A stretch of 64,000 nt of DNA from Maritimibacter harenae (GTDB taxonomy: Bacteria; Pseudomonadota; Alphaproteobacteria; Rhodobacterales; Rhodobacteraceae). Below the pieces are notes generated by a model. The model did no database searches. It worked only from the letters and a program-made list of their open reading frames with translations, and was not told the DNA's origin. Positions within the stretch are counted from its first letter, which is position 1, and every line of letters starts with the position of its first letter. This document shows positions 1 to 64,000 of the stretch, one piece after another. The position numbers and the translations under genes are program-made. The stretch covers positions 76,641-140,640 of the forward strand of contig NZ_WTUX01000017.1 in assembly GCF_009882975.1 (NCBI RefSeq), read 5' to 3'.

Positions 1-31
1 GGCCCTCAACCCACTGTCAATGAATGATTTT

Positions 32-1030
32 TCACGCCAGGACGGCCATCGCCTCGTCGATCAGGCTGGCGTCCGCCTCCGCCTTGTGGGCGTTCTCCGA
101 CAGGACCCGGCGCCAGTGTCGCGCCCCGGGGCGCCCGGCGAAAAGCCCCAGCATGTGGCGCGTGACCTGCGCCAGCTTGCCACCATCCTCGAGATGGCGG
201 GTGATATGCGGCTTCATCGCCTGGGCGACCGCCACCGGGTCGTCCATCGGATCGGCGCGCCCGAAGATCCGGCTGTCCGCCTGCATCAGGATACCGGCCG
301 GGTCGTGGTAGGCCGCGCGCCCGATCATCACCCCGTCCATCCCCGCCGCAAGCTGCGCCTCGGCCGCGTCGAGCGACGCGATGCCCCCGTTGATCGACAG
401 GTGCAGGTCCGGGCGCGTGGACTTCATGCGGTGCACGAGGTCATAGTCCAGCGGCGGGATGTCCCGGTTCTCCTTGGGGCTGAGCCCGGCCAGCCACGCC
501 TTGCGCGCATGGATGATGAACCGCCCGACCCCGGCGTCCGCGACGCGGTCGAGGAAGTCCGGCAGCACCACCTCCGGGTCCTGGTCGTCCACGCCGATCC
601 GGCATTTCACTGTTACCTCGACATCGCCGGCCGCCGCGATCATGGCCGCACAGCATCGGGCCACCAGGTCCGGGTCGCGCATGAGCACGGCGCCGAAGGT
701 GCCCGATTGCACACGGTCCGAGGGACAGCCCACGTTGAGGTTCACCTCGTCATAGCCACGGTCCACCGCCATGCGGGTGGCCTCTGCCAGCTCCGCGGGG
801 TCGGATCCGCCCAGCTGCACCGCGACCGGGTGCTCGGCGGGCTCGAAGTCCAACAGGTGGGTCGCCCCGCCCCGCACCAGCGCGGGGGCCGTCACCATCT
901 CGGTGTAAAGCAGCGTCTCGCGGCTCATCAGCCGGTGGAACACCCGGCAATGGCTGTCCGTCCAGTCCATCATCGGGGCGACGGACAGGCGGGCGGCCTT
1001 GCGCACTCTCATCTTGGGATCGTCGTTCAT
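32..1030 (-). CDS. dusA: tRNA-dihydrouridine(20/20a) synthase DusA
   Basis: FMN- and NADPH-dependent reduction of uridine 20/20a in the tRNA D-loop. The FMN-barrel signature SVAPMMDWTD lies at residues 16-25 and the catalytic cysteine is C102 in LNVGCPSDR. The 332-aa product has the usual DusA length and the stop is at 32-34, so the gene is complete. An in-frame ATG at 1078 would add 16 non-conserved residues. I chose ATG 1030, which has AGGGA about ten bases upstream and puts the APMMDWTD block close to the N-terminus as in the family. It follows tctC on the same strand but a hairpin and a possible promoter lie between them. Confidence 0.93.
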   Translation of the reverse strand: MNDDPKMRVRKAARLSVAPMMDWTDSHCRVFHRLMSRETLLYTEMVTAPALVRGGATHLLDFEPAEHPVAVQLGGSDPAELAEATRMAVDRGYDEVNLNVGCPSDRVQSGTFGAVLMRDPDLVARCCAAMIAAAGDVEVTVKCRIGVDDQDPEVVLPDFLDRVADAGVGRFIIHARKAWLAGLSPKENRDIPPLDYDLVHRMKSTRPDLHLSINGGIASLDAAEAQLAAGMDGVMIGRAAYHDPAGILMQADSRIFGRADPMDDPVAVAQAMKPHITRHLEDGGKLAQVTRHMLGLFAGRPGARHWRRVLSENAHKAEADASLIDEAMAVLA

Positions 1031-1100
1031 CACCGCACCCGGGTCCCTGGGCCAAGCGTTCCATCCACCCGCGGACATCTGCGCGGGACCGTTGCGGCGA

Positions 1101-1128
1101 GCTATACCACCGCGGGCGCGAAATCAAA
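1101..1128 (-). promoter_or_regulatory. possible sigma-70 promoter for dusA
   Basis: On the minus strand TTTGAT (1123-1128) and TATAGC (1101-1106) are separated by 16 bases, upstream of dusA and downstream of the tctC hairpin. This would start a transcript near 1094. It is a consensus match only. Confidence 0.3.
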
Positions 1129-1141
1129 CCCTGGGTGGTGT

Positions 1142-1169
1142 GGCGTGCCCCGCCACGTGGGGGCACGCC
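1142..1169 (-). terminator. hairpin after tctC
   Basis: GGCGTGCCCC (1142-1151) and GGGGCACGCC (1160-1169) form a perfect 10-bp stem with an 8-base loop, just past the tctC stop. No U-run follows, so it may be a processing or stabilising hairpin rather than a strict intrinsic terminator. Confidence 0.5.
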
Positions 1170-1176
1170 GGGGGTC

Positions 1177-2109
1177 TTACTGCTCGATGAGCTCCATGAC
1201 GTTGCCGAGCGCGGCCGCGTCCTGCTCGATCTGGTCGGCAGCCGCATCGGCCCCCTGCCAGTAGACCAGCGCGCCGGTTTCCGCCGACAGCTCTTTCGCC
1301 GCGTCCGATTCCACGACCTTCTGCGCGACCGCCGCGATCTTCTCGCGCACGTCCGCGGGCACGTCCTTGTGCACGAAGAGACCGTTCCACAGCGCGAGTT
1401 GCAGGTCGTCCTCAAGCTCGCCCACCGTCGGCGTGTCGGGGGTCAGCGGGATGCGCTGCCCGCCGATCGAGGCGAGAACCGTCATGTCGTCGAGGCACGG
1501 CATGATCAGCTGGAGCGTGGTGTTGATCACGTCGGCATCACCCGAGGCGACCGTGTTGCAGTCGAGCGCGTCGAAGGCGGCTTCCGAGCCGTATTCGAAG
1601 CCCATCTTGTTGGCGAGCGCCAGCGTCACCTGCGTCGGGATCAGGAAGGTGCCGAAGTGACCCAGCGCCACCTCGTTGTCCTGCGCGTAGTCGGCCAGCT
1701 CCTGCATGGTGCCGTAGGGCTTGTCGGCCGACGTGGCGATCACGAAGGGATAGGTCAGGAAGATGCCGATCGGCTCGAACGGGTTGGGCGACAGCGCCGG
1801 GATGCCCACCTCGGGCCCGATCAGCGGGATGTCGACGACGAAGGAGCCGATGGTGTAGCCGTCGGGATCGGCATTGGCGACTTCGGCTGCGCCGGGGAAC
1901 GGGCCGCCGCCCCCGCCGGGCTTGTTCACGACGGCTGCGGGCACGCCGTAGGTCGCCTGGAACTCGTCGGCGATCATGCGCGTCAGCACATCCTCGAGGT
2001 CGCCGGGCGGGAACGGCACCACGAATTCGACCGGCTTTTCCGGGTACTCGGCCTGCGCGGCCATCGGGATGGCCAGCGCGCAAGCGGTGGCGAGAAGCAG
2101 TTTCTTCAT
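1177..2109 (-). CDS. tctC: tripartite tricarboxylate transporter substrate-binding protein (TctC/Bug family)
   Basis: Periplasmic binding protein that delivers a carboxylate to the TctAB membrane pair. The first 20 residues are a Sec signal peptide ending AAQA. The mature protein starts EYPEKPVEFVVPFPPGD, the Bug/TctC opening, and carries the typical VNKPGGGG stretch. Length 310 aa fits the family (about 320). The start has AGGAG eight bases upstream. It is the last gene of the tctB-tctA-ALDH-HAD-UPF0261 array, 187 bases behind UPF0261, an unusual position since tctC normally leads the operon. The ligand cannot be read from sequence. Confidence 0.9.
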   Translation of the reverse strand: MKKLLLATACALAIPMAAQAEYPEKPVEFVVPFPPGDLEDVLTRMIADEFQATYGVPAAVVNKPGGGGGPFPGAAEVANADPDGYTIGSFVVDIPLIGPEVGIPALSPNPFEPIGIFLTYPFVIATSADKPYGTMQELADYAQDNEVALGHFGTFLIPTQVTLALANKMGFEYGSEAAFDALDCNTVASGDADVINTTLQLIMPCLDDMTVLASIGGQRIPLTPDTPTVGELEDDLQLALWNGLFVHKDVPADVREKIAAVAQKVVESDAAKELSAETGALVYWQGADAAADQIEQDAAALGNVMELIEQ

Positions 2110-2296
2110 GTCTCAGTCTCCTGTTGGATTGGTTTCTCGGTTTGCGAAATCCGGGTCTCGGCCCGGGCGATGGCGTTCTGGGCGCCATGTTCGAATGTCG
2201 TGATCCCCCGTCCCAGCTTCTTCACGGGACCGGGGCGGCGCAAGGGGGCGGGCGCGCCGTGGGCCACGCGCAGGCCCCGCATGCACCCGTCCCCCT

Positions 2297-3538
2297 TCAT
2301 TCGTCCGCACGGGGCACGAGGCCCTGCTCGACCCAGGCATCGAAGATCTCGAGCGCGAGGTCGGTGAAGGCCGCGTCGTTGATGTGCGCGTCGAGCTCGG
2401 TCGCGGTGATTTTCGGGTCCACCGTGCGCGTGAGCTCGTCGAGGAACGCGGCCAGCCCATCCGGGTCGTGGCAGTCGCCGCCGGGCCGGTCCCATTCCTC
2501 GATCCCGCCCTTCGGGATGATGAGGTGCGTGGGCGTGTCCGTCTCCGCGATCCGCAGGTTGAGCTCGCGGGCGATCTCGCGGCGCTCCTCGGGGTTGTAG
2601 AAGGTGTTCTTCACCAGCTTGTTGTGCGTGTGGATCGGCCGGTCCGCGAATTGCTCGGGGATGTCCTGCCAACCGGCGAAGTCGATCAGGTCCATGCAGC
2701 CCGGCGCCACGATCTGGGGAATGCCGGCCCGGCCCGCCGCGCGGTGCCGGTCGCGGCCGGCGTTGACGACGGAGCCCGCCAGCAGGTTCCCCAGCTCGCA
2801 GCCCGCGAAATCCATCACGCAGACGAAGCCGTTCTGCGCGGCGATCTGTTCGAAGGCCATGCCGCCCATGCCCATCGCGTGGAACACCGCCACCTCGTAG
2901 CCGCGCGCCTCGAGCGCGGGCTTGAGCGCCTTGATGTAGCTCAGGCAGGAGGTGCCCAGCGACGTGATGCCGACCACCGGCCGGTCGCTCGTGGCCGGTT
3001 CGGCGGCGCGTGCGGCGCCCAGCACGGCGCCCGCCGCCTGCGACAGCGACGCCTTGCAGATCGCGTTCAGGCCGTAGAGCCCGCCCGCCCAGAGGATCAT
3101 TTGGATGTCGGGCGACAGACGCTCGGCCGGGATCAGGGCCGAGAAGGACACGGTCGAAACCACGTATTTCGGAAAGCCCAGGGGCAGCGCCTGGCACACG
3201 TCGAGCGCGAGGTCGGTGCCCATCGTGCCGCCCAGGATGATGACGCCGTCGATCCGGCCCTCTTCCTGCAACCGCCTGGCCGTGGCGCAGGCGCCGGCCG
3301 ACATGATGTTCATCGCCACATGTTCGCTGCCCGAGTCGATCGCCGCCTCGATCGAACTACCGCCAGCCTTCGCCACCTCTTGCTTGGAGATGTCGGTCGG
3401 CTTTTCGGGGTCGCCAAGGACGCTCACGTCGAGAGTGAGCGTCCCGCCCCCCTGCGCGCGGATCTTGTCCGCGATGAACGCGAGCTCGTCGTTCTTGGTG
3501 TCGTAGGTGCCGATGACCAGGATGGTCTTGTCAGCCAT
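2297..3538 (-). CDS. Tm-1-like ATP-binding protein (UPF0261)
   Basis: A 413-aa member of the UPF0261/Tm-1 N-terminal family. It opens MADKTILVIGTYDTKNDEL, has the LGGTMGT loop and the conserved late segment TPTHLIIPKGGIEEWD. The tomato Tm-1 protein has this domain fused to a TIM-barrel domain, and bacteria often encode that partner next door. No such partner is present here. The gene sits between HAD and tctC in the tct array with a GGGAG ribosome site. No enzymatic activity is established for bacterial members, so its role in this catabolic operon is unknown. Confidence 0.85.
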   Translation of the reverse strand: MADKTILVIGTYDTKNDELAFIADKIRAQGGGTLTLDVSVLGDPEKPTDISKQEVAKAGGSSIEAAIDSGSEHVAMNIMSAGACATARRLQEEGRIDGVIILGGTMGTDLALDVCQALPLGFPKYVVSTVSFSALIPAERLSPDIQMILWAGGLYGLNAICKASLSQAAGAVLGAARAAEPATSDRPVVGITSLGTSCLSYIKALKPALEARGYEVAVFHAMGMGGMAFEQIAAQNGFVCVMDFAGCELGNLLAGSVVNAGRDRHRAAGRAGIPQIVAPGCMDLIDFAGWQDIPEQFADRPIHTHNKLVKNTFYNPEERREIARELNLRIAETDTPTHLIIPKGGIEEWDRPGGDCHDPDGLAAFLDELTRTVDPKITATELDAHINDAAFTDLALEIFDAWVEQGLVPRADE

Positions 3539-3565
3539 GTCGTTCTCCCTGTCTCTCAGATCTCG

Positions 3566-4237
3566 TCAGGCCCGCACCCCCAGGAGGTCGAGCGCCCGGG
3601 CGTAGCTCGTGCCCGGGTCGGTCACGTCGAACTGGACGCCGCGCATCCCCGCGTCCTCCGCGCCGCGTATGTTGCGCGGCTGATCGTCCACGAAGACGCA
3701 GGCCTCGGGCGGCAGGCCGAGGGCCTGGGTCACGAAGCCATAGGCGCGCGCGTCCGGTTTGAGCACCCCGGTGTGGGTCGCGTCCACGATCACGTCGAAG
3801 TCCTTGAGGAAGGGCAGCTTGTCGCGAAACCCTTCGCCGTAGAACAGGTCGAGCTCGTTCGACAGGATCGCGAGCTTGCAGCCCGCCGCCTTCGCATGCG
3901 CGATGGCCTCGCGCGCCTCGGGGCGGATCACCGCCTCCGGGTCGTCGCCGCGCACGCGGCCCACGAACTGCGCGAACTGGGTCCAGGTCTCCCCGACCAG
4001 CTCGCCCGTCTCGGCCATGCGGTGCGCCCAGTAGTCGCGCTCCGTGATCTCCCCGGCCTGCATCCTGCGCCAGACCGGATCGCCCTCCGGCGCGAACGGC
4101 CCGCGCCACGTGAGCGTGCCGGGGTCGAGCCCCAGGGCGCGTTCGCTGAGGTCGTGGGTCTCGAACAGCGTGCGCGAAATCACCCCGCCGAAATCCAGGA
4201 CGAGCGCCTGCGCGGTATCCGCCCCCTGCCCGCTCAC
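3566..4237 (-). CDS. HAD-superfamily hydrolase, subfamily IA
   Basis: A 223-aa haloacid-dehalogenase-like hydrolase, probably a small-molecule phosphatase. Motif I is LDFGGVIS with nucleophile D15; the usual second Asp is Gly, as in the DFGGV group. Motif II is ILSNE, motif III the Lys in GVLKPDARAYG, motif IV VFVDDQPRN. I chose GTG 4237, which overlaps the aldehyde dehydrogenase stop as GTGA and suggests translational coupling. A TTG at 4249 is possible but lacks a ribosome site. Substrate unknown; position suggests salvage or detoxification within the tct/ALDH pathway. Confidence 0.85.
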   Translation of the reverse strand: MSGQGADTAQALVLDFGGVISRTLFETHDLSERALGLDPGTLTWRGPFAPEGDPVWRRMQAGEITERDYWAHRMAETGELVGETWTQFAQFVGRVRGDDPEAVIRPEAREAIAHAKAAGCKLAILSNELDLFYGEGFRDKLPFLKDFDVIVDATHTGVLKPDARAYGFVTQALGLPPEACVFVDDQPRNIRGAEDAGMRGVQFDVTDPGTSYARALDLLGVRA

Positions 4238-5721
4238 AGCTTGATCCAAGCGGTCTTGAGGTCGAGGTACTTGTCGAAGGCGTGGAGCGACTTGTCGTGT
4301 CCGTTGCCCGACTGCTTCACGCCGCCCAGCGGCACGGTCGCATCGGCCCCGCCGTAGGTATTCACGTGCACGACCCCGGCCTTCACCGCGCGCACCATCC
4401 GGTGGGCGCGTGACAGGTCGGCGGTCCAGACGGCCGCGGCCAGCCCGTAATCGGTGCCGTTGGCGATGGCGACCGCCTCGTCTTCCGTGTCAAAAGGGAT
4501 GACGGCCAGGACCGGGCCGAACACCTCGTCACGCGCCAGCCGGTCCTCGGGCGAGACGCCGGTCACGATCGTCGGCGCCATGTAGTAGCCGCCCGTTTCT
4601 TCCAGGATGCGCCCGCCGCCGGTCACGACCTCGCGGCCTGCGGCGCGCGCCTCTTCCACGAAGGTCAGGTTCTGTTCGAGCTGGCGCTGCGAATTCACCG
4701 CCCCCGCCTGCGTCGCCGGGTCGAGCGGGTCGCCCACCTTCATGTCGCGCGCATAATTCGCGAGCGCCTCGACGAAAGCGTCATGCACCGAGCGTTCGAC
4801 CAGCAGGCGCGACCCCGCGACGCAGACCTGCCCGGAATTGCGGAAGATGCCGTTGGCCGACACCTTCACCGCCTCCATAAGGTCGGGGGCGTCGGCAAAC
4901 ACGATGTTGGGGCTCTTGCCCCCAAGCTCGAGGTAGACGCGCTTGAGGTTGGAGCGCGCGGAATATTCCAGAAGCCGCCGGCCCACGCCGCCGGAGCCGG
5001 TGAAGACCAGGACGTCGACATCCATCGACATCCCGATCGCCTCGCCCACCACCGCGCCCGCGCCGGTGACCACGTTGAATACCCCGGGCGGCACGCCCGC
5101 CTCCACCGCGAGTTCCGCGATGCGCAGGAGCGTGAGCGACGCGGTCTCGGCCGGTTTCAGAACCACCGAATTGCCCGCGGCCAGCGCGGGGGCGAATTTC
5201 CAGGCGCCGATCATGAGCGGGAAGTTCCACGGCACGATGGCCCCCACGACGCCCACCGGCTCCCGGTGGACGAGACCCAGCACCGACGGGTCGGTGGGTG
5301 CGATCTCGCCGTAGATCTTGTCGAGCGCCTCGGCGTAGTAGCGTATCGTTCCCGCGGCCGAGAGCGGTTCGGCCTTCAGCGCCATGCCGATCTCGGTCCC
5401 GTTGTCGCGCACGCCCAGCACGGCGAGTTCGAGTGCGTTCTCCTCGACCAGATCGGCCCACTTGAGCATGATCTTCTTGCGCGCGGCCGGCGCGAGCCCG
5501 GACCAGCGCCCGTCGTCGAAGGCGGCGCGCGCGGACCGGATCGCGTGTTCGGCGTCCTGCGCCGTTCCCGCGGCCACCGTCGTCAGCACCCGCCCGTCGA
5601 GCGGCGACAGCACGTCCATCGTCCCCCCGTCCGAGGCCGGCGTCATCCGCCCGTCGATCACGTGGCCCATCGGCGGCACGTCCGCCGTGCGCAGCGCCTC
5701 GATCCGGGAACGGTCCAGCAT
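4234..5721 (-). CDS. NAD(P)-dependent aldehyde dehydrogenase
   Basis: Oxidises an aldehyde to a carboxylate. The 495-aa protein has the full ALDH set: PWNFP with N167, the glycine motif FTGSGGVGR, catalytic E265 in LELGGKSP and nucleophile C300 in NSGQVCVAGSR. It lies directly downstream of tctA (12 bases) and overlaps the HAD gene by four bases, so it belongs to the tct operon. The neighbouring class III aminotransferase could supply its aldehyde from an amino compound, but that link is inference. Sequence type resembles betaine/phenylacetaldehyde-type ALDHs; the substrate is open. Confidence 0.93.
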   Translation of the reverse strand: MLDRSRIEALRTADVPPMGHVIDGRMTPASDGGTMDVLSPLDGRVLTTVAAGTAQDAEHAIRSARAAFDDGRWSGLAPAARKKIMLKWADLVEENALELAVLGVRDNGTEIGMALKAEPLSAAGTIRYYAEALDKIYGEIAPTDPSVLGLVHREPVGVVGAIVPWNFPLMIGAWKFAPALAAGNSVVLKPAETASLTLLRIAELAVEAGVPPGVFNVVTGAGAVVGEAIGMSMDVDVLVFTGSGGVGRRLLEYSARSNLKRVYLELGGKSPNIVFADAPDLMEAVKVSANGIFRNSGQVCVAGSRLLVERSVHDAFVEALANYARDMKVGDPLDPATQAGAVNSQRQLEQNLTFVEEARAAGREVVTGGGRILEETGGYYMAPTIVTGVSPEDRLARDEVFGPVLAVIPFDTEDEAVAIANGTDYGLAAAVWTADLSRAHRMVRAVKAGVVHVNTYGGADATVPLGGVKQSGNGHDKSLHAFDKYLDLKTAWIKL

Positions 5722-5733
5722 GGTCTTCTCCTC

Positions 5734-7257
5734 TTACCGCGTGTGGCTGTCGTGAATGTCGTGGTCGTGCTCGTTCTCGGGGATCGCCGCCCGCTTCTCC
5801 CGGATCAGGCCCACGAAGTGACCTACGATCAGGAGCACGATGAGCACCGCCAGGGTCGCCGCGATCGGGCGGTCGACGAAGTCGATGGGATCCTTCACCC
5901 GCGCCATCGCCGAGCGCAGCTTCACCTCCATGATCCCGCCCAGCACCATGCCCAGCACGATCGGCACCACCGGCAGGTTCATGCGCTTGAGAACCAGCCC
6001 GAGGATGCCGAAGGCGGCCGCGATGGCGCAGTCGATCACCGAGTTGCGCAGCGAATAGACGCCCACGAAGCTCAGGGTCAGGATCATCATGCCCAGGAAG
6101 CGCGTAGGCACACGGATGATCCGGAGCAGCCAGTTCGACGCGACCAGCACGAAGGCCACGACGAAGACGTTGAGCAGGATCATCGCCGCGTAGAGCGCGT
6201 AGACGAAGTCGAGGTCGTTCTGGAACAGCCCCGGCCCCGGCACGACGTTGTGGACGTAGAACACCGCCAGCATCATAGCCGTCAGCGCCTCGCCCGGGAT
6301 GCCGAGCGCCAGCAGCGGGATCATCGCGGCGGCCGGCACCGCGTTGTTGGCGCTTTCGGAGGCGACGAGCCCCTCGGGGCTGCCTTTGCCGAAATCCTCC
6401 GGCGTCTTCGAGGTCTTCTGGGCGTAGGTGTAGGTCAGGAACTGCGCCGTGAACTCGCCCACCCCCGGGATCATGCCCATGAGCACGCCGAAGCCCGCGC
6501 CGGCGCCCGCGATGCGCTTGAAGCGGAAGACGCCCTTCATGGCGGTGAACATGTTGCCTTCCACCCGCTGGGTGACGGGCGCGCGCTCGGAATCCGTGAG
6601 GAGCACGAAAGCCTGACTCAGGGCGAAGAGGCCCAGCACCACGACGATCAAGTCGATGCCGGAGGAGAGCCACTCCTGCCCGAAGGTGAAGCGCTGTGTG
6701 TAGCGCACGGGCTCGAGTCCCACCGTGTTGATCAGGATACCGAAGGCGACGAGCGAGCCTGCGACCAGCGTCTGGCCCCGGTGCGCGATCACGACCAGCA
6801 CGATGCCCAGGAGGGCCGCGAGGAAGATCTCGCGGCTGCCGAACATCGGCGCGATCTTGGCCAGCACCGGCGCGAAAAGGATCAGCGCGAGGATCGACAG
6901 GATGCCGCCCACGAAGCTCGCCCCGTAGGCCAGGCCCAGGGCGCGCAGCGCCTCGCCCCGCTTGGTCATCGGGTGGCCGTCATAGGTCGTCAGCGCGTTC
7001 ACTGCCGTGCCCGGCGTGTTGATCAGGATCGCGGGAAGCGAGCCGCCGTACATCGACGAGCCGTAGATGCCCAAAAGCATGGTGAGCCCCACCAGCGGCT
7101 CGAGCGAGAAGGTCGCGGGCAGCAGGATCGCGATGGCGACCGCCGCGCCCACGCCCGGGATCGCCCCGATGACGACGCCGCCGATCGACCCGATCAAGAG
7201 GGCGGCGAGAACCGCGGGATCGGCCAGAAGCGCGAGTCCGGATGCAAGATCACTCAT
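5734..7257 (-). CDS. tctA: tripartite tricarboxylate transporter large permease TctA
   Basis: The 507-aa large membrane subunit of a TTT importer, driven by an ion gradient. It is hydrophobic throughout with about twelve predicted membrane segments. TctA hallmarks are present: GVVIGAIPGVGAA near residue 30 and the second copy GVLMGMIPGVGEFTAQF in the middle. The C-terminal tail is charged and histidine-rich (EHDHDIHDSH). It starts 7 bases after the tctB stop, with GAGGG upstream. Confidence 0.94.
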   Translation of the reverse strand: MSDLASGLALLADPAVLAALLIGSIGGVVIGAIPGVGAAVAIAILLPATFSLEPLVGLTMLLGIYGSSMYGGSLPAILINTPGTAVNALTTYDGHPMTKRGEALRALGLAYGASFVGGILSILALILFAPVLAKIAPMFGSREIFLAALLGIVLVVIAHRGQTLVAGSLVAFGILINTVGLEPVRYTQRFTFGQEWLSSGIDLIVVVLGLFALSQAFVLLTDSERAPVTQRVEGNMFTAMKGVFRFKRIAGAGAGFGVLMGMIPGVGEFTAQFLTYTYAQKTSKTPEDFGKGSPEGLVASESANNAVPAAAMIPLLALGIPGEALTAMMLAVFYVHNVVPGPGLFQNDLDFVYALYAAMILLNVFVVAFVLVASNWLLRIIRVPTRFLGMMILTLSFVGVYSLRNSVIDCAIAAAFGILGLVLKRMNLPVVPIVLGMVLGGIMEVKLRSAMARVKDPIDFVDRPIAATLAVLIVLLIVGHFVGLIREKRAAIPENEHDHDIHDSHTR

Positions 7258-7264
7258 GTCGCCC

Positions 7265-7807
7265 TCACAACCAGATCATCGCGAACAGGCGGAAATCGCC
7301 TGCCGGCAGTAGGGAATAAAGGTCGCCCGCCGGGATCTTCACCTGCAAGAACCCCTTGAAGATGATGACCACCGCCACCGAAAACACCGTCGCGGCCGCG
7401 AACCACACCCACCGGCGGTACCCCAGCCGGAAGGCCAGGAGGTTCGTGAAGATCAGCGTCGATGGCAGGTAGCCGAGCTTCGGGACCAGGAGGACGTAGG
7501 CGATGAACCACGCCGCGAACTCGATCGAGCGCAGCCAGTAGAGCACCTCTTCACCGCGTCCGTGGATGCGCTCGGACACCATCGCGCCGACCAGGTGAAG
7601 GGCCGAGAAGATCGCCATGGCGTAGACCGCCACGCGCGGCCAGAAGGACGGCTGAGCGTAGAACGGCTGGCGCGGCACCCACTCGGTCTGGGTCGGAAGG
7701 CTGATCAGCAGGAAAAGCGCGAAGAACAGCGACAGGAGCGAGATCACGAAATCGCCGGGACGGCGATAGCGCTTGAACAGGTCCTGGAAGGTCTTGGTCC
7801 GCGTCAT
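7265..7807 (-). CDS. tctB: tripartite tricarboxylate transporter small permease TctB
   Basis: The 180-aa small membrane subunit, with four predicted helices (about residues 18-38, 52-72, 92-110 and 125-155), usual for TctB. I chose ATG 7807 because GGGAGG lies five bases upstream. A start at 7894 would add 29 arginine-rich non-conserved residues. It is the first gene of the minus-strand operon and faces iclR across 184 bases. Confidence 0.88.
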   Translation of the reverse strand: MTRTKTFQDLFKRYRRPGDFVISLLSLFFALFLLISLPTQTEWVPRQPFYAQPSFWPRVAVYAMAIFSALHLVGAMVSERIHGRGEEVLYWLRSIEFAAWFIAYVLLVPKLGYLPSTLIFTNLLAFRLGYRRWVWFAAATVFSVAVVIIFKGFLQVKIPAGDLYSLLPAGDFRLFAMIWL

Positions 7808-7892
7808 TGCGCCTCCCGCCCCTGCGGAGCGGCGAACGCGGCGGTGGCCCGTGACAGCATCTTGTCGGTCTCCCTGCGGCGGTTCATTATTC

Positions 7893-7933
7893 AAACCATC
7901 GGTTGCAATTATTGTTGCAGTCGAAATGATAAT
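7893..7933. promoter_or_regulatory. candidate IclR operator between tctB and iclR
   Basis: This AT-rich patch in a GC-rich intergenic region holds an inverted repeat AACC-ATC-GGTT (7894-7904) and a direct repeat of TTGCA at 7903 and 7915. It sits midway between two divergent starts, where IclR-family regulators usually bind. No exact consensus exists to confirm it. Confidence 0.35.
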
Positions 7934-7991
7934 CTGTCAACGATGGACTTGTCCCGGACGACGAATAACCGGGAGCAAGAGGTGAAACGCG

Positions 7992-8780
7992 ATGGGAACG
8001 ATCACCAAAGCCTTGGATTTGCTCACGTTTTTCTCACGTGAACGGCCCGCCCTGGGATTGGGCGATTTCGTCCGCCTGTCGGGCCGCGACAAGGCCACCG
8101 TCCATCGTCACCTCGTCGAACTGGCCGAGAACGGCTTTCTCGAACAGGACCGCGACAGCCGCGCCTACCGGCTGGGCCCCGCGATTCTCCGTCTGACCGC
8201 GGTGCGCGAGGCGACCGCGCCGGTGCGCACGGTGGTCACGCCGCTGATCGAGGCGATGGCCCAGGAGGTGGGCGAGCTGGTCCACTTCTCGCTCCTGCAC
8301 GGTGAGCAGCTCTCGCCGGTATGCCACCTCGACCCCGGCCGCCACGGCACGCACGTGCATTTCGACGAGGCCGAGATCCTGCCGCTCCACGCCACCGCGT
8401 CGGGCATCGCGGTGCTGGCCTTCGGCGACCCGGCGCTGCGCGAACATGTCTTCGCCGGCCAGCTGACCACCTATGCCGCCAACACCCCGACCGACCCGGA
8501 CGCCCTGCGCGCCCTCGTGACCGAGGCGCGCGAAACCGGGATCGCGCAGGCCTTCCGGTCCTTCGACAACGAGGTGTCCTCGCGCGCCGTGCCGATCTTC
8601 GGGGCGGACGGCACCGTCACCGGCGCGCTGGCCGTGGCAATGCCCACGAGCCGGATCGGCGAGCACAGCGAAGCGGACATCCAGCGCGTCCTACGCGACG
8701 GCGCGGCGCGCGTCACGAATTCCATCGGCGGCACGGTGCCCGCGCATTACCGCGACACCCTCGCCCGAAACAACGCATGA
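7992..8780 (+). CDS. IclR-family transcriptional regulator
   Basis: The 262-aa protein has an N-terminal winged helix (ITKALDLLTFFSRERPALGLGDFVRLSGRDKATVHRHL, about residues 3-40) and an IclR effector domain from about residue 80. It is divergent from tctB and directly precedes an aminotransferase, so it most likely controls both arms in response to the transported carboxylate or a breakdown product. Its stop overlaps a spurious ATG, but the next gene is read from ATG 8792. Confidence 0.92.
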   Translation: MGTITKALDLLTFFSRERPALGLGDFVRLSGRDKATVHRHLVELAENGFLEQDRDSRAYRLGPAILRLTAVREATAPVRTVVTPLIEAMAQEVGELVHFSLLHGEQLSPVCHLDPGRHGTHVHFDEAEILPLHATASGIAVLAFGDPALREHVFAGQLTTYAANTPTDPDALRALVTEARETGIAQAFRSFDNEVSSRAVPIFGADGTVTGALAVAMPTSRIGEHSEADIQRVLRDGAARVTNSIGGTVPAHYRDTLARNNA

Positions 8781-8791
8781 CAGGAGACCCC

Positions 8792-10147
8792 ATGAAAGAC
8801 GCGAATTTCCTGAAGGAGCACAACGCCCGTCACCTGTGGCACCCGATGGCCCACCCGGCCGACAGCCTGGCCAACCCGCCCGACATCATCGTCGAGGGCG
8901 AAGGCGTCCACATCACGGACGTGGACGGCCACCGCACTGTCGACGGGGTCGGCGGCCTGTGGAACGTCAACCTTGGCTATTCCTGCCAGCCGGTGAAGGA
9001 CGCGATTGCCGCGCAACTCGACCGCCTGCCCTATTACTCGATCTTCCGGGGCACCACGAACGACAACGTCATCGAACTGGCCGAACGCCTGCGCGACTTC
9101 TTCGCCCCCGACGGGCTGACGCGCGCCTTCTACACCTCCGGCGGCTCGGACAGCGTCGAGATCGCTCTCCGGCTCGCGCGCCAGTATCACAAGATCCGGG
9201 GCGAGGCCGGCCGGGTCAAATACCTGTCGGTGAAGAAGGGCTACCACGGCACCCACACGCTGGGCGCCTCGGTCAACGGCAATGCCAATTTCCGCACACA
9301 GTACGAGCCCCTGATGCCCGGCTGCTACCACGTGCCCTCGCCCTACACCTACCGCAACCCGTTCGGCGAGACGGACCACGAGAAGCTGGCCCAACTCTGC
9401 CTGTCCGCCATCGAGGACGAGATCAAGTTCCAGGATCCCTCGACCATCGCCGCCTTCATCATGGAGCCGGTGCTGGGCGCCGGCGGGGTGATCCCGCCGC
9501 ATGAAAGCTTCATGCCCGGCGTGCGCGAGATCTGCGACAAACACGGCATTCTTCTGATCGCCGACGAAGTCATCACGGCCTTCGGGCGCACCGGCGACTG
9601 GAGCGGCTCGCGTCACTGGGGCGTGAAACCCGACCTCATGTGCACCGCCAAGGCCATCACCAACGGTTACTTCCCCTTCGGCGCGGTGATGATCTCCGAG
9701 GGCGTGGCCGAGGTCTTCGAACAGGATACCAGCGGCAAGGGGGCGATCGGCTCGGGCTACACCTATTCCGGCCACCCGGTCGGCGCCGCCGCCGCCATCG
9801 CCTGCCTTGCCGAGACCGAGCGGCTCAACGTCAAGGACAACGCCGCCGCGCGCGGCAAGCAGCTCTTCGACGGGTTGAACGCGCTCAAGGACAAGTACGA
9901 CCTGATCGGCGACGTGCGCGGCGGCCACGGGCTGATGCTCGCGCTCGAATTGGTCTCCGACCAGGGGGCCAAGACGCCGATCGACAAGAAGACCATCGGC
10001 GCCATCCACCGCGCCACCTACGAAGCAGGTGCGATGGTGCGGGTGTCGGGCAACAACATCATCCTGTCCCCGCCGCTCGTGCTGCCCGAAGCGGACGCCC
10101 GGACGATCCTCTCGGCGCTCGACGCGGGCTTCGCCAGCGTCGGCTGA
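8792..10147 (+). CDS. class III (omega) aminotransferase, PLP-dependent
   Basis: A 451-aa fold-type I aminotransferase that moves an amino group from an omega-amino donor, usually to pyruvate or 2-oxoglutarate. PLP contacts are visible: FYTSGGSDSVE, D258 in LLIADEVITAFGRTG and Schiff-base lysine K287 in MCTAKAITNGYFPFGA. The opening HLWHPM is shared by taurine-, beta-alanine- and polyamine-pyruvate transaminases. ATG 8792 has AGGAG five bases upstream and lies 11 bases behind iclR, so the two are co-transcribed. Paired with the ALDH across the divergent promoter it could turn an amine into a carboxylate. Confidence 0.9.
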   Translation: MKDANFLKEHNARHLWHPMAHPADSLANPPDIIVEGEGVHITDVDGHRTVDGVGGLWNVNLGYSCQPVKDAIAAQLDRLPYYSIFRGTTNDNVIELAERLRDFFAPDGLTRAFYTSGGSDSVEIALRLARQYHKIRGEAGRVKYLSVKKGYHGTHTLGASVNGNANFRTQYEPLMPGCYHVPSPYTYRNPFGETDHEKLAQLCLSAIEDEIKFQDPSTIAAFIMEPVLGAGGVIPPHESFMPGVREICDKHGILLIADEVITAFGRTGDWSGSRHWGVKPDLMCTAKAITNGYFPFGAVMISEGVAEVFEQDTSGKGAIGSGYTYSGHPVGAAAAIACLAETERLNVKDNAAARGKQLFDGLNALKDKYDLIGDVRGGHGLMLALELVSDQGAKTPIDKKTIGAIHRATYEAGAMVRVSGNNIILSPPLVLPEADARTILSALDAGFASVG

Positions 10148-10247
10148 GGTGCCCCGCGGCGCGAAGAGCAGCACCGGGGCCCGCCCCGGTCCGGCCTTCG
10201 CGCGCCGAAGCGCTTGCCCAATTCACCGCGTTCCATAGTGTCGACCC

Positions 10248-10550
10248 ATGTCGATCCGCCGAACCTGGATAATCGCGCTCGCCCTACCGCTCGCGATCCT
10301 GCTCGTCTTCCTCTTGTGGGGATGGTCGCGCCTGCTCGAAGCCCCGCTGGCGTGGCTTGGTTTCTACGGCAGCGTGGCCCTGCAATACGGGGCCGGCATC
10401 ATCCTGATGGCCCTGCGCCTGCGCCACGCGGGGCGCGGCGTGTTGATCCGGAACCTGGGCCTGCTGGCGCTCGCCTATGCCGCGATGTTCCTGCCGCTCC
10501 TTTTCCTGTCGATGGCGCTTGCCTGCACGTTCCTGGATGTCTGCATCTAG
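10248..10550 (+). CDS. small membrane protein, function unknown
   Basis: A 100-aa hydrophobic protein that I do not recognise. It has a basic N-terminus (MSIRRTW) and three predicted membrane spans (about residues 7-25, 35-55 and 68-95). It stands alone, 100 bases after the aminotransferase and 152 before the next small gene, and has no clear ribosome site. Confidence 0.55.
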   Translation: MSIRRTWIIALALPLAILLVFLLWGWSRLLEAPLAWLGFYGSVALQYGAGIILMALRLRHAGRGVLIRNLGLLALAYAAMFLPLLFLSMALACTFLDVCI

Positions 10551-10702
10551 GCGCCCCCGCCGGATGCCCCCCTTGTTTACAGGCCCCGCATATCGCACCC
10601 TCGGGGCGACGCACACGATCTCGAGAGACCCGGACCCGTCGGCGCAAGGCAGGCGTTGGTATCGCAAGAGCGTTCCGAGACTTACATGCAAAGGAGCTTT
10701 TC

Positions 10703-10966
10703 ATGAGCGCGCAATTGATCACTTTCCTGATCCTTGTGCCCTTCGCCCTGGCCTTCATCTACGCGGCCTATCACGAATACCGACGCTACAAGACCGAGGG
10801 CCGCGCAAGCTACGGGCTTGTCTACAACGAAGAGACCGGGACGACCCACGTCACGGGGATCGCCGACGAGGAAGAGGCCTACGACCCCGAGGATTACGAT
10901 CCGAACGACTACAACGACCCCGATATCGCGTCGGATCCCGACGAGGACGACACGTCCAAGAGCTGA
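10703..10966 (+). CDS. single-span membrane protein with acidic Asp/Tyr/Pro tail
   Basis: An 87-aa protein read from ATG 10703 with AAGGAG six bases upstream. Residues 4-22 form one membrane helix, followed by a basic patch HEYRRYKTEG and a soluble tail. The last 35 residues are extremely acidic, built on repeats of Asp-Pro and Asp-Tyr. I do not recognise a family. The tail should lie in the cytoplasm by the positive-inside rule only if the N-terminus is outside; topology is uncertain. Confidence 0.65.
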   Translation: MSAQLITFLILVPFALAFIYAAYHEYRRYKTEGRASYGLVYNEETGTTHVTGIADEEEAYDPEDYDPNDYNDPDIASDPDEDDTSKS

Positions 10967-11019
10967 ACCGCGACGCCTTCGCGGGCTCAACGATCGTGAC
11001 CCGCCTTCCCCCGATCAAG

Positions 11020-11047
11020 AAAATACCCCCGCAGAACACTGCGAGGG
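11020..11047 (-). terminator. intrinsic terminator of the homogentisate operon
   Basis: On the minus strand, 25 bases past the DUF2783 stop, a 9-bp stem (11026-11034 with 11039-11047, one U-G pair) and a four-base loop are followed by UAUUUUCUU. This is a good rho-independent terminator. Confidence 0.8.
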
Positions 11048-11071
11048 CATGTATCCTGCAACGCGTGGACC

Positions 11072-11269
11072 TCAGTGGCCGACGGTCTTGGCTGCTTCGA
11101 GCGCCGCGTCCAGCACGGCCCGGTCGCCCACCTGGTTGGCAAGCAGCAGGATCAGCCGCGCGTTCAACGCCGCGCTTTCATCGTCCGACAGCCCCTCGTG
11201 CGCCTCGATGAGCTTGGCGTAGAACCCGTCCGGGTCCGCGATGTTCGGGTCGAGGTTGAGATCGCTCAT
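11072..11269 (-). CDS. DUF2783 domain protein
   Basis: A 65-aa protein (MSDLNLDPNIADPDGFYAKLIEAHEG) matching the DUF2783 family, small helical proteins found next to flavin monooxygenases in proteobacterial aromatic clusters. It has GGAGTGACC as ribosome site and begins two bases after the FAD monooxygenase stop, so it is translated with it. It may be an accessory or chaperone subunit of that enzyme; this is inference from conserved adjacency. Confidence 0.82.
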   Translation of the reverse strand: MSDLNLDPNIADPDGFYAKLIEAHEGLSDDESAALNARLILLLANQVGDRAVLDAALEAAKTVGH

Positions 11270-11271
11270 GG

Positions 11272-12894
11272 TCACTCCTTTCCGCAGGCCTTGCGCAGGG
11301 CCGCCCGCAGCGCTTGTTCGTCGTAGGCATCCCAGCGTGCCGCGACATGCTGATCGGGCCGCACGAGGTAGACGGCCGCCTCCGCGTCGCCCAGGTAACG
11401 CTCCGCGATCAGGCCGGTCGCGTCCTCCGCGGCGGACACCGCCACGCGCGTGGCCGTCACCCCGTCCTCGGTCAGCGCCTCCGGCGCCTCCGCGTTGATC
11501 GTCAGGATCGTGAAGCCGCCGCCCAGCTTGGGCAGCAGGAACCCGTCGCCCAAGGGCGCGTCCGGGCACGGTGCACCCACCCGCGTGCGCGCCGGCCCGC
11601 CGTTCAGCGCGTCGGGGCCGTTCAGCGACAGCCCGTCATAGACACAAGGCACCGACAGGCGGCCCGAGTTCACCAGCGGCCGCGCGAAGGCGTATTGCTC
11701 GGCCAGATCCAGCACCGCGTTGCGGAACGTGTGGCTGATCTTCGACTTGGGCGTGATGAAGTCCGTCGACCGGGTCGAGTTCAGGATGTTCTCATCCGCG
11801 CCGTGCTTGCGCTCCTCGTCGTAGCTGTCGAGCAGGCTCTCGGGCGCCTTGCCCTCGATCACCAGCCCGAGCTTCCAGCCCAGGTTGTCCACGTCCTGCA
11901 TGCCGGAGTTCGCCCCGCGCGCCCCGAAGGGCGACACCTGGTGCGCCGCGTCGCCCGCGAAGATCACGCGGCCGTGGCGGAAATCCTTCATCCGGCGGCA
12001 CTGGAACGTGTAGATCGAGGTCCAGACGATGTCGTAGGACACGTCCGGCCCCAGCATCGCGTCGAGCCGCTTGCGGATGTTCTCTTCCTTGAGCTCTTCC
12101 TTGCGGTCCACGTCCCAGCCAATCTGGAAATCGACGCGCCAGACGTCGTCGGGCTGCTTGTGCAGGAGCGTGGAGGCCCCCGCCTTGTGCGTCGGCTCGA
12201 ACCAGAACCAGCGCTCGGTCGGGAAGTCCGCGTGCATGCGGATGTCGGCGATGAGGAAGCTGTCCTCGAACACCCGGCCCTCGAAGTCGAGCCCGAGCAT
12301 CCCGCGCAGGGGCGAACCCGCGCCGTCGGCCCCGATCACCCAGTCCGCGGTGATCTTGTAGCTGTCCTCGGGCGTGGTGATGTCGATCGCGACGCGGTCG
12401 CCCTTGTCCTCGACCGCGTCGACCCGGTTCTTGCCCCGGATCTCGATCGGCGCGCCCTGGGCCTGCGCCTCGCGCACGCGGTCCACGAGAAAGCGTTCGA
12501 AATAGGGCTGCTGGAGATTGATGAAGGCCGGGTACTGGTGTCCCTCCTCGGGCAGCAGGTTGAATTCGAAGACCTTCCGATCCTCGTGGAACACCTTGCC
12601 CAGGTTCCACACGACGCCCTTCTCGACCATCTCCTGGCCACAGCCATAGCGGTCGGCGATCTCGAGGCTGCGCTTGGCGAAGCAGATCGCCCGGCTGCCC
12701 ATGCCGATCCCCTCGTGGTCGTCGAGCACCACCACCGGGATGCCCTGCAGCCCGAGGTCGAGCGCGGTGGCCACGCCGATCGGCCCGCCCCCGATCACCA
12801 CCACGGGGTGGCGAACCGGCGTCTCGGCGTCCTGGTCGGCGGAGCGTTCGTACGGATACAGCTTGAACGCCAGCGAATAACGATCGTCCAGCAT
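11272..12894 (-). CDS. FAD-dependent aromatic monooxygenase (group A, MhpA-like)
   Basis: A 540-aa flavoprotein of the phenol/3-(3-hydroxyphenyl)propionate hydroxylase type. The dinucleotide motif VVVIGGGPIG is at residues 31-40, DG-motif residues at VIGADGAGSPLRG, and the FAD-ribityl motif is GRVIFAGDAAHQVSPFGARG. The C-terminus has a thioredoxin-like tail as in this family. ATG 12894 has GGGAGG upstream; the longer frame to 13002 is not conserved. It lies in the hmgA-fahA cluster, so it may hydroxylate an aromatic acid feeding homogentisate or a related ring. Confidence 0.88.
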   Translation of the reverse strand: MLDDRYSLAFKLYPYERSADQDAETPVRHPVVVIGGGPIGVATALDLGLQGIPVVVLDDHEGIGMGSRAICFAKRSLEIADRYGCGQEMVEKGVVWNLGKVFHEDRKVFEFNLLPEEGHQYPAFINLQQPYFERFLVDRVREAQAQGAPIEIRGKNRVDAVEDKGDRVAIDITTPEDSYKITADWVIGADGAGSPLRGMLGLDFEGRVFEDSFLIADIRMHADFPTERWFWFEPTHKAGASTLLHKQPDDVWRVDFQIGWDVDRKEELKEENIRKRLDAMLGPDVSYDIVWTSIYTFQCRRMKDFRHGRVIFAGDAAHQVSPFGARGANSGMQDVDNLGWKLGLVIEGKAPESLLDSYDEERKHGADENILNSTRSTDFITPKSKISHTFRNAVLDLAEQYAFARPLVNSGRLSVPCVYDGLSLNGPDALNGGPARTRVGAPCPDAPLGDGFLLPKLGGGFTILTINAEAPEALTEDGVTATRVAVSAAEDATGLIAERYLGDAEAAVYLVRPDQHVAARWDAYDEQALRAALRKACGKE

Positions 12895-12911
12895 CTTTCC
12901 CTCCCTCTGGA

Positions 12912-12939
12912 GCGGCCGGGGCGCGCGCTTGCGCCCCGG
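12912..12939 (-). terminator. strong hairpin between MBL and monooxygenase genes
   Basis: GGCCGGGGCGC (12912-12922) pairs perfectly with GCGCCCCGGCC (12929-12939) around a six-base loop. It lacks a U-run, so it more likely modulates relative expression of the two genes than ends transcription. Confidence 0.45.
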
Positions 12940-12949
12940 CCCGTGCGCC

Positions 12950-13900
12950 TCACCCCTGAAGCGCGTTCCACATTTCCTGGTCGCGCTCGGCGGTCCAGAC
13001 ACGCGGCGTGTCGATCCCGCGCGCCTCGTCGAAGGCGCGCGCGACGTTGAACGGCAGGCAGTGCTCGTAGATCGCGTAGTCGGCGAACTTCGGGTCGCAC
13101 TCGGCGCGGATCGCGTCCCAGGCGTCCTTGAGCGTGCCGCCCTGCGCGGCCACCTTCACGGCCGGCTTGTAGGTCGAGGAGACGAAGTCGCGCGTGTTCT
13201 CGATCGCAGCGTTCACCATCTCGGACCCCACGAGCGCATCGCCCCGCCCCGGCGCGATGGCCGCGAGGTCATAGGCCTTGATCGCGTCGAGCGTGGTCGA
13301 CCAGTCCTTCAGGTGCCCGTCGCCGCAGTAGCAGGCGGAGTGGTATTCCACGATGTCGCCCGTGAACATCACGTTCTGGTCGGGGACATAGACCACCGCG
13401 TCGCCCGCCGTGTGGGCGCGGCCCAGGTGCATGATCTCGACCTTCCGGTTGCCCAGGTAGACGGTCATCTTGTCGTTGAACGTGAGGGTCGGCCAGGTCA
13501 GCCCCGGGATTTCCTCGTGCCCCTGGAAAAGACGCGGGAAACGGCCGAACTCGCTGTCCCAGTCCTCCTGGCCCCGCTCCACGACCTGGGCGCGGGTGGT
13601 GTCGGTCATGATGATCTCGCGCGCGCCGTAGGCGGACGCGCCCAGCACGCGCACGGCGTGGTAGTGGGTGAGCGCGAGATGCGTGATCGGCTTGTCGGTC
13701 ACCGAGCGCACGCACTCGATCACCTTGCGCGCAAGACGCGGGGTCGCCTGCGCCTCGACGATCATGACGCTGTCGTCGCCGATGATCACGCCGGTGTTGG
13801 GGTCGCCCTCGGCGGTGAAGGCGTAAAGCCCCTCGCCCACCTCGGTGAAGCTCACCTTCTTTTCTTCCATGTCGCCTTGCGACGCGAATGCCTTAGCCAT
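12950..13900 (-). CDS. metallo-beta-lactamase-fold protein with altered metal motif
   Basis: A 316-aa MBL-fold protein encoded between fahA and the FAD monooxygenase. The fold is clear: ITHLALTHYHAVRVLGAS, GRAHTAGDAVVYVPDQNVMFTGDIVEYHS. The canonical HxHxDH is H79-Y-H81-A-V-R84, so the Asp and third His that bind the second zinc are replaced. It therefore has at most one classical site or a different activity. Fusion of context suggests a hydrolase or isomerase-like role in aromatic acid breakdown, but no function can be assigned. ATG 13900 has AAGGAG nine bases upstream; ATG 13870 is an alternative. Confidence 0.85.
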   Translation of the reverse strand: MAKAFASQGDMEEKKVSFTEVGEGLYAFTAEGDPNTGVIIGDDSVMIVEAQATPRLARKVIECVRSVTDKPITHLALTHYHAVRVLGASAYGAREIIMTDTTRAQVVERGQEDWDSEFGRFPRLFQGHEEIPGLTWPTLTFNDKMTVYLGNRKVEIMHLGRAHTAGDAVVYVPDQNVMFTGDIVEYHSACYCGDGHLKDWSTTLDAIKAYDLAAIAPGRGDALVGSEMVNAAIENTRDFVSSTYKPAVKVAAQGGTLKDAWDAIRAECDPKFADYAIYEHCLPFNVARAFDEARGIDTPRVWTAERDQEMWNALQG

Positions 13901-13906
13901 GTTCTC

Positions 13907-15172
13907 TCACTCCTTGGCCCAGTCGGGGATCGGTCGGGCGGGCAGAACCTTGCCCACGCAATCGCCGAACCCGATCGTGTATCCGTCCCCCCGCGCGTTG
14001 GCGCGCAGGGTCAGCGTGTCTCCGTCCTCGAGGAAGCTGCGCTCCTCACCGGTGTCGAGTTTCACCGGTTCCTTTCCGCCCCAGCCCAGCTCCAGGAGCG
14101 ACCCGCGCGCGCCCTTCTCGGGGCCCGAGATCGTGCCGGAGCCCAGGAGGTCGCCCACGTTCATCGGGCATCCGCTCGTGGTGTGGTGGCACAGCTGCTG
14201 CGCGGCGGAATAGTAGAGTTCCTTGTAGTTCGTGCGGCTGAGCGTGGTCGCATCCTTGCCCTCGGGCGCCAGCGCCACCTCAAGGTCGATGTCGTAGGAC
14301 ATCGGGCCCGGCTCGCGCAGGTAGGGCAGAAGCGGACGCTCGCGCTCCGGCGTCGACGTGCGGAACGGCTCCAGCGCCGCCTTGGTCACGATCCAGGGGC
14401 TGATCGAGGTCGCCGTCGCCTTGGACTGGAACGGCCCCAGCGGCTGGTACTCCCAGGCCTGGATGTCGCGCGCGGACCAGTCGTTCAGGATGACGTAGCC
14501 GAAGATCGCGTCGTCGGCCTCCTCGACCGAAACCATGTCGTCGGATGCGCGCCCCACGATCGCCCCGAACTCGAGCTCGAGGTCGAAGCGCCTGGACGGC
14601 GCGAAATGCGGAAGCTCGTCGTCCGGCCCCTTGAGCTGGCCCAGCGGCCGGCGCACGTCGGTGCCCGACACGACGACCGACGAGGCGCGCCCGTTGTAGC
14701 CGATCGGGATCGACAGCCAGTTGGGCGGCAGCGCGTTCTCGGGACCGCGGAACATCGAGCCCACGTTGAAGGCGTGGTTCTTGGCGGCGTAGAAATCGGT
14801 GTATTCCATCACCTCGATCGGCAGGTGCATGGTCACGTCCGCCTGCGGGACGAGATACTCGGCGAAGGTCACCGCCTTGTCCGACCCCTCGCCCAGGCTC
14901 TCGATCAGGAAGACCCGGAACTCGGCCCAGGTCTCGGCCCCCAGCTCCATGAAGTCGTTCCAGCTCTCGCAATCGAAGACCGGGTGATCGCCCAGCTTGA
15001 CGTGGCCGTCCTCCTCGAGCCCGGTCACGTCGAGGATCTGGTCCCCGATCGCCACGCCGCAGCGCCCCTCGTCGCTGCCCGCGACGGAAAAGACGCCATA
15101 GGGCAGGTTGTTCAGCGGAAACGGACAATCGGCGGAGTTCGCGCTCTCCACCCAGCTTTTCATCAATGCCAA
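13907..15172 (-). CDS. fahA: fumarylacetoacetase
   Basis: Hydrolyses fumarylacetoacetate to fumarate and acetoacetate, the last step of homogentisate breakdown. The 421-aa protein has the FAH N-terminal domain (SWVESANSADCPFPLNNLPYGVF) and the catalytic domain with LNDWSARDIQAWEYQPLGPFQSKA and GDLLGSGTISGPE. The start is decided by the ribosome site: AGGAGG lies seven bases before TTG 15172 but sixteen before the in-frame ATG 15163, so TTG is preferred. It follows hmgA with a hairpin-rich 117-base spacer. Confidence 0.94.
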   Translation of the reverse strand: MALMKSWVESANSADCPFPLNNLPYGVFSVAGSDEGRCGVAIGDQILDVTGLEEDGHVKLGDHPVFDCESWNDFMELGAETWAEFRVFLIESLGEGSDKAVTFAEYLVPQADVTMHLPIEVMEYTDFYAAKNHAFNVGSMFRGPENALPPNWLSIPIGYNGRASSVVVSGTDVRRPLGQLKGPDDELPHFAPSRRFDLELEFGAIVGRASDDMVSVEEADDAIFGYVILNDWSARDIQAWEYQPLGPFQSKATATSISPWIVTKAALEPFRTSTPERERPLLPYLREPGPMSYDIDLEVALAPEGKDATTLSRTNYKELYYSAAQQLCHHTTSGCPMNVGDLLGSGTISGPEKGARGSLLELGWGGKEPVKLDTGEERSFLEDGDTLTLRANARGDGYTIGFGDCVGKVLPARPIPDWAKE

Positions 15173-15205
15173 ACCGGCACCTCCTGTCGGGGTACACGTC
15201 CCCTG

Positions 15206-15256
15206 TTCATCGTTCCAAAAATACTTCGGGGAGGTCTGGAGGGGCAGCGCCCCTCC
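15206..15256. repeat. intergenic hairpin repeat, copy 1
   Basis: The core TTCATCGTTCCAAAAATAC (15206 on) is followed by TTCGGGG and a hairpin GGAGGGGC-AGC-GCCCCTCC (15238-15256). The same design recurs at 57278 and 60856. On the minus strand the hairpin is followed by a short T-run, so here it could attenuate transcription from hmgA into fahA. Confidence 0.7.
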
Positions 15257-15262
15257 AGCGGG

Positions 15263-15286
15263 TCGCCCGAAGCCTGCTTCGGGCGA
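15263..15286 (-). terminator. hairpin immediately after hmgA
   Basis: TCGCCCGAAG (15263-15272) and CTTCGGGCGA (15277-15286) form a perfect 10-bp stem with loop CCTG, four bases past the hmgA stop. It is stacked directly on repeat copy 1. Confidence 0.55.
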
Positions 15287-15289
15287 AAC

Positions 15290-16645
15290 CTATTTCAATC
15301 CCGGCGTGCCGTCGAACTTCTTCTCGAGATCGTCCCAGCAGTCGATGTAATCGTCCTGGAGCGGCGCCTCCTTGCCGGCGAACTCGGTCAGGTGCTGCGG
15401 GAAGCGGGTCTCGAACATGAACGACATCGTGTTCTCGAGCTTGGTGGGCCCGAGGTTCGAGTTCGACGCCCCCTCGAAGGCCTCGCGGTCGGGGCCGTGC
15501 GGCAGCATCATGTTGTGCAGCGACATGCCGCCCGGGACGAAGCCCTGGGGCTTGGCGTCGTACTGGCCATAGATGTTGCCCATCAGCTCGGACATGATGT
15601 TCTTGTGGTACCACGGGGGACGGAAGGTGTTCTCGGCCACCATCCAGCGTTCGCGGAAGAGCACGAAGTCGATGTTCGCGGTGCCCGGCACGCCCGAGGG
15701 TGCGGTGAGCACGGTGAAGATCGACGGGTCCGGGTGGTCGAAAAGGATCGCGCCGACCGGGCAATAGGTGGTCAGGTCGTACTTGAAGGGCGCGTAGTTG
15801 CCGTGCCAGGCGACCACGTCGAGCGGGCTCTGGCCGATCTTCGTCTCGTGGAACTGGCCGCACCACTTGATGGTGAGCGTCGAGGGCACCTCGCGGTCCT
15901 CGAAGGCCGCCACGGGCGCCTTGAAGTCGCGCGGGTTGGCCAGCGCATTGGCCCCGATCGGGCCGCGCGCGGGCATCTCGAACTTCTGGCCGTAGTTTTC
16001 GCAGACGAAGCCGCGGCACGGACCTTCCAGCACCTCGACCCGGTAGACGAGCCCGCGCGGGATGATCGCGATCTCCTGCGGCTCGATGTCGATGATGCCG
16101 AGCTCGGTGGCGAAACGCAGCTTGCCTTCCTGGGGGACGACCAGGAGCTCACTGTCTGCGGAGTAGAAATACTCGTCCACCATCGAGGTGGTGACGAGAT
16201 AGACATGCGCGGCCATGCCGACCTGCGTGTTCACGTCGCCCGCGGTGGTCATCGTGCGCATGCCGGTGAGCCAGGTGAGCTTCTCTTCCGTCTGCGGCAC
16301 CGGATCCCAGCGGTACTGGCCCAGGCTGATCACGTCCGGGTCCACGTTGGGCGCGGATTTCCAGTACGGGAGGTCGATCTTGGTGTAGCGCGTCGAATGC
16401 TTCACGCTCGGGCGGATCCGGTAGGTCCAGGTCCGCTCCGGCGGGTGCGCGGTGAAGGCGGTGCCCGACAGCTGTTCGCCGTAGAGGCCGTAATTGCATT
16501 TCTGGGGCGAATTCATCCCCTGCGGCAGGGCGCCGGGCAGCGCCTCGGTCTCGAAATCATTGCCGAAGCCGGGCATGTAGCCTTCGTGCGTGCCGGTCGT
16601 GTCGGTCGCGCGGATCATGCCCTTGGGCAGCTCGTGACGGGTCAT
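15290..16645 (-). CDS. hmgA: homogentisate 1,2-dioxygenase
   Basis: Fe(II) dioxygenase that opens the ring of homogentisate, the central intermediate of tyrosine and phenylalanine breakdown. The 451-aa product has the family opening [26 protein letters not shown] and the C-terminal cupin with [12 protein letters not shown] earlier and the iron-ligand region RHH-equivalent [14 protein letters not shown] and [14 protein letters not shown]. It is first in the minus-strand operon and faces the DMT exporter across a 116-base spacer holding a 16-bp palindrome. Confidence 0.96.
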
Positions 16646-16690
16646 GGCGTTTCTCCCGATTCCTGTTGCGCGGCTTTCCTACCAAACATT

Positions 16691-16706
16691 CGTTGCAGAT
16701 GCAACG
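16691..16706. promoter_or_regulatory. palindromic operator candidate upstream of hmgA
   Basis: CGTTGCA-GA-TGCAACG is a perfect 16-bp palindrome 46 bases upstream of hmgA and 56 upstream of the DMT exporter. Its size suits a MarR/IclR-like dimer. No regulator gene lies in this cluster, so the binding protein must be encoded elsewhere. Confidence 0.6.
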
Positions 16707-16761
16707 TTACCATGTCGCCCGTCGCGATTGACAGCCGCGCGCGGATCGGGCCTTTGGCCCC

Positions 16762-17601
16762 ATGCGCCTGTTTCTCGCAACCGCTCTCACGATGGTCGCC
16801 TTCGCGGCCAATTCCATCCTGAACCGCATGGCGCTTGCCGCGGGCAGCATCGACGCGGTGAGCTTCGGGGCGATCCGGCTGGCCTCGGGCGCGGCGATCC
16901 TGGTGCTCGTGGTACTGGTGACGCGCGGGCGGATTCGCCTTGCGAAAACCGGCCGCTGGGTCGGCGTGGCCGCGCTTCTCACCTACATCTTCGGGTTTTC
17001 CTTCGGCTACGTCTCGATCGACGCGGGCCTCGGCACGCTTATTCTGTTCGGCACGGTGCAGATCACGCTCTTCACCGCCGCGATCCGCGGGGGAGAGCCG
17101 GTGGCCACCACGCGCAAGCTGGGCGCAGCCATCGCGCTGGCGGGCCTCGCGCTCGTCCTGTGGCCGACCGAGGGGCTGAAGGTCGACCTCCTCGCCGCCG
17201 CCTGCCTTGTCGCGGCCGCCGTGGGCTGGGGCTTCTACACGCTGAACGGGCGGCGCTCGACGGATGCGATCGGGGCCACGATGACCAGCTTCGTGATCGG
17301 CGCCCCGGTGGGCATCGCCCTGGCGCTCGCCCTGCCCCTTTTCGGTCAACCGGCCCTCATCACCCCCTACGGGATCGGACTGGCCATCCTGTCGGGCGCC
17401 GTGACCTCGGGCCTGGGTTATTCGATCTGGTACGCGGTGTTGCCGCATCTCGCGACGACCACGGCGGCCATCGCGCAGCTCGCCGTGCCGATCCTGGCGA
17501 TGGCCGGCGGGATCGCCTTCCTGGGCGAACCGCTGACCCCGCTCTACGTGGTGGCCACCGTCCTCGTGATCGGCGGCGTCGCGCTGTCGCTCCGGCGCTG
17601 A
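16762..17601 (+). CDS. EamA/DMT-family transporter
   Basis: A 279-aa inner-membrane protein with ten predicted helices in two EamA halves (about residues 1-135 and 145-279); each half ends with the typical PI/AGGIAFLGEPLTP-like loop (second half QLAVPILAMAGGIAFLGEPLTP). DMT proteins usually export amino acids or metabolites. Sharing the palindrome with hmgA suggests regulation with tyrosine catabolism; substrate unknown. It converges with the acyl-CoA dehydrogenase gene, four bases apart. Confidence 0.88.
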   Translation: MRLFLATALTMVAFAANSILNRMALAAGSIDAVSFGAIRLASGAAILVLVVLVTRGRIRLAKTGRWVGVAALLTYIFGFSFGYVSIDAGLGTLILFGTVQITLFTAAIRGGEPVATTRKLGAAIALAGLALVLWPTEGLKVDLLAAACLVAAAVGWGFYTLNGRRSTDAIGATMTSFVIGAPVGIALALALPLFGQPALITPYGIGLAILSGAVTSGLGYSIWYAVLPHLATTTAAIAQLAVPILAMAGGIAFLGEPLTPLYVVATVLVIGGVALSLRR

Positions 17602-17605
17602 GACC

Positions 17606-18763
17606 TCAGTTGCGCCTGCGCTCGTCGAGGCCCAGTCCACGCCCGATGATCTCGCGCATGATCTCGCTCGTCCCGGCGTAGATCCGGCTGATGCGGGCAT
17701 CGCGGTACAGGCGGCTGATCTCGTATTCCTCCATGTAGCCGGCCCCGCCGTGGAGCTGGACGCATTCGTCCACCACGCGCCCCTCGACCTCCGAGGTGTA
17801 GAGTTTCGCCTCGGCCGCCAGTTCGGCGGAGAGCTCGCCTTTCAGATGCTCGCGCACGCAATGATCGACCAGTGCCTGCGCCGCGTCGATCTCGGTGCGC
17901 ATCGAGGCCATCTTGAAACGCGAGTTCTGGAACGTGCCGATCGGCCGGCCGAAGGCACGCCGTTCCATGATGAATTCCATCGTGATCTCGAAGGCACGCT
18001 CGGCGCGCGCCACGAACCCCACGGCGCCGTTCAGTCGCTCTTCGGCGAGGTTCAGCATCATGGTCTTGAAGCCGCTCTTCGGGTCGCCGATGACATTCTC
18101 CTTCGGGACTTTCACGTCGTCGAAGAAGAGCTCGGCGGTGTCCTGGCTCTCGAGCCCCATCTTCTTGAGATTGCGACCGCGCGAAAAGCCTTCCATCCCG
18201 TCTTCGACGAGGAAGAGCCCGACCTCGTGGCTGGCCTCCGGGTTGGTCTTGGCCGCGACGATGACGAGGCCCGCGAGGAAGCCGTTGGAGATGTAGGTCT
18301 TCGACCCGTTGAGGACCCAGTGATCCTCCATCTCGACCGCCCGGGTCTTGATGCCCGCAAGGTCCGACCCGGTGCCGGGTTCGGTCATCGCGATGGCCAG
18401 GATAGTGTCGCCGGAGACGCAGCCGGGCATGTACTTGTCGCGCTGCGCGTCGGACGCGTAGTGCTGCAAGTAAGGCCCAGCGATCCGGTTGTGCAGCCCC
18501 AGGAAGAAGCCCGCCTCCCGCGTGCCGATCTCTTCGACCAGGATCATGTCGTAGCGGAAGTCCTCGACCCCCAGCCCGCCGTACTTCTCGTCGGCGTACA
18601 TGCACAGGAAGCCCTCGTCGCCGGCCTTCTTCCAGATCTCGCGGCTCACGCAGCCGTCCTCGCGCCATTTCTCCGAGTGCGGGAAGACCTCCTTCTCGGC
18701 CCAGCTCCGCACGCTCTTGCGGAAAATCTCGTGTTCTTCGTCATAGATCGTGCGTTTCAGCAT
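17606..18763 (-). CDS. acyl-CoA dehydrogenase
   Basis: A 385-aa FAD enzyme that makes the 2,3-double bond of an acyl-CoA. FAD and substrate motifs are MTEPGTGSDLAGIKTRA (about 127-142) and the C-terminal RIYAGTSEIMREIIGR. The residue aligned with the MCAD catalytic Glu is Ala (IYAGT), as in the long-chain and isovaleryl-CoA enzymes, which use a Glu on helix G. E242 in NLAEERLNG is the likely base here. It lies behind the LIV binding protein with its own GGAGGG site. Confidence 0.93.
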   Translation of the reverse strand: MLKRTIYDEEHEIFRKSVRSWAEKEVFPHSEKWREDGCVSREIWKKAGDEGFLCMYADEKYGGLGVEDFRYDMILVEEIGTREAGFFLGLHNRIAGPYLQHYASDAQRDKYMPGCVSGDTILAIAMTEPGTGSDLAGIKTRAVEMEDHWVLNGSKTYISNGFLAGLVIVAAKTNPEASHEVGLFLVEDGMEGFSRGRNLKKMGLESQDTAELFFDDVKVPKENVIGDPKSGFKTMMLNLAEERLNGAVGFVARAERAFEITMEFIMERRAFGRPIGTFQNSRFKMASMRTEIDAAQALVDHCVREHLKGELSAELAAEAKLYTSEVEGRVVDECVQLHGGAGYMEEYEISRLYRDARISRIYAGTSEIMREIIGRGLGLDERRRN

Positions 18764-18813
18764 CGGACCCTCCGGCTGATTGGTGTGTTTTTCGGATTTG
18801 AGATCAAGGGGTT

Positions 18814-18837
18814 GGCGGGACGCCGCAGCGCCCCGCC
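18814..18837 (-). terminator. hairpin between livJ-like gene and acyl-CoA dehydrogenase
   Basis: A 9-bp stem (18814-18822 with 18829-18837, one G-U pair) follows the binding-protein stop. It has no U-run. Such hairpins often protect the highly expressed binding-protein message from 3' decay. Confidence 0.45.
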
Positions 18838-18846
18838 GGGGTCAGA

Positions 18847-20010
18847 TCACTCGAGCGTCTGAACCAGCGTCCACGAGCCGTTCTCGATCCGGCTCACGAA
18901 GACCTCGTCCGCGCCCACGTGGTCGTCGGCGGAATAGTCGACATGGTTGCCGCTGATCACGTCGTCGTAGTCGAGGGTTTCCATCGCGGCGATGAAGCTC
19001 TCATGCGTCAGGTCGGGACCCGCCGCCTCGAGCGCACGCACCAGCGTGGTGGCCCCGCCGTGGCCCAGGAGCGCCCCGGTCGACGGCAGGTCTTCCCCGG
19101 TCGCTTCCTTGTAGGACGCGATCCATTCGGCCACTTCCGGCTCGCCCGCACGCGCCTCGAGGTCCTGCCAGCCGGCGCCGGCATAGACGCCTTCCATGAC
19201 GCCCTGCGCGGCCAGGCCCTTGGCCACGACCGTGTGGAAGCCCGCCCCCGACAGCATGAACTTCACGTCCATGTCGAGCTTGCGCGCGGTGGTGATGGCG
19301 TTGATCTGCTGGCTCACGCCAAGGGCCATGCCGACCGTGTCACAGCCCGATTCCGCCACCTTGCCGAGCGCGCCGGTGAAGTCGCTCTCGTCCGGCTTGT
19401 GGCTGATCTCGGCGCCCATCTCGATCTCGCCCGCTTCGGCGAGCTCGAGCACGGCGGCCTCGATTTCCTTGCCGAAGTCGGTGGGCAGGATCATCAGGCA
19501 GAATTTCTCGGCGCCCTCCTCGGCCACCATGTACTCGGCCGTCGCCTTGATCGCCTCGTAATAGGACGAGGTGCCGGCGAACTTCCACGGCGCAGGAGGT
19601 TCGACCATCTGGCGCGCGGCGGTGATCGGCGAAATGTTCGGGATGCCCTTGGGCTCCATCAGCTGGAACATGGCCAAGTTGTGCGGCGTGCCGAGGTTCA
19701 GAAGCATCGCGAACACCTGGTCGCGGTTGATCAGCTTGTTGGCCGCCTGCGCCGCGCGCGGCACCTGGTAGCCGTGATCCTCGACGATGTAGTTGATCTT
19801 GCGGCCGTGGATACCGCCGTTCGCGTTCACTTCGTCGAAGACGAGGTTGGCCGCGGTCACGGCGGGGACCGAGAAGGGCGCGAAAATGCCCGACAGGTCG
19901 TGCGCGCCACCGATCTTGATCTCGTCGTCGGTGACACCCTGTGTCTGCGCCATCGCGGAACCCGCGACGGTCATGGCAGCAACGGCTGCCAAGGCTTTGA
20001 ACTGTTTCAT
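18847..20010 (-). CDS. LIV-type ABC transporter substrate-binding protein
   Basis: A 387-aa periplasmic binding protein of the leucine/isoleucine/valine (HAAT) type. The signal peptide is MKQFKALAAVAAMTVAGSAMAQ. The mature protein begins GVTDDEIKIGGAHDLSG and follows the type I fold. Its place in an operon with acyl-CoA ligase and dehydrogenase suggests it binds an aromatic, branched or fatty carboxylate rather than an amino acid; this is inference. AGGGAGGAATAA precedes the ATG. Confidence 0.92.
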   Translation of the reverse strand: MKQFKALAAVAAMTVAGSAMAQTQGVTDDEIKIGGAHDLSGIFAPFSVPAVTAANLVFDEVNANGGIHGRKINYIVEDHGYQVPRAAQAANKLINRDQVFAMLLNLGTPHNLAMFQLMEPKGIPNISPITAARQMVEPPAPWKFAGTSSYYEAIKATAEYMVAEEGAEKFCLMILPTDFGKEIEAAVLELAEAGEIEMGAEISHKPDESDFTGALGKVAESGCDTVGMALGVSQQINAITTARKLDMDVKFMLSGAGFHTVVAKGLAAQGVMEGVYAGAGWQDLEARAGEPEVAEWIASYKEATGEDLPSTGALLGHGGATTLVRALEAAGPDLTHESFIAAMETLDYDDVISGNHVDYSADDHVGADEVFVSRIENGSWTLVQTLE

Positions 20011-20037
20011 TTATTCCTCCCTGTTAAAGCCTTGTTG

Positions 20038-21858
20038 TCAGTACATCTCGTCGATCAATGCCTTGTGGCGGGTTTCGACGAAATTCCGCTTGAGCTTCAT
20101 CGTCGGCGTCAGTTCCTCGTCCTCCGCCGTAAGCAGGATGTCGATCAGCCGGAAATCCTTGAGCTGCTCGACCTGTGCGAATTGCTTGTTGGTCTCGGCC
20201 ACCACCCCCGCGATCAGCTCGCGCACTTCCGGTGCGCGGGTGAGCGAGGCGAAGTCGGAGAACGGGACCTGCCGGTCCTGGGCGAATTTCTCGACGTTCT
20301 CCTGGTCGATCATGATCAGGCAGGTAAGATACTTGCGCTTGTCGCCGATCACGACCGCGTCCGAGATGTAGGGGCTGAACTTCAGCTTGGACTCGATCTC
20401 GGCCGGCGTGATGTTCTTGCCGCCCGCCGTGATGATCACGTCCTTCATGCGCCCGGTGATGGTCAGGCAGCCGTGGTTGTCGATCCGCCCGATGTCGCCG
20501 GTGCGCAGCCAGCCGTCCTCGGTCAGCGTCTCGGCGGTCTTTTCGGGCTTGTTCCAGTAGCCCTTGAAGACCAGCGGCCCGCCCACCAGGAGCTCGCCAT
20601 TGTCGTCGATGCGCAGCTCGCAGCCCGGCAACGGCTTGCCCACCGTACCGATGTGGTTGTCATCGACCGTGTTGACCGTGGCCACGCCCGCCGTTTCGGT
20701 CATCCCGAAGCCTTCGACCAACGGCACGCCGATGGCGGCGAACCAGTCGATGAGTTCGGGCGAAATCGGCGCGGCACCGGAGGTCACGCGGCGCGCGTTG
20801 GCAAAGCCCAGCATCCGGCGCAGGTTGCGCAGCACGAGGACCTCGGCCACCACCTTGCCCAGCTTCTGGCCCAGCGTGGGGTTTTCGGCCTGCGCGTAGC
20901 GGTTGCCCAGGTAGAGCGCGAGGTCGAAGGACCGCGCGCCCACCGGCCCCGCCTCGGCGCGCATGATCATCACGCGGGAATAGATTTTCTCCCAGATCCG
21001 CGGCACACCCGCGAAGGTATCCGGGTTCACCTCCTGGAGGTTCTCGAAAACGGTTTCCGGGCTCTCGGCGAAATTCACGGTCGACCCGTTGGCGATCGGC
21101 GCGTCGACCGACACGAGCCGTTCGAGCACGTGACACAGCGGCAGGAAGCAGAGCTGTTCGTCGGTCTCCTCGAAGTCGAGCATCTGTTCGCCCGCCACCA
21201 GCTGGAAGATCATGTTGCGGTGCGTGAGGATCGCGCCCTTGGGCGGGCCGGTGGTGCCGGAAGTGTAGATCAGCATGCGCGGATCGTCCGGCGTCACGGC
21301 GTAGAGCGCTTCCTCGAACCCGTCCTGGTGGGATACGGCCGCGCCCTTCGCGTAGAGTTCATCGAGGAACATGACCTTTTCATGGGAAAAGGTCGCAAGC
21401 CCTTCACGGTCGAAGACGATCACGTGCTCGACCCCGGGCATGTCGCCGCGCGCCTCGAGCCACTTGTCGAGTTGTTCGTCGTTCTCGACGAAAACCACCC
21501 GCGCCCCGGAATCGTTGGCGAGATAGGCAAGCTGGCCCGCGCTGTCGGTCGTGTAGACGCCCGAGGGCACGGCACCGATGGCGGCGGCGGCGATGTCGCA
21601 GTAGACCCATTCCTTGCGATCCTCGGACAGGACCAGGACAGGCTCGCCCTTCTGCACGCCCAGTTCCAGGAGCGCGAGACCGATCTTCTTGGCGGCGGCG
21701 TAGTAGTCGTTCCACGAATGCGCCTGCCAGATCCCCAGCTTCTTCTCGCGGTGGCAGACCCGGTCGCCGTATTTGCGGCACCGGTCGGCCCAGAGCGCCA
21801 CGATGGTCTCGTGCCCCTCGAAGGCAATCGGTTCCATGCTGACCGGGCTCATCTCCAT
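20038..21858 (-). CDS. AMP-dependent acyl-CoA synthetase (long-chain type)
   Basis: A 606-aa adenylate-forming enzyme that activates a carboxylic acid with ATP and CoA. The AMP-binding motif is LIYTSGTTGPPKGAILTH, followed by GFGMTETAG, GWLRTGDIGRID and the C-terminal lysine motif GGKNITPAEIE. Length and motifs fit the FadD15/bubblegum-like branch. ATG 21858 has AAGAGG eight bases upstream and overlaps the livF-like stop by ten bases. It likely activates the acid brought in by the adjacent ABC importer. Confidence 0.93.
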   Translation of the reverse strand: MEMSPVSMEPIAFEGHETIVALWADRCRKYGDRVCHREKKLGIWQAHSWNDYYAAAKKIGLALLELGVQKGEPVLVLSEDRKEWVYCDIAAAAIGAVPSGVYTTDSAGQLAYLANDSGARVVFVENDEQLDKWLEARGDMPGVEHVIVFDREGLATFSHEKVMFLDELYAKGAAVSHQDGFEEALYAVTPDDPRMLIYTSGTTGPPKGAILTHRNMIFQLVAGEQMLDFEETDEQLCFLPLCHVLERLVSVDAPIANGSTVNFAESPETVFENLQEVNPDTFAGVPRIWEKIYSRVMIMRAEAGPVGARSFDLALYLGNRYAQAENPTLGQKLGKVVAEVLVLRNLRRMLGFANARRVTSGAAPISPELIDWFAAIGVPLVEGFGMTETAGVATVNTVDDNHIGTVGKPLPGCELRIDDNGELLVGGPLVFKGYWNKPEKTAETLTEDGWLRTGDIGRIDNHGCLTITGRMKDVIITAGGKNITPAEIESKLKFSPYISDAVVIGDKRKYLTCLIMIDQENVEKFAQDRQVPFSDFASLTRAPEVRELIAGVVAETNKQFAQVEQLKDFRLIDILLTAEDEELTPTMKLKRNFVETRHKALIDEMY

Positions 21859-22613
21859 GTCTTGCGCCTCTTCCACCGTTTCTGTCCGCGCTCGGTCTCG
21901 TCGGTGCGCCCCAGGTAGAACTCCTGGATGTCGTCGGACGCGGCGAGCTGGTCGCACGGCCCCGTCATCACGATCCGCCCCATCTCGAGCACGTAGCCCC
22001 GATGCGCGGTCTCGAGCGCGATGTGGGCGTTCTGCTCGACGAGCAGCATCGTCACCCCCTCGTCGGCATTGAGCCGGGCGATGATGCCGAAGATTTCCTG
22101 CGTGAGAAGCGGCGAGAGCCCCAGGCTCGGTTCGTCCAGCATCAGAAGCTTCGGGTCCGACATCAGGCCGCGCCCGATGGCGAGCATCTGCTGCTGCCCG
22201 CCCGACAGGAACCCGGCCGCCTGCTTGCGCCGCTCCTTCAGGATCGGGAAATACTGGTAGACGAGGTCGAGGTCGCCCGACGCATCGCCCCGGCGCGTGA
22301 AGGCGCCGAGCCGCAGGTTCTCCTCGATGGTGAGATAGGGGAACACCTCGCGCCCCTCGGGGACCAGGCTGATGCCCTTGCGCACGACCCGGTCCGGTTC
22401 GAGCCCCGCGATGTTTTCACCCATGAAGGTGATCTGGCCCTTCTCCGGGTCCATGAGACCGGCGATCGTCTTCATCAACGTCGTCTTGCCCGCGCCGTTG
22501 GCGCCGAGGATGGTGACGATCTCGCCCTCCTCAACGTCGATCGACACGCCGCGCAGGGCCATGATCGCACCGTAGAAGGTCTCGAGGTTGCGGACCGACA
22601 GGACTGCGCTCAT
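21849..22613 (-). CDS. livF: LIV-type ABC transporter ATP-binding protein (LivF)
   Basis: A 254-aa ATPase subunit. Walker A is GANGAGKTTL, the signature FLSGGQQQMLAIGRGL, Walker B LLMLDEPSLGLSP. LivF subunits typically recognise EFYLG at the end, seen here as IQEFYLGRTDE; the extra basic tail (RGQKRWKRRKTWR) is non-standard. It overlaps livG by four bases (ATGA). Confidence 0.93.
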   Translation of the reverse strand: MSAVLSVRNLETFYGAIMALRGVSIDVEEGEIVTILGANGAGKTTLMKTIAGLMDPEKGQITFMGENIAGLEPDRVVRKGISLVPEGREVFPYLTIEENLRLGAFTRRGDASGDLDLVYQYFPILKERRKQAAGFLSGGQQQMLAIGRGLMSDPKLLMLDEPSLGLSPLLTQEIFGIIARLNADEGVTMLLVEQNAHIALETAHRGYVLEMGRIVMTGPCDQLAASDDIQEFYLGRTDETERGQKRWKRRKTWR

Positions 22614-23386
22614 GCCGCGTCCTCCACCGCCGTGCCCAGGTAGGCCGCCTGCACCTGCGGATCGGCCTGCACCTCGGACGGCGTGCCCATCGCGAGCGGC
22701 TTGCCGTTCGCGACCGCGAGCACCCGGTCGGAGACCTGGTTCACGAGGCTCATGTCGTGCTCGACCATCAGGACCGTGAGCCCCATGTCGCGCCGCATGT
22801 CCTCGATCCAGAAAGCCACGTCCTGCGTTTCCTCCACCGACAGGCCCGATGCGGGCTCGTCCAGCAGGATCAGCTTCGGTCCGATGGCCAGCGCCCGCCC
22901 GATCTCGACCACCTTGCGCACGCCGTAGGGCAGGCCCGCGATCATCTTCGTGCGGTAGGCTTCGAGCTCCAGGAACTCGATCACCTCCTCGACCCGCAGG
23001 CGGTGGGCGCGCTCCTCGCGCCGGACCTTGGGCAGAAACAGGATGTCCTGGATGAAATTCGTCGCGCGGTGCGTGTGGCGCCCCATGAGCAGGTTGTCGA
23101 GCACGGTGGAGTGATCGAAGAGCTCGATGTTCTGGAACGTGCGCGCGATGCCGAGGCGCGCGATGTCATGCGCCTTCAGCCCCGTTATGTCCTTCCCGTC
23201 GAAGCGCAGCGTGCCGCGCGTGGGCTCGTAGATCCGGCTGATCAGGTTGAAGATCGTGGACTTGCCCGCCCCGTTGGGGCCGATGATCGCGAAGACCTCG
23301 CCGGGCGAGACGTCGAAGGACACCCCGTCCACCGCTTTCACGCCGCCGAAATGCACGGCCAGGTCCTTGACCTCGAGAAGGCTCAT
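22610..23386 (-). CDS. livG: LIV-type ABC transporter ATP-binding protein (LivG)
   Basis: A 258-aa ATPase with Walker A GPNGAGKST, the LivG-specific IARTFQNIELF, signature-region GLPYGVRKVVEIGRAL (C-loop diverged from LSGGQ to LPYGV, as in many of this clade) and Walker B LILLDEPASGLS. ATG 23386 overlaps the livM stop as ATGA. A longer frame to 23482 runs inside livM and is not conserved. Confidence 0.92.
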   Translation of the reverse strand: MSLLEVKDLAVHFGGVKAVDGVSFDVSPGEVFAIIGPNGAGKSTIFNLISRIYEPTRGTLRFDGKDITGLKAHDIARLGIARTFQNIELFDHSTVLDNLLMGRHTHRATNFIQDILFLPKVRREERAHRLRVEEVIEFLELEAYRTKMIAGLPYGVRKVVEIGRALAIGPKLILLDEPASGLSVEETQDVAFWIEDMRRDMGLTVLMVEHDMSLVNQVSDRVLAVANGKPLAMGTPSEVQADPQVQAAYLGTAVEDAA

Positions 23387-24480
23387 TTCATGCGCTCCGT
23401 CTTGAGATAGGATTTCTGGCGGCGGAACATGTCGCGCCGGGCGAGCGGGAAGATCTCGAACCAGGTCCGGATCTTGAGCCATCGGCCGTAGAGCCCGGTG
23501 GGCTCGAAGATGATGAACAGGATCAGGATCACCGCGAAGATCATCGTGTCGAGGCCGGGGATACCGCCCAGGTCGATGCCGAAATTCGCGTTCAGCCCGT
23601 CGCGTGCGATGGCGATGACCTGCGGCACGGCCGTGATCAGGAGCGCGCCCAGGAATGCGCCCTGGATGAAGCCCAGCCCCCCGATGGTCACCACGAGCAG
23701 CAGGTTGATCGAGATGAAGATCGAGAAGAGCTCGTAGTTGTAGAATCCGATGTAGTGCCCCATCAGCGCCCCGGCGAGGCCGGTGACACCGGTCGACAGG
23801 CCGAAGGCCAGCGACCGGGTCCGCGTCACGTTGATCCCGAGCGCGCGTGCCGACACTTCGCTGTCGCGTACGGCAAGGAAGCTGCGCCCGGTGGGCGAGC
23901 GCATGAGGTTCGCGTAGCCCCAGGTCACCAGCGCCACGATGGCGAGGATCAGCCAGTAGAAGTTGTCGAGCGCACCGTAACGGTCGAAGCTGATGCCGAA
24001 GATCTGGATCGAGGGCGCCATGATGCCGCCCACCCCGCCGGTGATCGGTTCGAGCAGGATCACCAGCTCTTCCACGATGGCGAAGACGGCTAGCGTGGCG
24101 ATGGCCAGGTAGATACCCGACATGCGCACCGCCGGGATCGCGATGATCGCGCCGAAGATGCCGGTGACGATGCCCGCGATTGGGAAGGACAGAAGGAACG
24201 GAAGCCCCGCGTTCATCAACGCCGAGTCGGTGTAGGCCCCGATGGCCAGGAACGCGGCGTGCCCGAGGCTCACCTGCCCCGTGTGCCCCACGGCGACCAT
24301 CAGCCCCATCCCCGCCAGCGCCCAGATGAGCGTGTTGGCGGCCTCGGCCAGGTAATATTCGCCCACGAAGAACGGCAGCAGCACCATGATGGCGGCCAGC
24401 ACCGCGATCTTGGCGCGCGACCAGCCGTGTTCGTGAAGGTCGATGTCCTTGTCGTAGCTCGTCTTGAATACGATCCGCAT
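23383..24480 (-). CDS. livM: LIV-type ABC transporter permease (LivM)
   Basis: A 365-aa inner-membrane permease with about nine predicted helices and the EAA-like loop ARALGINVTRTRSLAFGLSTG typical of LivM. It starts 3 bases after the livH stop and overlaps livG by four bases. The N-terminal 40 residues are hydrophilic. Confidence 0.92.
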   Translation of the reverse strand: MRIVFKTSYDKDIDLHEHGWSRAKIAVLAAIMVLLPFFVGEYYLAEAANTLIWALAGMGLMVAVGHTGQVSLGHAAFLAIGAYTDSALMNAGLPFLLSFPIAGIVTGIFGAIIAIPAVRMSGIYLAIATLAVFAIVEELVILLEPITGGVGGIMAPSIQIFGISFDRYGALDNFYWLILAIVALVTWGYANLMRSPTGRSFLAVRDSEVSARALGINVTRTRSLAFGLSTGVTGLAGALMGHYIGFYNYELFSIFISINLLLVVTIGGLGFIQGAFLGALLITAVPQVIAIARDGLNANFGIDLGGIPGLDTMIFAVILILFIIFEPTGLYGRWLKIRTWFEIFPLARRDMFRRQKSYLKTERMK

Positions 24481-24483
24481 GGG

Positions 24484-25359
24484 TCAGACCTTCTTCATCT
24501 GGATCTGGGCGAAGAGCCCCCCGGGACGGGCGACGAGAACGACCAGCATGATGATATAGGGCGACATCTTCGCGAGTTCGCCGGGGGCGTAACGGCCCGC
24601 GATCGGCTCCACGACCCCGATGATGAGACCGCCCAGAAGCGCGCCCGGAAGGCTGCCCAGCCCACCGATGACGGCCGCCGCGAAGGCCTTGATGCCCAAA
24701 AGCCCGATGTTCGGGTCGATCGCGCCCTTGGTGGCGTAGAGCACGCCCGCCACGGTGGCGACCGCGCCCGAGAGGCCCCAGATCAGGCTGTTCACGCGCA
24801 TCACCGGCACGCCGACGATGTAGGCCGCCATCTGGTTCTGGCTCGCCGCCTGCGCGGCCAGCCCGATCCGGGTGAAGGCGAAGAAGGCCCAGAGCCCGAG
24901 CGTGAGCAGGATGGTGACGCCGATCGTGACGAGGTCGGCCAATCCCACGACGATGCCGCCCGCGCGCAGGTTCTGCCCCGCGAAGGGGGTCTCCAGCACC
25001 AGCGGGGAGTAGCCCCAGATCGAGCCCGCGACGAAGCGGAAGACGAAGCCCATCGCGATGGTCAGGATGACCAGCGCGAATTGCGGCTGGCCGAAGATCT
25101 GGCGCACGACGACGCGTTCGACGCCCCAGCTCAGCACGAACATGATCGCCATCGCGCCGATCACGGCGATGCCGAATGGCAGGCCCAGCTCATCGGCGTT
25201 GCCCAGCCCCAGCGCGATGAACGCGCCCAGCATCATCATGTCGCCCTGCGCGAAGTTGACCCCTTCGCTGGCCTTGTAGATAAGGACGAAACCGAGCGCG
25301 ACGAGGCCGTAGATACAGCCGTTCGCAAGCCCCCCGATCACAAGTTGCATGAGCTCCAT
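24484..25359 (-). CDS. livH: LIV-type ABC transporter permease (LivH)
   Basis: A 291-aa inner-membrane permease. It opens with the LivH pattern LMQLVIGGLANGCIYGLVALGFVLIYKASEGVNFAQGD and has about eight helices with the cytoplasmic loop MRVNSLIWGLSGAVA. ATG 25359 and ATG 25350 are both possible (GGAG precedes the second). It is the first gene of the minus-strand arm, facing the TetR gene. Confidence 0.92.
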   Translation of the reverse strand: MELMQLVIGGLANGCIYGLVALGFVLIYKASEGVNFAQGDMMMLGAFIALGLGNADELGLPFGIAVIGAMAIMFVLSWGVERVVVRQIFGQPQFALVILTIAMGFVFRFVAGSIWGYSPLVLETPFAGQNLRAGGIVVGLADLVTIGVTILLTLGLWAFFAFTRIGLAAQAASQNQMAAYIVGVPVMRVNSLIWGLSGAVATVAGVLYATKGAIDPNIGLLGIKAFAAAVIGGLGSLPGALLGGLIIGVVEPIAGRYAPGELAKMSPYIIMLVVLVARPGGLFAQIQMKKV

Positions 25360-25445
25360 CAGCGGAGCCCGGGCGCAATCGCGCCCCTCCTGCACGTCGT
25401 CATTGCCGTCTCCTCCCTGTCGGCGATGAACGTTGTTGACACGAT

Positions 25446-25463
25446 TTAAACACTCGTGTTCAA
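25446..25463. promoter_or_regulatory. 18-bp palindrome, likely operator of the adjacent TetR regulator
   Basis: TTnAACAC-TC-GTGTTnAA is symmetric across 18 bases and lies between divergent livH and the tetR gene, 39 bases before the latter. Size, symmetry and place are typical for a TetR-family autoregulatory operator. I found no second copy in this module. Confidence 0.65.
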
Positions 25464-25501
25464 TTTCAGTCAATATAGTTTTTCAGGGCCCCTCGGAAAA
25501 G

Positions 25502-26122
25502 ATGAACACCGCCACGCTGCGCATCCATGAAGCCGCCATGCGAATCTTCGCCACCGAGGGCGGCACCACCATCGCCGTCAGCGACCTTGCGCGCGAAGCG
25601 GGCCTGTCGCGGGGCACGATCTACAACAACGTGGACGACCCGGCCGCGCTCTTCGCGTCGGTCTGCGAAACGGTTGCCAACGAATTCCGCGAGTCGATCA
25701 ACAAGGCCTGCCAGCACATGGACGACCCGGCCGAGAAGATCGCGGCCTCCATCCGGCTCTGCGTGCGCCGGGTGCACGATGACCCGCATTGGGGGCGTTT
25801 CATTGCCCATTACGCGATGATGGAGCCCAAGCTCGGCAGCTTCTGGGCCGAGATGCCGGCCGTGGAACTGCGCCGTGGCCTCATCTCGGGCCGGTTCAAC
25901 TTTCACCGCGACCAGGTCGCCTCGATCACTGCAACGGCGGGCGGCGCGACCTTCGGGGCCATGTCGCTCGTCATCGACGGGCGGCGCACCTGGCGACAGG
26001 CCGGATCGGACACCGCCGAGATCATCCTACGTGGCGTCGGACTTGACCGCTCCGAGGCCAGAGACATCACTCAACGCGACTTGGATCCCCTGCCCCGACT
26101 GGCCGTCTTCGACGCAGCCTGA
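25502..26122 (+). CDS. TetR/AcrR-family transcriptional regulator
   Basis: A 206-aa regulator. The helix-turn-helix is [21 protein letters not shown] (about residues 24-44); the C-terminal effector domain is variable. It is divergent from the transporter arm and 29 bases upstream of the thiolase gene, so it probably represses both arms until an acyl-CoA binds. ATG 25502 follows CGGAAAAG; the upstream extension to 25433 overlaps the palindrome and is unlikely. Confidence 0.9.
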
Positions 26123-26151
26123 CACCGGCAGGATCAACGGGAGGACTACCG

Positions 26152-27360
26152 ATGGCTGAAACGGCCTATATCTACGACGCGATCCGCACGCCGCGGTCCA
26201 AGGGCAAGGGCGACGGCACGCTGCACGAGGTGAAGCCCATCCACCTGGTCACAACGCTTCTGGACGAGATGCGCACGCGCCACGACCTCGACACCGCGCG
26301 GGTGGACGACGTGATGCTGGGCTGCGTGTCCCCGGTCATGGAACAGGGCGCCGTGTTGCCCAAGATCGCGCTTCAGAAGGCGGGCTGGGATGAAAGCGTG
26401 CCGGGCGCGCAGGTGAACCGCTTCTGCGCATCGGGCCTCGACACGTTCAACACGGCCGCCGCCAAGGTCGCCTCGGGCTGGGAGGACCTGGTCTGCGCCG
26501 GTGGCTTCGAATCGATGTCCCGCGTGCCGATGGGCGCCGACGGCGGCCCCTTCGCGGAAGACCCCGAGACCGCGCTCGACACCGGATTCGTGCCTCAGGG
26601 CATCGGGGCCGACCTGATCGCGACGATCGAGGGCTGGAGCCGCGACGACGTGGACGCCTTCGCGCTGGAAAGCCAGAAACGCGCGGCCCATGCCCGCGAC
26701 AACGGATGGTTCGACCGCTCGGTCATCCCGGTGCGCGACGAGAACGGGATCGTGATCCTCGAGAAGGACGATTTCATCAAGCCCGACACCGACATGCAGA
26801 AACTTGGCGCCCTGCGCGCCTCGTTCGAGCAGCCGGGCGCGATGGGCTTCGACGCGGTCGCGCTGGCCAAGTACCCGATGGTGGAGCGCATCAACCACGT
26901 TCACACGCCGGGCAATTCCTCGGGCATCGTGGACGGCGCCTCGCTCACGATGGTGGGCAGCGAACAGGCGGGCAAGGACCTTGGGCTGGAGCCGCGCGGG
27001 CGCGTCGTGTCCATCGCGCTCACCTCGACCGAGCCCACGATCATGCTCACCGGGCCGGGACCGGCCTCGAAGAAGGCGCTCGCAAAGGCGGGGCTCACCA
27101 TCGACGACATCGACCTGGTCGAGATCAACGAGGCGTTCGCCTCGGTCGCCCTGCGGCTTCAGCGTGACCTCGACGTGCCGGACGAGAAGCTCAACGTGGT
27201 GGGCGGCGCCATCGCGATGGGGCACCCGCTGGGGGCCACCGGCGGCTGCCTCGTGTCGACCATGCTGGACGAGCTCGAGCGCCGGAAGCTCAAGCGCGCG
27301 CTGATCTGCATGTGCGTCGGCGGCGGCATGGGCATCGCCTCGATCATCGAGCGTCTGTGA
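26152..27360 (+). CDS. fadA: acetyl-CoA C-acyltransferase (thiolase)
   Basis: A 402-aa thiolase that releases acetyl-CoA (or propionyl-CoA) from 3-oxoacyl-CoA. Nucleophile Cys is in [13 protein letters not shown], the histidine in [15 protein letters not shown] and the second Cys in [17 protein letters not shown] precedes the ATG. It starts the degradative arm and pairs with the FadB-type gene 11 bases downstream. Confidence 0.94.
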
Positions 27361-27371
27361 GGGAGGGGATC

Positions 27372-29519
27372 ATGGAAGATTTTCGCTACGAGAAGGATGC
27401 CGATGGCATCGTGACCATCACGATGGACATGCAGGGCCAGGGCGCCAACACCATGAACGCGCGGTTCGAGCCGGGCATGCGCGATGTCTGCGACAAGCTC
27501 GAGGCCGAAGAGGGGCTGACCGGCGTCGTGTTCGCCTCCGCCAAGTCGACGTTCTTCGCGGGCGGCGACCTGCACGACATCCTCGCCACCAAGGTGGTGG
27601 ACGAGAGCACCTTCGCCTTCATCGAGGCCAACAAGGCGACCTACCGGCGGCTCGAGAAGCTGCCCGTACCGGTCGTCGCCGCGATCAACGGCGCCGCGCT
27701 CGGCGGCGGCTACGAGCTATGCCTGGCCTGCAACCGCCGGATCGTCGTGGACGACCCCAAGGCCGTCACCGGCCTGCCGGAAGTGACGCTGGGCCTTCTG
27801 CCCGGCGCCGGCGGCGTCGTGCGCCTGACGGCCAAGCTGGGGCTCGAAACCGCCCTGCCCCTGCTCCTCGAAGGCAAGCAGGTGCCGCCGCAGAAGGCGC
27901 TCAAGATCGGCATGGTGGACGACATCGTCGCGACCCGTGACGAGCTCGTCCCTGCCGCCAAGGCCTGGATCAAGGCGAACCCGGAAGACGCCGTGCAGCC
28001 CTGGGACCGGAAAGGGTTCCGCTACCCGGGCGGGGACGCGGTTCACCCGCGCATCCGCCAGACCGCGATGGGCGCGAGCGCGATGCTCTACCAGAAGACC
28101 CGTGGCCTCCTGCCCGCACCCGAGAAGATCCTCGACGTGGCGGTGAACTCCATGCGCATGACCTTCGACGCGGCGCTCCGGATGGAGACCCGGCGCTTCA
28201 TCGGCCTGATGGCCACGAAGGAATCCAAGGCCGCGATCAGCACCTTCTTCTTCGGCATGAACGCGATCAAGTCCGGCAAGGTCCGCCCGGAGGGAGATCG
28301 TTGGAAAGCGACATCCGCTGCCGTATTGGGCGCAGGCATGATGGGGTCCGGCATCGCCTATGCCCATGCCAAGCGCGGGCTGAAAACCATGCTCAAGGAC
28401 ACCGAAATGGCCAATGCCGAAAAGGGCAAGGGCTATTCCGAGAAGCTCTGCGACAAGGCGATCGGACGCGGCCGTATGGACGAGGACGCGAAGAACGCGC
28501 TTCTTTCACAGATCGAACCCGTGACCGAGAACGCCGCGCCCGGCAGCGTGGACATCGTCATCGAGGCGGTGTTCGAGGACATCGATCTCAAGGACAAGGT
28601 TATCGCGGACACCTGGCCGATGCTGTCGGAGGACGGGATCTATGGCTCGAACACCTCGACGCTCCCGATCTCGATCCTCGCCGAGAGCTGCCCGGAGCCC
28701 GAACGCTTCATCGGCCTGCACTTCTTCTCGCCCGTCGACAAGATGAAGGTCGTCGAGATCATCATGGGCGAGAAGACGAGCGCCGACACGCTGCGCAAGG
28801 CCTACGACTACGTGCAGCAGATCGGCTACATGCCGATCGTGGTGAACGACTCGCGGGGGTTCTTCACGTCCCGCGTTTTCGGCACCTTCATGGACGAGGG
28901 CTGCCAGCTCCTGGTCGACGGGCTCGCCCCCTCGGCGATCGAGCGCGCCGCGTGGCTCGCCGGGATGCCCGTGGGTCCGCTCCAGGTCTTCGACGAGGTG
29001 TCGCTGATCCTCGGTCAGAAGGTTCGCAAGACGCACAAGGCGCTGGATGAGCGGCTCGGCGTCGACAGCCAGTTCGGCCACCACAACACCGCCACCGTCG
29101 AGGTCACGGACCCGATGATCGAGATGGGGCGCGGCGGGCGACAGTACGGCGGCGGGTTCTACGACTACGACGCGGAGGGCACCCGGCGGCTCTGGGACGG
29201 GCTGGCGCAGTTCGCCCGCGGCAACGCCGAGATCCCGATGGAGGATGCCATCGACCGCATTCTCTACCGCCAGGCGATCGAAACGCTGCGCTGCCTCGAC
29301 GAGGGCGTCCTGAACACCGAGGTCGAAGCCAACCTCGGCGGCATCTTCGCCATCGGCTTCCCGCATCACACCGGCGGCGCGATCCAGTTCATCCGGGGCG
29401 AAGGGGTCGAGACCTTCGCAGCCCGGGCCCGCGAGCTGGCCGAGAAATACGGCGAGCGCTTCGCGGTGCCCGATGAGATGTACGACCGGCTGCGCGACAC
29501 GGCGGCGGTGGCGGCATGA
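27372..29519 (+). CDS. fadJ: bifunctional enoyl-CoA hydratase / 3-hydroxyacyl-CoA dehydrogenase
   Basis: A 715-aa two-domain beta-oxidation enzyme. Residues about 5-190 form the crotonase domain (oxyanion-hole segment INGAALGGGYELCLACNRRI). From about residue 310 the NAD-binding domain starts with AVLGAGMMGSGIAYAHAKRG, and the dehydrogenase active His is in FIGLHFFSPVDKMKVVEI. ATG 27372 has GGGAGGGG upstream. It overlaps the CoA transferase start by four bases. Symbol by type; fadB is equally usable. Confidence 0.93.
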   Translation: MEDFRYEKDADGIVTITMDMQGQGANTMNARFEPGMRDVCDKLEAEEGLTGVVFASAKSTFFAGGDLHDILATKVVDESTFAFIEANKATYRRLEKLPVPVVAAINGAALGGGYELCLACNRRIVVDDPKAVTGLPEVTLGLLPGAGGVVRLTAKLGLETALPLLLEGKQVPPQKALKIGMVDDIVATRDELVPAAKAWIKANPEDAVQPWDRKGFRYPGGDAVHPRIRQTAMGASAMLYQKTRGLLPAPEKILDVAVNSMRMTFDAALRMETRRFIGLMATKESKAAISTFFFGMNAIKSGKVRPEGDRWKATSAAVLGAGMMGSGIAYAHAKRGLKTMLKDTEMANAEKGKGYSEKLCDKAIGRGRMDEDAKNALLSQIEPVTENAAPGSVDIVIEAVFEDIDLKDKVIADTWPMLSEDGIYGSNTSTLPISILAESCPEPERFIGLHFFSPVDKMKVVEIIMGEKTSADTLRKAYDYVQQIGYMPIVVNDSRGFFTSRVFGTFMDEGCQLLVDGLAPSAIERAAWLAGMPVGPLQVFDEVSLILGQKVRKTHKALDERLGVDSQFGHHNTATVEVTDPMIEMGRGGRQYGGGFYDYDAEGTRRLWDGLAQFARGNAEIPMEDAIDRILYRQAIETLRCLDEGVLNTEVEANLGGIFAIGFPHHTGGAIQFIRGEGVETFAARARELAEKYGERFAVPDEMYDRLRDTAAVAA

Positions 29520-30643
29520 GCGGGCCGCTCGCCGGTCTGAAAGTCGTCGAAATGCAAGGACTTGGCCCCGCCCCGCTGGCGGGCCAGTTCCTGGCCGACC
29601 TCGGTGCGGACGTGGTCCTCGTCACGCGCAAGTCCGGTCCCGACGACCCGACCGACATCAACAACCGCGGCAAGCGCTCGGTCGCGCTGAACCTCAAGGC
29701 GCCGGAGGGCGTCGAGGCCGCGCTGACGCTGATCCGGTCCGCCGACGTGCTGATCGAGGGCTTCCGCCCCGGCGTGATGGAGCGCATGGGACTGGGCCCC
29801 GACGACTGCCACGCGGTGAACCCGGGCCTCGTCTTCGCGCGCATGACCGGCTGGGGCCAGGACGGCCCCTGGGCGCAGACGGCGGGCCACGACATCAACT
29901 ACCTGGGCCTGACCGGTTTCCTGCACGCCATCGGCCCCGGCGACGGGCCCCCGCCCCCGCCCCTCAACATCGGTGCGGATTACGGCGGCGGCACCATGTT
30001 CCTGCTCTTCGGCATCATGGCGGCCCTCTTCGAGCGCCAGACCTCCGGCAAGGGCCAGGTGGTCGATGCGGCGATGGTCGATGGCGCCTCGGCGATGATG
30101 GGGCTGATCCACACGTTCATCGCCCGCGGCCAGTGGAGCGAAACGCGTGGGGCCAACCTGCTCGACGGTGGCGCGCCGTTCTACCGGACCTATGAATGTG
30201 CGGACGGCAAGTTCTTCGCCGTCGGTCCGCTCGAGCCGCAGTTCCACGCGGAACTCGTGAGGCTGGCCGGGCTCCCGGAGGATCACCTCGCCACGCAGAT
30301 GTCGACGGGCGACTGGCCCGCCCGACGCGACGCCTATGCCAAGGTCTTCCGGCAGAAGACCCGCGACGAATGGGCGGCGATCTTCGAAGGGTCGGACGCC
30401 TGCGCCACGCCGGTCATGACGTGGTCGGAGGCCCCCAAGCATCCCCACATGGCCGCGCGCGGCACCTTCACCGAGGTGGACGGCGTCACGCAGGCCGCCC
30501 CGGCCCCGCGCTTCAGCCGCTCGACCCCCGCCGACCCGGTAGCCCCGCCCGCGCCCGGCGCGGATACCGAGACCGTGCTGACCGAACTTGGCTTCGATGC
30601 CGGCCAGATCGCGAAACTGCGCGACGCCGGCGTGCTGACCTGA
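29516..30643 (+). CDS. CaiB/BaiF-family CoA transferase (alpha-methylacyl-CoA racemase-like)
   Basis: A 375-aa class III CoA-transferase family protein. Seen: SGPLAGLKVVEMQGLGPAPLAGQFLADLGADVV at the start and NRGKRSVALNLKAPEG; the run H-D-I-N-Y around residue 127 (GHDINYLGLTG) is the racemase-type active-site segment, which favours 2-methylacyl-CoA epimerisation over CoA transfer. A racemase would let the pathway handle methyl-branched side chains. It overlaps fadJ by ATGA. Confidence 0.88.
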   Translation: MSGPLAGLKVVEMQGLGPAPLAGQFLADLGADVVLVTRKSGPDDPTDINNRGKRSVALNLKAPEGVEAALTLIRSADVLIEGFRPGVMERMGLGPDDCHAVNPGLVFARMTGWGQDGPWAQTAGHDINYLGLTGFLHAIGPGDGPPPPPLNIGADYGGGTMFLLFGIMAALFERQTSGKGQVVDAAMVDGASAMMGLIHTFIARGQWSETRGANLLDGGAPFYRTYECADGKFFAVGPLEPQFHAELVRLAGLPEDHLATQMSTGDWPARRDAYAKVFRQKTRDEWAAIFEGSDACATPVMTWSEAPKHPHMAARGTFTEVDGVTQAAPAPRFSRSTPADPVAPPAPGADTETVLTELGFDAGQIAKLRDAGVLT

Positions 30644-30653
30644 AAGGAACCCC

Positions 30654-31424
30654 ATGTCCGAACCGATCCTCTACGAGACCGACGGGCCCATCGCCCGCAT
30701 CACCTTCAACCGGCCCGAGGCCTTCAACGCGATGGACCCGGGCCTGCGCGCCGGCCTGCGCGAGGCGATCCTCAAGGTCCACGAAGACGACGCGGTGCGC
30801 GCGGTCGTCATGTCGGGCGCCGGGCGCGGCTTCTGCTCCGGCACCGACCTGAAGGAAGGGCTGTCGCGCAACACCGGCATGTTCCTCGAACAGGAATACC
30901 GGCCGATCCTCGCGATGATCGCAGCCTCGCCCAAGATCTGGATTTCGCAGGTCCACGGCTCGGCGGCCGGGATCGGCGCCGCGGTCGCGATGAACTGCGA
31001 CATGATGGTGATGGCCGAAAGCGCCAACATCTACATGGCCTTCGCCGCGATCAACCTGATCCCCGACGGTGGCAACACCTGGCTTCTGCACCGGGGGCTG
31101 GGCTACAAGCGCGCGCTGCAGGCGGTGCTCGAGGGGCGGCGCATCCCCGCCTCCGAAGCGGTCGCGCTGGGGCTCGCCAACGAGCTGCACCCGGACGACG
31201 ATCTTGCAGCCGAGACCACGGCGCTCGCGACCCGCATCGCCGCCGGCCCGCCGCTGGCCACCGCCGCCGCCAAGCGGCTGATGCGGGCGATGGACGGCAT
31301 GTCCTATGCCGATGCCATCGGCGCGGAGGCCAGCGAGCAGACCACCCTCGCCGAAGCCAACGACACACGCGAAGGCGTCGCGGCCTTCTTCGAGAAACGC
31401 AAACCGAACTTCACAGGCACCTGA
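30654..31424 (+). CDS. enoyl-CoA hydratase/isomerase family protein
   Basis: A 256-aa crotonase. The oxyanion-hole regions are GAGRGFCSGTDLKEGLS and QVHGSAAGIGAAVAMNCDMMV. The usual catalytic glutamates are not both obvious, so it could be a hydratase, isomerase or other crotonase. It adds a second crotonase to the pathway beside the FadJ domain. AAAGGAAC precedes the ATG. Confidence 0.88.
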   Translation: MSEPILYETDGPIARITFNRPEAFNAMDPGLRAGLREAILKVHEDDAVRAVVMSGAGRGFCSGTDLKEGLSRNTGMFLEQEYRPILAMIAASPKIWISQVHGSAAGIGAAVAMNCDMMVMAESANIYMAFAAINLIPDGGNTWLLHRGLGYKRALQAVLEGRRIPASEAVALGLANELHPDDDLAAETTALATRIAAGPPLATAAAKRLMRAMDGMSYADAIGAEASEQTTLAEANDTREGVAAFFEKRKPNFTGT

Positions 31425-31425
31425 C

Positions 31426-32400
31426 ATGTCCCTTCCCCCCGTTTTCGACACCATGCGCCTGCCCCTGATCGGCGCCCCGATGTTCATCGTCTCCGGCCCC
31501 GAGCTGGTCATCGCCCAATGCAAGGCCGGCATCGTCGGCGCCTTCCCCGCGCTCAACGCCCGGGAGAAGGAAGGCGAGCCGATCCAGCTCGAGGAATGGC
31601 TCGTGCGGATCAAGGACGAGCTCGCGGCCCACGACGCGGCCCACCCGGAAGCGCCCGCGGCCCCCTTCGCGGTGAACCTGATCGCGCATCGCACGAACGA
31701 ACGCCTCCAGCGCGACGTGGAAATCCTGAAAAAGCACGAGGTGCCGATCTGGATCACCTCGCTCGGCGCGCGGCCCGAGATCAACGCGGCCGCCCACGAG
31801 GTCGGCGCGGTGGTCCTGCATGACGTGATCAACGTGAAATTCGCACACAAGGCGATCGAGAAAGGGGCCGACGGCCTCATCACGGTCGCCGCGGGCGCGG
31901 GCGGGCACGCAGGCACCTGGTCGCCCTTCGCGCTGGTGCAGGAGATCCGAGAATGGTTCGACGGCCCCCTCTTCCTCTCGGGCGCGCAAGCCACCGGCGA
32001 CGCGATCCTGGCCGCCCTCGCGATGGGGGCGGACGGCGGATATGCCGGCTCGATGTTCATCGCGACGGAGGAAGCGAACGCGGCCGCGGGCTACAAGGAC
32101 ATGGTCTGCGAAGCCGGGGCCGACGACATCCTCTACACGGACCATTTCACCGGCGTGATGGGGAACTACCTGATCCCGTCCATCACGCAGGCCGGGCTCG
32201 ACCCGACCAACCTGGGCGGTGAGAAGGGCGATGTCTCGAAGGTCGCGGCCGGGGAGAAGTCTAAGGCCTGGCGCGATATCTGGGGCGCGGGCCAGGGCGT
32301 GGGGCCGGTACGCAAGGTCGAGCCGGTGGCCGATGTCGTCGCGCGGCTCGAGCGGGAATTCGACGCGGCGCGCGCACGGCTCGACAAACGCCTCGCCTGA
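31426..32400 (+). CDS. nitronate monooxygenase family FMN protein
   Basis: A 324-aa TIM-barrel flavoprotein (2-nitropropane dioxygenase/NMO family). Seen: LIGAPMFIVSGPELVIAQCKAGIVGAFPALNAR at the start and the AAGAGGHAGTWSPFALV segment with the catalytic-type His. It begins one base after the enoyl-CoA hydratase stop. In such clusters these proteins may be FMN enoyl-CoA reductase-like rather than true nitronate oxidases; sequence alone does not decide. Confidence 0.88.
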   Translation: MSLPPVFDTMRLPLIGAPMFIVSGPELVIAQCKAGIVGAFPALNAREKEGEPIQLEEWLVRIKDELAAHDAAHPEAPAAPFAVNLIAHRTNERLQRDVEILKKHEVPIWITSLGARPEINAAAHEVGAVVLHDVINVKFAHKAIEKGADGLITVAAGAGGHAGTWSPFALVQEIREWFDGPLFLSGAQATGDAILAALAMGADGGYAGSMFIATEEANAAAGYKDMVCEAGADDILYTDHFTGVMGNYLIPSITQAGLDPTNLGGEKGDVSKVAAGEKSKAWRDIWGAGQGVGPVRKVEPVADVVARLEREFDAARARLDKRLA

Positions 32401-32408
32401 CAGGACGA

Positions 32409-32432
32409 CGCCCCCGGATCTCTCCGGGGGCG
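32409..32432. terminator. bidirectional terminator hairpin
   Basis: CGCCCCCGGA-TCTC-TCCGGGGGCG is a perfect 10-bp stem between the convergent nitronate monooxygenase and sulP genes, only 42 bases apart. An outer ACGA/TCGT pairing can extend it. Confidence 0.7.
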
Positions 32433-32442
32433 CGTCGTTCGA

Positions 32443-34209
32443 TCACTCCGCGGCGAGCTTGGGCTTCAACCCGTCCACCGGCCCCAGCGCCATCACGGCG
32501 CCGTAGTGGGTGAGGAAGACCTGCCCCGTGATCTCGTCGAGGAAATGGGTCTTCTGCAGCCGGTCCATCACCGGCCCCTTCACCTCCGACAGGTGCAGCT
32601 TGATGCCCATGTCGTCGAGCCGCCGGTTCAGCTCCTCGAGGCTTTCCAGCGCCGACAGGTCGATCACGTTCACCGCGATGCAGTTCAGCACGACGTGGCG
32701 GATCGGCTGGTCATGGGCGAGCCTGTCGAGCACGTAATCCTCGATGAAGCGCGCGTTGGCGAAATAGAGGTTCTCGTCCAGGCGCAGGCTCAGAAGCTCG
32801 GGATGGGTGAGCACCTTGTGCCGGTCGATGTTGCGGAAGTGCTCGGTCCCCGGCACCAGCCCGATCTCGGCGATATGCGGGCGCGACGTCTTGTAGAGGT
32901 AGAGGAAGATCGACAGGATCACGCCCGAGGACACGCCCGCTTCCACCCCGAAGACCAGCGTGAGCACGATGGTCGCGGCCACGGCCGAGAAGTCGGCCTT
33001 CGAATAGCCCCAGGTCCGCTTCAGGATGCCGAAATCGACAAGGCTCAGCACGGCGACGATGATCGTCGCGGCCAGCGTCGCGGTCGGCAGGAAGTAGAGA
33101 AGCGGGGTCAGCAGCAGCGCGGCCAGCGCAATGCCCACGGCGGTGAAGGCCCCGGCCGCCGGCGTCTCGGCGCCCGCGTCGAAGTTCACCACGGAGCGCG
33201 CGAAGCCGCCCGTCACCGGGTAGCCACCCGAAAGCGACGCCGCGATGTTCGAGGCCCCGAGACCCACCAGCTCCTGGTCCGGCGTGATGCGCTGGCGCTT
33301 CTTGGCCGCAAGCGTCTGGGCCACGGAGATCGATTCCACGAAGCCGATGATCGAGATCAGGATCGCGGGGCCGATGAGCTGGCCCATGAGGTCGAGGTCG
33401 AAGGTCGGGAAGGTCAGCGGCGGCAGGCCCTGCGGCACGTCGCCCACGATGGAGACGCCATGTCCGGCGAAATCGAAGGCAAACGACAGGAGCGTCGTCA
33501 CCGCGACCGCGGCCACCGGCCCGGCCTTGGCCAGGATGTCGGCCAGCCGCGGCGGAAGCCCCATCTTCATGAGAAGCGGCTTCAGCCCCTTGCGCACCCA
33601 GAACAGGAACGCGATGGAGCCCGCGCCGACGGCCAGGGTGATCAGGTTGGTGTCGCCCACGTGCGAGATGAGCGTCGCGAGCCGGTCGAAAAGCGCTTCT
33701 CCATGCGCCTCGACGCCCAGGATGTGCTTGGCCTGCGACGTGGCGATCAGAAGGCCCGAGGCCGTGATGAAGCCCGCGATGACCGGGTGCGACAGGAAGT
33801 TCGCGAGGAACCCCAGCCGGAAGACGCCCATCACCAGCAGGATCAGGCCCGACAGGAAAGCCAGCGTGATCGCAGCGGCCGCGTATTCGGCCATGCTGTC
33901 GAGGCCGAGATTGCCGATCGCCGCCGCCGTCAGCAGCGACACGACCGCCACCGGCCCCACGGCCAGCGCGCGCGACGTGCCGAAGATCGCATAGGCCACG
34001 AGCGGCAGGATCGAGGCGTAGAGGCCCATCTCGGCCGGCAGGCCCGCGAGCAGCGCGTAGGCCAGCGATTGCGGGATGAGCATGATGGTGACGATCACGG
34101 CCGCCACGAAGTCGGACAGGAACGTATCCTTGGAATACGCCGAGCCCCACTCGAGAATCGGGAAAAAACGCCTCAGTGACGCCGCCCGGCCTTTAAGCCC
34201 GCGTGCCAT
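32443..34209 (-). CDS. SulP-family anion transporter with STAS domain
   Basis: A 588-aa inner-membrane protein of the SLC26/SulP family. About 12-14 helices occupy residues 30-430, with the family stretch IPQSLAYALLAGLPAEMGLYAS; the C-terminal ~130 residues are a cytoplasmic STAS domain (HVVLNCIAVNVIDLSALESLEEL). I chose ATG 34209 (AAGGGA upstream) over GTG 34224. It follows the DUF442 and persulfide dioxygenase genes and so may move sulfate or sulfite made during sulfur oxidation; direction is not known. Confidence 0.92.
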   Translation of the reverse strand: MARGLKGRAASLRRFFPILEWGSAYSKDTFLSDFVAAVIVTIMLIPQSLAYALLAGLPAEMGLYASILPLVAYAIFGTSRALAVGPVAVVSLLTAAAIGNLGLDSMAEYAAAAITLAFLSGLILLVMGVFRLGFLANFLSHPVIAGFITASGLLIATSQAKHILGVEAHGEALFDRLATLISHVGDTNLITLAVGAGSIAFLFWVRKGLKPLLMKMGLPPRLADILAKAGPVAAVAVTTLLSFAFDFAGHGVSIVGDVPQGLPPLTFPTFDLDLMGQLIGPAILISIIGFVESISVAQTLAAKKRQRITPDQELVGLGASNIAASLSGGYPVTGGFARSVVNFDAGAETPAAGAFTAVGIALAALLLTPLLYFLPTATLAATIIVAVLSLVDFGILKRTWGYSKADFSAVAATIVLTLVFGVEAGVSSGVILSIFLYLYKTSRPHIAEIGLVPGTEHFRNIDRHKVLTHPELLSLRLDENLYFANARFIEDYVLDRLAHDQPIRHVVLNCIAVNVIDLSALESLEELNRRLDDMGIKLHLSEVKGPVMDRLQKTHFLDEITGQVFLTHYGAVMALGPVDGLKPKLAAE

Positions 34210-34278
34210 AACTATCCCTTTCACTTTTGAAGTCGGTTCGGCGGGCCGCCCGCGGGCGGCCTGCCGGGTGCGATCGGA

Positions 34279-34608
34279 TCAGACGCGTGCCTTGGCCGCG
34301 TTCCAGATCGCCGTACAACGTGCGCCCGAGCGGCAGTAGGCGAAGACCTTGCCGTCCGTCTCGGACATCGCCTTGGCGAAGCCGTCGGCGGTGTCCGCCG
34401 GAACCTCGCGAGAGGCCATCGGCAGGTAATAGGTCCTGAGCCCCGCCGCCTTGGCGGCCGCTTCGACCGATGCCCAGTCGGGCTGCCCCGGCTCTTCGCC
34501 GTCCGGGCGATTGCACACGATGGCCTTGAACCCTTCGGCGGCGATCGTTTCGACGTCTGCGGGTTGGATCTGGGGCGAGACCCAGACCTGTTGATCGAGT
34601 TGTTGCAT
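34279..34608 (-). CDS. DUF442/TIGR01244 sulfurtransferase-like phosphatase-fold protein
   Basis: A 109-aa protein of the beta-lactamase-hydrolase-like (Blh) N-terminal family. It opens QVWVSPQIQPADVETIAAEGFKAIVCNRPDGEE and has the Cys loop YCRSGARC with C92 as the likely persulfide-carrying nucleophile. In several bacteria this domain is fused to a persulfide dioxygenase; here the two are neighbours, 24 bases apart. It probably shuttles sulfane sulfur to or from that enzyme. Confidence 0.88.
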   Translation of the reverse strand: MQQLDQQVWVSPQIQPADVETIAAEGFKAIVCNRPDGEEPGQPDWASVEAAAKAAGLRTYYLPMASREVPADTADGFAKAMSETDGKVFAYCRSGARCTAIWNAAKARV

Positions 34609-34632
34609 ATCCTGTTCGCCTTCCTGTCTGGA

Positions 34633-35532
34633 TCAGAGCTTGTTGACCGGGACCTTCAGGAACACGTCGCCCTGTTCGTCCTTCGGCGGCATCTGACCCG
34701 CTCGCATGTTGACCTGCAAGGAGGGAATGATCAGCCGCGGCATGTCGAGCTGCGCGTCACGCTCGGTGCGGAACTTGACGAAGTCCTCCTTCGTCTTGCC
34801 GCCGCCCACGTGGATGTTGTGCTCCTTCTCGTCGGCGACCGAGGTCTCCCACTGGATGTCGCGCCCGTTGGGGCCGTAGTCGTGGCACATGAAGAGCTTG
34901 GTCTCGTCCGGCAGCGACAGCACCTTCTGTATGGAGTCGTAGAGAATGCCCGCGTCGCCGCCCGGGAAGTCGGCGCGCGCCGAACCGCCGTCGGGCATGA
35001 ACAGCGTGTCGCCCACGAAGGCCGAGTCGCCGATCACATGCGTCATGCAGGCCGGCGTGTGGCCCGGCGTGTGCATCGCGAAGGCGGTCATTCCGCCGAT
35101 CTGGTACGTGTCGCCTTCCTTGAAGAGGCGGTCGAACTGCGACCCGTCGCGCTGGAACTCGGTGCCTTCGTTGAAGACCTTGCCGAAGGTGTCCTGCACC
35201 ACGGTGATGTTCTCGCCGATGCCGATCTTGCCGCCCAGCTTCTGCTGGATGTAGGGCGCGGCCGAGAGGTGGTCGGCGTGCACGTGCGTCTCGATGAGCC
35301 ACTCGACCTTCAGGTCGTTGTCCTGGACGTACTGGATGATCTCGTCGGCGTTGTCATAGGTGATGCGCCCGGCCGCGTAGTCGATGTCCATCACGCTGTC
35401 GACGATGGCACAGGACTGCGAATTCGGATCCTTCACGACGTAGGAGATCGTGTTGGTCGCCGGGTCGAAAAACGCTTTCACGTCCGGTTTGACCGAGGTG
35501 TCCACGGGATAGCTCTGGGTCATGTCCTTCAT
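34633..35532 (-). CDS. MBL-fold persulfide-dioxygenase-like hydrolase
   Basis: A 299-aa metallo-beta-lactamase-fold protein with an intact metal motif H83-V-H-A-D-H88 (THVHADHLSAAPYIQ), followed by AMHTPGHTPACMTHVIGDSAFVGDTLFMPDGGSARADFPGGDA, the ETHE1/Blh pattern. The family oxidises glutathione or other persulfides to sulfite with Fe(II). ATG 35532 has GGAGGG upstream. It is first in an operon with DUF442 and sulP, and an ATTC-N8-GAAT box lies at 35670. Confidence 0.9.
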   Translation of the reverse strand: MKDMTQSYPVDTSVKPDVKAFFDPATNTISYVVKDPNSQSCAIVDSVMDIDYAAGRITYDNADEIIQYVQDNDLKVEWLIETHVHADHLSAAPYIQQKLGGKIGIGENITVVQDTFGKVFNEGTEFQRDGSQFDRLFKEGDTYQIGGMTAFAMHTPGHTPACMTHVIGDSAFVGDTLFMPDGGSARADFPGGDAGILYDSIQKVLSLPDETKLFMCHDYGPNGRDIQWETSVADEKEHNIHVGGGKTKEDFVKFRTERDAQLDMPRLIIPSLQVNMRAGQMPPKDEQGDVFLKVPVNKL

Positions 35533-35669
35533 AACTCCCTCCAGATTGACCGGGTCGGCGGCCGTGCCCCGCCCGGTGGGGTCAGTTTGCCCTGAATTCG
35601 CGCCGCGTGCACGTATTCAAGCCGTTGAAGGTGAAATAGGCGTCCTGTGTGGCTCCGTAAACCCCTCAT

Positions 35670-35685
35670 ATTCGTTTTTTTGAAT
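35670..35685. promoter_or_regulatory. ATTC-N8-GAAT box, persulfide dioxygenase operon
   Basis: ATTC-GTTTTTTT-GAAT, 138 bases upstream of the MBL gene. A perfect match to the SqrR/BigR box. A weaker relative, ATTC-N8-GAAG, lies at 35615. The 260-base spacer 35533-35792 otherwise holds only the terminator at 35742. Confidence 0.75.
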
Positions 35686-35737
35686 TTAATTTGTCGCGCC
35701 TCCGTGCTGTCGCCCGAATGTCACGGGTGGCGGATAC

Positions 35738-35768
35738 GAAAAAGGCCGCACCAGGGCGGTGCGGCCTT
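35738..35768 (-). terminator. intrinsic terminator after the YeeE pair
   Basis: AAGGCCGCACC (35742-35752) and GGTGCGGCCTT (35758-35768) form a perfect 11-bp stem with a five-base loop; on the minus strand it ends in a T-run (TTTTTC). It lies 25 bases past the stop at 35793. Confidence 0.88.
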
Positions 35769-35792
35769 CCGTCTTGTCGTTGTGTGGCCGGC

Positions 35793-36236
35793 TCAGGCGG
35801 CCTGCATCGCGTCGCGCCGGGCGGCGGTGATCTTCATCGCGCCCTTGGCGATCAGGATGCCGCCGATGAGCGCCGCGGTGAAGATCAGGACGTCGGGGTT
35901 CAGCGTCGAGAGCACCGGGATCGAGGCGCCCGGGCAGAAGCCCGCGATGCCCCAACCGACCCCGAAGACCGCCGAGCCGCCGATGAGGCGCGCGTCGAGC
36001 TTGCGGTTGGTGGGGACGTTGAACGCCGAGCCGAACACCGGGCGCCCGCGCTTGAAGACCAGCCAGTAACCCGGCGCGCTCACCAGGAGCGCCCCACCCA
36101 TCACGAAGGCCAGGGACGGGTCCCAGACGCCCGCGACGTCGAAGAAGTTCTGCACCTTCGCCGGGTTGGCCATGCCGCCGATGGACACGCCGAGGCCGAA
36201 GAGAAGGCCGGAGATGTAGACGAACAGCTTTTCCAT
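35793..36236 (-). CDS. YeeE/YedE-family half protein (DUF6691)
   Basis: A 147-aa membrane protein with four predicted helices, the partner half of a sulfur-compound transporter. The conserved block GWGIAGFCPGASIPVLS contains the family's Cys in the pore helix. It starts 4 bases after the gene at 36241 and pairs with it; such half-size pairs (PmpA/PmpB type) move sulfane sulfur or thiosulfate into the cell. Confidence 0.88.
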   Translation of the reverse strand: MEKLFVYISGLLFGLGVSIGGMANPAKVQNFFDVAGVWDPSLAFVMGGALLVSAPGYWLVFKRGRPVFGSAFNVPTNRKLDARLIGGSAVFGVGWGIAGFCPGASIPVLSTLNPDVLIFTAALIGGILIAKGAMKITAARRDAMQAA

Positions 36237-36240
36237 TGGG

Positions 36241-36681
36241 TCAGCCTCCGATCACGTGACGCAGGATGTAGACGGTGATGCCGGCGGTCAGCATGAAGGT
36301 GAGCGTCGCGGTGATCGAGCGCGGCGAGAGGCGCGAAATCCCGCAGACGCCGTGGCCCGAGGTGCAGCCCGACCCGTAGGTCACGCCGATGCCCACGATC
36401 AGCCCGCCGATGATCATCATCCAGCGGTTCACCGGCACCTCGATCGTCGGGAAGCCGCCCGTGAACAGAAGGATCGCGATCGGACCGCTCAGCATCCCGG
36501 CGATCATCACCGCGCGCCAGCCCCAGTCGGAGGAGGACGAGGGCGTCATGAAGCCCGCGAGAATCCCGGTCGCGCCCAGCACGTTGCCGCGCATGGCCAT
36601 GAGGAGCACCGTCCCCAGCCCGATCAACAGCCCCCCGATCAATGAGGCCCAGGGGGTAAAGGCCGTTTCTATCACTTCCAT
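36241..36681 (-). CDS. YeeE/YedE-family half protein with CTSGHGVCG motif
   Basis: A 146-aa membrane protein with four predicted helices. The signature [15 protein letters not shown] (C106 and C113) is the sulfur-transfer motif of YeeE/YedE transporters. It leads a two-gene operon, with a near-match ATTC-N8-GATT box 74 bases upstream. Likely substrate: thiosulfate or a sulfane-sulfur species. Confidence 0.9.
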
Positions 36682-36754
36682 GGTCGCCTCACTCGGTCAT
36701 GGTTATCCTTGGGTATCGGACATAAACGGTCCGTCCCCGCCTCACAAGCGATAC

Positions 36755-36770
36755 ATTCAAATAAATGATT
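36755..36770. promoter_or_regulatory. near-match ATTC-N8-GATT box, YeeE pair
   Basis: ATTC-AAATAAAT-GATT differs from the SqrR/BigR box at one base. It lies 74 bases upstream of the first YeeE gene inside an AT-rich patch. Confidence 0.5.
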
Positions 36771-36898
36771 ATATTTTCGTGAGAAGCGCGCGTTGGGAAC
36801 AGTTTCCCACGCCGCGAACCAGAGTCACGACGTTGTCACGCGAAATTCCGGAAATTCCGGGGCGGCCAGAACATTGTTCTCCCGCCCCGGTTGTGGGA

Positions 36899-37348
36899 TC
36901 AGTTGCCCAACGCGTCCTGCACGATCGTGTCGAGCAGCGCCTGGACCTCCTGCATCGGGCCGTCGGGATAATTGCGGTAACCGATCATCACCTCGCCATC
37001 GCGTTCGGCCACGAAGACGCCGTAGGGGCAATGGGCGATGTTCATCGGATCGGCTTCCATCACCTTGCGGCTGACCACGGCCGAGCAGAACAGGAACACG
37101 TCCGCCGCCTCGAAGAGCTTCACGTCGGAGCCCACGTCCTCGCCTGTACGGGCGAGCATGTCGCCCACGTGCGAGGTGTAATCGACCACGAGCCCCTGCC
37201 CCACGATGGCATTCTCGACCGCGAAGGTCGCATCGTCGAAGCTGCCGTCGAAGGTATAGGTGGTGGCCTGGTCGCCGCCGTGACTGGCCGCCATCGCGGC
37301 ACTGGCCGCGAACACGGCCGTGACGGCCGAAATGAGCATCCGTTTCAT
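36899..37348 (-). CDS. DUF302 protein, exported
   Basis: A 149-aa protein with a signal peptide (MKRMLISAVTAVFAASAAMAA) and a DUF302 domain: VVDYTSHVGDMLARTGEDVG, FLFCSAVVSRKVMEADPMNIAHCPYGVFVAE. Two cysteines, C88 and C107, could bind a metal or sulfur. GGGAGG precedes ATG 37348. It is a single-gene unit between soxD and the YeeE pair, with a perfect ATTC-N8-GAAT box 49 bases upstream. DUF302 function is unknown; context points to periplasmic sulfur oxidation. Confidence 0.87.
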   Translation of the reverse strand: MKRMLISAVTAVFAASAAMAASHGGDQATTYTFDGSFDDATFAVENAIVGQGLVVDYTSHVGDMLARTGEDVGSDVKLFEAADVFLFCSAVVSRKVMEADPMNIAHCPYGVFVAERDGEVMIGYRNYPDGPMQEVQALLDTIVQDALGN

Positions 37349-37368
37349 GAAATCCTCCCGGTCTGGGC

Positions 37369-37388
37369 GGACCGATTCGACACGGTCC
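37369..37388. promoter_or_regulatory. second inverted repeat upstream of the DUF302 gene
   Basis: GGACCG (37369-37374) and CGGTCC (37383-37388) flank eight bases, between the ATTC box and the gene. It could be an operator or a leader hairpin; nothing decides. Confidence 0.3.
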
Positions 37389-37396
37389 GAAATGAC

Positions 37397-37412
37397 ATTC
37401 GATAATCCGAAT
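37397..37412. promoter_or_regulatory. ATTC-N8-GAAT box, DUF302 gene
   Basis: ATTC-GATAATCC-GAAT, a perfect match to the persulfide-repressor box, 49 bases upstream of the DUF302 start. Confidence 0.75.
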
Positions 37413-37530
37413 ATAACAGAGCCGCGAGACGCAATCCAGTCTGGCGACTGCGGCATAACCCCGCCCCCGAAATGCGACCGGCGCCGCACGGAAAACCGCA
37501 CGACGCCGGGGCACAGGGAGGACCGATCCC

Positions 37531-38583
37531 TTATTCGAAGGTCGAGAGATAGGCGATGACAGCCTTGATCTCTTCCTCGTCGCGCAGGCCGACGAAGGAC
37601 ATCTTGGTCCCGCGCATGTAATCGCGCGGCTTGGCGAGGAAGGCGCCCAGTTCTTCCGGCGTCCAGACCAACCCGTCCGCGGCCGCGTCCTGCATGGCGT
37701 TCGAGTAACGGAAGCCCTCGACCGCGCCGGCCGGGTGGCCGACGATGCCGTTGAGGGCCGGACCGGTGCCGTTGCGCGCGCCTTCGCCGACCTTGTGGCA
37801 GGCCTTGCACTTGCGGAAGACGCCCTCGCCTTCCTCGACCAGTGCCGGATCCGGCTCGGCCATCGCGACCTCGGTCTCTTCGGCCGGGGCCTCGGCGGCC
37901 GTGTCTTCGGCCGCGGCTTCCTCGGACGCTGCGGCCTCTTCGGCGGCGGTTTCCTCCGGCGTCACGTCCAGGATCGTGGCACGCATCGTGATCTCGACCG
38001 GCGCGTCCTTGCAGTTCTCCATGCAAGGCTCGTCCTTCCAGAAATGCGCTTCGGCCTCTTCGCGGTTGTCCACGATGAACCCGTCGGCATTCGGCATCTC
38101 GATCTCCGAGAAGGTCTCGTTCGAGAGCACTTCGTCGTATTCCATGATGCTGTTGGAATAGAGGATGTAGGCCGTGAGCGCGTAGACGTCGTCGTCGGAC
38201 ATGGTCTGCGCGGCGCCGAAGGGCATCGAGCGGCGCACGTAGTCGTAGACCGTCGACAGGTAGGGCCAGTAGGAGCCCACCGTCTTCACCGGGTCCATGC
38301 GGTCGAGCGTTCCGAAACCGCCCGCCAGCACCGGCCAGCGCCCCACGCCCTCGGCGAATTCGCCGTGGCAGGCCGCGCAGCTCTCGGAGAACAGCATCTC
38401 GCCGTCTTCCGCCGTGCCGGAGCCTTCGGGCAGCCCCGTGCCATCGGGCGCGATGTCCAGGTTCCAGGCCGCGACCTCTTCCGGCAGCGCTTCGCGCCCC
38501 AGTCCGAAGGGCCCGGCCAGCGCGGTGCCCGCGATCAGGGTGGCAACCGCCGTTCCCGCGATAAGCTTAGGAAACTTCGACAT
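37531..38583 (-). CDS. soxD: sulfur dehydrogenase cytochrome subunit SoxD
   Basis: A 350-aa diheme c-type cytochrome, partner of SoxC in the Sox(CD)2 sulfane dehydrogenase that oxidises the SoxY-bound sulfane sulfur and passes six electrons on. Signal peptide about 1-23. Heme motifs CAACH (69-73) and CKACH (259-263). The domains are joined by an Ala/Glu-rich linker at 208-244. The start overlaps soxC by 17 bases. Confidence 0.95.
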   Translation of the reverse strand: MSKFPKLIAGTAVATLIAGTALAGPFGLGREALPEEVAAWNLDIAPDGTGLPEGSGTAEDGEMLFSESCAACHGEFAEGVGRWPVLAGGFGTLDRMDPVKTVGSYWPYLSTVYDYVRRSMPFGAAQTMSDDDVYALTAYILYSNSIMEYDEVLSNETFSEIEMPNADGFIVDNREEAEAHFWKDEPCMENCKDAPVEITMRATILDVTPEETAAEEAAASEEAAAEDTAAEAPAEETEVAMAEPDPALVEEGEGVFRKCKACHKVGEGARNGTGPALNGIVGHPAGAVEGFRYSNAMQDAAADGLVWTPEELGAFLAKPRDYMRGTKMSFVGLRDEEEIKAVIAYLSTFE

Positions 38584-39853
38584 TTTCCGCCTCCCCGTTC
38601 TCTTTCACATGCCAAGTCTGGATGCAGTTGTTGTGGTAGATCGAATTCTCGCCCCGCACCTCGCGCAGCGCGTCCTTCGTGGGCTGGACGTAGCCCGTTT
38701 CGTCCGTCGCGCGCGACTGGATCAGCATCTCGGAGCCGTCCCAGTCGATGTCGAGGTAGAAGCGGGTGAGCGCCTTGGAATCGCCCGCCTTGCCCAGGCG
38801 CGCGGGCTGCCACGTCATGCCGCCATCGAGCGACACGTCGACCCGCGTGATGGCGCCCCGGCCCGACCAGGCCATGCCGGTGATGACCAGCGGGCCGGCC
38901 CCGTGGGTGATCGGCATCTGCGGCGAGGGCGAGGTGATGACGGATTTCGCATCCATCACCCAGGTCCACTTGCGCGAGATGCCATCGGCCAGCGTGTCGG
39001 TGTATTTCGAGGTTTCCTCGCGGCTTTCGATCGGTTGGTCGGTGACCTCGATGCGGCGCAGCCACTTCACCCACATGTTGCCTTCCCAGCCCGGCACGAC
39101 GAGCCGCACGGGATAGCCATGCTCCTTGCGAAGCGCTTCGCCGTTGGCCTTGAAGGCCACGAGCACGTCGTCGAGCGCCTTCTCCATCGGGATCGAACGG
39201 CCGTTCGAGGACGCGTCCGCCCCCTCGACGTAGATCCACTTGTCCGAAAGGTCGCCCGCGGTGTCGAGCCCGGCCTCTTCCAGCAGCGTGCGCAGCGGCA
39301 CACCGGAATATTCCATGTTGTGGATCATGCCGTGCGTGAACTGCGCCCCGTTGAGCTGCGCGCCCGCCCATTCCATGCCGGTGTTGGCGGCACATTCGAG
39401 GAAATAGGTGTGGATCTCGCGCGGGAAGCGCTCGAGGTCGGCATAGGTGAAGACCAGCGGCGTATCGACCAGCCCGTTGATCATCAGCCGGTAGTCTTCC
39501 TTGCGCAGCTCGATCGCGCCCGAATGGTGACGCTCGAAGGCGCAGCCCTGCGGGGTGATCGTGCCGTCGAGCGCGTGGATCGGCGTGAAATTGATCGAGC
39601 TGATCGTGTCGGCGGTAAGCCAGTCCACGTTGCGCCGGACCACGTCGTCCTCGTACTTGATCGGCAGACCATACGGCGTGGCGTCCACGCCTTCGCCCAG
39701 GCCGCTGGCCCAGGGTTGCACTTCGGTGATCAGCGGGTCGGGCGCGGTCTGCGCGCGCGCGGCCGTCGCGGCCAGAAGCGCGGCGCCGGATGCGGCCGTT
39801 CCCGTCAGGAACCCGCGCCGCGACGGGCCTTTTCGTTCAGGAGTATCGTCCAC
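38567..39853 (-). CDS. soxC: sulfur dehydrogenase molybdenum subunit SoxC
   Basis: A 428-aa molybdopterin protein of the sulfite-oxidase fold, catalytic partner of SoxD. A Tat signal SRRGFLTG precedes a hydrophobic stretch ending AARAQ. The cofactor Cys is in HTYFLECAANTGMEW, and the C-terminal dimerisation domain is present (VDVSLDGGMTWQPA). GTG 39853 has GGGAG six bases upstream; ATG 39871 is an alternative adding six residues but lies only 7 bases from the operator and lacks a good ribosome site. Confidence 0.94.
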   Translation of the reverse strand: MDDTPERKGPSRRGFLTGTAASGAALLAATAARAQTAPDPLITEVQPWASGLGEGVDATPYGLPIKYEDDVVRRNVDWLTADTISSINFTPIHALDGTITPQGCAFERHHSGAIELRKEDYRLMINGLVDTPLVFTYADLERFPREIHTYFLECAANTGMEWAGAQLNGAQFTHGMIHNMEYSGVPLRTLLEEAGLDTAGDLSDKWIYVEGADASSNGRSIPMEKALDDVLVAFKANGEALRKEHGYPVRLVVPGWEGNMWVKWLRRIEVTDQPIESREETSKYTDTLADGISRKWTWVMDAKSVITSPSPQMPITHGAGPLVITGMAWSGRGAITRVDVSLDGGMTWQPARLGKAGDSKALTRFYLDIDWDGSEMLIQSRATDETGYVQPTKDALREVRGENSIYHNNCIQTWHVKENGEAENVEVS

Positions 39854-39877
39854 TTTGTTCTCCCTAGTCATATTAGC

Positions 39878-39897
39878 TCATTCACCTATGTGAATGA
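39878..39897. promoter_or_regulatory. perfect palindrome with ATTC-N8-GAAT box, soxCD
   Basis: TCATTCAC-CTAT-GTGAATGA is a perfect 20-bp palindrome with the box ATTC-N8-GAAT at 39880-39895. It lies between the soxB terminator and soxC, so soxCD can be controlled separately. Confidence 0.82.
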
Positions 39898-39910
39898 AAT
39901 GGTTAACAAA

Positions 39911-39939
39911 AAAGCCGTCCGGACCCACGCCCGGACGGC
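39911..39939 (-). terminator. intrinsic terminator after soxB
   Basis: GCCGTCCGG (39914-39922) and CCGGACGGC (39931-39939) form a perfect 9-bp stem; on the minus strand TTTTTTG follows. It begins 9 bases past the soxB stop and separates soxXYZAB from soxCD. Confidence 0.88.
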
Positions 39940-39947
39940 GTTCAGGA

Positions 39948-41645
39948 TCAGCCCTGGATCACCTCGACCGAGGTATTCGGATCGAGCGTGACATTGCCTT
40001 GTTTCCTGATGTGGCTCTCCACCACGTCCCAGATGGGCGGTCCCTCGGTGCCCTCGTTCACGCTGGCCCAACCGGCGACCGTGTAGGTCTTGGCCGGGTC
40101 GATCGCCTCGCCGGTCTTGAGCAGCGTCATCTCGGTGATGCGGCTGCCCTGCGGCTTGGTGATGTCGATCCGGTAGCCCATGCCCCCGATGCGCACCATG
40201 TCGCCGCCCTGCTGGTAGTAGGGATCGGGGTTGAACAGGTTGTCGGCCACGTCCTCGAGGATCGTGTGTATGAATTCGCCCGTCATTTCCGTGCGGTAGG
40301 CGTTCGGGTACGTCATCGAGGTGACGTTCCAGATATCCTCGCGCGTGATGTTGTCGCCGGGCACCAGGCTCGGCCCCCAGCGCACGCCGGGCGACATGGC
40401 GATGTCGGCCTCGCGCTCCGAGATCAAGGCGTCGCAGATCAGGTCGTCCCAGGACCCATTGAAGTTGCCGCGACGATAGAGCTCGGTGTCGGTCGTGCCG
40501 ATCACCTCGGCCATCTCCTCGGCATAGGGCGCGCGCTGCTCGTCGATCAGCGCAGTCATCTCGGCGTCCGGGGCGATCACGTCCGAGAAGATCGGGATCA
40601 GCTTGTGCCGGAAGCCCATCATCTGGCCGTTGCGCACGTCGAGGTCGACGCGGCTGACGAACTTGCCGTTGCTGCCGCTGGCCACGATGATCGTGTCGCC
40701 GACCACCACCGGCTCGGGCAGCGCGTCGTGGGTGTGGCCCGACAGGATCACGTCGAGCCCGGTCACGCGGCTCGCCATCTTCTTGTCGACGTCGAAGCCG
40801 TTGTGGCTGAGGCAGACGACCAGCTCGGCCCCCTGCGCGCGGACCTCGTCGACCATCGCCTGCATGTTCTCGTCGCGGATGCCGAAGCTGTAGTCGGGGA
40901 ACATCCAGCCGGGGTTGGCGATCGGCATGTAGGGGAACGCCTGGCCGATAACGGCGATCTTCACGCCGCCGCGTTCGAAGAACTTGTAGGGCTCGAAATG
41001 CTCGGCCGGCTCGTCCCACATGGCGTCGAAGATGTTCTGGCCGAGGGCGGCGAAGGGCAGCCCGTCGACGATCTCGCGCACGCGTTCCTGGCCCAGCGTG
41101 AATTCCCAGTGGAAGGTCATCGCGTCGGGCTTCAGCCCGTTCATCACGTTGACCATGTCCTGCCCCTCGGTGTGGTAGCAGGTGTAGGAGCCGTGCCAGG
41201 TGTCCCCGCCGTCGAGCAGCAGCGCATCGGGCCGGGCCGCGCGGATCGCGTTGACCACGGTCGCGACGCGGTCGAGCCCGCCGACCTTGCCGTATTCCTT
41301 CGCGAGCGCCGAAAAGTCGTTGTAGGTCAGCGCATAGGCACTGGGCGACCCGTCGACGATGCCGTAGCGCGCCTTGAACTCGGCCCCGGTGATGTGGGGC
41401 ACCTGCCCCTTGTTCTCGCCGACGCCCAGGTTGATCTCCGGCTCGCGGAAATAGATCGGCTTCATCTGGGCATGGATGTCGGTGACGTGGATGAGCGAGA
41501 CGTTTCCGAACGTCTCGAACTCGAGCAGCTGGTCCTGCGTCAGCGTCTGCTGCGCGGCCAGCCTGGCCCAGTTACCGAAGCCGGAGGCCCCCAGCATTGC
41601 GCTGGCGGCCATGCCGACTTGCAGGAAATCACGGCGAGAAATCAT
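39948..41645 (-). CDS. soxB: thiosulfohydrolase SoxB
   Basis: A 565-aa periplasmic dimanganese enzyme that hydrolyses the terminal sulfone of SoxY-bound thiosulfate to sulfate. Tat signal MISRRDFLQVGMAASAML. Metal-site motifs: HVTDIHAQMKPIYFREPE, LLDGGDTWHGS and SGHTHD of the 5'-nucleotidase fold. ATG 41645 has GGAG upstream; the longer frame to 41723 runs through the promoter box. About 95 bases separate it from soxA. Confidence 0.96.
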   Translation of the reverse strand: MISRRDFLQVGMAASAMLGASGFGNWARLAAQQTLTQDQLLEFETFGNVSLIHVTDIHAQMKPIYFREPEINLGVGENKGQVPHITGAEFKARYGIVDGSPSAYALTYNDFSALAKEYGKVGGLDRVATVVNAIRAARPDALLLDGGDTWHGSYTCYHTEGQDMVNVMNGLKPDAMTFHWEFTLGQERVREIVDGLPFAALGQNIFDAMWDEPAEHFEPYKFFERGGVKIAVIGQAFPYMPIANPGWMFPDYSFGIRDENMQAMVDEVRAQGAELVVCLSHNGFDVDKKMASRVTGLDVILSGHTHDALPEPVVVGDTIIVASGSNGKFVSRVDLDVRNGQMMGFRHKLIPIFSDVIAPDAEMTALIDEQRAPYAEEMAEVIGTTDTELYRRGNFNGSWDDLICDALISEREADIAMSPGVRWGPSLVPGDNITREDIWNVTSMTYPNAYRTEMTGEFIHTILEDVADNLFNPDPYYQQGGDMVRIGGMGYRIDITKPQGSRITEMTLLKTGEAIDPAKTYTVAGWASVNEGTEGPPIWDVVESHIRKQGNVTLDPNTSVEVIQG

Positions 41646-41672
41646 GCGGGTCTCCGTATTCTTCCGTCTCTC

Positions 41673-41688
41673 ATTCCAAAAACGGAAT
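41673..41688. promoter_or_regulatory. ATTC-N8-GAAT box, soxB
   Basis: ATTC-CAAAAACG-GAAT lies 28 bases upstream of soxB, in the soxA-soxB gap, which suggests an internal promoter for soxB. Confidence 0.75.
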
Positions 41689-41740
41689 ATGTATAAGTAA
41701 GAAAACCCCGCGCGGCAAGACACCGCGCGGGGCGATTGGT

Positions 41741-42589
41741 TCAGTTCCTTACGGCGGGACCTTCGACCGAAAGCCCGTTGCCGCGCGACGCCACGTACAT
41801 CTCGAGCGCCACGAACTCCGGCGAACCGGGGCTGTAGGTCTCGGCGCGGGTGTCACGCACGCAGCCCTTGAAGCGGCTGTGGACGCCGTTGAGCTTGGTG
41901 TTCTTCAGGCGATACGTCGGGAAACCGTTGATCTGCCCCTGGGACAGGTGGTCGGCCCGGATCATGTTGCCGTAGTTTTCCTCGTGACAGGACGCGCAGG
42001 ACAGGTCGAGCTGCCCGGTGCGGGCGTAGTAGAGCTCCTTGCCCTGCTCCCAGGTCGATTGACCGGGACCGTCGATGGCCACGTCGACCGGCATGCCACG
42101 GCTGACCGACGAAAGCAGAGCCTCCATCGCCAGCGCGTCGGCCGCGTCGTATTTCCACGGCTCGGCGCCCATGCGGTTCTCGCGGCAGTCGTTCATCTGC
42201 ATCTGCATGGTGCGGACTTCGCCGGCGTCCTCGTTCCACTTCGGATAGACCGGCTTCACGCCCGCCATGTCCTCGGGTTCACCGTGACAATCGGCGCACG
42301 ACTTGTCTTCGGAGCCGACCGGGGTCGACCACTTCTCGCGCGCGTCTTCGACGGCCAGCATCGCCGGGTTGTCGAAGTCGTCCATCTCCATCATCTGCGT
42401 GGTGGAGTCGCGGAAACGCCAGCCCGACATGATCGTGCTCATACCGTCCATATGCGCGGGCGCATCCGTCTTGGTGACGATCTCGATCTCGCCGTTGATG
42501 ACGAGCTCTGCGTCCTCGTCGGCCAGGGCCGCCCCCGCGCCGAACGCGAGAGCAGCTGCCGCGATACTTTGAAGCAGTTTCGCTTTCAT
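41741..42589 (-). CDS. soxA: SoxAX cytochrome subunit SoxA
   Basis: A 282-aa diheme c-type cytochrome that, with SoxX, oxidatively links thiosulfate to the SoxY cysteine. Signal peptide about 1-23. Heme motifs CADCH (98-102) and CASCH (198-202); ligand cysteines C135 and C243 (FKGCVRDTRAE), the latter the active-site Cys-persulfide ligand. ATG 42589 has GGGAGGAG upstream; the longer frame is not conserved. Confidence 0.95.
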   Translation of the reverse strand: MKAKLLQSIAAAALAFGAGAALADEDAELVINGEIEIVTKTDAPAHMDGMSTIMSGWRFRDSTTQMMEMDDFDNPAMLAVEDAREKWSTPVGSEDKSCADCHGEPEDMAGVKPVYPKWNEDAGEVRTMQMQMNDCRENRMGAEPWKYDAADALAMEALLSSVSRGMPVDVAIDGPGQSTWEQGKELYYARTGQLDLSCASCHEENYGNMIRADHLSQGQINGFPTYRLKNTKLNGVHSRFKGCVRDTRAETYSPGSPEFVALEMYVASRGNGLSVEGPAVRN

Positions 42590-42615
42590 TCTGTCTCCTC
42601 CCTGCTGGGCGTGGA

Positions 42616-42945
42616 TCAAGCGACCTCGATCGCCTTGGCTTCTTCGTAGACCGAGCCGTCGTCGTCGTACCAGGTGAACTTGAATTCACCCGAGGCGTCG
42701 ACCTTGGCTTCGAACTCGAAATACGGGTTCGTCGAAATCGCCGGTTCCAGCGTGACGTCGATGATCATGTTGTCGTTCAGTTCGCAGGTGAAGCGATTGA
42801 TGATCGACCGCGGGATCGTGTTCCCGTCCGAGTCCTTGCGCTGGCCCGATTCCATCGGGTGGCTGATGAGCGTCTTGATCGTCACGACCTCGCCCGCAGA
42901 CGCGGAAGAGGGAGACTTGACGCGGGGTTTAACACCAGATGCCAT
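42616..42945 (-). CDS. soxZ: sulfur carrier subunit SoxZ
   Basis: A 109-aa immunoglobulin-fold protein that pairs with SoxY. It has no signal peptide, because it travels with SoxY through Tat. Typical core: GEVVTIKTLISHPMESGQRKDSDG and SIINRFTCEL. AAGGAG precedes the ATG. It follows soxY by 23 bases. Confidence 0.95.
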   Translation of the reverse strand: MASGVKPRVKSPSSASAGEVVTIKTLISHPMESGQRKDSDGNTIPRSIINRFTCELNDNMIIDVTLEPAISTNPYFEFEAKVDASGEFKFTWYDDDGSVYEEAKAIEVA

Positions 42946-42968
42946 TGGTAATACTCCTTGTTCCGCTG

Positions 42969-43385
42969 TTAGCCGCCGCAGCCGCCGATGGTGACCTTCA
43001 CGGTCTTGGCGGTCTGGATGTAGCTGCCATCTTCCATCTTGGCGACGGCGATGACGTCCTGCGTGCCGGCGAGCCGGATCCGGGTCGAGGCGTATTGGCT
43101 GCCCGCGGCCGGTCCGAAGTTGAAGGTGACCACGTTGGGCGTCGGGTTGCCCGCGGCGAACACGCTGATGGCGGCCGCGCCCGGCGCCGTCACCGAGATC
43201 GGAACGGTGTTGCCGTTCTCCGCGATCTCCGGCGCGTCGAGGGTGATGTCGCCCTCGCCCGCTTCGGCCCCGCCGGTGAAGGCCGCGATCGCGTCCTCTG
43301 CGGCGGCGAAGGCGCGCATGGGCAGCATGGCGACAGCGGTCGCGCCAAGCCCCATGGCCAATGCATCACGTCGATTGAGTTTCAT
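42969..43385 (-). CDS. soxY: sulfur carrier subunit SoxY
   Basis: A 138-aa protein that carries sulfur intermediates on its C-terminal cysteine. Tat signal NRRDALAMGLGATAVAMLPMRAFA. The C-terminus is GGCGG with C136, the swinging-arm carrier residue. AGGAG precedes the ATG. Between soxX and soxZ. Confidence 0.95.
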   Translation of the reverse strand: MKLNRRDALAMGLGATAVAMLPMRAFAAAEDAIAAFTGGAEAGEGDITLDAPEIAENGNTVPISVTAPGAAAISVFAAGNPTPNVVTFNFGPAAGSQYASTRIRLAGTQDVIAVAKMEDGSYIQTAKTVKVTIGGCGG

Positions 43386-43417
43386 TGTTATCTCCTGTTT
43401 CTCTGGTCCTGCCCGCA

Positions 43418-43900
43418 TCACTCGTCGTAGGTGAGCGTTTTCAGGTAGGCGACCACGTCCTCGACCTCCTGGGCCGTGAGGAGCGGTTCGACGGGCTTGT
43501 CTTCCGGGTGGGCCTTGCCGGTGAACCCGTCGCCCAGTCGGTTGAAACCCTCGGTCTTGTAGAAGGCCGGCATCACCGTGCCTTCGAAGGCCATCTTGGC
43601 GTTGACCACGAGCCCGCGAAGCTCGGCTTCGCTCCAGCGCTCGCCGACACCGTCGAGCGGCGGGCCGACCTCGCCGTGGAACGGCACGTCTGCGTAATCC
43701 TCGGCCGCATGGCACGAAACGCAGTTGCCCATGGACTTCGTGGTCATGACCTTGCGGCCTTCTTCGGGATTGCCCGGCGTTCCGGTAAGGGACTGCTCGA
43801 CGGCGTAGCCGTCGAAGGTCACCTCGCTCGGGGGCACGACCTCGGCCATTGCGACCGAACCCGTGAGACACGCCGTGGCTAGCGCGATCATCCGCTTCAT
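43418..43900 (-). CDS. soxX: SoxAX cytochrome subunit SoxX
   Basis: A 160-aa monoheme c-type cytochrome. Signal peptide about 1-19, heme motif CVSCH (60-64), likely Met ligand in GTVMPAFY (M110). ATG 43900 has GGGAGG upstream. First gene of soxXYZA with a palindromic box 65 bases upstream. Confidence 0.94.
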   Translation of the reverse strand: MKRMIALATACLTGSVAMAEVVPPSEVTFDGYAVEQSLTGTPGNPEEGRKVMTTKSMGNCVSCHAAEDYADVPFHGEVGPPLDGVGERWSEAELRGLVVNAKMAFEGTVMPAFYKTEGFNRLGDGFTGKAHPEDKPVEPLLTAQEVEDVVAYLKTLTYDE

Positions 43901-43962
43901 GATTCCTCCCATCACATTTTGTGAATACGACTGTATGCCTGCGGGGCGCGAATGCCAATCAT

Positions 43963-43982
43963 AAATTCGCCTTCTTGAATTT
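43963..43982. promoter_or_regulatory. ATTC-N8-GAAT box, soxX (w-x region)
   Basis: AAATTC-GCCTTCTT-GAATTT: six-base perfect arms around eight bases, with the box at 43965-43980. It lies in the soxW-soxX spacer, a region where SoxR of other sulfur oxidisers is reported to bind. Confidence 0.82.
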
Positions 43983-44033
43983 TTTGCCGGCTAACACGCT
44001 GACCGCAGGCGCTATTTTGTTTTTCCGCCCGTT

Positions 44034-44621
44034 TCAATCCTCGATCGCGTCGCCGGCCGCCTGTTCCTCGTTGAACCGGCGCGCATGGTACTTCTGGAAG
44101 TTTTCATCGCCCTTGTAGCCCTCTTCCAGCACCCAATCGAGAAGGTGGTTGGTGGTCGACTTGCCGAAGGCGCCCGGCATCGTGACCACGGCCGCCTCGC
44201 GCGCCGTGGCGCCCTCCGGCACCTCGTCCGCGGGCGGGAAGAACATCATCGTGGGCGTGAACATGACGCCCCATTTCATGGCCATGTCACGCTCCGACAG
44301 GGATTCCCCGTCGAAATCGGTGACCTCCACGTCGCCGAAGAGGTTGAGCTGCACGACGAAGAAGTCCTCGTTCAGCGTCTCGGCGATGGCGGGCGTGGGA
44401 AACACCTCCTCGTGCATCTTGGTGCAGTAGATGCAGCCGCGCTGTTCCCAGATCACCATGAAGCGCTTGCCCTCGGCCTCGGCCTCGGCAAGGTCGTCGC
44501 CCATGTCCTTGAACGTGTCGTGCATCCAATCGGTCTTGTGCAGCCCGTCGTCGCCCAGGGTCGCCGCGTGCAGCGGCAGGGCGAACGCGACCGTGGCCGC
44601 CAGGGTGGCAAGGATACGCAT
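44034..44621 (-). CDS. soxW: periplasmic thioredoxin SoxW
   Basis: A 195-aa thioredoxin-fold protein with signal peptide about 1-20 and redox motif C63-I-Y-C66 (RGCIYCTKMH). It receives electrons from SoxV to keep Sox proteins reduced in the periplasm. 15 bases behind soxV. Confidence 0.93.
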   Translation of the reverse strand: MRILATLAATVAFALPLHAATLGDDGLHKTDWMHDTFKDMGDDLAEAEAEGKRFMVIWEQRGCIYCTKMHEEVFPTPAIAETLNEDFFVVQLNLFGDVEVTDFDGESLSERDMAMKWGVMFTPTMMFFPPADEVPEGATAREAAVVTMPGAFGKSTTNHLLDWVLEEGYKGDENFQKYHARRFNEEQAAGDAIED

Positions 44622-44635
44622 GTGAATTCCTCCTC

Positions 44636-45376
44636 TCAGCCCAGCCGGGAAAAGCCGGGGAACGTTTCGATCATCCAGTTCGAGATCGCGTTGATCGATC
44701 CCGTGGCGATGAGAACCGCGAATATGATCAGCATAGCCCCGAGAACCTTCTCGACATAGGGCATGTATTTGCGGTTGCGTGCCATGAAGCCGAGAAACGG
44801 CTTGGCGAAGACCGCCGCGACCACGAAGGGCGCGGTCATGCCGAGCCCGAAGGTGATCAGCAGGCTGCCACCCTGCACGAGCGTGTCCTTCATCGCGGCA
44901 ATCATCAGGATCGAGGCCAGCACCGGCCCCACGCAGGCCGTCCAGCCGAAGCCGAAGGCAAGCCCCATGACGTAGGCGCCCAGGATCGTGGACGGATCCA
45001 TGTCCGACTGCACCCGCGCCTCGCGCATCAGGAAGGGGATCCGGATCACGTGCAGGAAATGCAGCCCGAAGACGAAGATCACGGCGGCCGCGACCCAGCT
45101 CAGCTCCTGCTTCCATTGCGCGAAAGCCTGGCCGGCCGCCGTGGCCCCGAGCCCGAGGAGCCCGAAGATCGTGGTCACACCGAGCGCGAAGAAGAACGCG
45201 GAGATGACCAGCCGCCGCTGCGCGCCGGGCGCGATTTCGCCGTCTCCCTGAAGCTGGGTCATTGAAATCCCGGCCATGTAACTCAGGTAGAAGGGCACCA
45301 TCGGCAGAATGCAGGGTGTGAAGAAGGCGATGAGGCCCGCCAGGGCCGCCCCGCCGTATGAAATATCGCCGAACAT
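44636..45376 (-). CDS. soxV: CcdA-like membrane thiol transporter SoxV
   Basis: A 246-aa DsbD/CcdA-family membrane protein with six predicted helices. Redox cysteines are in AFFTPCILPMVPFYLSYM (C22) and FGWTACVGPVLASIL. It carries reducing power from cytoplasmic thioredoxin to SoxW. ATG 45376 has GGAGG upstream. Divergent from soxS. Confidence 0.93.
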   Translation of the reverse strand: MFGDISYGGAALAGLIAFFTPCILPMVPFYLSYMAGISMTQLQGDGEIAPGAQRRLVISAFFFALGVTTIFGLLGLGATAAGQAFAQWKQELSWVAAAVIFVFGLHFLHVIRIPFLMREARVQSDMDPSTILGAYVMGLAFGFGWTACVGPVLASILMIAAMKDTLVQGGSLLITFGLGMTAPFVVAAVFAKPFLGFMARNRKYMPYVEKVLGAMLIIFAVLIATGSINAISNWMIETFPGFSRLG

Positions 45377-45424
45377 AAAACCTCCGATCGCGACCCATGC
45401 ATCTTGCGCGGATCGCATCGACGA

Positions 45425-45440
45425 ATTATGTTTTTTGAAA
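45425..45440. promoter_or_regulatory. degenerate box between soxV and soxS
   Basis: ATTA-TGTTTTTT-GAAA matches the ATTC-N8-GAAT box at three of four bases in each arm and is flanked by ACGA/TCGT arms (45421-45444). It lies in the soxS-soxV spacer, the second region bound by SoxR elsewhere. Confidence 0.5.
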
Positions 45441-45463
45441 TCGTCTGGTCAACGGGATTTTGC

Positions 45464-45847
45464 ATGCGACTGACCGCTATCATTGCCGCGGCCCTTCTCT
45501 GGATGGCCGCCCTGCCCGCTTTTGCGGCCGAACTCGTCATGGTCGAGCAGCCCGGCTGTGTCTATTGCCGGCAGTGGAACCAAGAGATCGCGGAGACGTA
45601 TCCGAAAACGCCCGAGGGGCGCGCGGCGCCGCTCGTCCGCGTTCAGCTGACGGATGCGCAGGACGGCGATATCGACTTCGAAACGGCGCGGCCGGTGAAC
45701 TTCACGCCGACCTTCATCCTGGTCGAGGACGGCACCGAACTGGCCCGGATCGAAGGCTACCCGGGCGAAGACTTCTTCTGGGGCCTGCTGACGATGATGC
45801 TGAAGGCCCAGGTCGGTTTCGATCCGGCAACACACGCTGAAGGTTGA
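45464..45847 (+). CDS. soxS: periplasmic thioredoxin SoxS
   Basis: A 127-aa thioredoxin-fold protein with signal peptide about 1-22 (MRLTAIIAAALLWMAALPAFAA) and redox motif C32-V-Y-C35. SoxS reactivates SoxYZ by reduction. ATG 45464 puts the signal peptide at the N-terminus; ATG 45428 would add twelve residues and overlap the operator-like box. Confidence 0.9.
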   Translation: MRLTAIIAAALLWMAALPAFAAELVMVEQPGCVYCRQWNQEIAETYPKTPEGRAAPLVRVQLTDAQDGDIDFETARPVNFTPTFILVEDGTELARIEGYPGEDFFWGLLTMMLKAQVGFDPATHAEG

Positions 45848-45886
45848 AGACTGAGACGAACCTTAATATTTGCATGGGGTCCCACG

Positions 45887-46291
45887 ATGGACGTACACTC
45901 GAACGAACCGAAGGTTGCACAAGGCCCGAACATGGCGCTCCCCGTCATCACCGAGGACATGTCCGAAGAAGACATGGACAAGATGGTTGCTTCCGCCTGC
46001 GACGCTTCCACGTTCCTCAAGGCGATCAGCCATGAAGGGCGGCTGATGATCCTGTGCCACCTGGTCACCGGCGAAAAATCTGTCACCGAACTCGAAGAAC
46101 TGCTCTCGGCCCGCCAGGCGGCGGTGAGCCAGCAGTTGGCGCGCCTGCGCCTCGAGGGGCTGGTGACGCCGCGCCGCGAAGGCAAGGCGATCTACTACTC
46201 CCTGGCCGACGACCGACCCAAGCGGGTGCTCGAGGTCATCTACGACATGTTCTGTTCGACCGACCAGGGCCAGGCCAAGGCCGCGGAGTGA
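45887..46291 (+). CDS. soxR: ArsR-family repressor SoxR (SqrR/BigR-like persulfide sensor)
   Basis: A 134-aa winged-helix ArsR-family regulator. The DNA-reading helix is SVTELEELLSARQAAVSQQLARLRLEGLV (about 65-93). It has three cysteines: C38 (SACDAS), C57 (MILCHL) and C123 (DMFCST). C38 and C123 lie where SqrR and BigR carry the dithiol pair that forms a polysulfide bridge; metal-binding CxC sites are absent. Likely represses sox genes at the ATTC-N8-GAAT boxes until persulfide appears. It sits between soxS and soxT. Confidence 0.92.
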   Translation: MDVHSNEPKVAQGPNMALPVITEDMSEEDMDKMVASACDASTFLKAISHEGRLMILCHLVTGEKSVTELEELLSARQAAVSQQLARLRLEGLVTPRREGKAIYYSLADDRPKRVLEVIYDMFCSTDQGQAKAAE

Positions 46292-46339
46292 CGCTGTCGC
46301 GCCGGGTGCACGACCAAAACCCTTGCACCGTATAAGCAC

Positions 46340-46355
46340 ATTCGATTGACTGAAT
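46340..46355. promoter_or_regulatory. ATTC-N8-GAAT box, soxT
   Basis: ATTC-GATTGACT-GAAT, extended to CATTC/GAATG arms, 56 bases upstream of soxT and 48 after soxR. Confidence 0.75.
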
Positions 46356-46410
46356 GAGCCGGGACCGGGCCGCCCCGGCACGGGAGGATCGTGGCCCGCG
46401 GAGGTTTTTC

Positions 46411-47472
46411 ATGCTCGAGATGTTGGGGGAATCCAACGCCGCGGCCCTCGTCGGCCTGATCGGCGGCACGATGCTGGGCCTCGCGGCGCGACTGGGGCGG
46501 TTCTGCACCCTCGGCGCGATCGAGGACATGCTCTACGCAGGGTCCTCTCTCAGGCTTCGGATGTGGGGCATCGCCGTCGGCGTCGCCGTCATCGGCAGCT
46601 TCGCCCTGATGCAGGCCGGGATGCTGGACGCGCCGCAGGCGGTCTATTTCCAGGCCGGCTGGGTGCCCTGGGCCTCGGTGATCGGCGGCCTCGTCTTCGG
46701 TTACGGCATGGCGCTTGCGGGCAATTGCGGCTTCGGGGCGCTCGCGCGCCTGGGCGGCGGCGACCTGCGCTCCTTCGTGATCGTGCTCGTCATGGGGCTC
46801 GCCGCCTATGTCGCGATCTCGGGCCCGCTGGCAAGCCTGCGCTTGATGCTCTTCCCCGTCCGCCCCCTCGACCCCGGCGAAACCGTCCCGGGGCTCGCCC
46901 ATCTCGCCGAACGGCTCACCGGGCTGCCTGCCCCGGTGATCGGTATGAGCGTGGGCGTCGTGATCCTCGGCGCCATGTTCACGTCGGCCGAGATGCGGCG
47001 CGACGCGCGCAAGATCTTCTGGTCCGTGGTCGCGGGTCTCGCGATCGTCGTGGGCTGGGCAGGCACGAACTGGATCGCCCAGACGGGGTTCGCCCCGATC
47101 CCGGTCGAGAGCCACACCTATTCCGCACCGCTGGGCGACTCGATCCTCTACCTGATGACGGCGTCCGGCAATTCGCTCAATTTCGGCGTCGGCTCGGTCG
47201 TCGGCGTGCTCGCGGGCGCCTTCATCGGCTCGGCCCTGAAGGGCCATTTCCGGTGGGAGGCCTGCGAGGATCCGCGCGAGCTCAAGCGCCAGATCGGCGG
47301 GGCGGTCCTCATGGGGTTCGGCGCGGTGGTGGCCTTCGGCTGTTCCATCGGCCAGGGCCTGTCGGCCTTCTCGCTTCTCTACCACGGCGCGCCGGTCACG
47401 CTGGCGGCGATCATGGCGGGCGCGGCCTTCGGCCTGCGCCAGCTCATATCGGGTTTCGCGCCGGCGGAATGA
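46411..47472 (+). CDS. soxT: YeeE/YedE-family sulfur transporter SoxT
   Basis: A 353-aa full-length YeeE/TsuA-type membrane protein with nine or ten predicted helices in two repeats. Conserved Cys segments: LGRFCTLGAIEDML, ALAGNCGFGALARLGGG and VAFGCSIGQGLSAFS. The E. coli relative imports thiosulfate. ATG 46411 has GGAGG upstream. In soxSRT operons it is thought to bring sulfur compounds into the cytoplasm for sensing. Confidence 0.9.
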   Translation: MLEMLGESNAAALVGLIGGTMLGLAARLGRFCTLGAIEDMLYAGSSLRLRMWGIAVGVAVIGSFALMQAGMLDAPQAVYFQAGWVPWASVIGGLVFGYGMALAGNCGFGALARLGGGDLRSFVIVLVMGLAAYVAISGPLASLRLMLFPVRPLDPGETVPGLAHLAERLTGLPAPVIGMSVGVVILGAMFTSAEMRRDARKIFWSVVAGLAIVVGWAGTNWIAQTGFAPIPVESHTYSAPLGDSILYLMTASGNSLNFGVGSVVGVLAGAFIGSALKGHFRWEACEDPRELKRQIGGAVLMGFGAVVAFGCSIGQGLSAFSLLYHGAPVTLAAIMAGAAFGLRQLISGFAPAE

Positions 47473-47573
47473 CCCCCTTCACCACCCGGTGAACAGCCCC
47501 TGTGCGGGCGGGATTTCGGCTGGCCCCCCACCGGCCACGCGGGTAGGGTCGCGCCCGAACGAGCAGGTGAGAC

Positions 47574-48071
47574 ATGACCGACAGCTTCATCCCCGCCCCC
47601 GGCACCGAAGCCGAGATGCGCAAGGCCCTTGGCCTGTTCGCGACCGGCGTGACCGTGGTCACCTGCATGAGCCCGCGCGGGCCACTGGGCATCACGGTGA
47701 ACAGCTTCACCAGCGTGTCGATGGACCCGCCGCTGATCCTGTGGTGCCCCGCCAAGTCGTCACGCCGCCACGACGCGATGGCCGCCGCCGGACACTTCGC
47801 GCTCCACATCATGGGCGAGGACCAGGACGACGTCGCGCTGGGTTTCACCAAGTCCGGCGAAGCGTTCGAGGGGTTCGACTGGATCAGCTCGGAGCGTGAC
47901 GTGCCGCTGATCGAGAATTGCCCGGCCCGGTTCGAATGCCACATCCGCGACCGGATCGACGCGGGCGATCACACCGTGATCATCGGCCATGTCGACCGCG
48001 TCACCGTCACGGATTCCGCCCCGCGCGTTTTCATGGCCGGCCAGTGGGGCCAGTTCCAGCACCGGGGCTGA
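47574..48071 (+). CDS. flavin reductase family protein
   Basis: A 165-aa split-barrel FMN/FAD reductase-like protein: FATGVTVVTCMSPRGPLGITVNSFTSVSMDPPLILWC, typical of HpaC-type components. It would supply reduced flavin to a monooxygenase, perhaps encoded elsewhere. It follows soxT by 102 bases and has no ATTC box. Confidence 0.9.
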   Translation: MTDSFIPAPGTEAEMRKALGLFATGVTVVTCMSPRGPLGITVNSFTSVSMDPPLILWCPAKSSRRHDAMAAAGHFALHIMGEDQDDVALGFTKSGEAFEGFDWISSERDVPLIENCPARFECHIRDRIDAGDHTVIIGHVDRVTVTDSAPRVFMAGQWGQFQHRG

Positions 48072-48078
48072 CCGCGCT

Positions 48079-48477
48079 TCAGCGGATCAGAACCTTCGCG
48101 CGCTCGTAGTCCGCCGAATCCGTGCTCCCGTCGGGATAGGACACTTCGACCGCAACGCTCTCGACCGATCCCAGCGGATACGCGACGTACGGAAGGATGT
48201 CTTCCGAGTAGAGCGCGTTCGGCGCGGCTTCGTCCTCGTGACAGGGTTCGTGCTCCAGCCGGTCCAGGCGTTCGCCATTCACCGCGAACCGGATCCGCTC
48301 AACGCCGCAGCGCCAGGCCAGAAGGTTGGTGAAATACAGCAGATCCTGCCCATCGTATTCGCGCACGGCGATCCAGTTGGGCTTCGTCATCGTGAGAATC
48401 TGCTTGGCATCCTGCGCGGCTGCCGCACCCGCCGAGGCGCACAGCATGGCCGCACCGAGAATTGCCCGTCTGATCAT
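48079..48477 (-). CDS. exported protein of unknown function
   Basis: A 132-aa protein with signal peptide (MIRRAILGAAMLCASAGAAAAQ). The mature part has two cysteines (LLAWRCGVERIRF and EHEPCHEDE) and ends with a beta-rich segment. I do not recognise a family. It converges with the flavin reductase gene, 7 bases apart. Confidence 0.7.
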   Translation of the reverse strand: MIRRAILGAAMLCASAGAAAAQDAKQILTMTKPNWIAVREYDGQDLLYFTNLLAWRCGVERIRFAVNGERLDRLEHEPCHEDEAAPNALYSEDILPYVAYPLGSVESVAVEVSYPDGSTDSADYERAKVLIR

Positions 48478-48576
48478 GGGCCTGCTCCTTCTCCGGCCCG
48501 CGTGGCGCTTGCGCGCTTTTCCTGTCGGGCTCTTGTCCTATAGTGACAGAAACTCGGGCAGCGGGCAAAGACGGCG

Positions 48577-49599
48577 ATGGCAGCCAGGACCAGATCAGCG
48601 AAAAACCGTGCAGGCGCGCCACGCTCCTTCAATATCCTCGTCGTCGGACAGGCCGGGCGCGTGGGATACGAGGCGCTTTTGTTCGCCGCCTCCCTGCGCC
48701 GGCACGACCCGGACTTCGCCGGTCGCGTGATCGTCGCCGAACCGCAGCCCGGCCCCCTCTGGACCTCGGATCCGCGCATGGCCGACGACGTGCGGGGCGC
48801 ACTGGCCGATCTCGGGGCCGAGATCGTGCCGTTCGATGCGACGCATTTCGGGGAGAGCTATCCGAACGGCAACAAGATCGAAGCGCTGACCTGCCTCCCC
48901 GAAGGCGAGCCTTTCATCTTCTTCGACAGCGACACGGTGGTCACCGGCCCCCTGTCGCACCTGCCCATCGACTTCGACCGCCCGTCGGCCTCGATGAACC
49001 GCGAAGGCACATGGCCCACGATCGAGCTTTACGGCCCCGGCTACACCGAGACCTGGAAGGCGCTTTACGACCGGTTCGGGCTGGATTTCGAAAGCTCGCT
49101 CGACCTGACGCAGCCGGACGAATACTGGGGCCGCTACCTCTATTTCAATGCGGGCTGGTTCTTCGGCCCCGACCCCGCGCGCTTCCACCGGCTCTTCCTC
49201 GACACCGCCCTCGCCATCCGCGACGACCGGCCCGAGGCGCTGGTCTGCCAGGAGATCTTTCCCTGGCTCGACCAGATCGCCCTGCCCCTCGTGATCCACG
49301 CGCTGGGGGGTGGACGGCCCGGCCCGGAGCTGGCGGGGCTCGACGGCGACGTCACCTGCCACTGGCGCGTCCTGCCGCTGGCCTACGCGCGCGAAACGCA
49401 GGCAACGCTCACGGCGCTGGAAGCCGCCGCGGCGCCGAACCGGATCAAGAAGGTGCTCAAGGACTACGACCCGATGCGCCGGATGATCTACCAGGGCCGC
49501 GGCCACGCGGTGCGCGCGCTGTTCGACCGCGACGACCTTCCGCGCCAGGAAAAGATGCTGCGCAACCGGATCAAGCGCGAAGGGTTCTGGATGCGCTGA
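48577..49599 (+). CDS. glycosyltransferase-like protein with DxD motif
   Basis: A 340-aa protein of glycosyltransferase-A type. FNILVVGQAGRVGYEALLFAASLRRH is a nucleotide-sugar-fold start, and PFIFFDSDTVVTGPLS holds the DxD metal motif; FNAGWFFGPDPARFHRLFL is a GT8-like acceptor segment. It has no signal or membrane span. It is a lone gene, so donor and acceptor are unknown. Confidence 0.75.
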   Translation: MAARTRSAKNRAGAPRSFNILVVGQAGRVGYEALLFAASLRRHDPDFAGRVIVAEPQPGPLWTSDPRMADDVRGALADLGAEIVPFDATHFGESYPNGNKIEALTCLPEGEPFIFFDSDTVVTGPLSHLPIDFDRPSASMNREGTWPTIELYGPGYTETWKALYDRFGLDFESSLDLTQPDEYWGRYLYFNAGWFFGPDPARFHRLFLDTALAIRDDRPEALVCQEIFPWLDQIALPLVIHALGGGRPGPELAGLDGDVTCHWRVLPLAYARETQATLTALEAAAAPNRIKKVLKDYDPMRRMIYQGRGHAVRALFDRDDLPRQEKMLRNRIKREGFWMR

Positions 49600-49602
49600 G
49601 GC

Positions 49603-49947
49603 TCACAACGGCGTCGCCCCCAGCGCTGCCGCCCAATGGGCCAGCCGCGCCTTGACCCGCGTCTCGCGCGCCATCGCGCTGAAGTCCGGGTCGAGCGTCT
49701 CGACAACCTCGAGCGACAGCTCTCCCGCCTCGGCGAAGGCCGCCGCCATCCCCGCCGGCGCACCACGCCCCCGTCCGTGGCGCAGAACGAAGCTCATGCG
49801 CCGTTCGAGCGCGGCCGGGTCCGCCACGCATTTCACCCAGGCCCGCGCACCGACCCTGAGCACGCAGATCGCCCACTCCGGGTCCCGGTCGCGATACGCG
49901 GCGCGCGCCGCCCGCTTCTCGTCGTTGGAAATCACGCCTTGCTCCAT
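49603..49947 (-). CDS. degenerate GIY-YIG-like small protein
   Basis: A 114-aa protein that resembles the short GIY-YIG proteins common in Rhodobacteraceae (AAYRDRDPEWAICVLRV-ARAWVKCVADPAALERRMSFVLRHG). The GIY triplet is A26-I-C28 and the YIG triplet W37-V-K39, so nuclease activity is doubtful. ATG 49945-49947 directly abuts operator-like box 1 and has no ribosome site, suggesting a leaderless message. Divergent from DUF2239. Confidence 0.7.
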   Translation of the reverse strand: MEQGVISNDEKRAARAAYRDRDPEWAICVLRVGARAWVKCVADPAALERRMSFVLRHGRGRGAPAGMAAAFAEAGELSLEVVETLDPDFSAMARETRVKARLAHWAAALGATPL

Positions 49948-49966
49948 TTTTACCCGGGTGTTAAAT
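49947..49966. promoter_or_regulatory. ACCCGGGT box 1
   Basis: TTTTTACCCGGGTGTTAAAT touches the start codon of the minus-strand GIY-YIG-like gene. Near-palindromic, with centre ACCCGGGT at 49952-49959. Confidence 0.65.
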
Positions 49967-49979
49967 GTTTCATACAGAC

Positions 49980-49997
49980 TTTTACCCGGGTGTAAAT
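49980..49997. promoter_or_regulatory. ACCCGGGT box 2
   Basis: TTTTACCCGGGTGTAAAT ends exactly at the DUF2239 ATG. TTTAC/GTAAA arms around CCGGGT. Centre-to-centre distance to box 1 is 32 bases, about three helical turns, so two dimers would sit on one face. Confidence 0.68.
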
Positions 49998-50501
49998 ATG
50001 GATGACGAAATCTACACCGTGTTCCAGGGCACGAAGCGGCTCGATTCGGGCACGCGGTCCGAGCTCGAGGCCCGCCTCGCCCCCCTTGGGCCGCATCCCG
50101 ACCAGCTGGCCGTGTTCTCGGACGAGACCGGGCGCGAAACCGACCTGAACCTGTCAGGGATCGAGACGCCCCCGCCGCGCGGACGACCGAAACTCGGCGT
50201 GCGGGCGCGCGAGGTGACGCTCCTGCCCCGGCACTGGGACTGGCTGTCGCGCCAGAGCGGCGGGGCCTCGGCCATGCTGCGCCGATTGGTGGACGAGGCG
50301 CGCAAACGGGACACGGAAGACAGCGCGTTGCGGGCCGACCGCACCTTCCGCTTCCTCACCGCGCTGGCCGGCGACCTGCCGCGCTTCGAAGAGGCGATCC
50401 GCGCACTCTACGCGGGCGACACCGCGGGGTTCTCCGAGGCGATGGAAAGCTGGCCGGGGGACATCCGGGCCCACGCGCACCGGCTGGCGGGCACGCCATG
50501 A
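49998..50501 (+). CDS. DUF2239 family protein, RHH-like segment
   Basis: A 167-aa protein of the DUF2239 family: AVFSDETGRETDLNLSG, then RGRPKLGVRAREVTLLPRHWDWLSRQSGGASAMLRRLVDEARK. The stretch 71-104 (strand, helix, turn, helix) looks like a ribbon-helix-helix DNA-binding unit. A C-terminal helical domain FRFLTALAGDLPRFEEAIRALYAGD follows. No ribosome site precedes the ATG, which abuts box 2. Function unreported to my knowledge. It overlaps the next gene by ATGA. Confidence 0.85.
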   Translation: MDDEIYTVFQGTKRLDSGTRSELEARLAPLGPHPDQLAVFSDETGRETDLNLSGIETPPPRGRPKLGVRAREVTLLPRHWDWLSRQSGGASAMLRRLVDEARKRDTEDSALRADRTFRFLTALAGDLPRFEEAIRALYAGDTAGFSEAMESWPGDIRAHAHRLAGTP

Positions 50502-50938
50502 GCCACGTCGCCCCCACCGACAAGACGGCCGGCGCCCTGATCGCGCGCGGGCTCGACAGCCCCGTGGTGATGCTGAACCTCCTCAAGTTCCGCGACATCG
50601 CGGATTACGGCGGCGCCCCGCCCGGACTTGCCCCCACGCACCCGATCAGCGGCGCGGCGGCCTATGACCTCTACGCCGCGGCCATCGCGCCGCGCCTCGA
50701 TGCCTCGGGCGGCGAAGTCCTGTTCGAAGGGATTGGCGGGGAGTGGTTCATCGGGCCCGAGGGCGACGGCTGGGACCGCGTGCTCCTCGTGCGGCAAGCG
50801 AGCGTCGGGGCCTTTCTCGCCTTCGCGCAGGACCCCGAGGCCGCGCGCGCCGGCCATCACCGGACGGCCGCGCTGGCGGACAGCCGCCTCTTGCCGCTCA
50901 GCCCGCGAACACCCCCGAGAGATCCGCGAACCCCTTGA
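50498..50938 (+). CDS. DUF1330-like small protein
   Basis: A 146-aa protein with the dimeric ferredoxin-like start PVVMLNLLKFRDIADYGG seen in DUF1330 proteins. It overlaps DUF2239 by four bases and its 3' end overlaps the convergent VOC gene by 41 bases; its last 20 residues are proline/arginine-rich and non-conserved. Function unknown. Confidence 0.7.
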   Translation: MSHVAPTDKTAGALIARGLDSPVVMLNLLKFRDIADYGGAPPGLAPTHPISGAAAYDLYAAAIAPRLDASGGEVLFEGIGGEWFIGPEGDGWDRVLLVRQASVGAFLAFAQDPEAARAGHHRTAALADSRLLPLSPRTPPRDPRTP

Positions 50939-51311
50939 TCTCGATCGGGTTTCCGCACGGGTCGCGGAAGAACATCGTCCACTGCTCGCCGGGCTCCCCC
51001 TCGAACCGCACGGACGGCGCGATGATCCAGTCGGTCCCGGCCGCCTCAAGCCGGTCGGCGAGCGCGCGCCAGTCCCCGAGCGCCAGCACCAGCCCGAAAT
51101 GCGGCATCGGCACGTCGTGCGCCCCGACCTTCCCGGTGGCCCGGGTCCCGAAGGGCCGGCCCCGGTGCAGGCTCAGCTGATGACCGAAGAAATCGAAGTC
51201 CACCCAGGTGTCGGTCGACCGCCCCTCGGCGCAGCCCAGCACGCCGCCATAGAAGGCGCGCGCCTCCTCGAGGTCGTCGACATTGATGGCCAGGTGAAAC
51301 GGTGTCGGCAT
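50898..51311 (-). CDS. VOC-family (glyoxalase/dioxygenase fold) protein
   Basis: A 137-aa VOC protein: PTPFHLAINVDDLEEARAFYGGVLG, then PHFGLVLALGDW and RDPCGNPIEIKGF. Metal-ligand positions (H5/H107-like and E) fit the family. ATG 51311 has GGAGGGG upstream. Substrate unknown. Confidence 0.85.
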   Translation of the reverse strand: MPTPFHLAINVDDLEEARAFYGGVLGCAEGRSTDTWVDFDFFGHQLSLHRGRPFGTRATGKVGAHDVPMPHFGLVLALGDWRALADRLEAAGTDWIIAPSVRFEGEPGEQWTMFFRDPCGNPIEIKGFADLSGVFAG

Positions 51312-51469
51312 TCTTGCCCCTCCTTCGATCCGCGCGCCGATGCTAGCCCAGCCCGGCGGCGCGCGCCACCCATCTAACAAAATGAATATGAACAATATGA
51401 GGGACTTAGCCGGATTGCCCAAACCAGTGAATTGACCTAGCTTGACGCAGCCATTCCTTGGAGGACTTC

Positions 51470-52759
51470 ATGACAGACGCTCAGATGAACGGGTTCGACA
51501 CGCTGCAGGTTCACGCCGGCACCGAACCCGACCCCGCCACCGGCGCGCGCCAGGTGCCGATCTACCAGACCACGTCCTATGTGTTCAAAGACGCCGATCA
51601 CGCCGCCCGGCTCTTCAACCTCGAAGAGGTCGGCTACATCTATTCGCGCCTCACCAACCCGACCGTCGGCGCGCTCGCCAATCGCATCTGCGCGCTGGAA
51701 GGCGGCGCGGGCGCGGTCTGCACCTCGTCGGGTCACGCGGCCCAGATCATGGCGCTCTACCCGCTGATGGAACCGGGGCGCAACATCGTCGCCTCGACGC
51801 GCCTCTACGGCGGCACCTACACGCAGTTCACGCAGGTCTTCAAACGCTTCGGCTGGTCGTGCACCTTCGTCGACTTCGACGACCCGGCGGCGGTCGAAGC
51901 GGCCATCGACGACGACACCCGCGCGCTCTTCTGCGAGGCGATCGCCAATCCCGGCGGCGTGGTCACCGACCTCGACGCCATCGCCAAGGTGGCCGACAAG
52001 GCGGGCATCCCGCTGGTGGTCGACAACACCTCGGCCTCGCCCTACCTGTGCCGCCCGATCGAACACGGCGCCACCTTGGTGGTGCATTCCACGACCAAGT
52101 ACCTGACCGGCAACGGCACCGTCACCGGCGGCTGCATCGTGGATTCGGGCAAGTTCGACTGGTCGGCCTCGGACAAGTTCCCGTCGCTGAGCCAGCCGGA
52201 ACCGGCCTACCATGGCATCACCTTCCACGAGGCGCTGGGGCCGATGGCCTTCACCTTCCACTCGATCGCGATCGGGCTGCGTGACCTCGGCATGACGATG
52301 AACCCGCAGGCCGCGCATTACACGCTCATGGGGATCGAAACCCTGTCGCTGCGCATGGCCAAGCACACCGAGAACGCCCAGAAGGTCGCCGAATGGCTCG
52401 AGGCGCATGACGCGGTCGAGAAGGTGACCTACGCGGGTCTTAAGTCCTCGCCCTACTACGAGATCGGCAAGAAGATCTGCCCGCGCGGCACCGGCGGGCT
52501 CTTCACCGTGACGCTGAAGGGCGGCTACGACACCTGCGTGAAGCTGGTGAACAGCCTCAAGCTCTTCTCCCACGTGGCCAACCTGGGCGACACGCGCTCG
52601 CTCGTGATCCACTCGGCCTCGACCACCCACCGCCAGCTCACCGACGAGCAGCGCGAGGCGGCGGGCGCCGGCAACAACGTGGTGCGCTTCTCGATCGGGA
52701 TCGAGGACCCGGACGACATCATCGCCGACCTCGACCAGGCGCTCAAAGCCTCTGCCTGA
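51470..52759 (+). CDS. metY: O-acetylhomoserine aminocarboxypropyltransferase
   Basis: A 429-aa PLP enzyme of the Cys/Met metabolism family that makes homocysteine directly from O-acetylhomoserine and sulfide. FDTLQVHAGTEPDPATGARQVPIYQTTSYVF is the family start; PLP lysine is in VVHSTTKYLTGNGTVTGG; length exceeds cystathionine-type enzymes (about 390), as for MetY. GGAGG precedes ATG 51470. A monocistronic unit ending in a strong terminator. Confidence 0.94.
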   Translation: MTDAQMNGFDTLQVHAGTEPDPATGARQVPIYQTTSYVFKDADHAARLFNLEEVGYIYSRLTNPTVGALANRICALEGGAGAVCTSSGHAAQIMALYPLMEPGRNIVASTRLYGGTYTQFTQVFKRFGWSCTFVDFDDPAAVEAAIDDDTRALFCEAIANPGGVVTDLDAIAKVADKAGIPLVVDNTSASPYLCRPIEHGATLVVHSTTKYLTGNGTVTGGCIVDSGKFDWSASDKFPSLSQPEPAYHGITFHEALGPMAFTFHSIAIGLRDLGMTMNPQAAHYTLMGIETLSLRMAKHTENAQKVAEWLEAHDAVEKVTYAGLKSSPYYEIGKKICPRGTGGLFTVTLKGGYDTCVKLVNSLKLFSHVANLGDTRSLVIHSASTTHRQLTDEQREAAGAGNNVVRFSIGIEDPDDIIADLDQALKASA

Positions 52760-52770
52760 TCCAATAAAAG

Positions 52771-52800
52771 GAAGCGCGCCCAGACCCTTGGGCGCGCTTC
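52771..52800. terminator. bidirectional terminator after metY
   Basis: GAAGCGCGCCCA (52771-52782) pairs perfectly with TGGGCGCGCTTC (52789-52800), 12 bp with a six-base loop. TTGATG follows on the plus strand and CTTTTATT on the minus strand, so it works best for the minus-strand gene and probably for both. Confidence 0.85.
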
Positions 52801-52917
52801 TTGATGAAGTCTCTCAACGTTCCGGCCGACGAAAGTGCCGAGAGGTGGAGGCCGGCCCTCGCGGGGCCGCGTGGCCCGAACGCCATGCAATCATGCGCGC
52901 CCGCGCGCACCTGATCC

Positions 52918-54408
52918 TCACTCGTCCAGAAGCACCGCCGACACCGGGGCGAAGTTCACGCTCTGCGCCCGGTTGCCGAGCGTCCATTCCAGGAGCGCCT
53001 GGATCGAGCCGGGCTTCACCCGCGCGACAGCGATCACGCCATCGACGTTGCGCGCCCGGAAGGCCACGTTGTCGAGGAACCGGCGGATCACGTCGCCTTC
53101 CTGCCCCTCGCCGTCGAGATCGCGAAACACCTGCGCTGCCGGCACGTCGTCGCGCACGGCGATCTTGTGGCCTGTGTTGAGCCCTTCCGGGTAGGTCACG
53201 AGACCAAGCCCGCGTTCGTCGAGGATGGTCACGACCTGCTCGGCCGCGTCGCCCAGCCCCTGGAAAGCCTCGTCCTGCGGGAACATCACGCCGACCACCC
53301 GCTCCAACAGCGGCTCGTAGGCCTGGAAGGTGACTTCCACGTCCATTGCCGTCGGCGCCTCGGGCAAGGGCACGATCAGCACCACCTCCGCGCCCACGGA
53401 GCGGTAGAAGTCGATTGCCGCCTCCGCGTCCGGGGCCGAGGCATCGACCGCCACCGACAGCGGGAAGGGCATGACCGCCAGGTCGCCCACGTCCTCGCGC
53501 CCGGGGCCGGTGTCGATCAGCAGAACGGCCATCTCGGGCAGATCGCCCACGGGCTCGTATGCCACGGCGTTGGCCTTGATCGGCGGCTGCGGACCGGCCG
53601 ATGCCGCGTCTTCCTCCGCCTCCTCCGTCTCATCCCCGATCGAGGGCAGACGACCGGTGATCACAGGAAGTTCCTCGGTCGGCTCCTCGAGCGAATCCTC
53701 TTCCGATGGAAGCGGCGGCGGGGCGAAGCTGCCCTGCCCGGCACGGATCGTGTCGCCATCGGTCGAAGGCATCCGCACATCGGGCTCGACGGGGTCGGCC
53801 GGCGCCACCACGGTGGGCAGCTGCGCCATCTCTTCCTCCTCGACCTGCGCCTCCGGCGCGGCCACCACGGGCTCGGGCTCGTCCGTGGTGTCAGTCTCGG
53901 GCGCCAGCGACGCGTCCGGCTGCTCCGTCGGCTCCGTCTCCGTTGCGTCCTGTGCGGGCTCGGTCGTATCGGGCGCCTCGGACGGCTCCGCCTCGTCTTC
54001 GCTCTCGGTCTCGGACGCCGGCTCCGCCGCGCCGTCGGCCGGCGCACTGTCGGCCGGCGCCGTCCCCGTCGTTTCGGAGGCGGCTTCAGTCTCCGGCGCT
54101 GCCTCCTCCTGCACGGGTGCGGTGTCGGATGATCCCGCAGGCTCCGTCTCGACGGCCTCTTCGGCCGGCGCGGCGTCCGCCGGAGCCTCGACCGCGTCTG
54201 TCTCTTCTTCCGGGGCCGCGTCACCGGCCTCCGGCATGACGGTCTCGACCTCCGCGCCCGCGTCGACCGGCGCGACGCCCCCGATTTCCACGCGCTCCAG
54301 CGTCAGCGAGGCGGTCACAAGTCCCGCGCCCGCCACGATCACACCCGTCACCAGTCCCGAGATCACTCCGCGTGCCAATTCTGCCTCCCGGCTGTTGCGA
54401 CGTCCCAT
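52918..54408 (-). CDS. divergent polysaccharide deacetylase family protein
   Basis: A 496-aa protein. Residues about 14-36 form one membrane anchor (ARGVISGLVTGVIVAGAGLV). Residues about 50-260 are low-complexity, rich in Ala, Glu, Thr, Pro. The C-terminal 230 residues are the divergent polysaccharide deacetylase (YibQ-like) domain: AVLLIDTGPGREDVGDL, LPFPLSVAVD-like PFPLSVAVDASAPDA, EVVLIVPLP and the end VNFAPVSAVLLDE. Likely cell-envelope. Divergent from trpG. Confidence 0.85.
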   Translation of the reverse strand: MGRRNSREAELARGVISGLVTGVIVAGAGLVTASLTLERVEIGGVAPVDAGAEVETVMPEAGDAAPEEETDAVEAPADAAPAEEAVETEPAGSSDTAPVQEEAAPETEAASETTGTAPADSAPADGAAEPASETESEDEAEPSEAPDTTEPAQDATETEPTEQPDASLAPETDTTDEPEPVVAAPEAQVEEEEMAQLPTVVAPADPVEPDVRMPSTDGDTIRAGQGSFAPPPLPSEEDSLEEPTEELPVITGRLPSIGDETEEAEEDAASAGPQPPIKANAVAYEPVGDLPEMAVLLIDTGPGREDVGDLAVMPFPLSVAVDASAPDAEAAIDFYRSVGAEVVLIVPLPEAPTAMDVEVTFQAYEPLLERVVGVMFPQDEAFQGLGDAAEQVVTILDERGLGLVTYPEGLNTGHKIAVRDDVPAAQVFRDLDGEGQEGDVIRRFLDNVAFRARNVDGVIAVARVKPGSIQALLEWTLGNRAQSVNFAPVSAVLLDE

Positions 54409-54510
54409 TTGCGCGGCGCGCGGCCGCGCCCCGGCGGCCCTTGACCCCCGGCTTTGGCTCTGACCATGTATACCGCGACACAGACACGAGAAAAGCCCCA
54501 AGGCCCGGCC

Positions 54511-55092
54511 ATGATCCTGCTCATCGATAACTACGACAGTTTCACCTACAACCTCGTTCATTACTTCGGGGAACTGGGCGCGGACATGAAGGTCGTGCGC
54601 AACGATGCGCTGGACGTGCAGGCGGCGATGGCGCTCAAGCCCGAGGCGATCGTTCTGTCGCCCGGCCCCTGCGATCCCGACCAGGCCGGCATCTGCCTGC
54701 CGCTCACGCTGGCCGCAGCCGAGGCGAAGATGCCGCTTCTGGGCGTGTGCCTTGGCCACCAGACCATCGGGCAGGCCTTCGGCGGCAAGGTCGTGCGCCA
54801 CTCCGAGATCGTGCACGGCAAGATGGGCGAAATCCACCACGCGGGCCTGGGCGTCTTCGCGGGCCTCCCCTCGCCGCTCAAGGGCACGCGTTACCACTCG
54901 CTGGTGGTGGAGCGCGACAGCCTGCCCGACTGCCTCGAGGTCACCGCCTGGCTCGAGGACGGCACGATCATGGGCCTGCGCCACCGCGCGCTGCCCATCG
55001 AGGGCGTGCAGTTCCACCCCGAAAGCATCCGGTCCGAACACGGGCACGCGATGATCCGAAATTTCCTCGACAGCGTGAAGGTGCCGGCATGA
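54511..55092 (+). CDS. trpG: anthranilate synthase glutamine amidotransferase TrpG
   Basis: A 193-aa class I amidotransferase that supplies ammonia to TrpE. Nucleophile C80 is in [13 protein letters not shown], and the His-Glu pair is in GVQFHPESI. It may also serve folate synthesis (PabA). It overlaps trpD by four bases (ATGA). Confidence 0.95.
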
Positions 55093-56108
55093 GCGACACG
55101 ATGAAACCCCTGATCTACGCGGCCTCCGAAGGGCCGCTGTCGCGCACCCAGGCCGAGCTCGCCTTCGCCGAGCTGTTCGAGGGCACGGCGACCCCCGCCC
55201 AGGTGGGCGGGCTTCTCATGGCGATGCGCGCGCGCGGCGAATCCGTGGACGAATACGCGGCCGCGGCGGCCGTGATGCGCGCCAATTGCGTGGGCGTGAC
55301 GGCGCCCGAGGGCGCGATCGACATCGTCGGCACCGGCGGCGACGGGATGGGCACGCTCAACATCTCCACGGCCACCGCCTTCGTCGTGGCAGGCGCGGGC
55401 GTGCCGGTCGCCAAGCACGGCAACCGCAACCTGAGCTCGAAATCCGGCTCCGCCGACGCGCTCGGCCAGATGGGCATCGACGTGATGGTCGAGGCGGCCG
55501 TGGTCGAACGCGCGCTGGCCGAGGTGGGGATCGGCTTCATGATGGCGCCGATGCACCACCCGGCGATGAAACACGTGATGCCGGTGCGCACGGAACTGGG
55601 CTGCAAGACGATCTTCAACATCCTGGGCCCGCTCACCAACCCGGCCGGCGTCAAGCGCCAGCTCACCGGCGCCTTCGCCGTCGACCTGATCTTCCCGATG
55701 GCCGAGGCGCTGAAGGACCTGGGGTCGGAAAAGGCCTGGCTGGTCCACGGCTCCGACGGCACGGACGAAATCTCGATCTCCGGCCCCACCGCGGTCGCGG
55801 CCCTCGAGGACGGAAGGATCACCGGGCGCGAGGTTCACCCGGAGGACGCGGGCCTGCCCGTCCACCCGTTCCGCGATATCCTCGGCGGCACGCCGGAGGA
55901 GAACGGCCGGGCCTTCTCCGCGCTGCTCGACGGGGCGCCGGGCGCCTACCGGGACGCGGTGTGCCTGAACGCCGCCGCGGCCCTCGTGGTGGCCGACAAG
56001 GCCGGCACCCTGCGCGAAGGGACCGAGATCGCCCGCGCATCGATCGACAGCGGCGCCGCGCGCGCCAAGGTCGATGCGCTGGCCGCCCTGACCCGGACGC
56101 CCGCGTGA
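55089..56108 (+). CDS. trpD: anthranilate phosphoribosyltransferase
   Basis: A 339-aa enzyme that joins anthranilate to PRPP. PRPP motif [23 protein letters not shown], then [21 protein letters not shown] and [15 protein letters not shown]. Overlaps both neighbours by four bases. Confidence 0.96.
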
Positions 56109-57274
56109 TCGTCAACCCGGCCCTTGCCGCCACCCGGCCCTCGCCGGTCGTCGAGGCGAAGCGCTGGATCGCGGACAAGACCTTCGCGCCCGACCTGCCG
56201 CTTCTGAACGTGAGCCAGGCCGCGCCGGTCGACCCGCCGCCCGTGCCCCTGCGCGAAGCGATGGCGGAAACCGCGCTCACCCTGCCCGCGGCCCATGTCT
56301 ACGGCCCCGTCCTCGGCCTGCCGGCCCTGCGCGAAGAGGTGGCGGCGCAATTCTCCACCGCTTACGGCGGCACGATCACCCCGGGCAACGTGGCGATCAC
56401 CCAGGGCTGCAACCAGGCCTTCTGCGCTGCCGTCGCCACGCTCGCGGGCCCGGGCGACGAGGTCATCCTGCCGACACCGTGGTATTTCAATCACCAGATG
56501 TGGCTGACGCTGTCCGGCGTGACGCCGGTCGCCCTGCCCGCCGGCGAAGAGATGCTGCCGACGGTGGCCGAGGCCGAAGCCCGCCTCACCGACCGCACCC
56601 GCGCGATCGTGCTGGTGACCCCGAACAACCCCGCCGGCGTCGAATATCCCGCCGACCTCGTCCACGCCTTCGCCAACCTCGCCCGGCGCGCCGGCATCGC
56701 GCTCATCGTGGACGAGACCTACCGCGACTTCGACTCGCGCCCCGGCGCGCCGCACGATCTCTTCACCGCGCCAGACTGGTCCGACACGGTGATCCAGCTC
56801 TACTCCTTCTCCAAGGCCTACCGCTTGACCGGCCACCGCGTGGGCGCGATGGTGGCCAGCCCCGAGCGTCTCCTCGCGGCCGAGAAGTTCCTCGACACGG
56901 TGGCGATCTGCCCCAACCAATTGGGCCAGCACGCCGCCCTTTGGGGCATGCAGAACCTCGGACGCTGGCTCGCCGGCGAACGCGACGAGATCCTCGCGCG
57001 CCGGGCCGCGGTCGAGGACGGGGTCATCGCTCTCCCCGGCTGGGAGATCGCCGGGGCCGGCGCCTATTTCGCCTACGTGCGCCATCCGTTCGACGAAAGC
57101 TCGGCCAGCCTCGCGCGGCGCATGGTCGACGACATCGCCGTCCTGGCGCTCCCGGGCACCATGTTCACCCCCGACGACGACCCGGCGGGCGCGGCCCACC
57201 TGCGCATCGCGTTCGCCAACATCGACCGCGATGGCATCGCCACCCTGATGGAGCGCCTCGCGCGCCTGTCCTGA
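56105..57274 (+). CDS. class I/II PLP aminotransferase in the trpGD operon
   Basis: A 389-aa fold-type I aminotransferase. PLP lysine is in [15 protein letters not shown], the Asn-Pro stretch [12 protein letters not shown] and Tyr/Asp contact VDETYRDFD are present. It starts with GTG overlapping the trpD stop (GTGA), so it is translated with trpD. Most Rhodobacteraceae have trpC in this place. Amino-acid specificity is not evident; aromatic substrates are suggested only by the context. Confidence 0.88.
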
Positions 57275-57277
57275 TCC

Positions 57278-57330
57278 TTCATCGTTCCGGAAATACTTCG
57301 GGAGAGCGCGAGAGGGCAGCGCCCTCTCGC
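57278..57330. repeat. intergenic hairpin repeat, copy 2
   Basis: TTCATCGTTCCGGAAATAC, then TTCGGGAGA and hairpin GCGAGAGGGC-AGC-GCCCTCTCGC (57308-57330), 10-bp perfect arms. It lies just past the aminotransferase stop in a 209-base gap before ppiD; nothing else is recognisable in that gap beyond a possible ppiD promoter. Confidence 0.7.
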
Positions 57331-57483
57331 CCCCGCGCGGGCCCGCCGGCAGGAGGGACAGCGCCAGACCTGCGCGCGCGCCCGCGCGCGCCGTTTTCCC
57401 GCCACGGATCGCGCTCAAAACCGCTGTTGGCATTCACCCATGCGACGGCTACAACCCACTGAACCAAGCAAGGACAACAGGCC

Positions 57484-59325
57484 ATGTTCTCGAACATTTC
57501 GCGGTTTTTCGTGTGGATCATCATGGGGCTCGTGATCATCGGCCTCGTCGGATTCGGCTCGGTCAATTTCGGCGGCTCGGTCAACTCGATCGGCTCCGTC
57601 GGGGACACGGAAATCGACGCCTCGACCTACTTCCGCGAGCTCAACGCCGAGCTCAACGCCTACCAGGCCGAAACCGGCGAACGCCCGACGATGGCCGAGG
57701 CCAAGGCGCTCGGACTCGACCAGCAGGTCCTGTCGCGCGTGATCGCGATCACGGCGCTCGAGAACGAAACCGACCGTATCGGGCTTTCGGTGGGCGATGA
57801 AACGCTCGCCAACCGCGTGACCGAGATCCAGGCCTTCCAGGGCCCCAACGGCCGCTTCGACCGCGACACCTACGACTTCGTGCTCGAACAATCCGGCCTG
57901 ACCGCACAGGAGTTCGAGGAAAGCATGCGCGCCGAAGTGGCCCGCACGATCCTGTCGGATGCCGTGACCTCGGACCTGGCCGTGCCCGATGCCTACACCG
58001 ACACGCTCTTCGCCTATGCCCGCGAAACCCGCGACTTCACCTGGGCCCCGGTGACGCGCGCGGCCCTCGAAGAGCCGGTGGCGGAGCCGACCGAGGCCGA
58101 GCTCAAGACCTATTACGAGGAAAACCCGGCCGAATTCACCTTGCCCGAGACGCGCCAGATCACCTACGGCTGGCTGCGCCCCGAAGAGGTCATCGACGAG
58201 ATCCCGGCCGACGACCAGATCCTGCGCGACCTCTACGAGAGCCGCATCGACGAGTTCCAGGTGCCCGAGCGCCGGCTGGTCGAACGCCTCGTCTTCGGCT
58301 CCGAGGAAGAGGCGCAGGAGGTGGCCGACCGCATCGCAGCCGGGGAAACGACCTTCGACGCCGCCGTCGAGACGCGCGGCCTCAGCCTGTCGGACGTCGA
58401 CATGGGCGACGTGACCCGTTCCGAGCTCGGGCGCGGCGGCGACGCGGTCTTCGCGCTCGAGGAGCCGGGCGTCACCGGCCCCGTCCCGACCAACCTCGGC
58501 CCCGCGCTCTACCGCGTGAACGCCACGCTCGCGGCCCAGGAAACCAGCTTCGAGGACGCCCGCGACCAGCTCTTCGAGGAATACGCCGCCGACGCCGCGC
58601 GCCGCTTGGTGCGCGACCGCGCCACCGAGATCGACGAAAGCCTCGCCAGCGGTGCGACGCTCGAGGAACTGGCCGAGAACGACCTCTGGACCGTCGGCAA
58701 GATCGGCTGGTTCGAGGGCATGGAAGACGGCATCGCCGCCTACGCGCCCTTCCGCGAAGCTGCGCGCGAGGTCGGGCCGAACGACTTCCCCGAGGTGATC
58801 GAACTCGAGGACGGCTCGGTCTTCGCGCTGCGCCTCGACGAAATCCGCGAGCCCGAACTCCAGCCCTTCGCGGACGTCCGCGACGAGGTCCGGGCAAGCT
58901 GGGAAGAGCAGGCCCTGACCGAGGCGCTCGTCGCGCGCGGCGAGGCGCTCCTGCCCGAATTCGAAAGCGGGGCCGAGGCGCCCTCGACCGTCGGCCTCAC
59001 CCAGGTCGTGGAAGAGAACATCGACCGCGCGGGCTTCATCCAGGGCACGCCGCAGGCGCTGATCGAGACCGTCTTCGCGATGGATGAAGGCGCATGGCGC
59101 GTGGTCTCCGGCAATGGCCAGGTGGTGGTCGTGGGCCTCGACGACATCAACGCCCCCGACCAGGACAGCACCGAGGCGCGGCAGGTCAAGTCGACCTTCG
59201 CGCAGCGCGTGTCGCAAGGCATGGCGCTCGACCTCCAGGACGCCTTCTCCTCGGCGCTCGAGACGCAGGCGGGCGTCACGCTGGACCAGGCGATGATCAA
59301 CGCCGTCCACGCCAACTTCCCGTGA
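57484..59325 (+). CDS. ppiD: SurA N-terminal/PpiD-type peptidylprolyl isomerase
   Basis: A 613-aa periplasmic folding factor held by an N-terminal anchor (residues about 8-26, FFVWIIMGLVIIGLVGFGS). A SurA-like helical region follows (about 35-200), then a parvulin-type domain (about 230-390). The canonical parvulin core is weak, so it may be a chaperone more than an isomerase. The ppiD-trpE adjacency (7 bases) is conserved in Rhodobacterales. Confidence 0.88.
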   Translation: MFSNISRFFVWIIMGLVIIGLVGFGSVNFGGSVNSIGSVGDTEIDASTYFRELNAELNAYQAETGERPTMAEAKALGLDQQVLSRVIAITALENETDRIGLSVGDETLANRVTEIQAFQGPNGRFDRDTYDFVLEQSGLTAQEFEESMRAEVARTILSDAVTSDLAVPDAYTDTLFAYARETRDFTWAPVTRAALEEPVAEPTEAELKTYYEENPAEFTLPETRQITYGWLRPEEVIDEIPADDQILRDLYESRIDEFQVPERRLVERLVFGSEEEAQEVADRIAAGETTFDAAVETRGLSLSDVDMGDVTRSELGRGGDAVFALEEPGVTGPVPTNLGPALYRVNATLAAQETSFEDARDQLFEEYAADAARRLVRDRATEIDESLASGATLEELAENDLWTVGKIGWFEGMEDGIAAYAPFREAAREVGPNDFPEVIELEDGSVFALRLDEIREPELQPFADVRDEVRASWEEQALTEALVARGEALLPEFESGAEAPSTVGLTQVVEENIDRAGFIQGTPQALIETVFAMDEGAWRVVSGNGQVVVVGLDDINAPDQDSTEARQVKSTFAQRVSQGMALDLQDAFSSALETQAGVTLDQAMINAVHANFP

Positions 59326-59332
59326 GACCCAG

Positions 59333-60841
59333 ATGGCGCTGACCCCGGATTTCGCCAGCTTCGAGCAAGCCTGGAACGCCGGCCTGAACCAGGTCGTGTA
59401 CACCCGCCTCGCGGCCGACCTCGACACGCCCGTCTCGCTCATGCTCAAGCTGACCGAGGCCCGCACCGACAGCTTCATGCTGGAAAGCGTGACCGGCGGC
59501 GAGGTGCGCGGGCGCTACTCGATCGTCGGCATGAAACCGGACCTGATCTGGCAGTGCCACGGCGAGACCTCGCGCGTGAACCGGCAGGCGCGCTTCGACC
59601 CGGACGCGTTCGAGCCCTGCGAGGACGACCCGCTGACGGCCCTGCGCGCGATTCTCGCCGAAAGCGCCATCGACCTGCCCGACGACCTGCCCGCCGCCTC
59701 GGCCGGCCTCTTCGGCTACCTGGGCTACGACATGATCCGGCTTGTCGAACACCTGCCGGACGTGAACCCGGACCCGCTGGGCCTGCCCGACGCGGTGATG
59801 GTGCGTCCCTCGGTGGTCGCCGTTCTGGACGGGGTGAAGGGCGAGGTGATCCTCGTCTCCCCGGTGTTCCAGTCCTCGGGGCTGTCGGCCAGGGCCGCCT
59901 ACGCGCAGGCCGCCGAACGGGTGCAGGACGCGCTGCGCGACCTCGAACGCCAGCCGCCCACGCGCCACGACCTGGGCGACGCGACCCCGATCGGCGCACC
60001 GGTGTCGAACTTCGCCCACGACGCCTATCTCGAGGCCGTGGAACGTGCGAAGGAATACATCCGCGCGGGCGACATCTTCCAGGTGGTCCCCTCGCAGCGC
60101 TGGACGCAGGACTTCCCGCTCCCGCCCTTCGCGCTCTACCGCTCGCTCCGGCGCACCAACCCGTCGCCCTTCATGTTCTTCTTCAACTTCGGCGGCTTCC
60201 AGGTCGTGGGCGCCAGCCCCGAGATCCTGGTGCGGGTCTTCGGGCGCGAGGTGACGATCCGACCCATCGCCGGGACCCGCCCGCGCGGCGCCACGCCCGA
60301 GGCCGACAAGGCGTTCGAAGACGACCTGCTGGCCGACCAGAAGGAACTCGCCGAACACCTCATGCTCCTCGACCTCGGGCGCAACGACGTGGGCCGGGTC
60401 GCGAAGATCGGCACCGTGCGCCCGACCGAGGAATTCATCATCGAGCGCTACAGCCACGTGATGCACATCGTTTCCAACGTGGTGGGCGAGCTTTCCGAGG
60501 ACCACGACGCGCTTTCCGCCCTTCTCGCGGGCCTGCCCGCCGGCACCGTCTCCGGCGCGCCCAAGGTGCGCGCGATGGAGATCATCGACGAGCTCGAGCC
60601 GGAAAAGCGCGGCGTCTACGGTGGCGGGCTGGGCTATTTCTCGGCGAACGGCGACATGGACATGTGCATCGCCCTGCGCACCGCGGTCGTGAAGGACCAG
60701 AAGCTCTACATCCAGGCCGGCGGCGGCGTGGTCTACGACAGCGACCCGGAAGCCGAATTCCAGGAAACCGTGAACAAGTCCAAGGCAATCCGACGCGCGG
60801 CCGAGGACGCGGGCCTCTTCGCGCGCACGGGCAATTCCTGA
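59333..60841 (+). CDS. trpE: anthranilate synthase component I
   Basis: A 502-aa chorismate-binding enzyme. Trp-feedback region is MLESVTGGEVRGRYS; chorismate domain hallmarks are GDIFQVVPSQRW, PIAGTRPRGATPEAD, LMLLDLGRNDVGRVAKIG and AGLPAGTVSGAPKVRAMEIIDELE. It makes anthranilate with TrpG, whose gene lies 4 kb upstream. Confidence 0.96.
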   Translation: MALTPDFASFEQAWNAGLNQVVYTRLAADLDTPVSLMLKLTEARTDSFMLESVTGGEVRGRYSIVGMKPDLIWQCHGETSRVNRQARFDPDAFEPCEDDPLTALRAILAESAIDLPDDLPAASAGLFGYLGYDMIRLVEHLPDVNPDPLGLPDAVMVRPSVVAVLDGVKGEVILVSPVFQSSGLSARAAYAQAAERVQDALRDLERQPPTRHDLGDATPIGAPVSNFAHDAYLEAVERAKEYIRAGDIFQVVPSQRWTQDFPLPPFALYRSLRRTNPSPFMFFFNFGGFQVVGASPEILVRVFGREVTIRPIAGTRPRGATPEADKAFEDDLLADQKELAEHLMLLDLGRNDVGRVAKIGTVRPTEEFIIERYSHVMHIVSNVVGELSEDHDALSALLAGLPAGTVSGAPKVRAMEIIDELEPEKRGVYGGGLGYFSANGDMDMCIALRTAVVKDQKLYIQAGGGVVYDSDPEAEFQETVNKSKAIRRAAEDAGLFARTGNS

Positions 60842-60855
60842 CCGCGCGTCCCCCG

Positions 60856-60906
60856 TTCTTCGTTTCAAAAATACCTCGGGGGGTTCGGGGGGCTGGCCCC
60901 CCGACC
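60856..60906. repeat. intergenic hairpin repeat, copy 3
   Basis: TTCTTCGTTTCAAAAATAC, then CTCGGGG and hairpin TCGGGGGGC-TG-GCCCCCCGA (60885-60904). It lies between convergent trpE and the propeller gene. Confidence 0.7.
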
Positions 60907-60940
60907 GGGTCGGCGCAGGCAACGCCCGCGCCGACACCCC

Positions 60941-61792
60941 TCAGTCGATCGACATCGCGGTGACCTTGCCGCCCTGCATGAGCGGAACGAGCACCATTTC
61001 GCCCATCACGCCGATGTCGGCGGCCCCGGCCTCGGTGGTGGCCAGTACGTTCAGGCTGCTTCCGTCATAGGCCACGATCTCGCCGGTCGGGTTGTCGGAA
61101 TAGACCAGTTTGCCGTTGACCTCGACGACCCCGTCGATCGCCCCGGTTTCGCCCGCGCCGTCCAGCACCGTGACCTCGCCGGAGCCGTAATCCACGGCGA
61201 GCAGCGCGCCCGCGCCCTCGACCCGGCCTTCCTCCATGACGAATTTCTCGCCCATCGAGCCCACGATCAACCGGTCGTCCTGGGCCCAGATGCCGTTGGG
61301 CAGGCTCATGGACCCGGCTTCCACGAAGACCTCGGCGCTGCCGTCCATGACCTTGTAGAGACCGCCGCCAAACATGTCCGTGACGTAGATCGCCCCGTCG
61401 GGCCCCGCGGCCACGTCGTTGGGGAACTGCGCCCCGTCCAGCTCGATCGTCTCCTCGAGCGTGCCGGTGGCGATGTCGACCACGTGGAGCCCGACCGCGT
61501 CGGCCACATAGAGCGTGCCGTCGACCGAGGCCATGCCCTTCGGGTCCATGAGCCCGGTGATCCAGTCCGCCGCGATCATCTCGCCTTCCGGCGAGACCAG
61601 CGACAGGCGCCCGTCCATGCCGCCATCGGGGCCGAAGGTGCCGATGTTGGAGACGATGATCTGGTTCGAACCGGCATCGAAATAGGCCGATTCCGGCGCG
61701 CTGAAACCTTCGAGCGTCCAGCCGCCACCGTGACTGCCCGCAAGCGCCATGCCGGCGGAGAAGAAAAGCGCGCTTCCGATGATGTATCGCAT
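60941..61792 (-). CDS. exported beta-propeller protein (SMP-30/NHL-like)
   Basis: A 283-aa protein with signal peptide (MRYIIGSALFFSAGMALAGS). The rest is a repeating beta-propeller: MASVDGTLYVADAVGLHVVD, VAAGPDGAIYVTDMFGGGLYKV, SLPNGIWAQDDRLIVGS. Such periplasmic propellers include gluconolactonase-like proteins, but no catalytic metal set is clear. ATG 61792 has GGGAGG upstream. Confidence 0.83.
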   Translation of the reverse strand: MRYIIGSALFFSAGMALAGSHGGGWTLEGFSAPESAYFDAGSNQIIVSNIGTFGPDGGMDGRLSLVSPEGEMIAADWITGLMDPKGMASVDGTLYVADAVGLHVVDIATGTLEETIELDGAQFPNDVAAGPDGAIYVTDMFGGGLYKVMDGSAEVFVEAGSMSLPNGIWAQDDRLIVGSMGEKFVMEEGRVEGAGALLAVDYGSGEVTVLDGAGETGAIDGVVEVNGKLVYSDNPTGEIVAYDGSSLNVLATTEAGAADIGVMGEMVLVPLMQGGKVTAMSID

Positions 61793-61889
61793 GTGATCCT
61801 CCCTATTGGATGGACCACAGGGTCGCACGCTCTCCGATCCAAACCTTCAATAGGCTAGATTGACGGCGCCAATCCGCCGACGATCGGTC

Positions 61890-62417
61890 TCAGCGCGCGG
61901 CTTCCTCCAGCGCGGGGCGGATGATGTTCTCCGGGATCTGGCCGGTGATCGGGCCCGCGAAGCGCTTCACGATGATGCCGTCGCCGTCGATCACGAAGGT
62001 CTCCGGCACGCCGTAGAGACCCCAGTCAAGCCCGGTGCGCCCGCTCTTATCCGACACCACCGCGACGAAGGGATTGCCCAGTTCGTCCAGGAACGCCCGG
62101 CCCTTCGCCGGCTCGTCCTTGTAGTTGATCCCGTAGATCGGAATGCCCTCTTCGGCGAAGGCCATGAGGTTCGCGTGTTCGGCGCGGCAGGGGGCGCACC
62201 AGCTGGCCCAGAAGTTCACGAGCTTCACCTCGCCGTCCGCGAGCGCCTCGATGGTGAAGCCCTCCTCGCCCGGGAAGCTTTCCACCGTCATCGGCGGCAC
62301 CGGCCCGCCCTCGCGGGTGGATTCCAGCTGATCGGCGCCCTCGCGGTTCATGCCGAAGAAGAACAGGGCCGCGAGCGCGAGGAAGACCAGCGGCGGCAGG
62401 ATCATAAGGGGTTTCAT
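61890..62417 (-). CDS. ccmG: thiol:disulfide interchange protein CcmG/DsbE
   Basis: A 175-aa membrane-anchored thioredoxin that reduces apocytochrome c for heme attachment. One N-terminal helix (5-22), active site W73-C74-A-P-C77 in NFWASWCAPCRAE, and the CcmG-type GINYKDEPAKG and GVPETFVID. Last of the ccm operon. Confidence 0.93.
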   Translation of the reverse strand: MKPLMILPPLVFLALAALFFFGMNREGADQLESTREGGPVPPMTVESFPGEEGFTIEALADGEVKLVNFWASWCAPCRAEHANLMAFAEEGIPIYGINYKDEPAKGRAFLDELGNPFVAVVSDKSGRTGLDWGLYGVPETFVIDGDGIIVKRFAGPITGQIPENIIRPALEEAAR

Positions 62418-62418
62418 G

Positions 62419-62571
62419 TCAGCGTTCCTTGCGACGCGCCTCCGCGGCGTCCAGTTTGCGGCGCGCCCGCGCCGATTGCCACCACGTGATCGCGATCAGC
62501 GCCGCGACCAGAACAAGCGTCGCGGCCCAGGAGGTCACGACCGCGCCGGCGTATTTTCCCAGATCAGGCAT
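62419..62571 (-). CDS. ccmD: heme exporter protein CcmD
   Basis: A 50-aa single-span protein (MPDLGKYAGAVVTSWAATLVLVAALI, then a basic tail). CcmD stabilises CcmE release from CcmABC. It overlaps ccmC by eight bases and precedes ccmG by one base. Confidence 0.88.
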   Translation of the reverse strand: MPDLGKYAGAVVTSWAATLVLVAALIAITWWQSARARRKLDAAEARRKER

Positions 62572-63337
62572 CCGACATCCGCTCCCGCATTTCCAGCGCG
62601 TGCACCCGCCGCTTGCGAACCTCGGTGCGCGTACGCACCAGGAGCAGCAGCACGAACAACGCCACGAAGCCCACAAGGCAGATCACCAGCGGCTGCCAGT
62701 AGACGTCCGAGACATTCTCCTCGGCATCGAGCGACAGGCTCGCCCCCTGGTGCAGACCCTGGTTCCAGAAGTTCACCGCGTAGCGGCTGAGAAGCGCGAA
62801 GACCGAGCCCACGATCGCCAGCACGCTGGTGAGGTCGGCGGCCGTGTCCGGGTCCTCGATCGCGGCCCAGAGCGCCATGTAGCCGAGGTAGAAGAGAAAG
62901 AGCACCAGGAACGACGTCAGGCGCGGATCCCAGGCCCAGTAGGTGCCCCACATCGGCTCGCCCCAGATCGCCCCCGTGATGAGCGCGATCACGGTCATCA
63001 CCACGCCCACGAGCGCCGCCGCCTTGGCCGCCAGCGCGCTCACGTGGTGGCGGCGCACCAGCCAGATGAGCGAGGCGACGAGCATCATCACCCAGATGTT
63101 GATCGCCATCATGGCCGAGGGCACGTGGACGTAGATGATCTTCACCGAAGAGCCGAACTTCGCGGCCTCCGGGGTGAAGAAGAAGCCCCACACGAGCCCC
63201 ACGACCAAGGTCACGACGGTGATTGCCGTCACCCACGGCAGGGCCCTGGCGGACAGCGACATGAACTTCACAGGGTTGGCCCATTCCCAGAGCCAGTTCC
63301 AGCGGTCGTTCGCCTGTTTGGTGCGCGTCGTAGTCAT
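62564..63337 (-). CDS. ccmC: heme ABC transporter permease CcmC
   Basis: A 257-aa membrane protein with six predicted helices. The heme-handling WWD segment is seen as IWGEPMWGTYWAWDPRLTSFLVLF; conserved histidines lie in IIYVHVPSAMMAIN and near NFWNQGLHQGASLS. ATG 63337 is preferred; the longer frame to 63388 starts at the end of ccmB. Loads heme onto CcmE. Confidence 0.94.
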   Translation of the reverse strand: MTTTRTKQANDRWNWLWEWANPVKFMSLSARALPWVTAITVVTLVVGLVWGFFFTPEAAKFGSSVKIIYVHVPSAMMAINIWVMMLVASLIWLVRRHHVSALAAKAAALVGVVMTVIALITGAIWGEPMWGTYWAWDPRLTSFLVLFLFYLGYMALWAAIEDPDTAADLTSVLAIVGSVFALLSRYAVNFWNQGLHQGASLSLDAEENVSDVYWQPLVICLVGFVALFVLLLLVRTRTEVRKRRVHALEMRERMSDA

Positions 63338-63389
63338 GCCGTTTTTCCTATGTGTCCCTGCCGTCCCCGGCAAGAGGGCGCCGTTCACA

Positions 63390-64000
63390 TTACCGCAGAT
63401 TGATACGCAATGCCGCAGCGGCCGCGAAGGGCAGAAGCGCGACGCTGCCTGCCGTGATCCCGGCGACCATAAGGAGCGGCGTGGAATTGGCCAGCCCGGC
63501 CATGCCGCGCGCCGCCGCCTCGGCCCCGAAGATGAGCGTGGGCACGTAAAGCGGCAGCACCAGCAGGGACAGGAGCAGCCCGCCCCGTTTCAGCCCCACG
63601 GTGAGCGCCGCGCCGAAGGCGCCGATCATCGACAGCGCGGGCGTGCCCAGGAGCAGCGTCACGAACATCCACCAGTGCCCCGGCGCCTGCATCGACATGA
63701 GCCCGCCGAAGAGCGGCGCGGCCAGCGTGAGCGGCAAGCCCGTGACCAGCCAGTGCGCCAGCGCCTTGATCGCGACCGCGCCTTCCATGGGGACAGGCGC
63801 CGTGGCCAGCAGGTCGAGCGAGCCGTCCTCGAAGTCGAGCTGGAAGATCCGGTCGAGCGAGAGGAGGCAGGCCAAGAGCGCCCCCACCCACAGGATACCC
63901 GGCGCGATCCGCGCAAGGATCTCGGCCTCCGGCCCGACGCCGAAGGGCACGAGCACCGTGACGATCAGGAAGAACGCCAGCCCGAGGCCGAAGCCCCCGC
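63390..64000 (-). CDS. ccmB: heme exporter protein CcmB (5' end outside window)
   Basis: Membrane subunit of the CcmAB ATP-driven complex. The readable part ends at stop 63390 and runs past the window edge; translated bases near 64000 give GFGLGLAFFLIVTVLVPFGVGPE, the usual CcmB region about residues 20-40, so only the first ~15-20 residues are missing. Six helices fit the family, with the segment LARIAPGILWVGALLA. Confidence 0.92.
   Translation of the reverse strand, partial: GGFGLGLAFFLIVTVLVPFGVGPEAEILARIAPGILWVGALLACLLSLDRIFQLDFEDGSLDLLATAPVPMEGAVAIKALAHWLVTGLPLTLAAPLFGGLMSMQAPGHWWMFVTLLLGTPALSMIGAFGAALTVGLKRGGLLLSLLVLPLYVPTLIFGAEAAARGMAGLANSTPLLMVAGITAGSVALLPFAAAAALRINLR

Follow-up and report, generated by a model that had tools for sequence, protein, structure and literature searches.

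Known persulfide-responsive regulators of sulfur oxidation

The closest described systems are the SqrR regulon of Rhodobacter capsulatus and the SoxR proteins encoded with sox genes. The operator ATTC-N8-GAAT has been deduced for R. capsulatus SqrR, a dithiol ArsR-family sensor (PMC9774250), which for SqrR agrees with the original prediction, where it was named as the published box of SqrR and BigR; a term search of the accessible text of PMC5823870 found no operator sequence for BigR. The SqrR targets named in the accessible texts are sqr, a rhodanese and trxC. The last is repressed by SqrR, rising 21.6-fold without SqrR and 22.4-fold with sulfide (PMC10044876), and the persulfide dioxygenases of R. 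capsulatus are reported to lie outside SqrR control (PMC9995734). In Hyphomicrobium denitrificans, SoxR is released by polysulfide, with only a mild effect of thiosulfate, and binds four of five intergenic probes in gel shifts; for Paracoccus and Pseudaminobacter SoxR, binding regions within the sox clusters are described in the same source (PMC10451225). The literature base was the accessible parts of PMC10451225, PMC12423496, PMC9774250, PMC9995734, PMC10044876, PMC11034169 and PMC5823870.

The DNA analysed here is a 64,000-nucleotide stretch of the Maritimibacter harenae genome (the window), which carries an island of sox and accessory genes with six perfect ATTC-N8-GAAT boxes and two near-matches (Table 1). 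By comparison, SoxR of Paracoccus and Pseudaminobacter reportedly has two sites, soxS-soxV and soxW-soxX. This multi-box layout was not described among the literature matches listed (most subscription papers lay outside the search). The operator, the dithiol ArsR sensor and the trxC target are shared with R. capsulatus; unlike there, core sox units and two dioxygenases are boxed. H. denitrificans is alike in having an ArsR-family, polysulfide-released SoxR encoded in the sox region, and unlike in that its Sox system is truncated and accompanied by sHdr, with sHdrR as an additional repressor; the ATTC box is not named for its SoxR in the parts of the texts searched.

The boxes are very probably operators of the island's own SoxR, so that the island would be an expanded SoxR/SqrR persulfide regulon with multiple operators. 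This reading is based on box positions, enrichment, conservation, regulator identity, the sensing cysteines and targets elsewhere in the genome, all by sequence. The regulator and the box are already known; the new part is the layout.

Table 1. Genes, predicted operators and terminator-like hairpins of the sox island (window coordinates).
Feature	Coordinates	Strand	Basis or remark
Sulfurtransferase-like gene (BLH_phosphatase)	34279-34608	-	Pfam
Persulfide dioxygenase	34633-35532	-	Pfam; name from resemblance within the metallo-beta-lactamase superfamily
Dioxygenase box	35670..35685	-	Perfect; before persulfide dioxygenase and sulfurtransferase, 137 bp from ATG
YeeE pair	35793-36236 (DUF6691), 36241-36681 (Sulf_transp)	-	Pfam
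YeeE-pair box variant AATC-N8-GAAT	36755..36770	-	One mismatch; 73 bp upstream
DUF302 gene	36899..37348	-	Pfam PF03625, 25.1 bits (cut-off 23)
DUF302 box	37397..37412	-	Perfect; 48 bp upstream of gene
soxCD	39853-37531	-	ORFs, tblastn, gene order in 80 loci; Pfam for soxC and soxD
soxCD box	39880..39895	-	Perfect; 26 bp before GTG 39853
Terminator-like hairpin after soxB, before soxC box	39914..39939	-	11-pair stem, T tail
soxB	41645-39948	-	ORFs, tblastn, gene order in 80 loci
soxB box	41673..41688	-	Perfect; 27 bp before ATG 41645
Terminator-like hairpin after soxA, before soxB box	41705..41733	-	13-pair stem, T tail
soxXYZA	43900-41741	-	ORFs, tblastn, gene order in 80 loci
soxXYZA box	43965..43980	-	Perfect; 64 bp upstream
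soxW	44034-44621	-	ORF, Pfam
soxV	44636-45376	-	ORF
Degenerate soxV/soxS site	45425..45440	.	Two mismatches; between divergent soxV and soxS
soxS	45464-45847	+	ORF, Pfam
soxR (ArsR-family repressor, Cys42 and Cys108)	45932..46291	+	Similarity to solved chain
soxT box	46340..46355	+	Perfect; between soxR and soxT, 55 bp before soxT
soxT	46411-47472	+	ORF, Pfam

Clustering of the boxes

The six perfect boxes listed in the original prediction were all recovered at the positions it gave. Shuffles of the window contained 0.62 on average (100 shuffles; largest 3; six or more in 0/100). The six palindromes span 10.7 kb (35670 to 46355). Across the genome (4,246,927 bases in 70 contigs) there are 23 perfect sites, against 2 for a reversed-pattern control, and six of the 23 fall within this span, where 0.04 are expected (Poisson P ~8e-12, with the rate taken from the rest of the genome); the predicted enrichment at the sulfur genes is thus borne out genome-wide. 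The genome total is ordinary, with 21-32 perfect sites in seven other genomes of the genus; the unusual feature is the clustering. Boxes with one mismatch are not enriched over the whole window (14 found, 12.85 expected), and near-matches were therefore counted only if conserved in relatives. The island's other one-mismatch sites (37211 and 39310) are both inside genes.

That the boxes are chance palindromes in the A+T-rich promoter gaps of a 67% G+C genome would fit the chance level of the single-mismatch class, and also the finding that, of 17 boxes elsewhere in the genome, just two lie near recognised sulfur-related genes. However, this explanation is already contradicted by three controls, and is extremely improbable. 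Spacing 8 gave 124 perfect boxes in 80 related sox loci compared with 2-19 for other spacings from 4 to 12; 48 permuted half-sites of like composition gave a median of 8 and a next-highest count of 48; and long soxZ-soxA and soxC-soxD gaps are rarely boxed (0/25 and 2/42). A perfect box is absent altogether from 12 of the 80 loci.

Two boxes on a 3.8 kb contig, C41, were rejected as members, being in A+T-rich gaps with no sulfur gene recognised. Also rejected was the perfect box beside a cupredoxin-like gene, as 0/5 orthologous upstream regions in other members of the genus carry it; its two occurrences, C59:713836 and C70:12332, are two copies of one region.

Conservation of individual sites

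Sites in relatives were scored with a profile trained on soxX sites (threshold 7.3, the 99% null). Genes with incomplete upstream sequence were dropped from the 80 related loci, as were N-containing ones in profile counts, so denominators differ among sox genes. The soxX box is perfect in 58/72 related loci and matches the profile in 71/72. The latter rate is in part a product of this training, which also leads to too few calls for boxes with different flanks. Thus the soxB box of the window scores 5.0, below threshold, though it is perfect; in related loci, soxB has a profile match in 58/79 and a perfect box in 21/78. No upstream profile matches were found for soxA, soxZ, soxY or soxW across related loci. 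The most likely soxB start is 41645 rather than 41723, which places the box upstream of the gene. Start-codon choice likewise makes the GTG at 39853, with AGGGAG ahead of it, the most likely soxC start, and 46411 the most likely soxT start, with 46354 less favoured.

The claim of a box ahead of nearly every unit holds for the six perfect sites and for 36755, and is weak at 45425. The 36755 variant (score 27.5) is kept in the genus, on the gene strand, as AATC-N8-GAAT in 6/7 members and ACTC-N8-GAAT in 1/7, with seven of eight half-site columns invariant. The 45425 site, claimed as a near-match, has two mismatches and scores 6.3, below the null threshold. It overlaps a predicted soxV promoter (TTGACC-16-CATAAT), and six of seven genus members, the window among them, have no match of 9 or above at soxV/soxS; a profile match is found upstream of soxV in 49/73 related loci. 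The dioxygenase box is perfect in 7/7 genus members, with all eight half-site columns invariant.

It is very improbable that only soxX and soxB (plus soxV/soxS in relatives) have true SoxR sites, the copies at DUF302, soxT and soxC having arisen by chance or being without function. Boxes are indeed rare outside the genus, with profile matches for DUF302 in 1/38 more distant loci, boxes in 2/95 soxT-like genes of a wider set, and in 11/75 loci for soxC. Within the genus, however, DUF302 is boxed in 6/7 members and soxC and soxT in 3/7 each, the island has a chance expectation of only ~0.04 perfect sites, and soxC boxes follow the length of the soxB-soxC gap (see below). The proposed tie of accessory genes to core Sox is supported mainly within the genus, and fades for DUF302 farther out.

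The probable regulator and its predicted targets elsewhere

The best solved match of the island's SoxR is chain 13ct/6o8l-o, which we take to be SqrR (E 3.6e-37; 65/100 aligned residues identical). Across loci with a SoxR match, Cys42 is found in 80/80 and Cys108 in 79/79, and the local SoxR keeps both. An ArsR-family member near SqrR, the two sensing cysteines and ATTC-N8-GAAT at the predicted target promoters all occur together. No other close SoxR/SqrR-type protein was found in the genome.

Outside the island, a second persulfide dioxygenase and trxC each have a box upstream, and both boxes recur in the genus. The former has a perfect box in 4/4 genus orthologs and the latter five perfect and three single-mismatch boxes of eight (own gene included in both). 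In other genomes of the family, trxC has a perfect box in 9/26 (null 0.4%) and a site with at most one mismatch in 14/26 (null 7%); the remaining 12/26 are without any such site. The dioxygenase target cannot be transferred by homology, as the R. capsulatus dioxygenases are not SqrR-regulated.

A further explanation is that the boxes are real operators, some of them bound by another ArsR-type or an unrelated regulator, and that SoxR acts at soxX alone. The genome does encode two further ArsR-like proteins (on C62 and C59), the soxX box has the flanks that best fit the soxX-trained profile (30.5, against 5.0-27.5 for the remaining sites), and among the nine genomes whose trxC carries a perfect box, one (G026, 91% complete) yielded no SoxR-like match. 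However, both paralogs are weak matches (38% and 31% identity) without Cys42, and the SqrR-repressed trxC of R. capsulatus appears to be boxed too: by our reading, a primer printed in the accessible text of PMC10044876 spans a perfect box by the trxC start codon. Control by another regulator is thus improbable, and the island's SoxR is preferred.

By analogy with homologs, SoxR would bind DNA, be released by polysulfide and be reset by TrxC, and the signal would be persulfide rather than thiosulfate, as originally predicted. With sulfur substrate absent, reduced SoxR would sit on the palindromes, blocking each unit separately. Thiosulfate oxidation would bring some sulfane sulfur into the cytoplasm, possibly via SoxT, where it would bridge Cys42 and Cys108 and take SoxR off the DNA. 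The soxXYZA, soxB, soxCD, soxT, DUF302, YeeE-pair and persulfide dioxygenase units would then be switched on together, and the boxed second dioxygenase and TrxC would drain persulfide and re-reduce SoxR, closing the loop. This would be a concrete regulon for thiosulfate oxidation in Rhodobacterales, covering the accessory DUF302 gene and YeeE pair (role unproven). One operator would join Sox oxidation, sulfur removal by two dioxygenases, and TrxC, the reductase resetting the related sensor SqrR.

The predicted soxCD operator

Gap and terminator counts cover the 80 related loci, six genus loci and the window; gap lengths are approximate, as gene starts in relatives were extrapolated from alignments. 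A soxC profile match is found in 14/82 loci, and in each of these the soxB-soxC gap is at least 60 bp long, so that 14/24 long gaps are boxed and 0/58 short ones, a link that is partly built in because a short gap leaves little room for a box. On a quick SoxB tree, with 80 of 87 rows carrying both soxC labels, the 14 boxed rows require at least 11 changes, a count that would be raised by errors in the tree or by noise at the threshold. A sign test on box and gap as paired traits had a median p of 0.016 (range 0.008-0.125).

These counts tentatively suggest that the SoxR box may act as a movable gate by which the sox operon has been split repeatedly, with a persulfide-released soxCD promoter gained or lost at least 11 times in the loci compared and persulfide tuning complete and incomplete oxidation, although we consider this rather unlikely. 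SoxCD is the step deciding full oxidation of SoxYZ-bound sulfane sulfur. If the suggestion is true, cytoplasmic persulfide would set complete versus incomplete thiosulfate oxidation, and the scattered operator would let this control be examined by comparison of close relatives.

A terminator-like hairpin between soxA and soxB is found in 50/85 loci. A strict pairing of terminator and box was not borne out: the soxA-soxB hairpin is present in 38/61 boxed and 12/24 unboxed loci and the soxB-soxC hairpin in 2/14 and 1/68. The terminator scan overall was no better than shuffles (7 vs 8.0), and the promoter scan gave 3 against 2.0. Little is drawn from counts of a -10-like TAnnnT starting three bases before the box, because part of this motif comes from the box and the counts are raw; it occurs in 6/7 for DUF302, 5/6 for the dioxygenase, 7/26 for soxB, 14/63 for soxX and 0/11 for soxC.

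Boxes in the sulfur island

Six perfect ATTC-N8-GAAT palindromes are found at 35670-46355, all of them intergenic given the likely start codons, on which this placement depends. As claimed in the original prediction, each precedes a different unit of the island; shuffled windows hold a mean of only 0.62 perfect matches, and six were reached in 0/100 shuffles. Boxes with at most one mismatch show no excess across the whole window (14 found vs 12.85 expected). Terminator-like hairpins follow soxA (13 pairs) and soxB (11 pairs), ahead of the soxB and soxC boxes, respectively. The degenerate soxV site overlaps a predicted soxV promoter, placed as an operator would be expected to be. Past the soxX box but still ahead of the soxX start there is a second degenerate box-like site with two mismatches (43911-43926), and it may form a double operator with that box.

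Sites and the units they precede. Positions without a contig label are window coordinates; G000 is the M. harenae genome, C numbers are contigs and L numbers are extracted loci.
Unit	Gene location	Site	Site position	Placement
Persulfide dioxygenase		perfect box		137 bp upstream of start codon
DUF302		perfect box		48 bp upstream of start codon
soxC		perfect box		26 bp upstream of start codon
soxB		perfect box		27 bp upstream of start codon
soxX		perfect box		64 bp upstream of start codon
soxT		perfect box		55 bp upstream of start codon
YeeE pair		one-mismatch box	36755	73 bp upstream
soxV/soxS		two-mismatch site	45425	between soxV and soxS
Second persulfide dioxygenase	G000 C51:673829-674695 (L141)	perfect box	C51:674740	44 bp upstream
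trxC	G000 C59:652902-653222 (L171)	perfect box	C59:653222	17 bp upstream

The regulator and box have already been described, as has a general connection of regulators of this type with sox, pdo and transporters of the YeeE type (PMC12423496, PMC9774250). In the literature searched, no description was found of a layout in which nearly every unit across a whole sox cluster has a box, two putative targets lie in trans and the soxCD box varies between relatives; as far as that search extends, this layout is what is new.

Genome-wide distribution and candidate targets outside the island

The genome carries 23 perfect boxes in 4,246,927 bases on 70 contigs (reversed-pattern control: 2), an ordinary total for the genus (21-32 in the seven other genomes). 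The island holds six of these, vs 0.043 expected from the rate elsewhere (P ~8e-12), and the anticipated enrichment near sulfur genes is thus seen on the genome scale. Among the 17 boxes outside the island, one precedes a second persulfide dioxygenase and one trxC. By a simple gene call, nine of the remaining 15 lie within called reading frames, not all of which are convincing, and the other six are intergenic, with no link to sulfur recognised for the adjoining genes.

All four genus orthologs of the second dioxygenase, own included, are preceded by a perfect box; the ortholog is absent from the other four of the eight genus genomes, and a more distant homolog in genome G004 has no box. For trxC, the eight genus genomes, own included, have five perfect and three single-mismatch boxes. 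A trxC match at the chosen cut-off was found in 26 of a further 60 genomes of the family, with a perfect box in 9/26 (null 0.4%), at most one mismatch in 14/26 (null 7%) and neither in 12/26. According to PMC10044876, sulfide raises R. capsulatus trxC 22.4-fold and loss of SqrR raises it 21.6-fold, and the SqrR polysulfide bridge is reduced by TrxC; by our own reading of its letters, one primer given in that paper spans a perfect box adjoining the trxC start codon. The R. capsulatus case is the strongest outside support for the box marking targets of this regulator type.

Two near-identical copies of a region with cupredoxin-like and beta-propeller genes (G000 C59:713836 and C70:12332) each carry the same box, which was not found in five orthologous regions. 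In genome G021 the perfect pattern occurs 248 times (control 7), its spacers being diverse, and a search for SoxR-like proteins found none at E 1e-8; this excess is perhaps a composition effect.

SoxR and proposed regulation

The island SoxR is the sole close homolog found in the genome, two weaker matches (38% and 31% identity) being without Cys42. It is identical at 65/100 aligned residues to its best solved match, presumably R. capsulatus SqrR. Among the 87 loci given, Cys42 is kept in 80/80 and Cys108 in 79/79 of those with SoxR matched. In M. harenae, SoxR would most likely repress every unit via that unit's own box, and would be released once cytoplasmic sulfane sulfur bridges its cysteines. 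In Hyphomicrobium, polysulfide blocks DNA binding by SoxR, the effect of thiosulfate being much milder (PMC10451225), and sulfur import through a SoxT, for signalling, has been proposed (PMC12423496).

Conservation within the genus

Eight genus genomes were searched, own included, and loci were taken from the six others with full-length SoxB of this type (n=7 with the window). Sites were scored as boxes or as matches to a profile built from soxX sites. Upstream sites are found in 7/7 loci for the persulfide dioxygenase (all perfect), soxX (six perfect) and the YeeE pair (none perfect; AATC in six, ACTC in one), in 6/7 for DUF302 and soxB (the latter four perfect, two single-mismatch), and in 3/7 for soxC and soxT. 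In the dioxygenase upstream alignment, 8/8 half-site columns are invariant vs 47/299 outside the 16-base box; for the YeeE pair, 7/8 vs 20/236 other columns. The soxV/soxS gap reaches a profile score of at least 9 in one of the seven loci, which is not the window. Of the two near-matches originally put forward, that of the YeeE pair stands, and that between soxV and soxS is weak; a box ahead of nearly every unit is borne out by the six perfect boxes and the conserved YeeE-pair variant.

The soxD-DUF302 interval is <200 bp in the window and L138, and ~2.2 kb in the five other genus loci (L135, L136, L137, L139, L140), four of which have a second soxD-like cytochrome match inside it.

Conservation in more distant loci

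The best 80 Rhodobacterales-type SoxB loci among the matches listed contain 124 perfect boxes, with 12 loci having none. The 48 compositionally similar permutations of the half-site, ATTC being one of them, have a median count of 8, with 48 for the runner-up, and any other spacing between 4 and 12 yields 2-19 matches. Perfect boxes within 250 bp upstream are found for soxX (58/72), soxB (21/78), soxC (8/75), soxV and soxS (1/73 each), DUF302 (1/38), the dioxygenase (1/4) and the first YeeE gene (1/2), and for none of the nine other genes. Profile matches, for which the 99% null lies at a score of 7.3, are found for soxX (71/72, the training gene), soxB (58/79), soxV (49/73), soxS (47/73), soxC (11/75), the dioxygenase (2/4), the first YeeE gene (1/2), DUF302 (1/38), soxT (2/95), soxD (2/78) and soxR (1/74), and for none of soxA, soxZ, soxY, soxW, the second YeeE gene and the sulfurtransferase. 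Therefore, soxX, soxB and soxV/soxS are widespread box sites, and those of DUF302 and soxT are mostly confined to this genus, as are, as far as the few distant cases tell, those of the YeeE pair and dioxygenase.

The soxC box changes state at least 11 times on a quick SoxB tree. Profile matches are present in 14/24 loci with a soxB-soxC gap of at least 60 bp and in 0/58 with a shorter one. Gap length by itself is insufficient for a box, because other long gaps are rarely boxed (soxZ-soxA 0/25, soxC-soxD 2/42).
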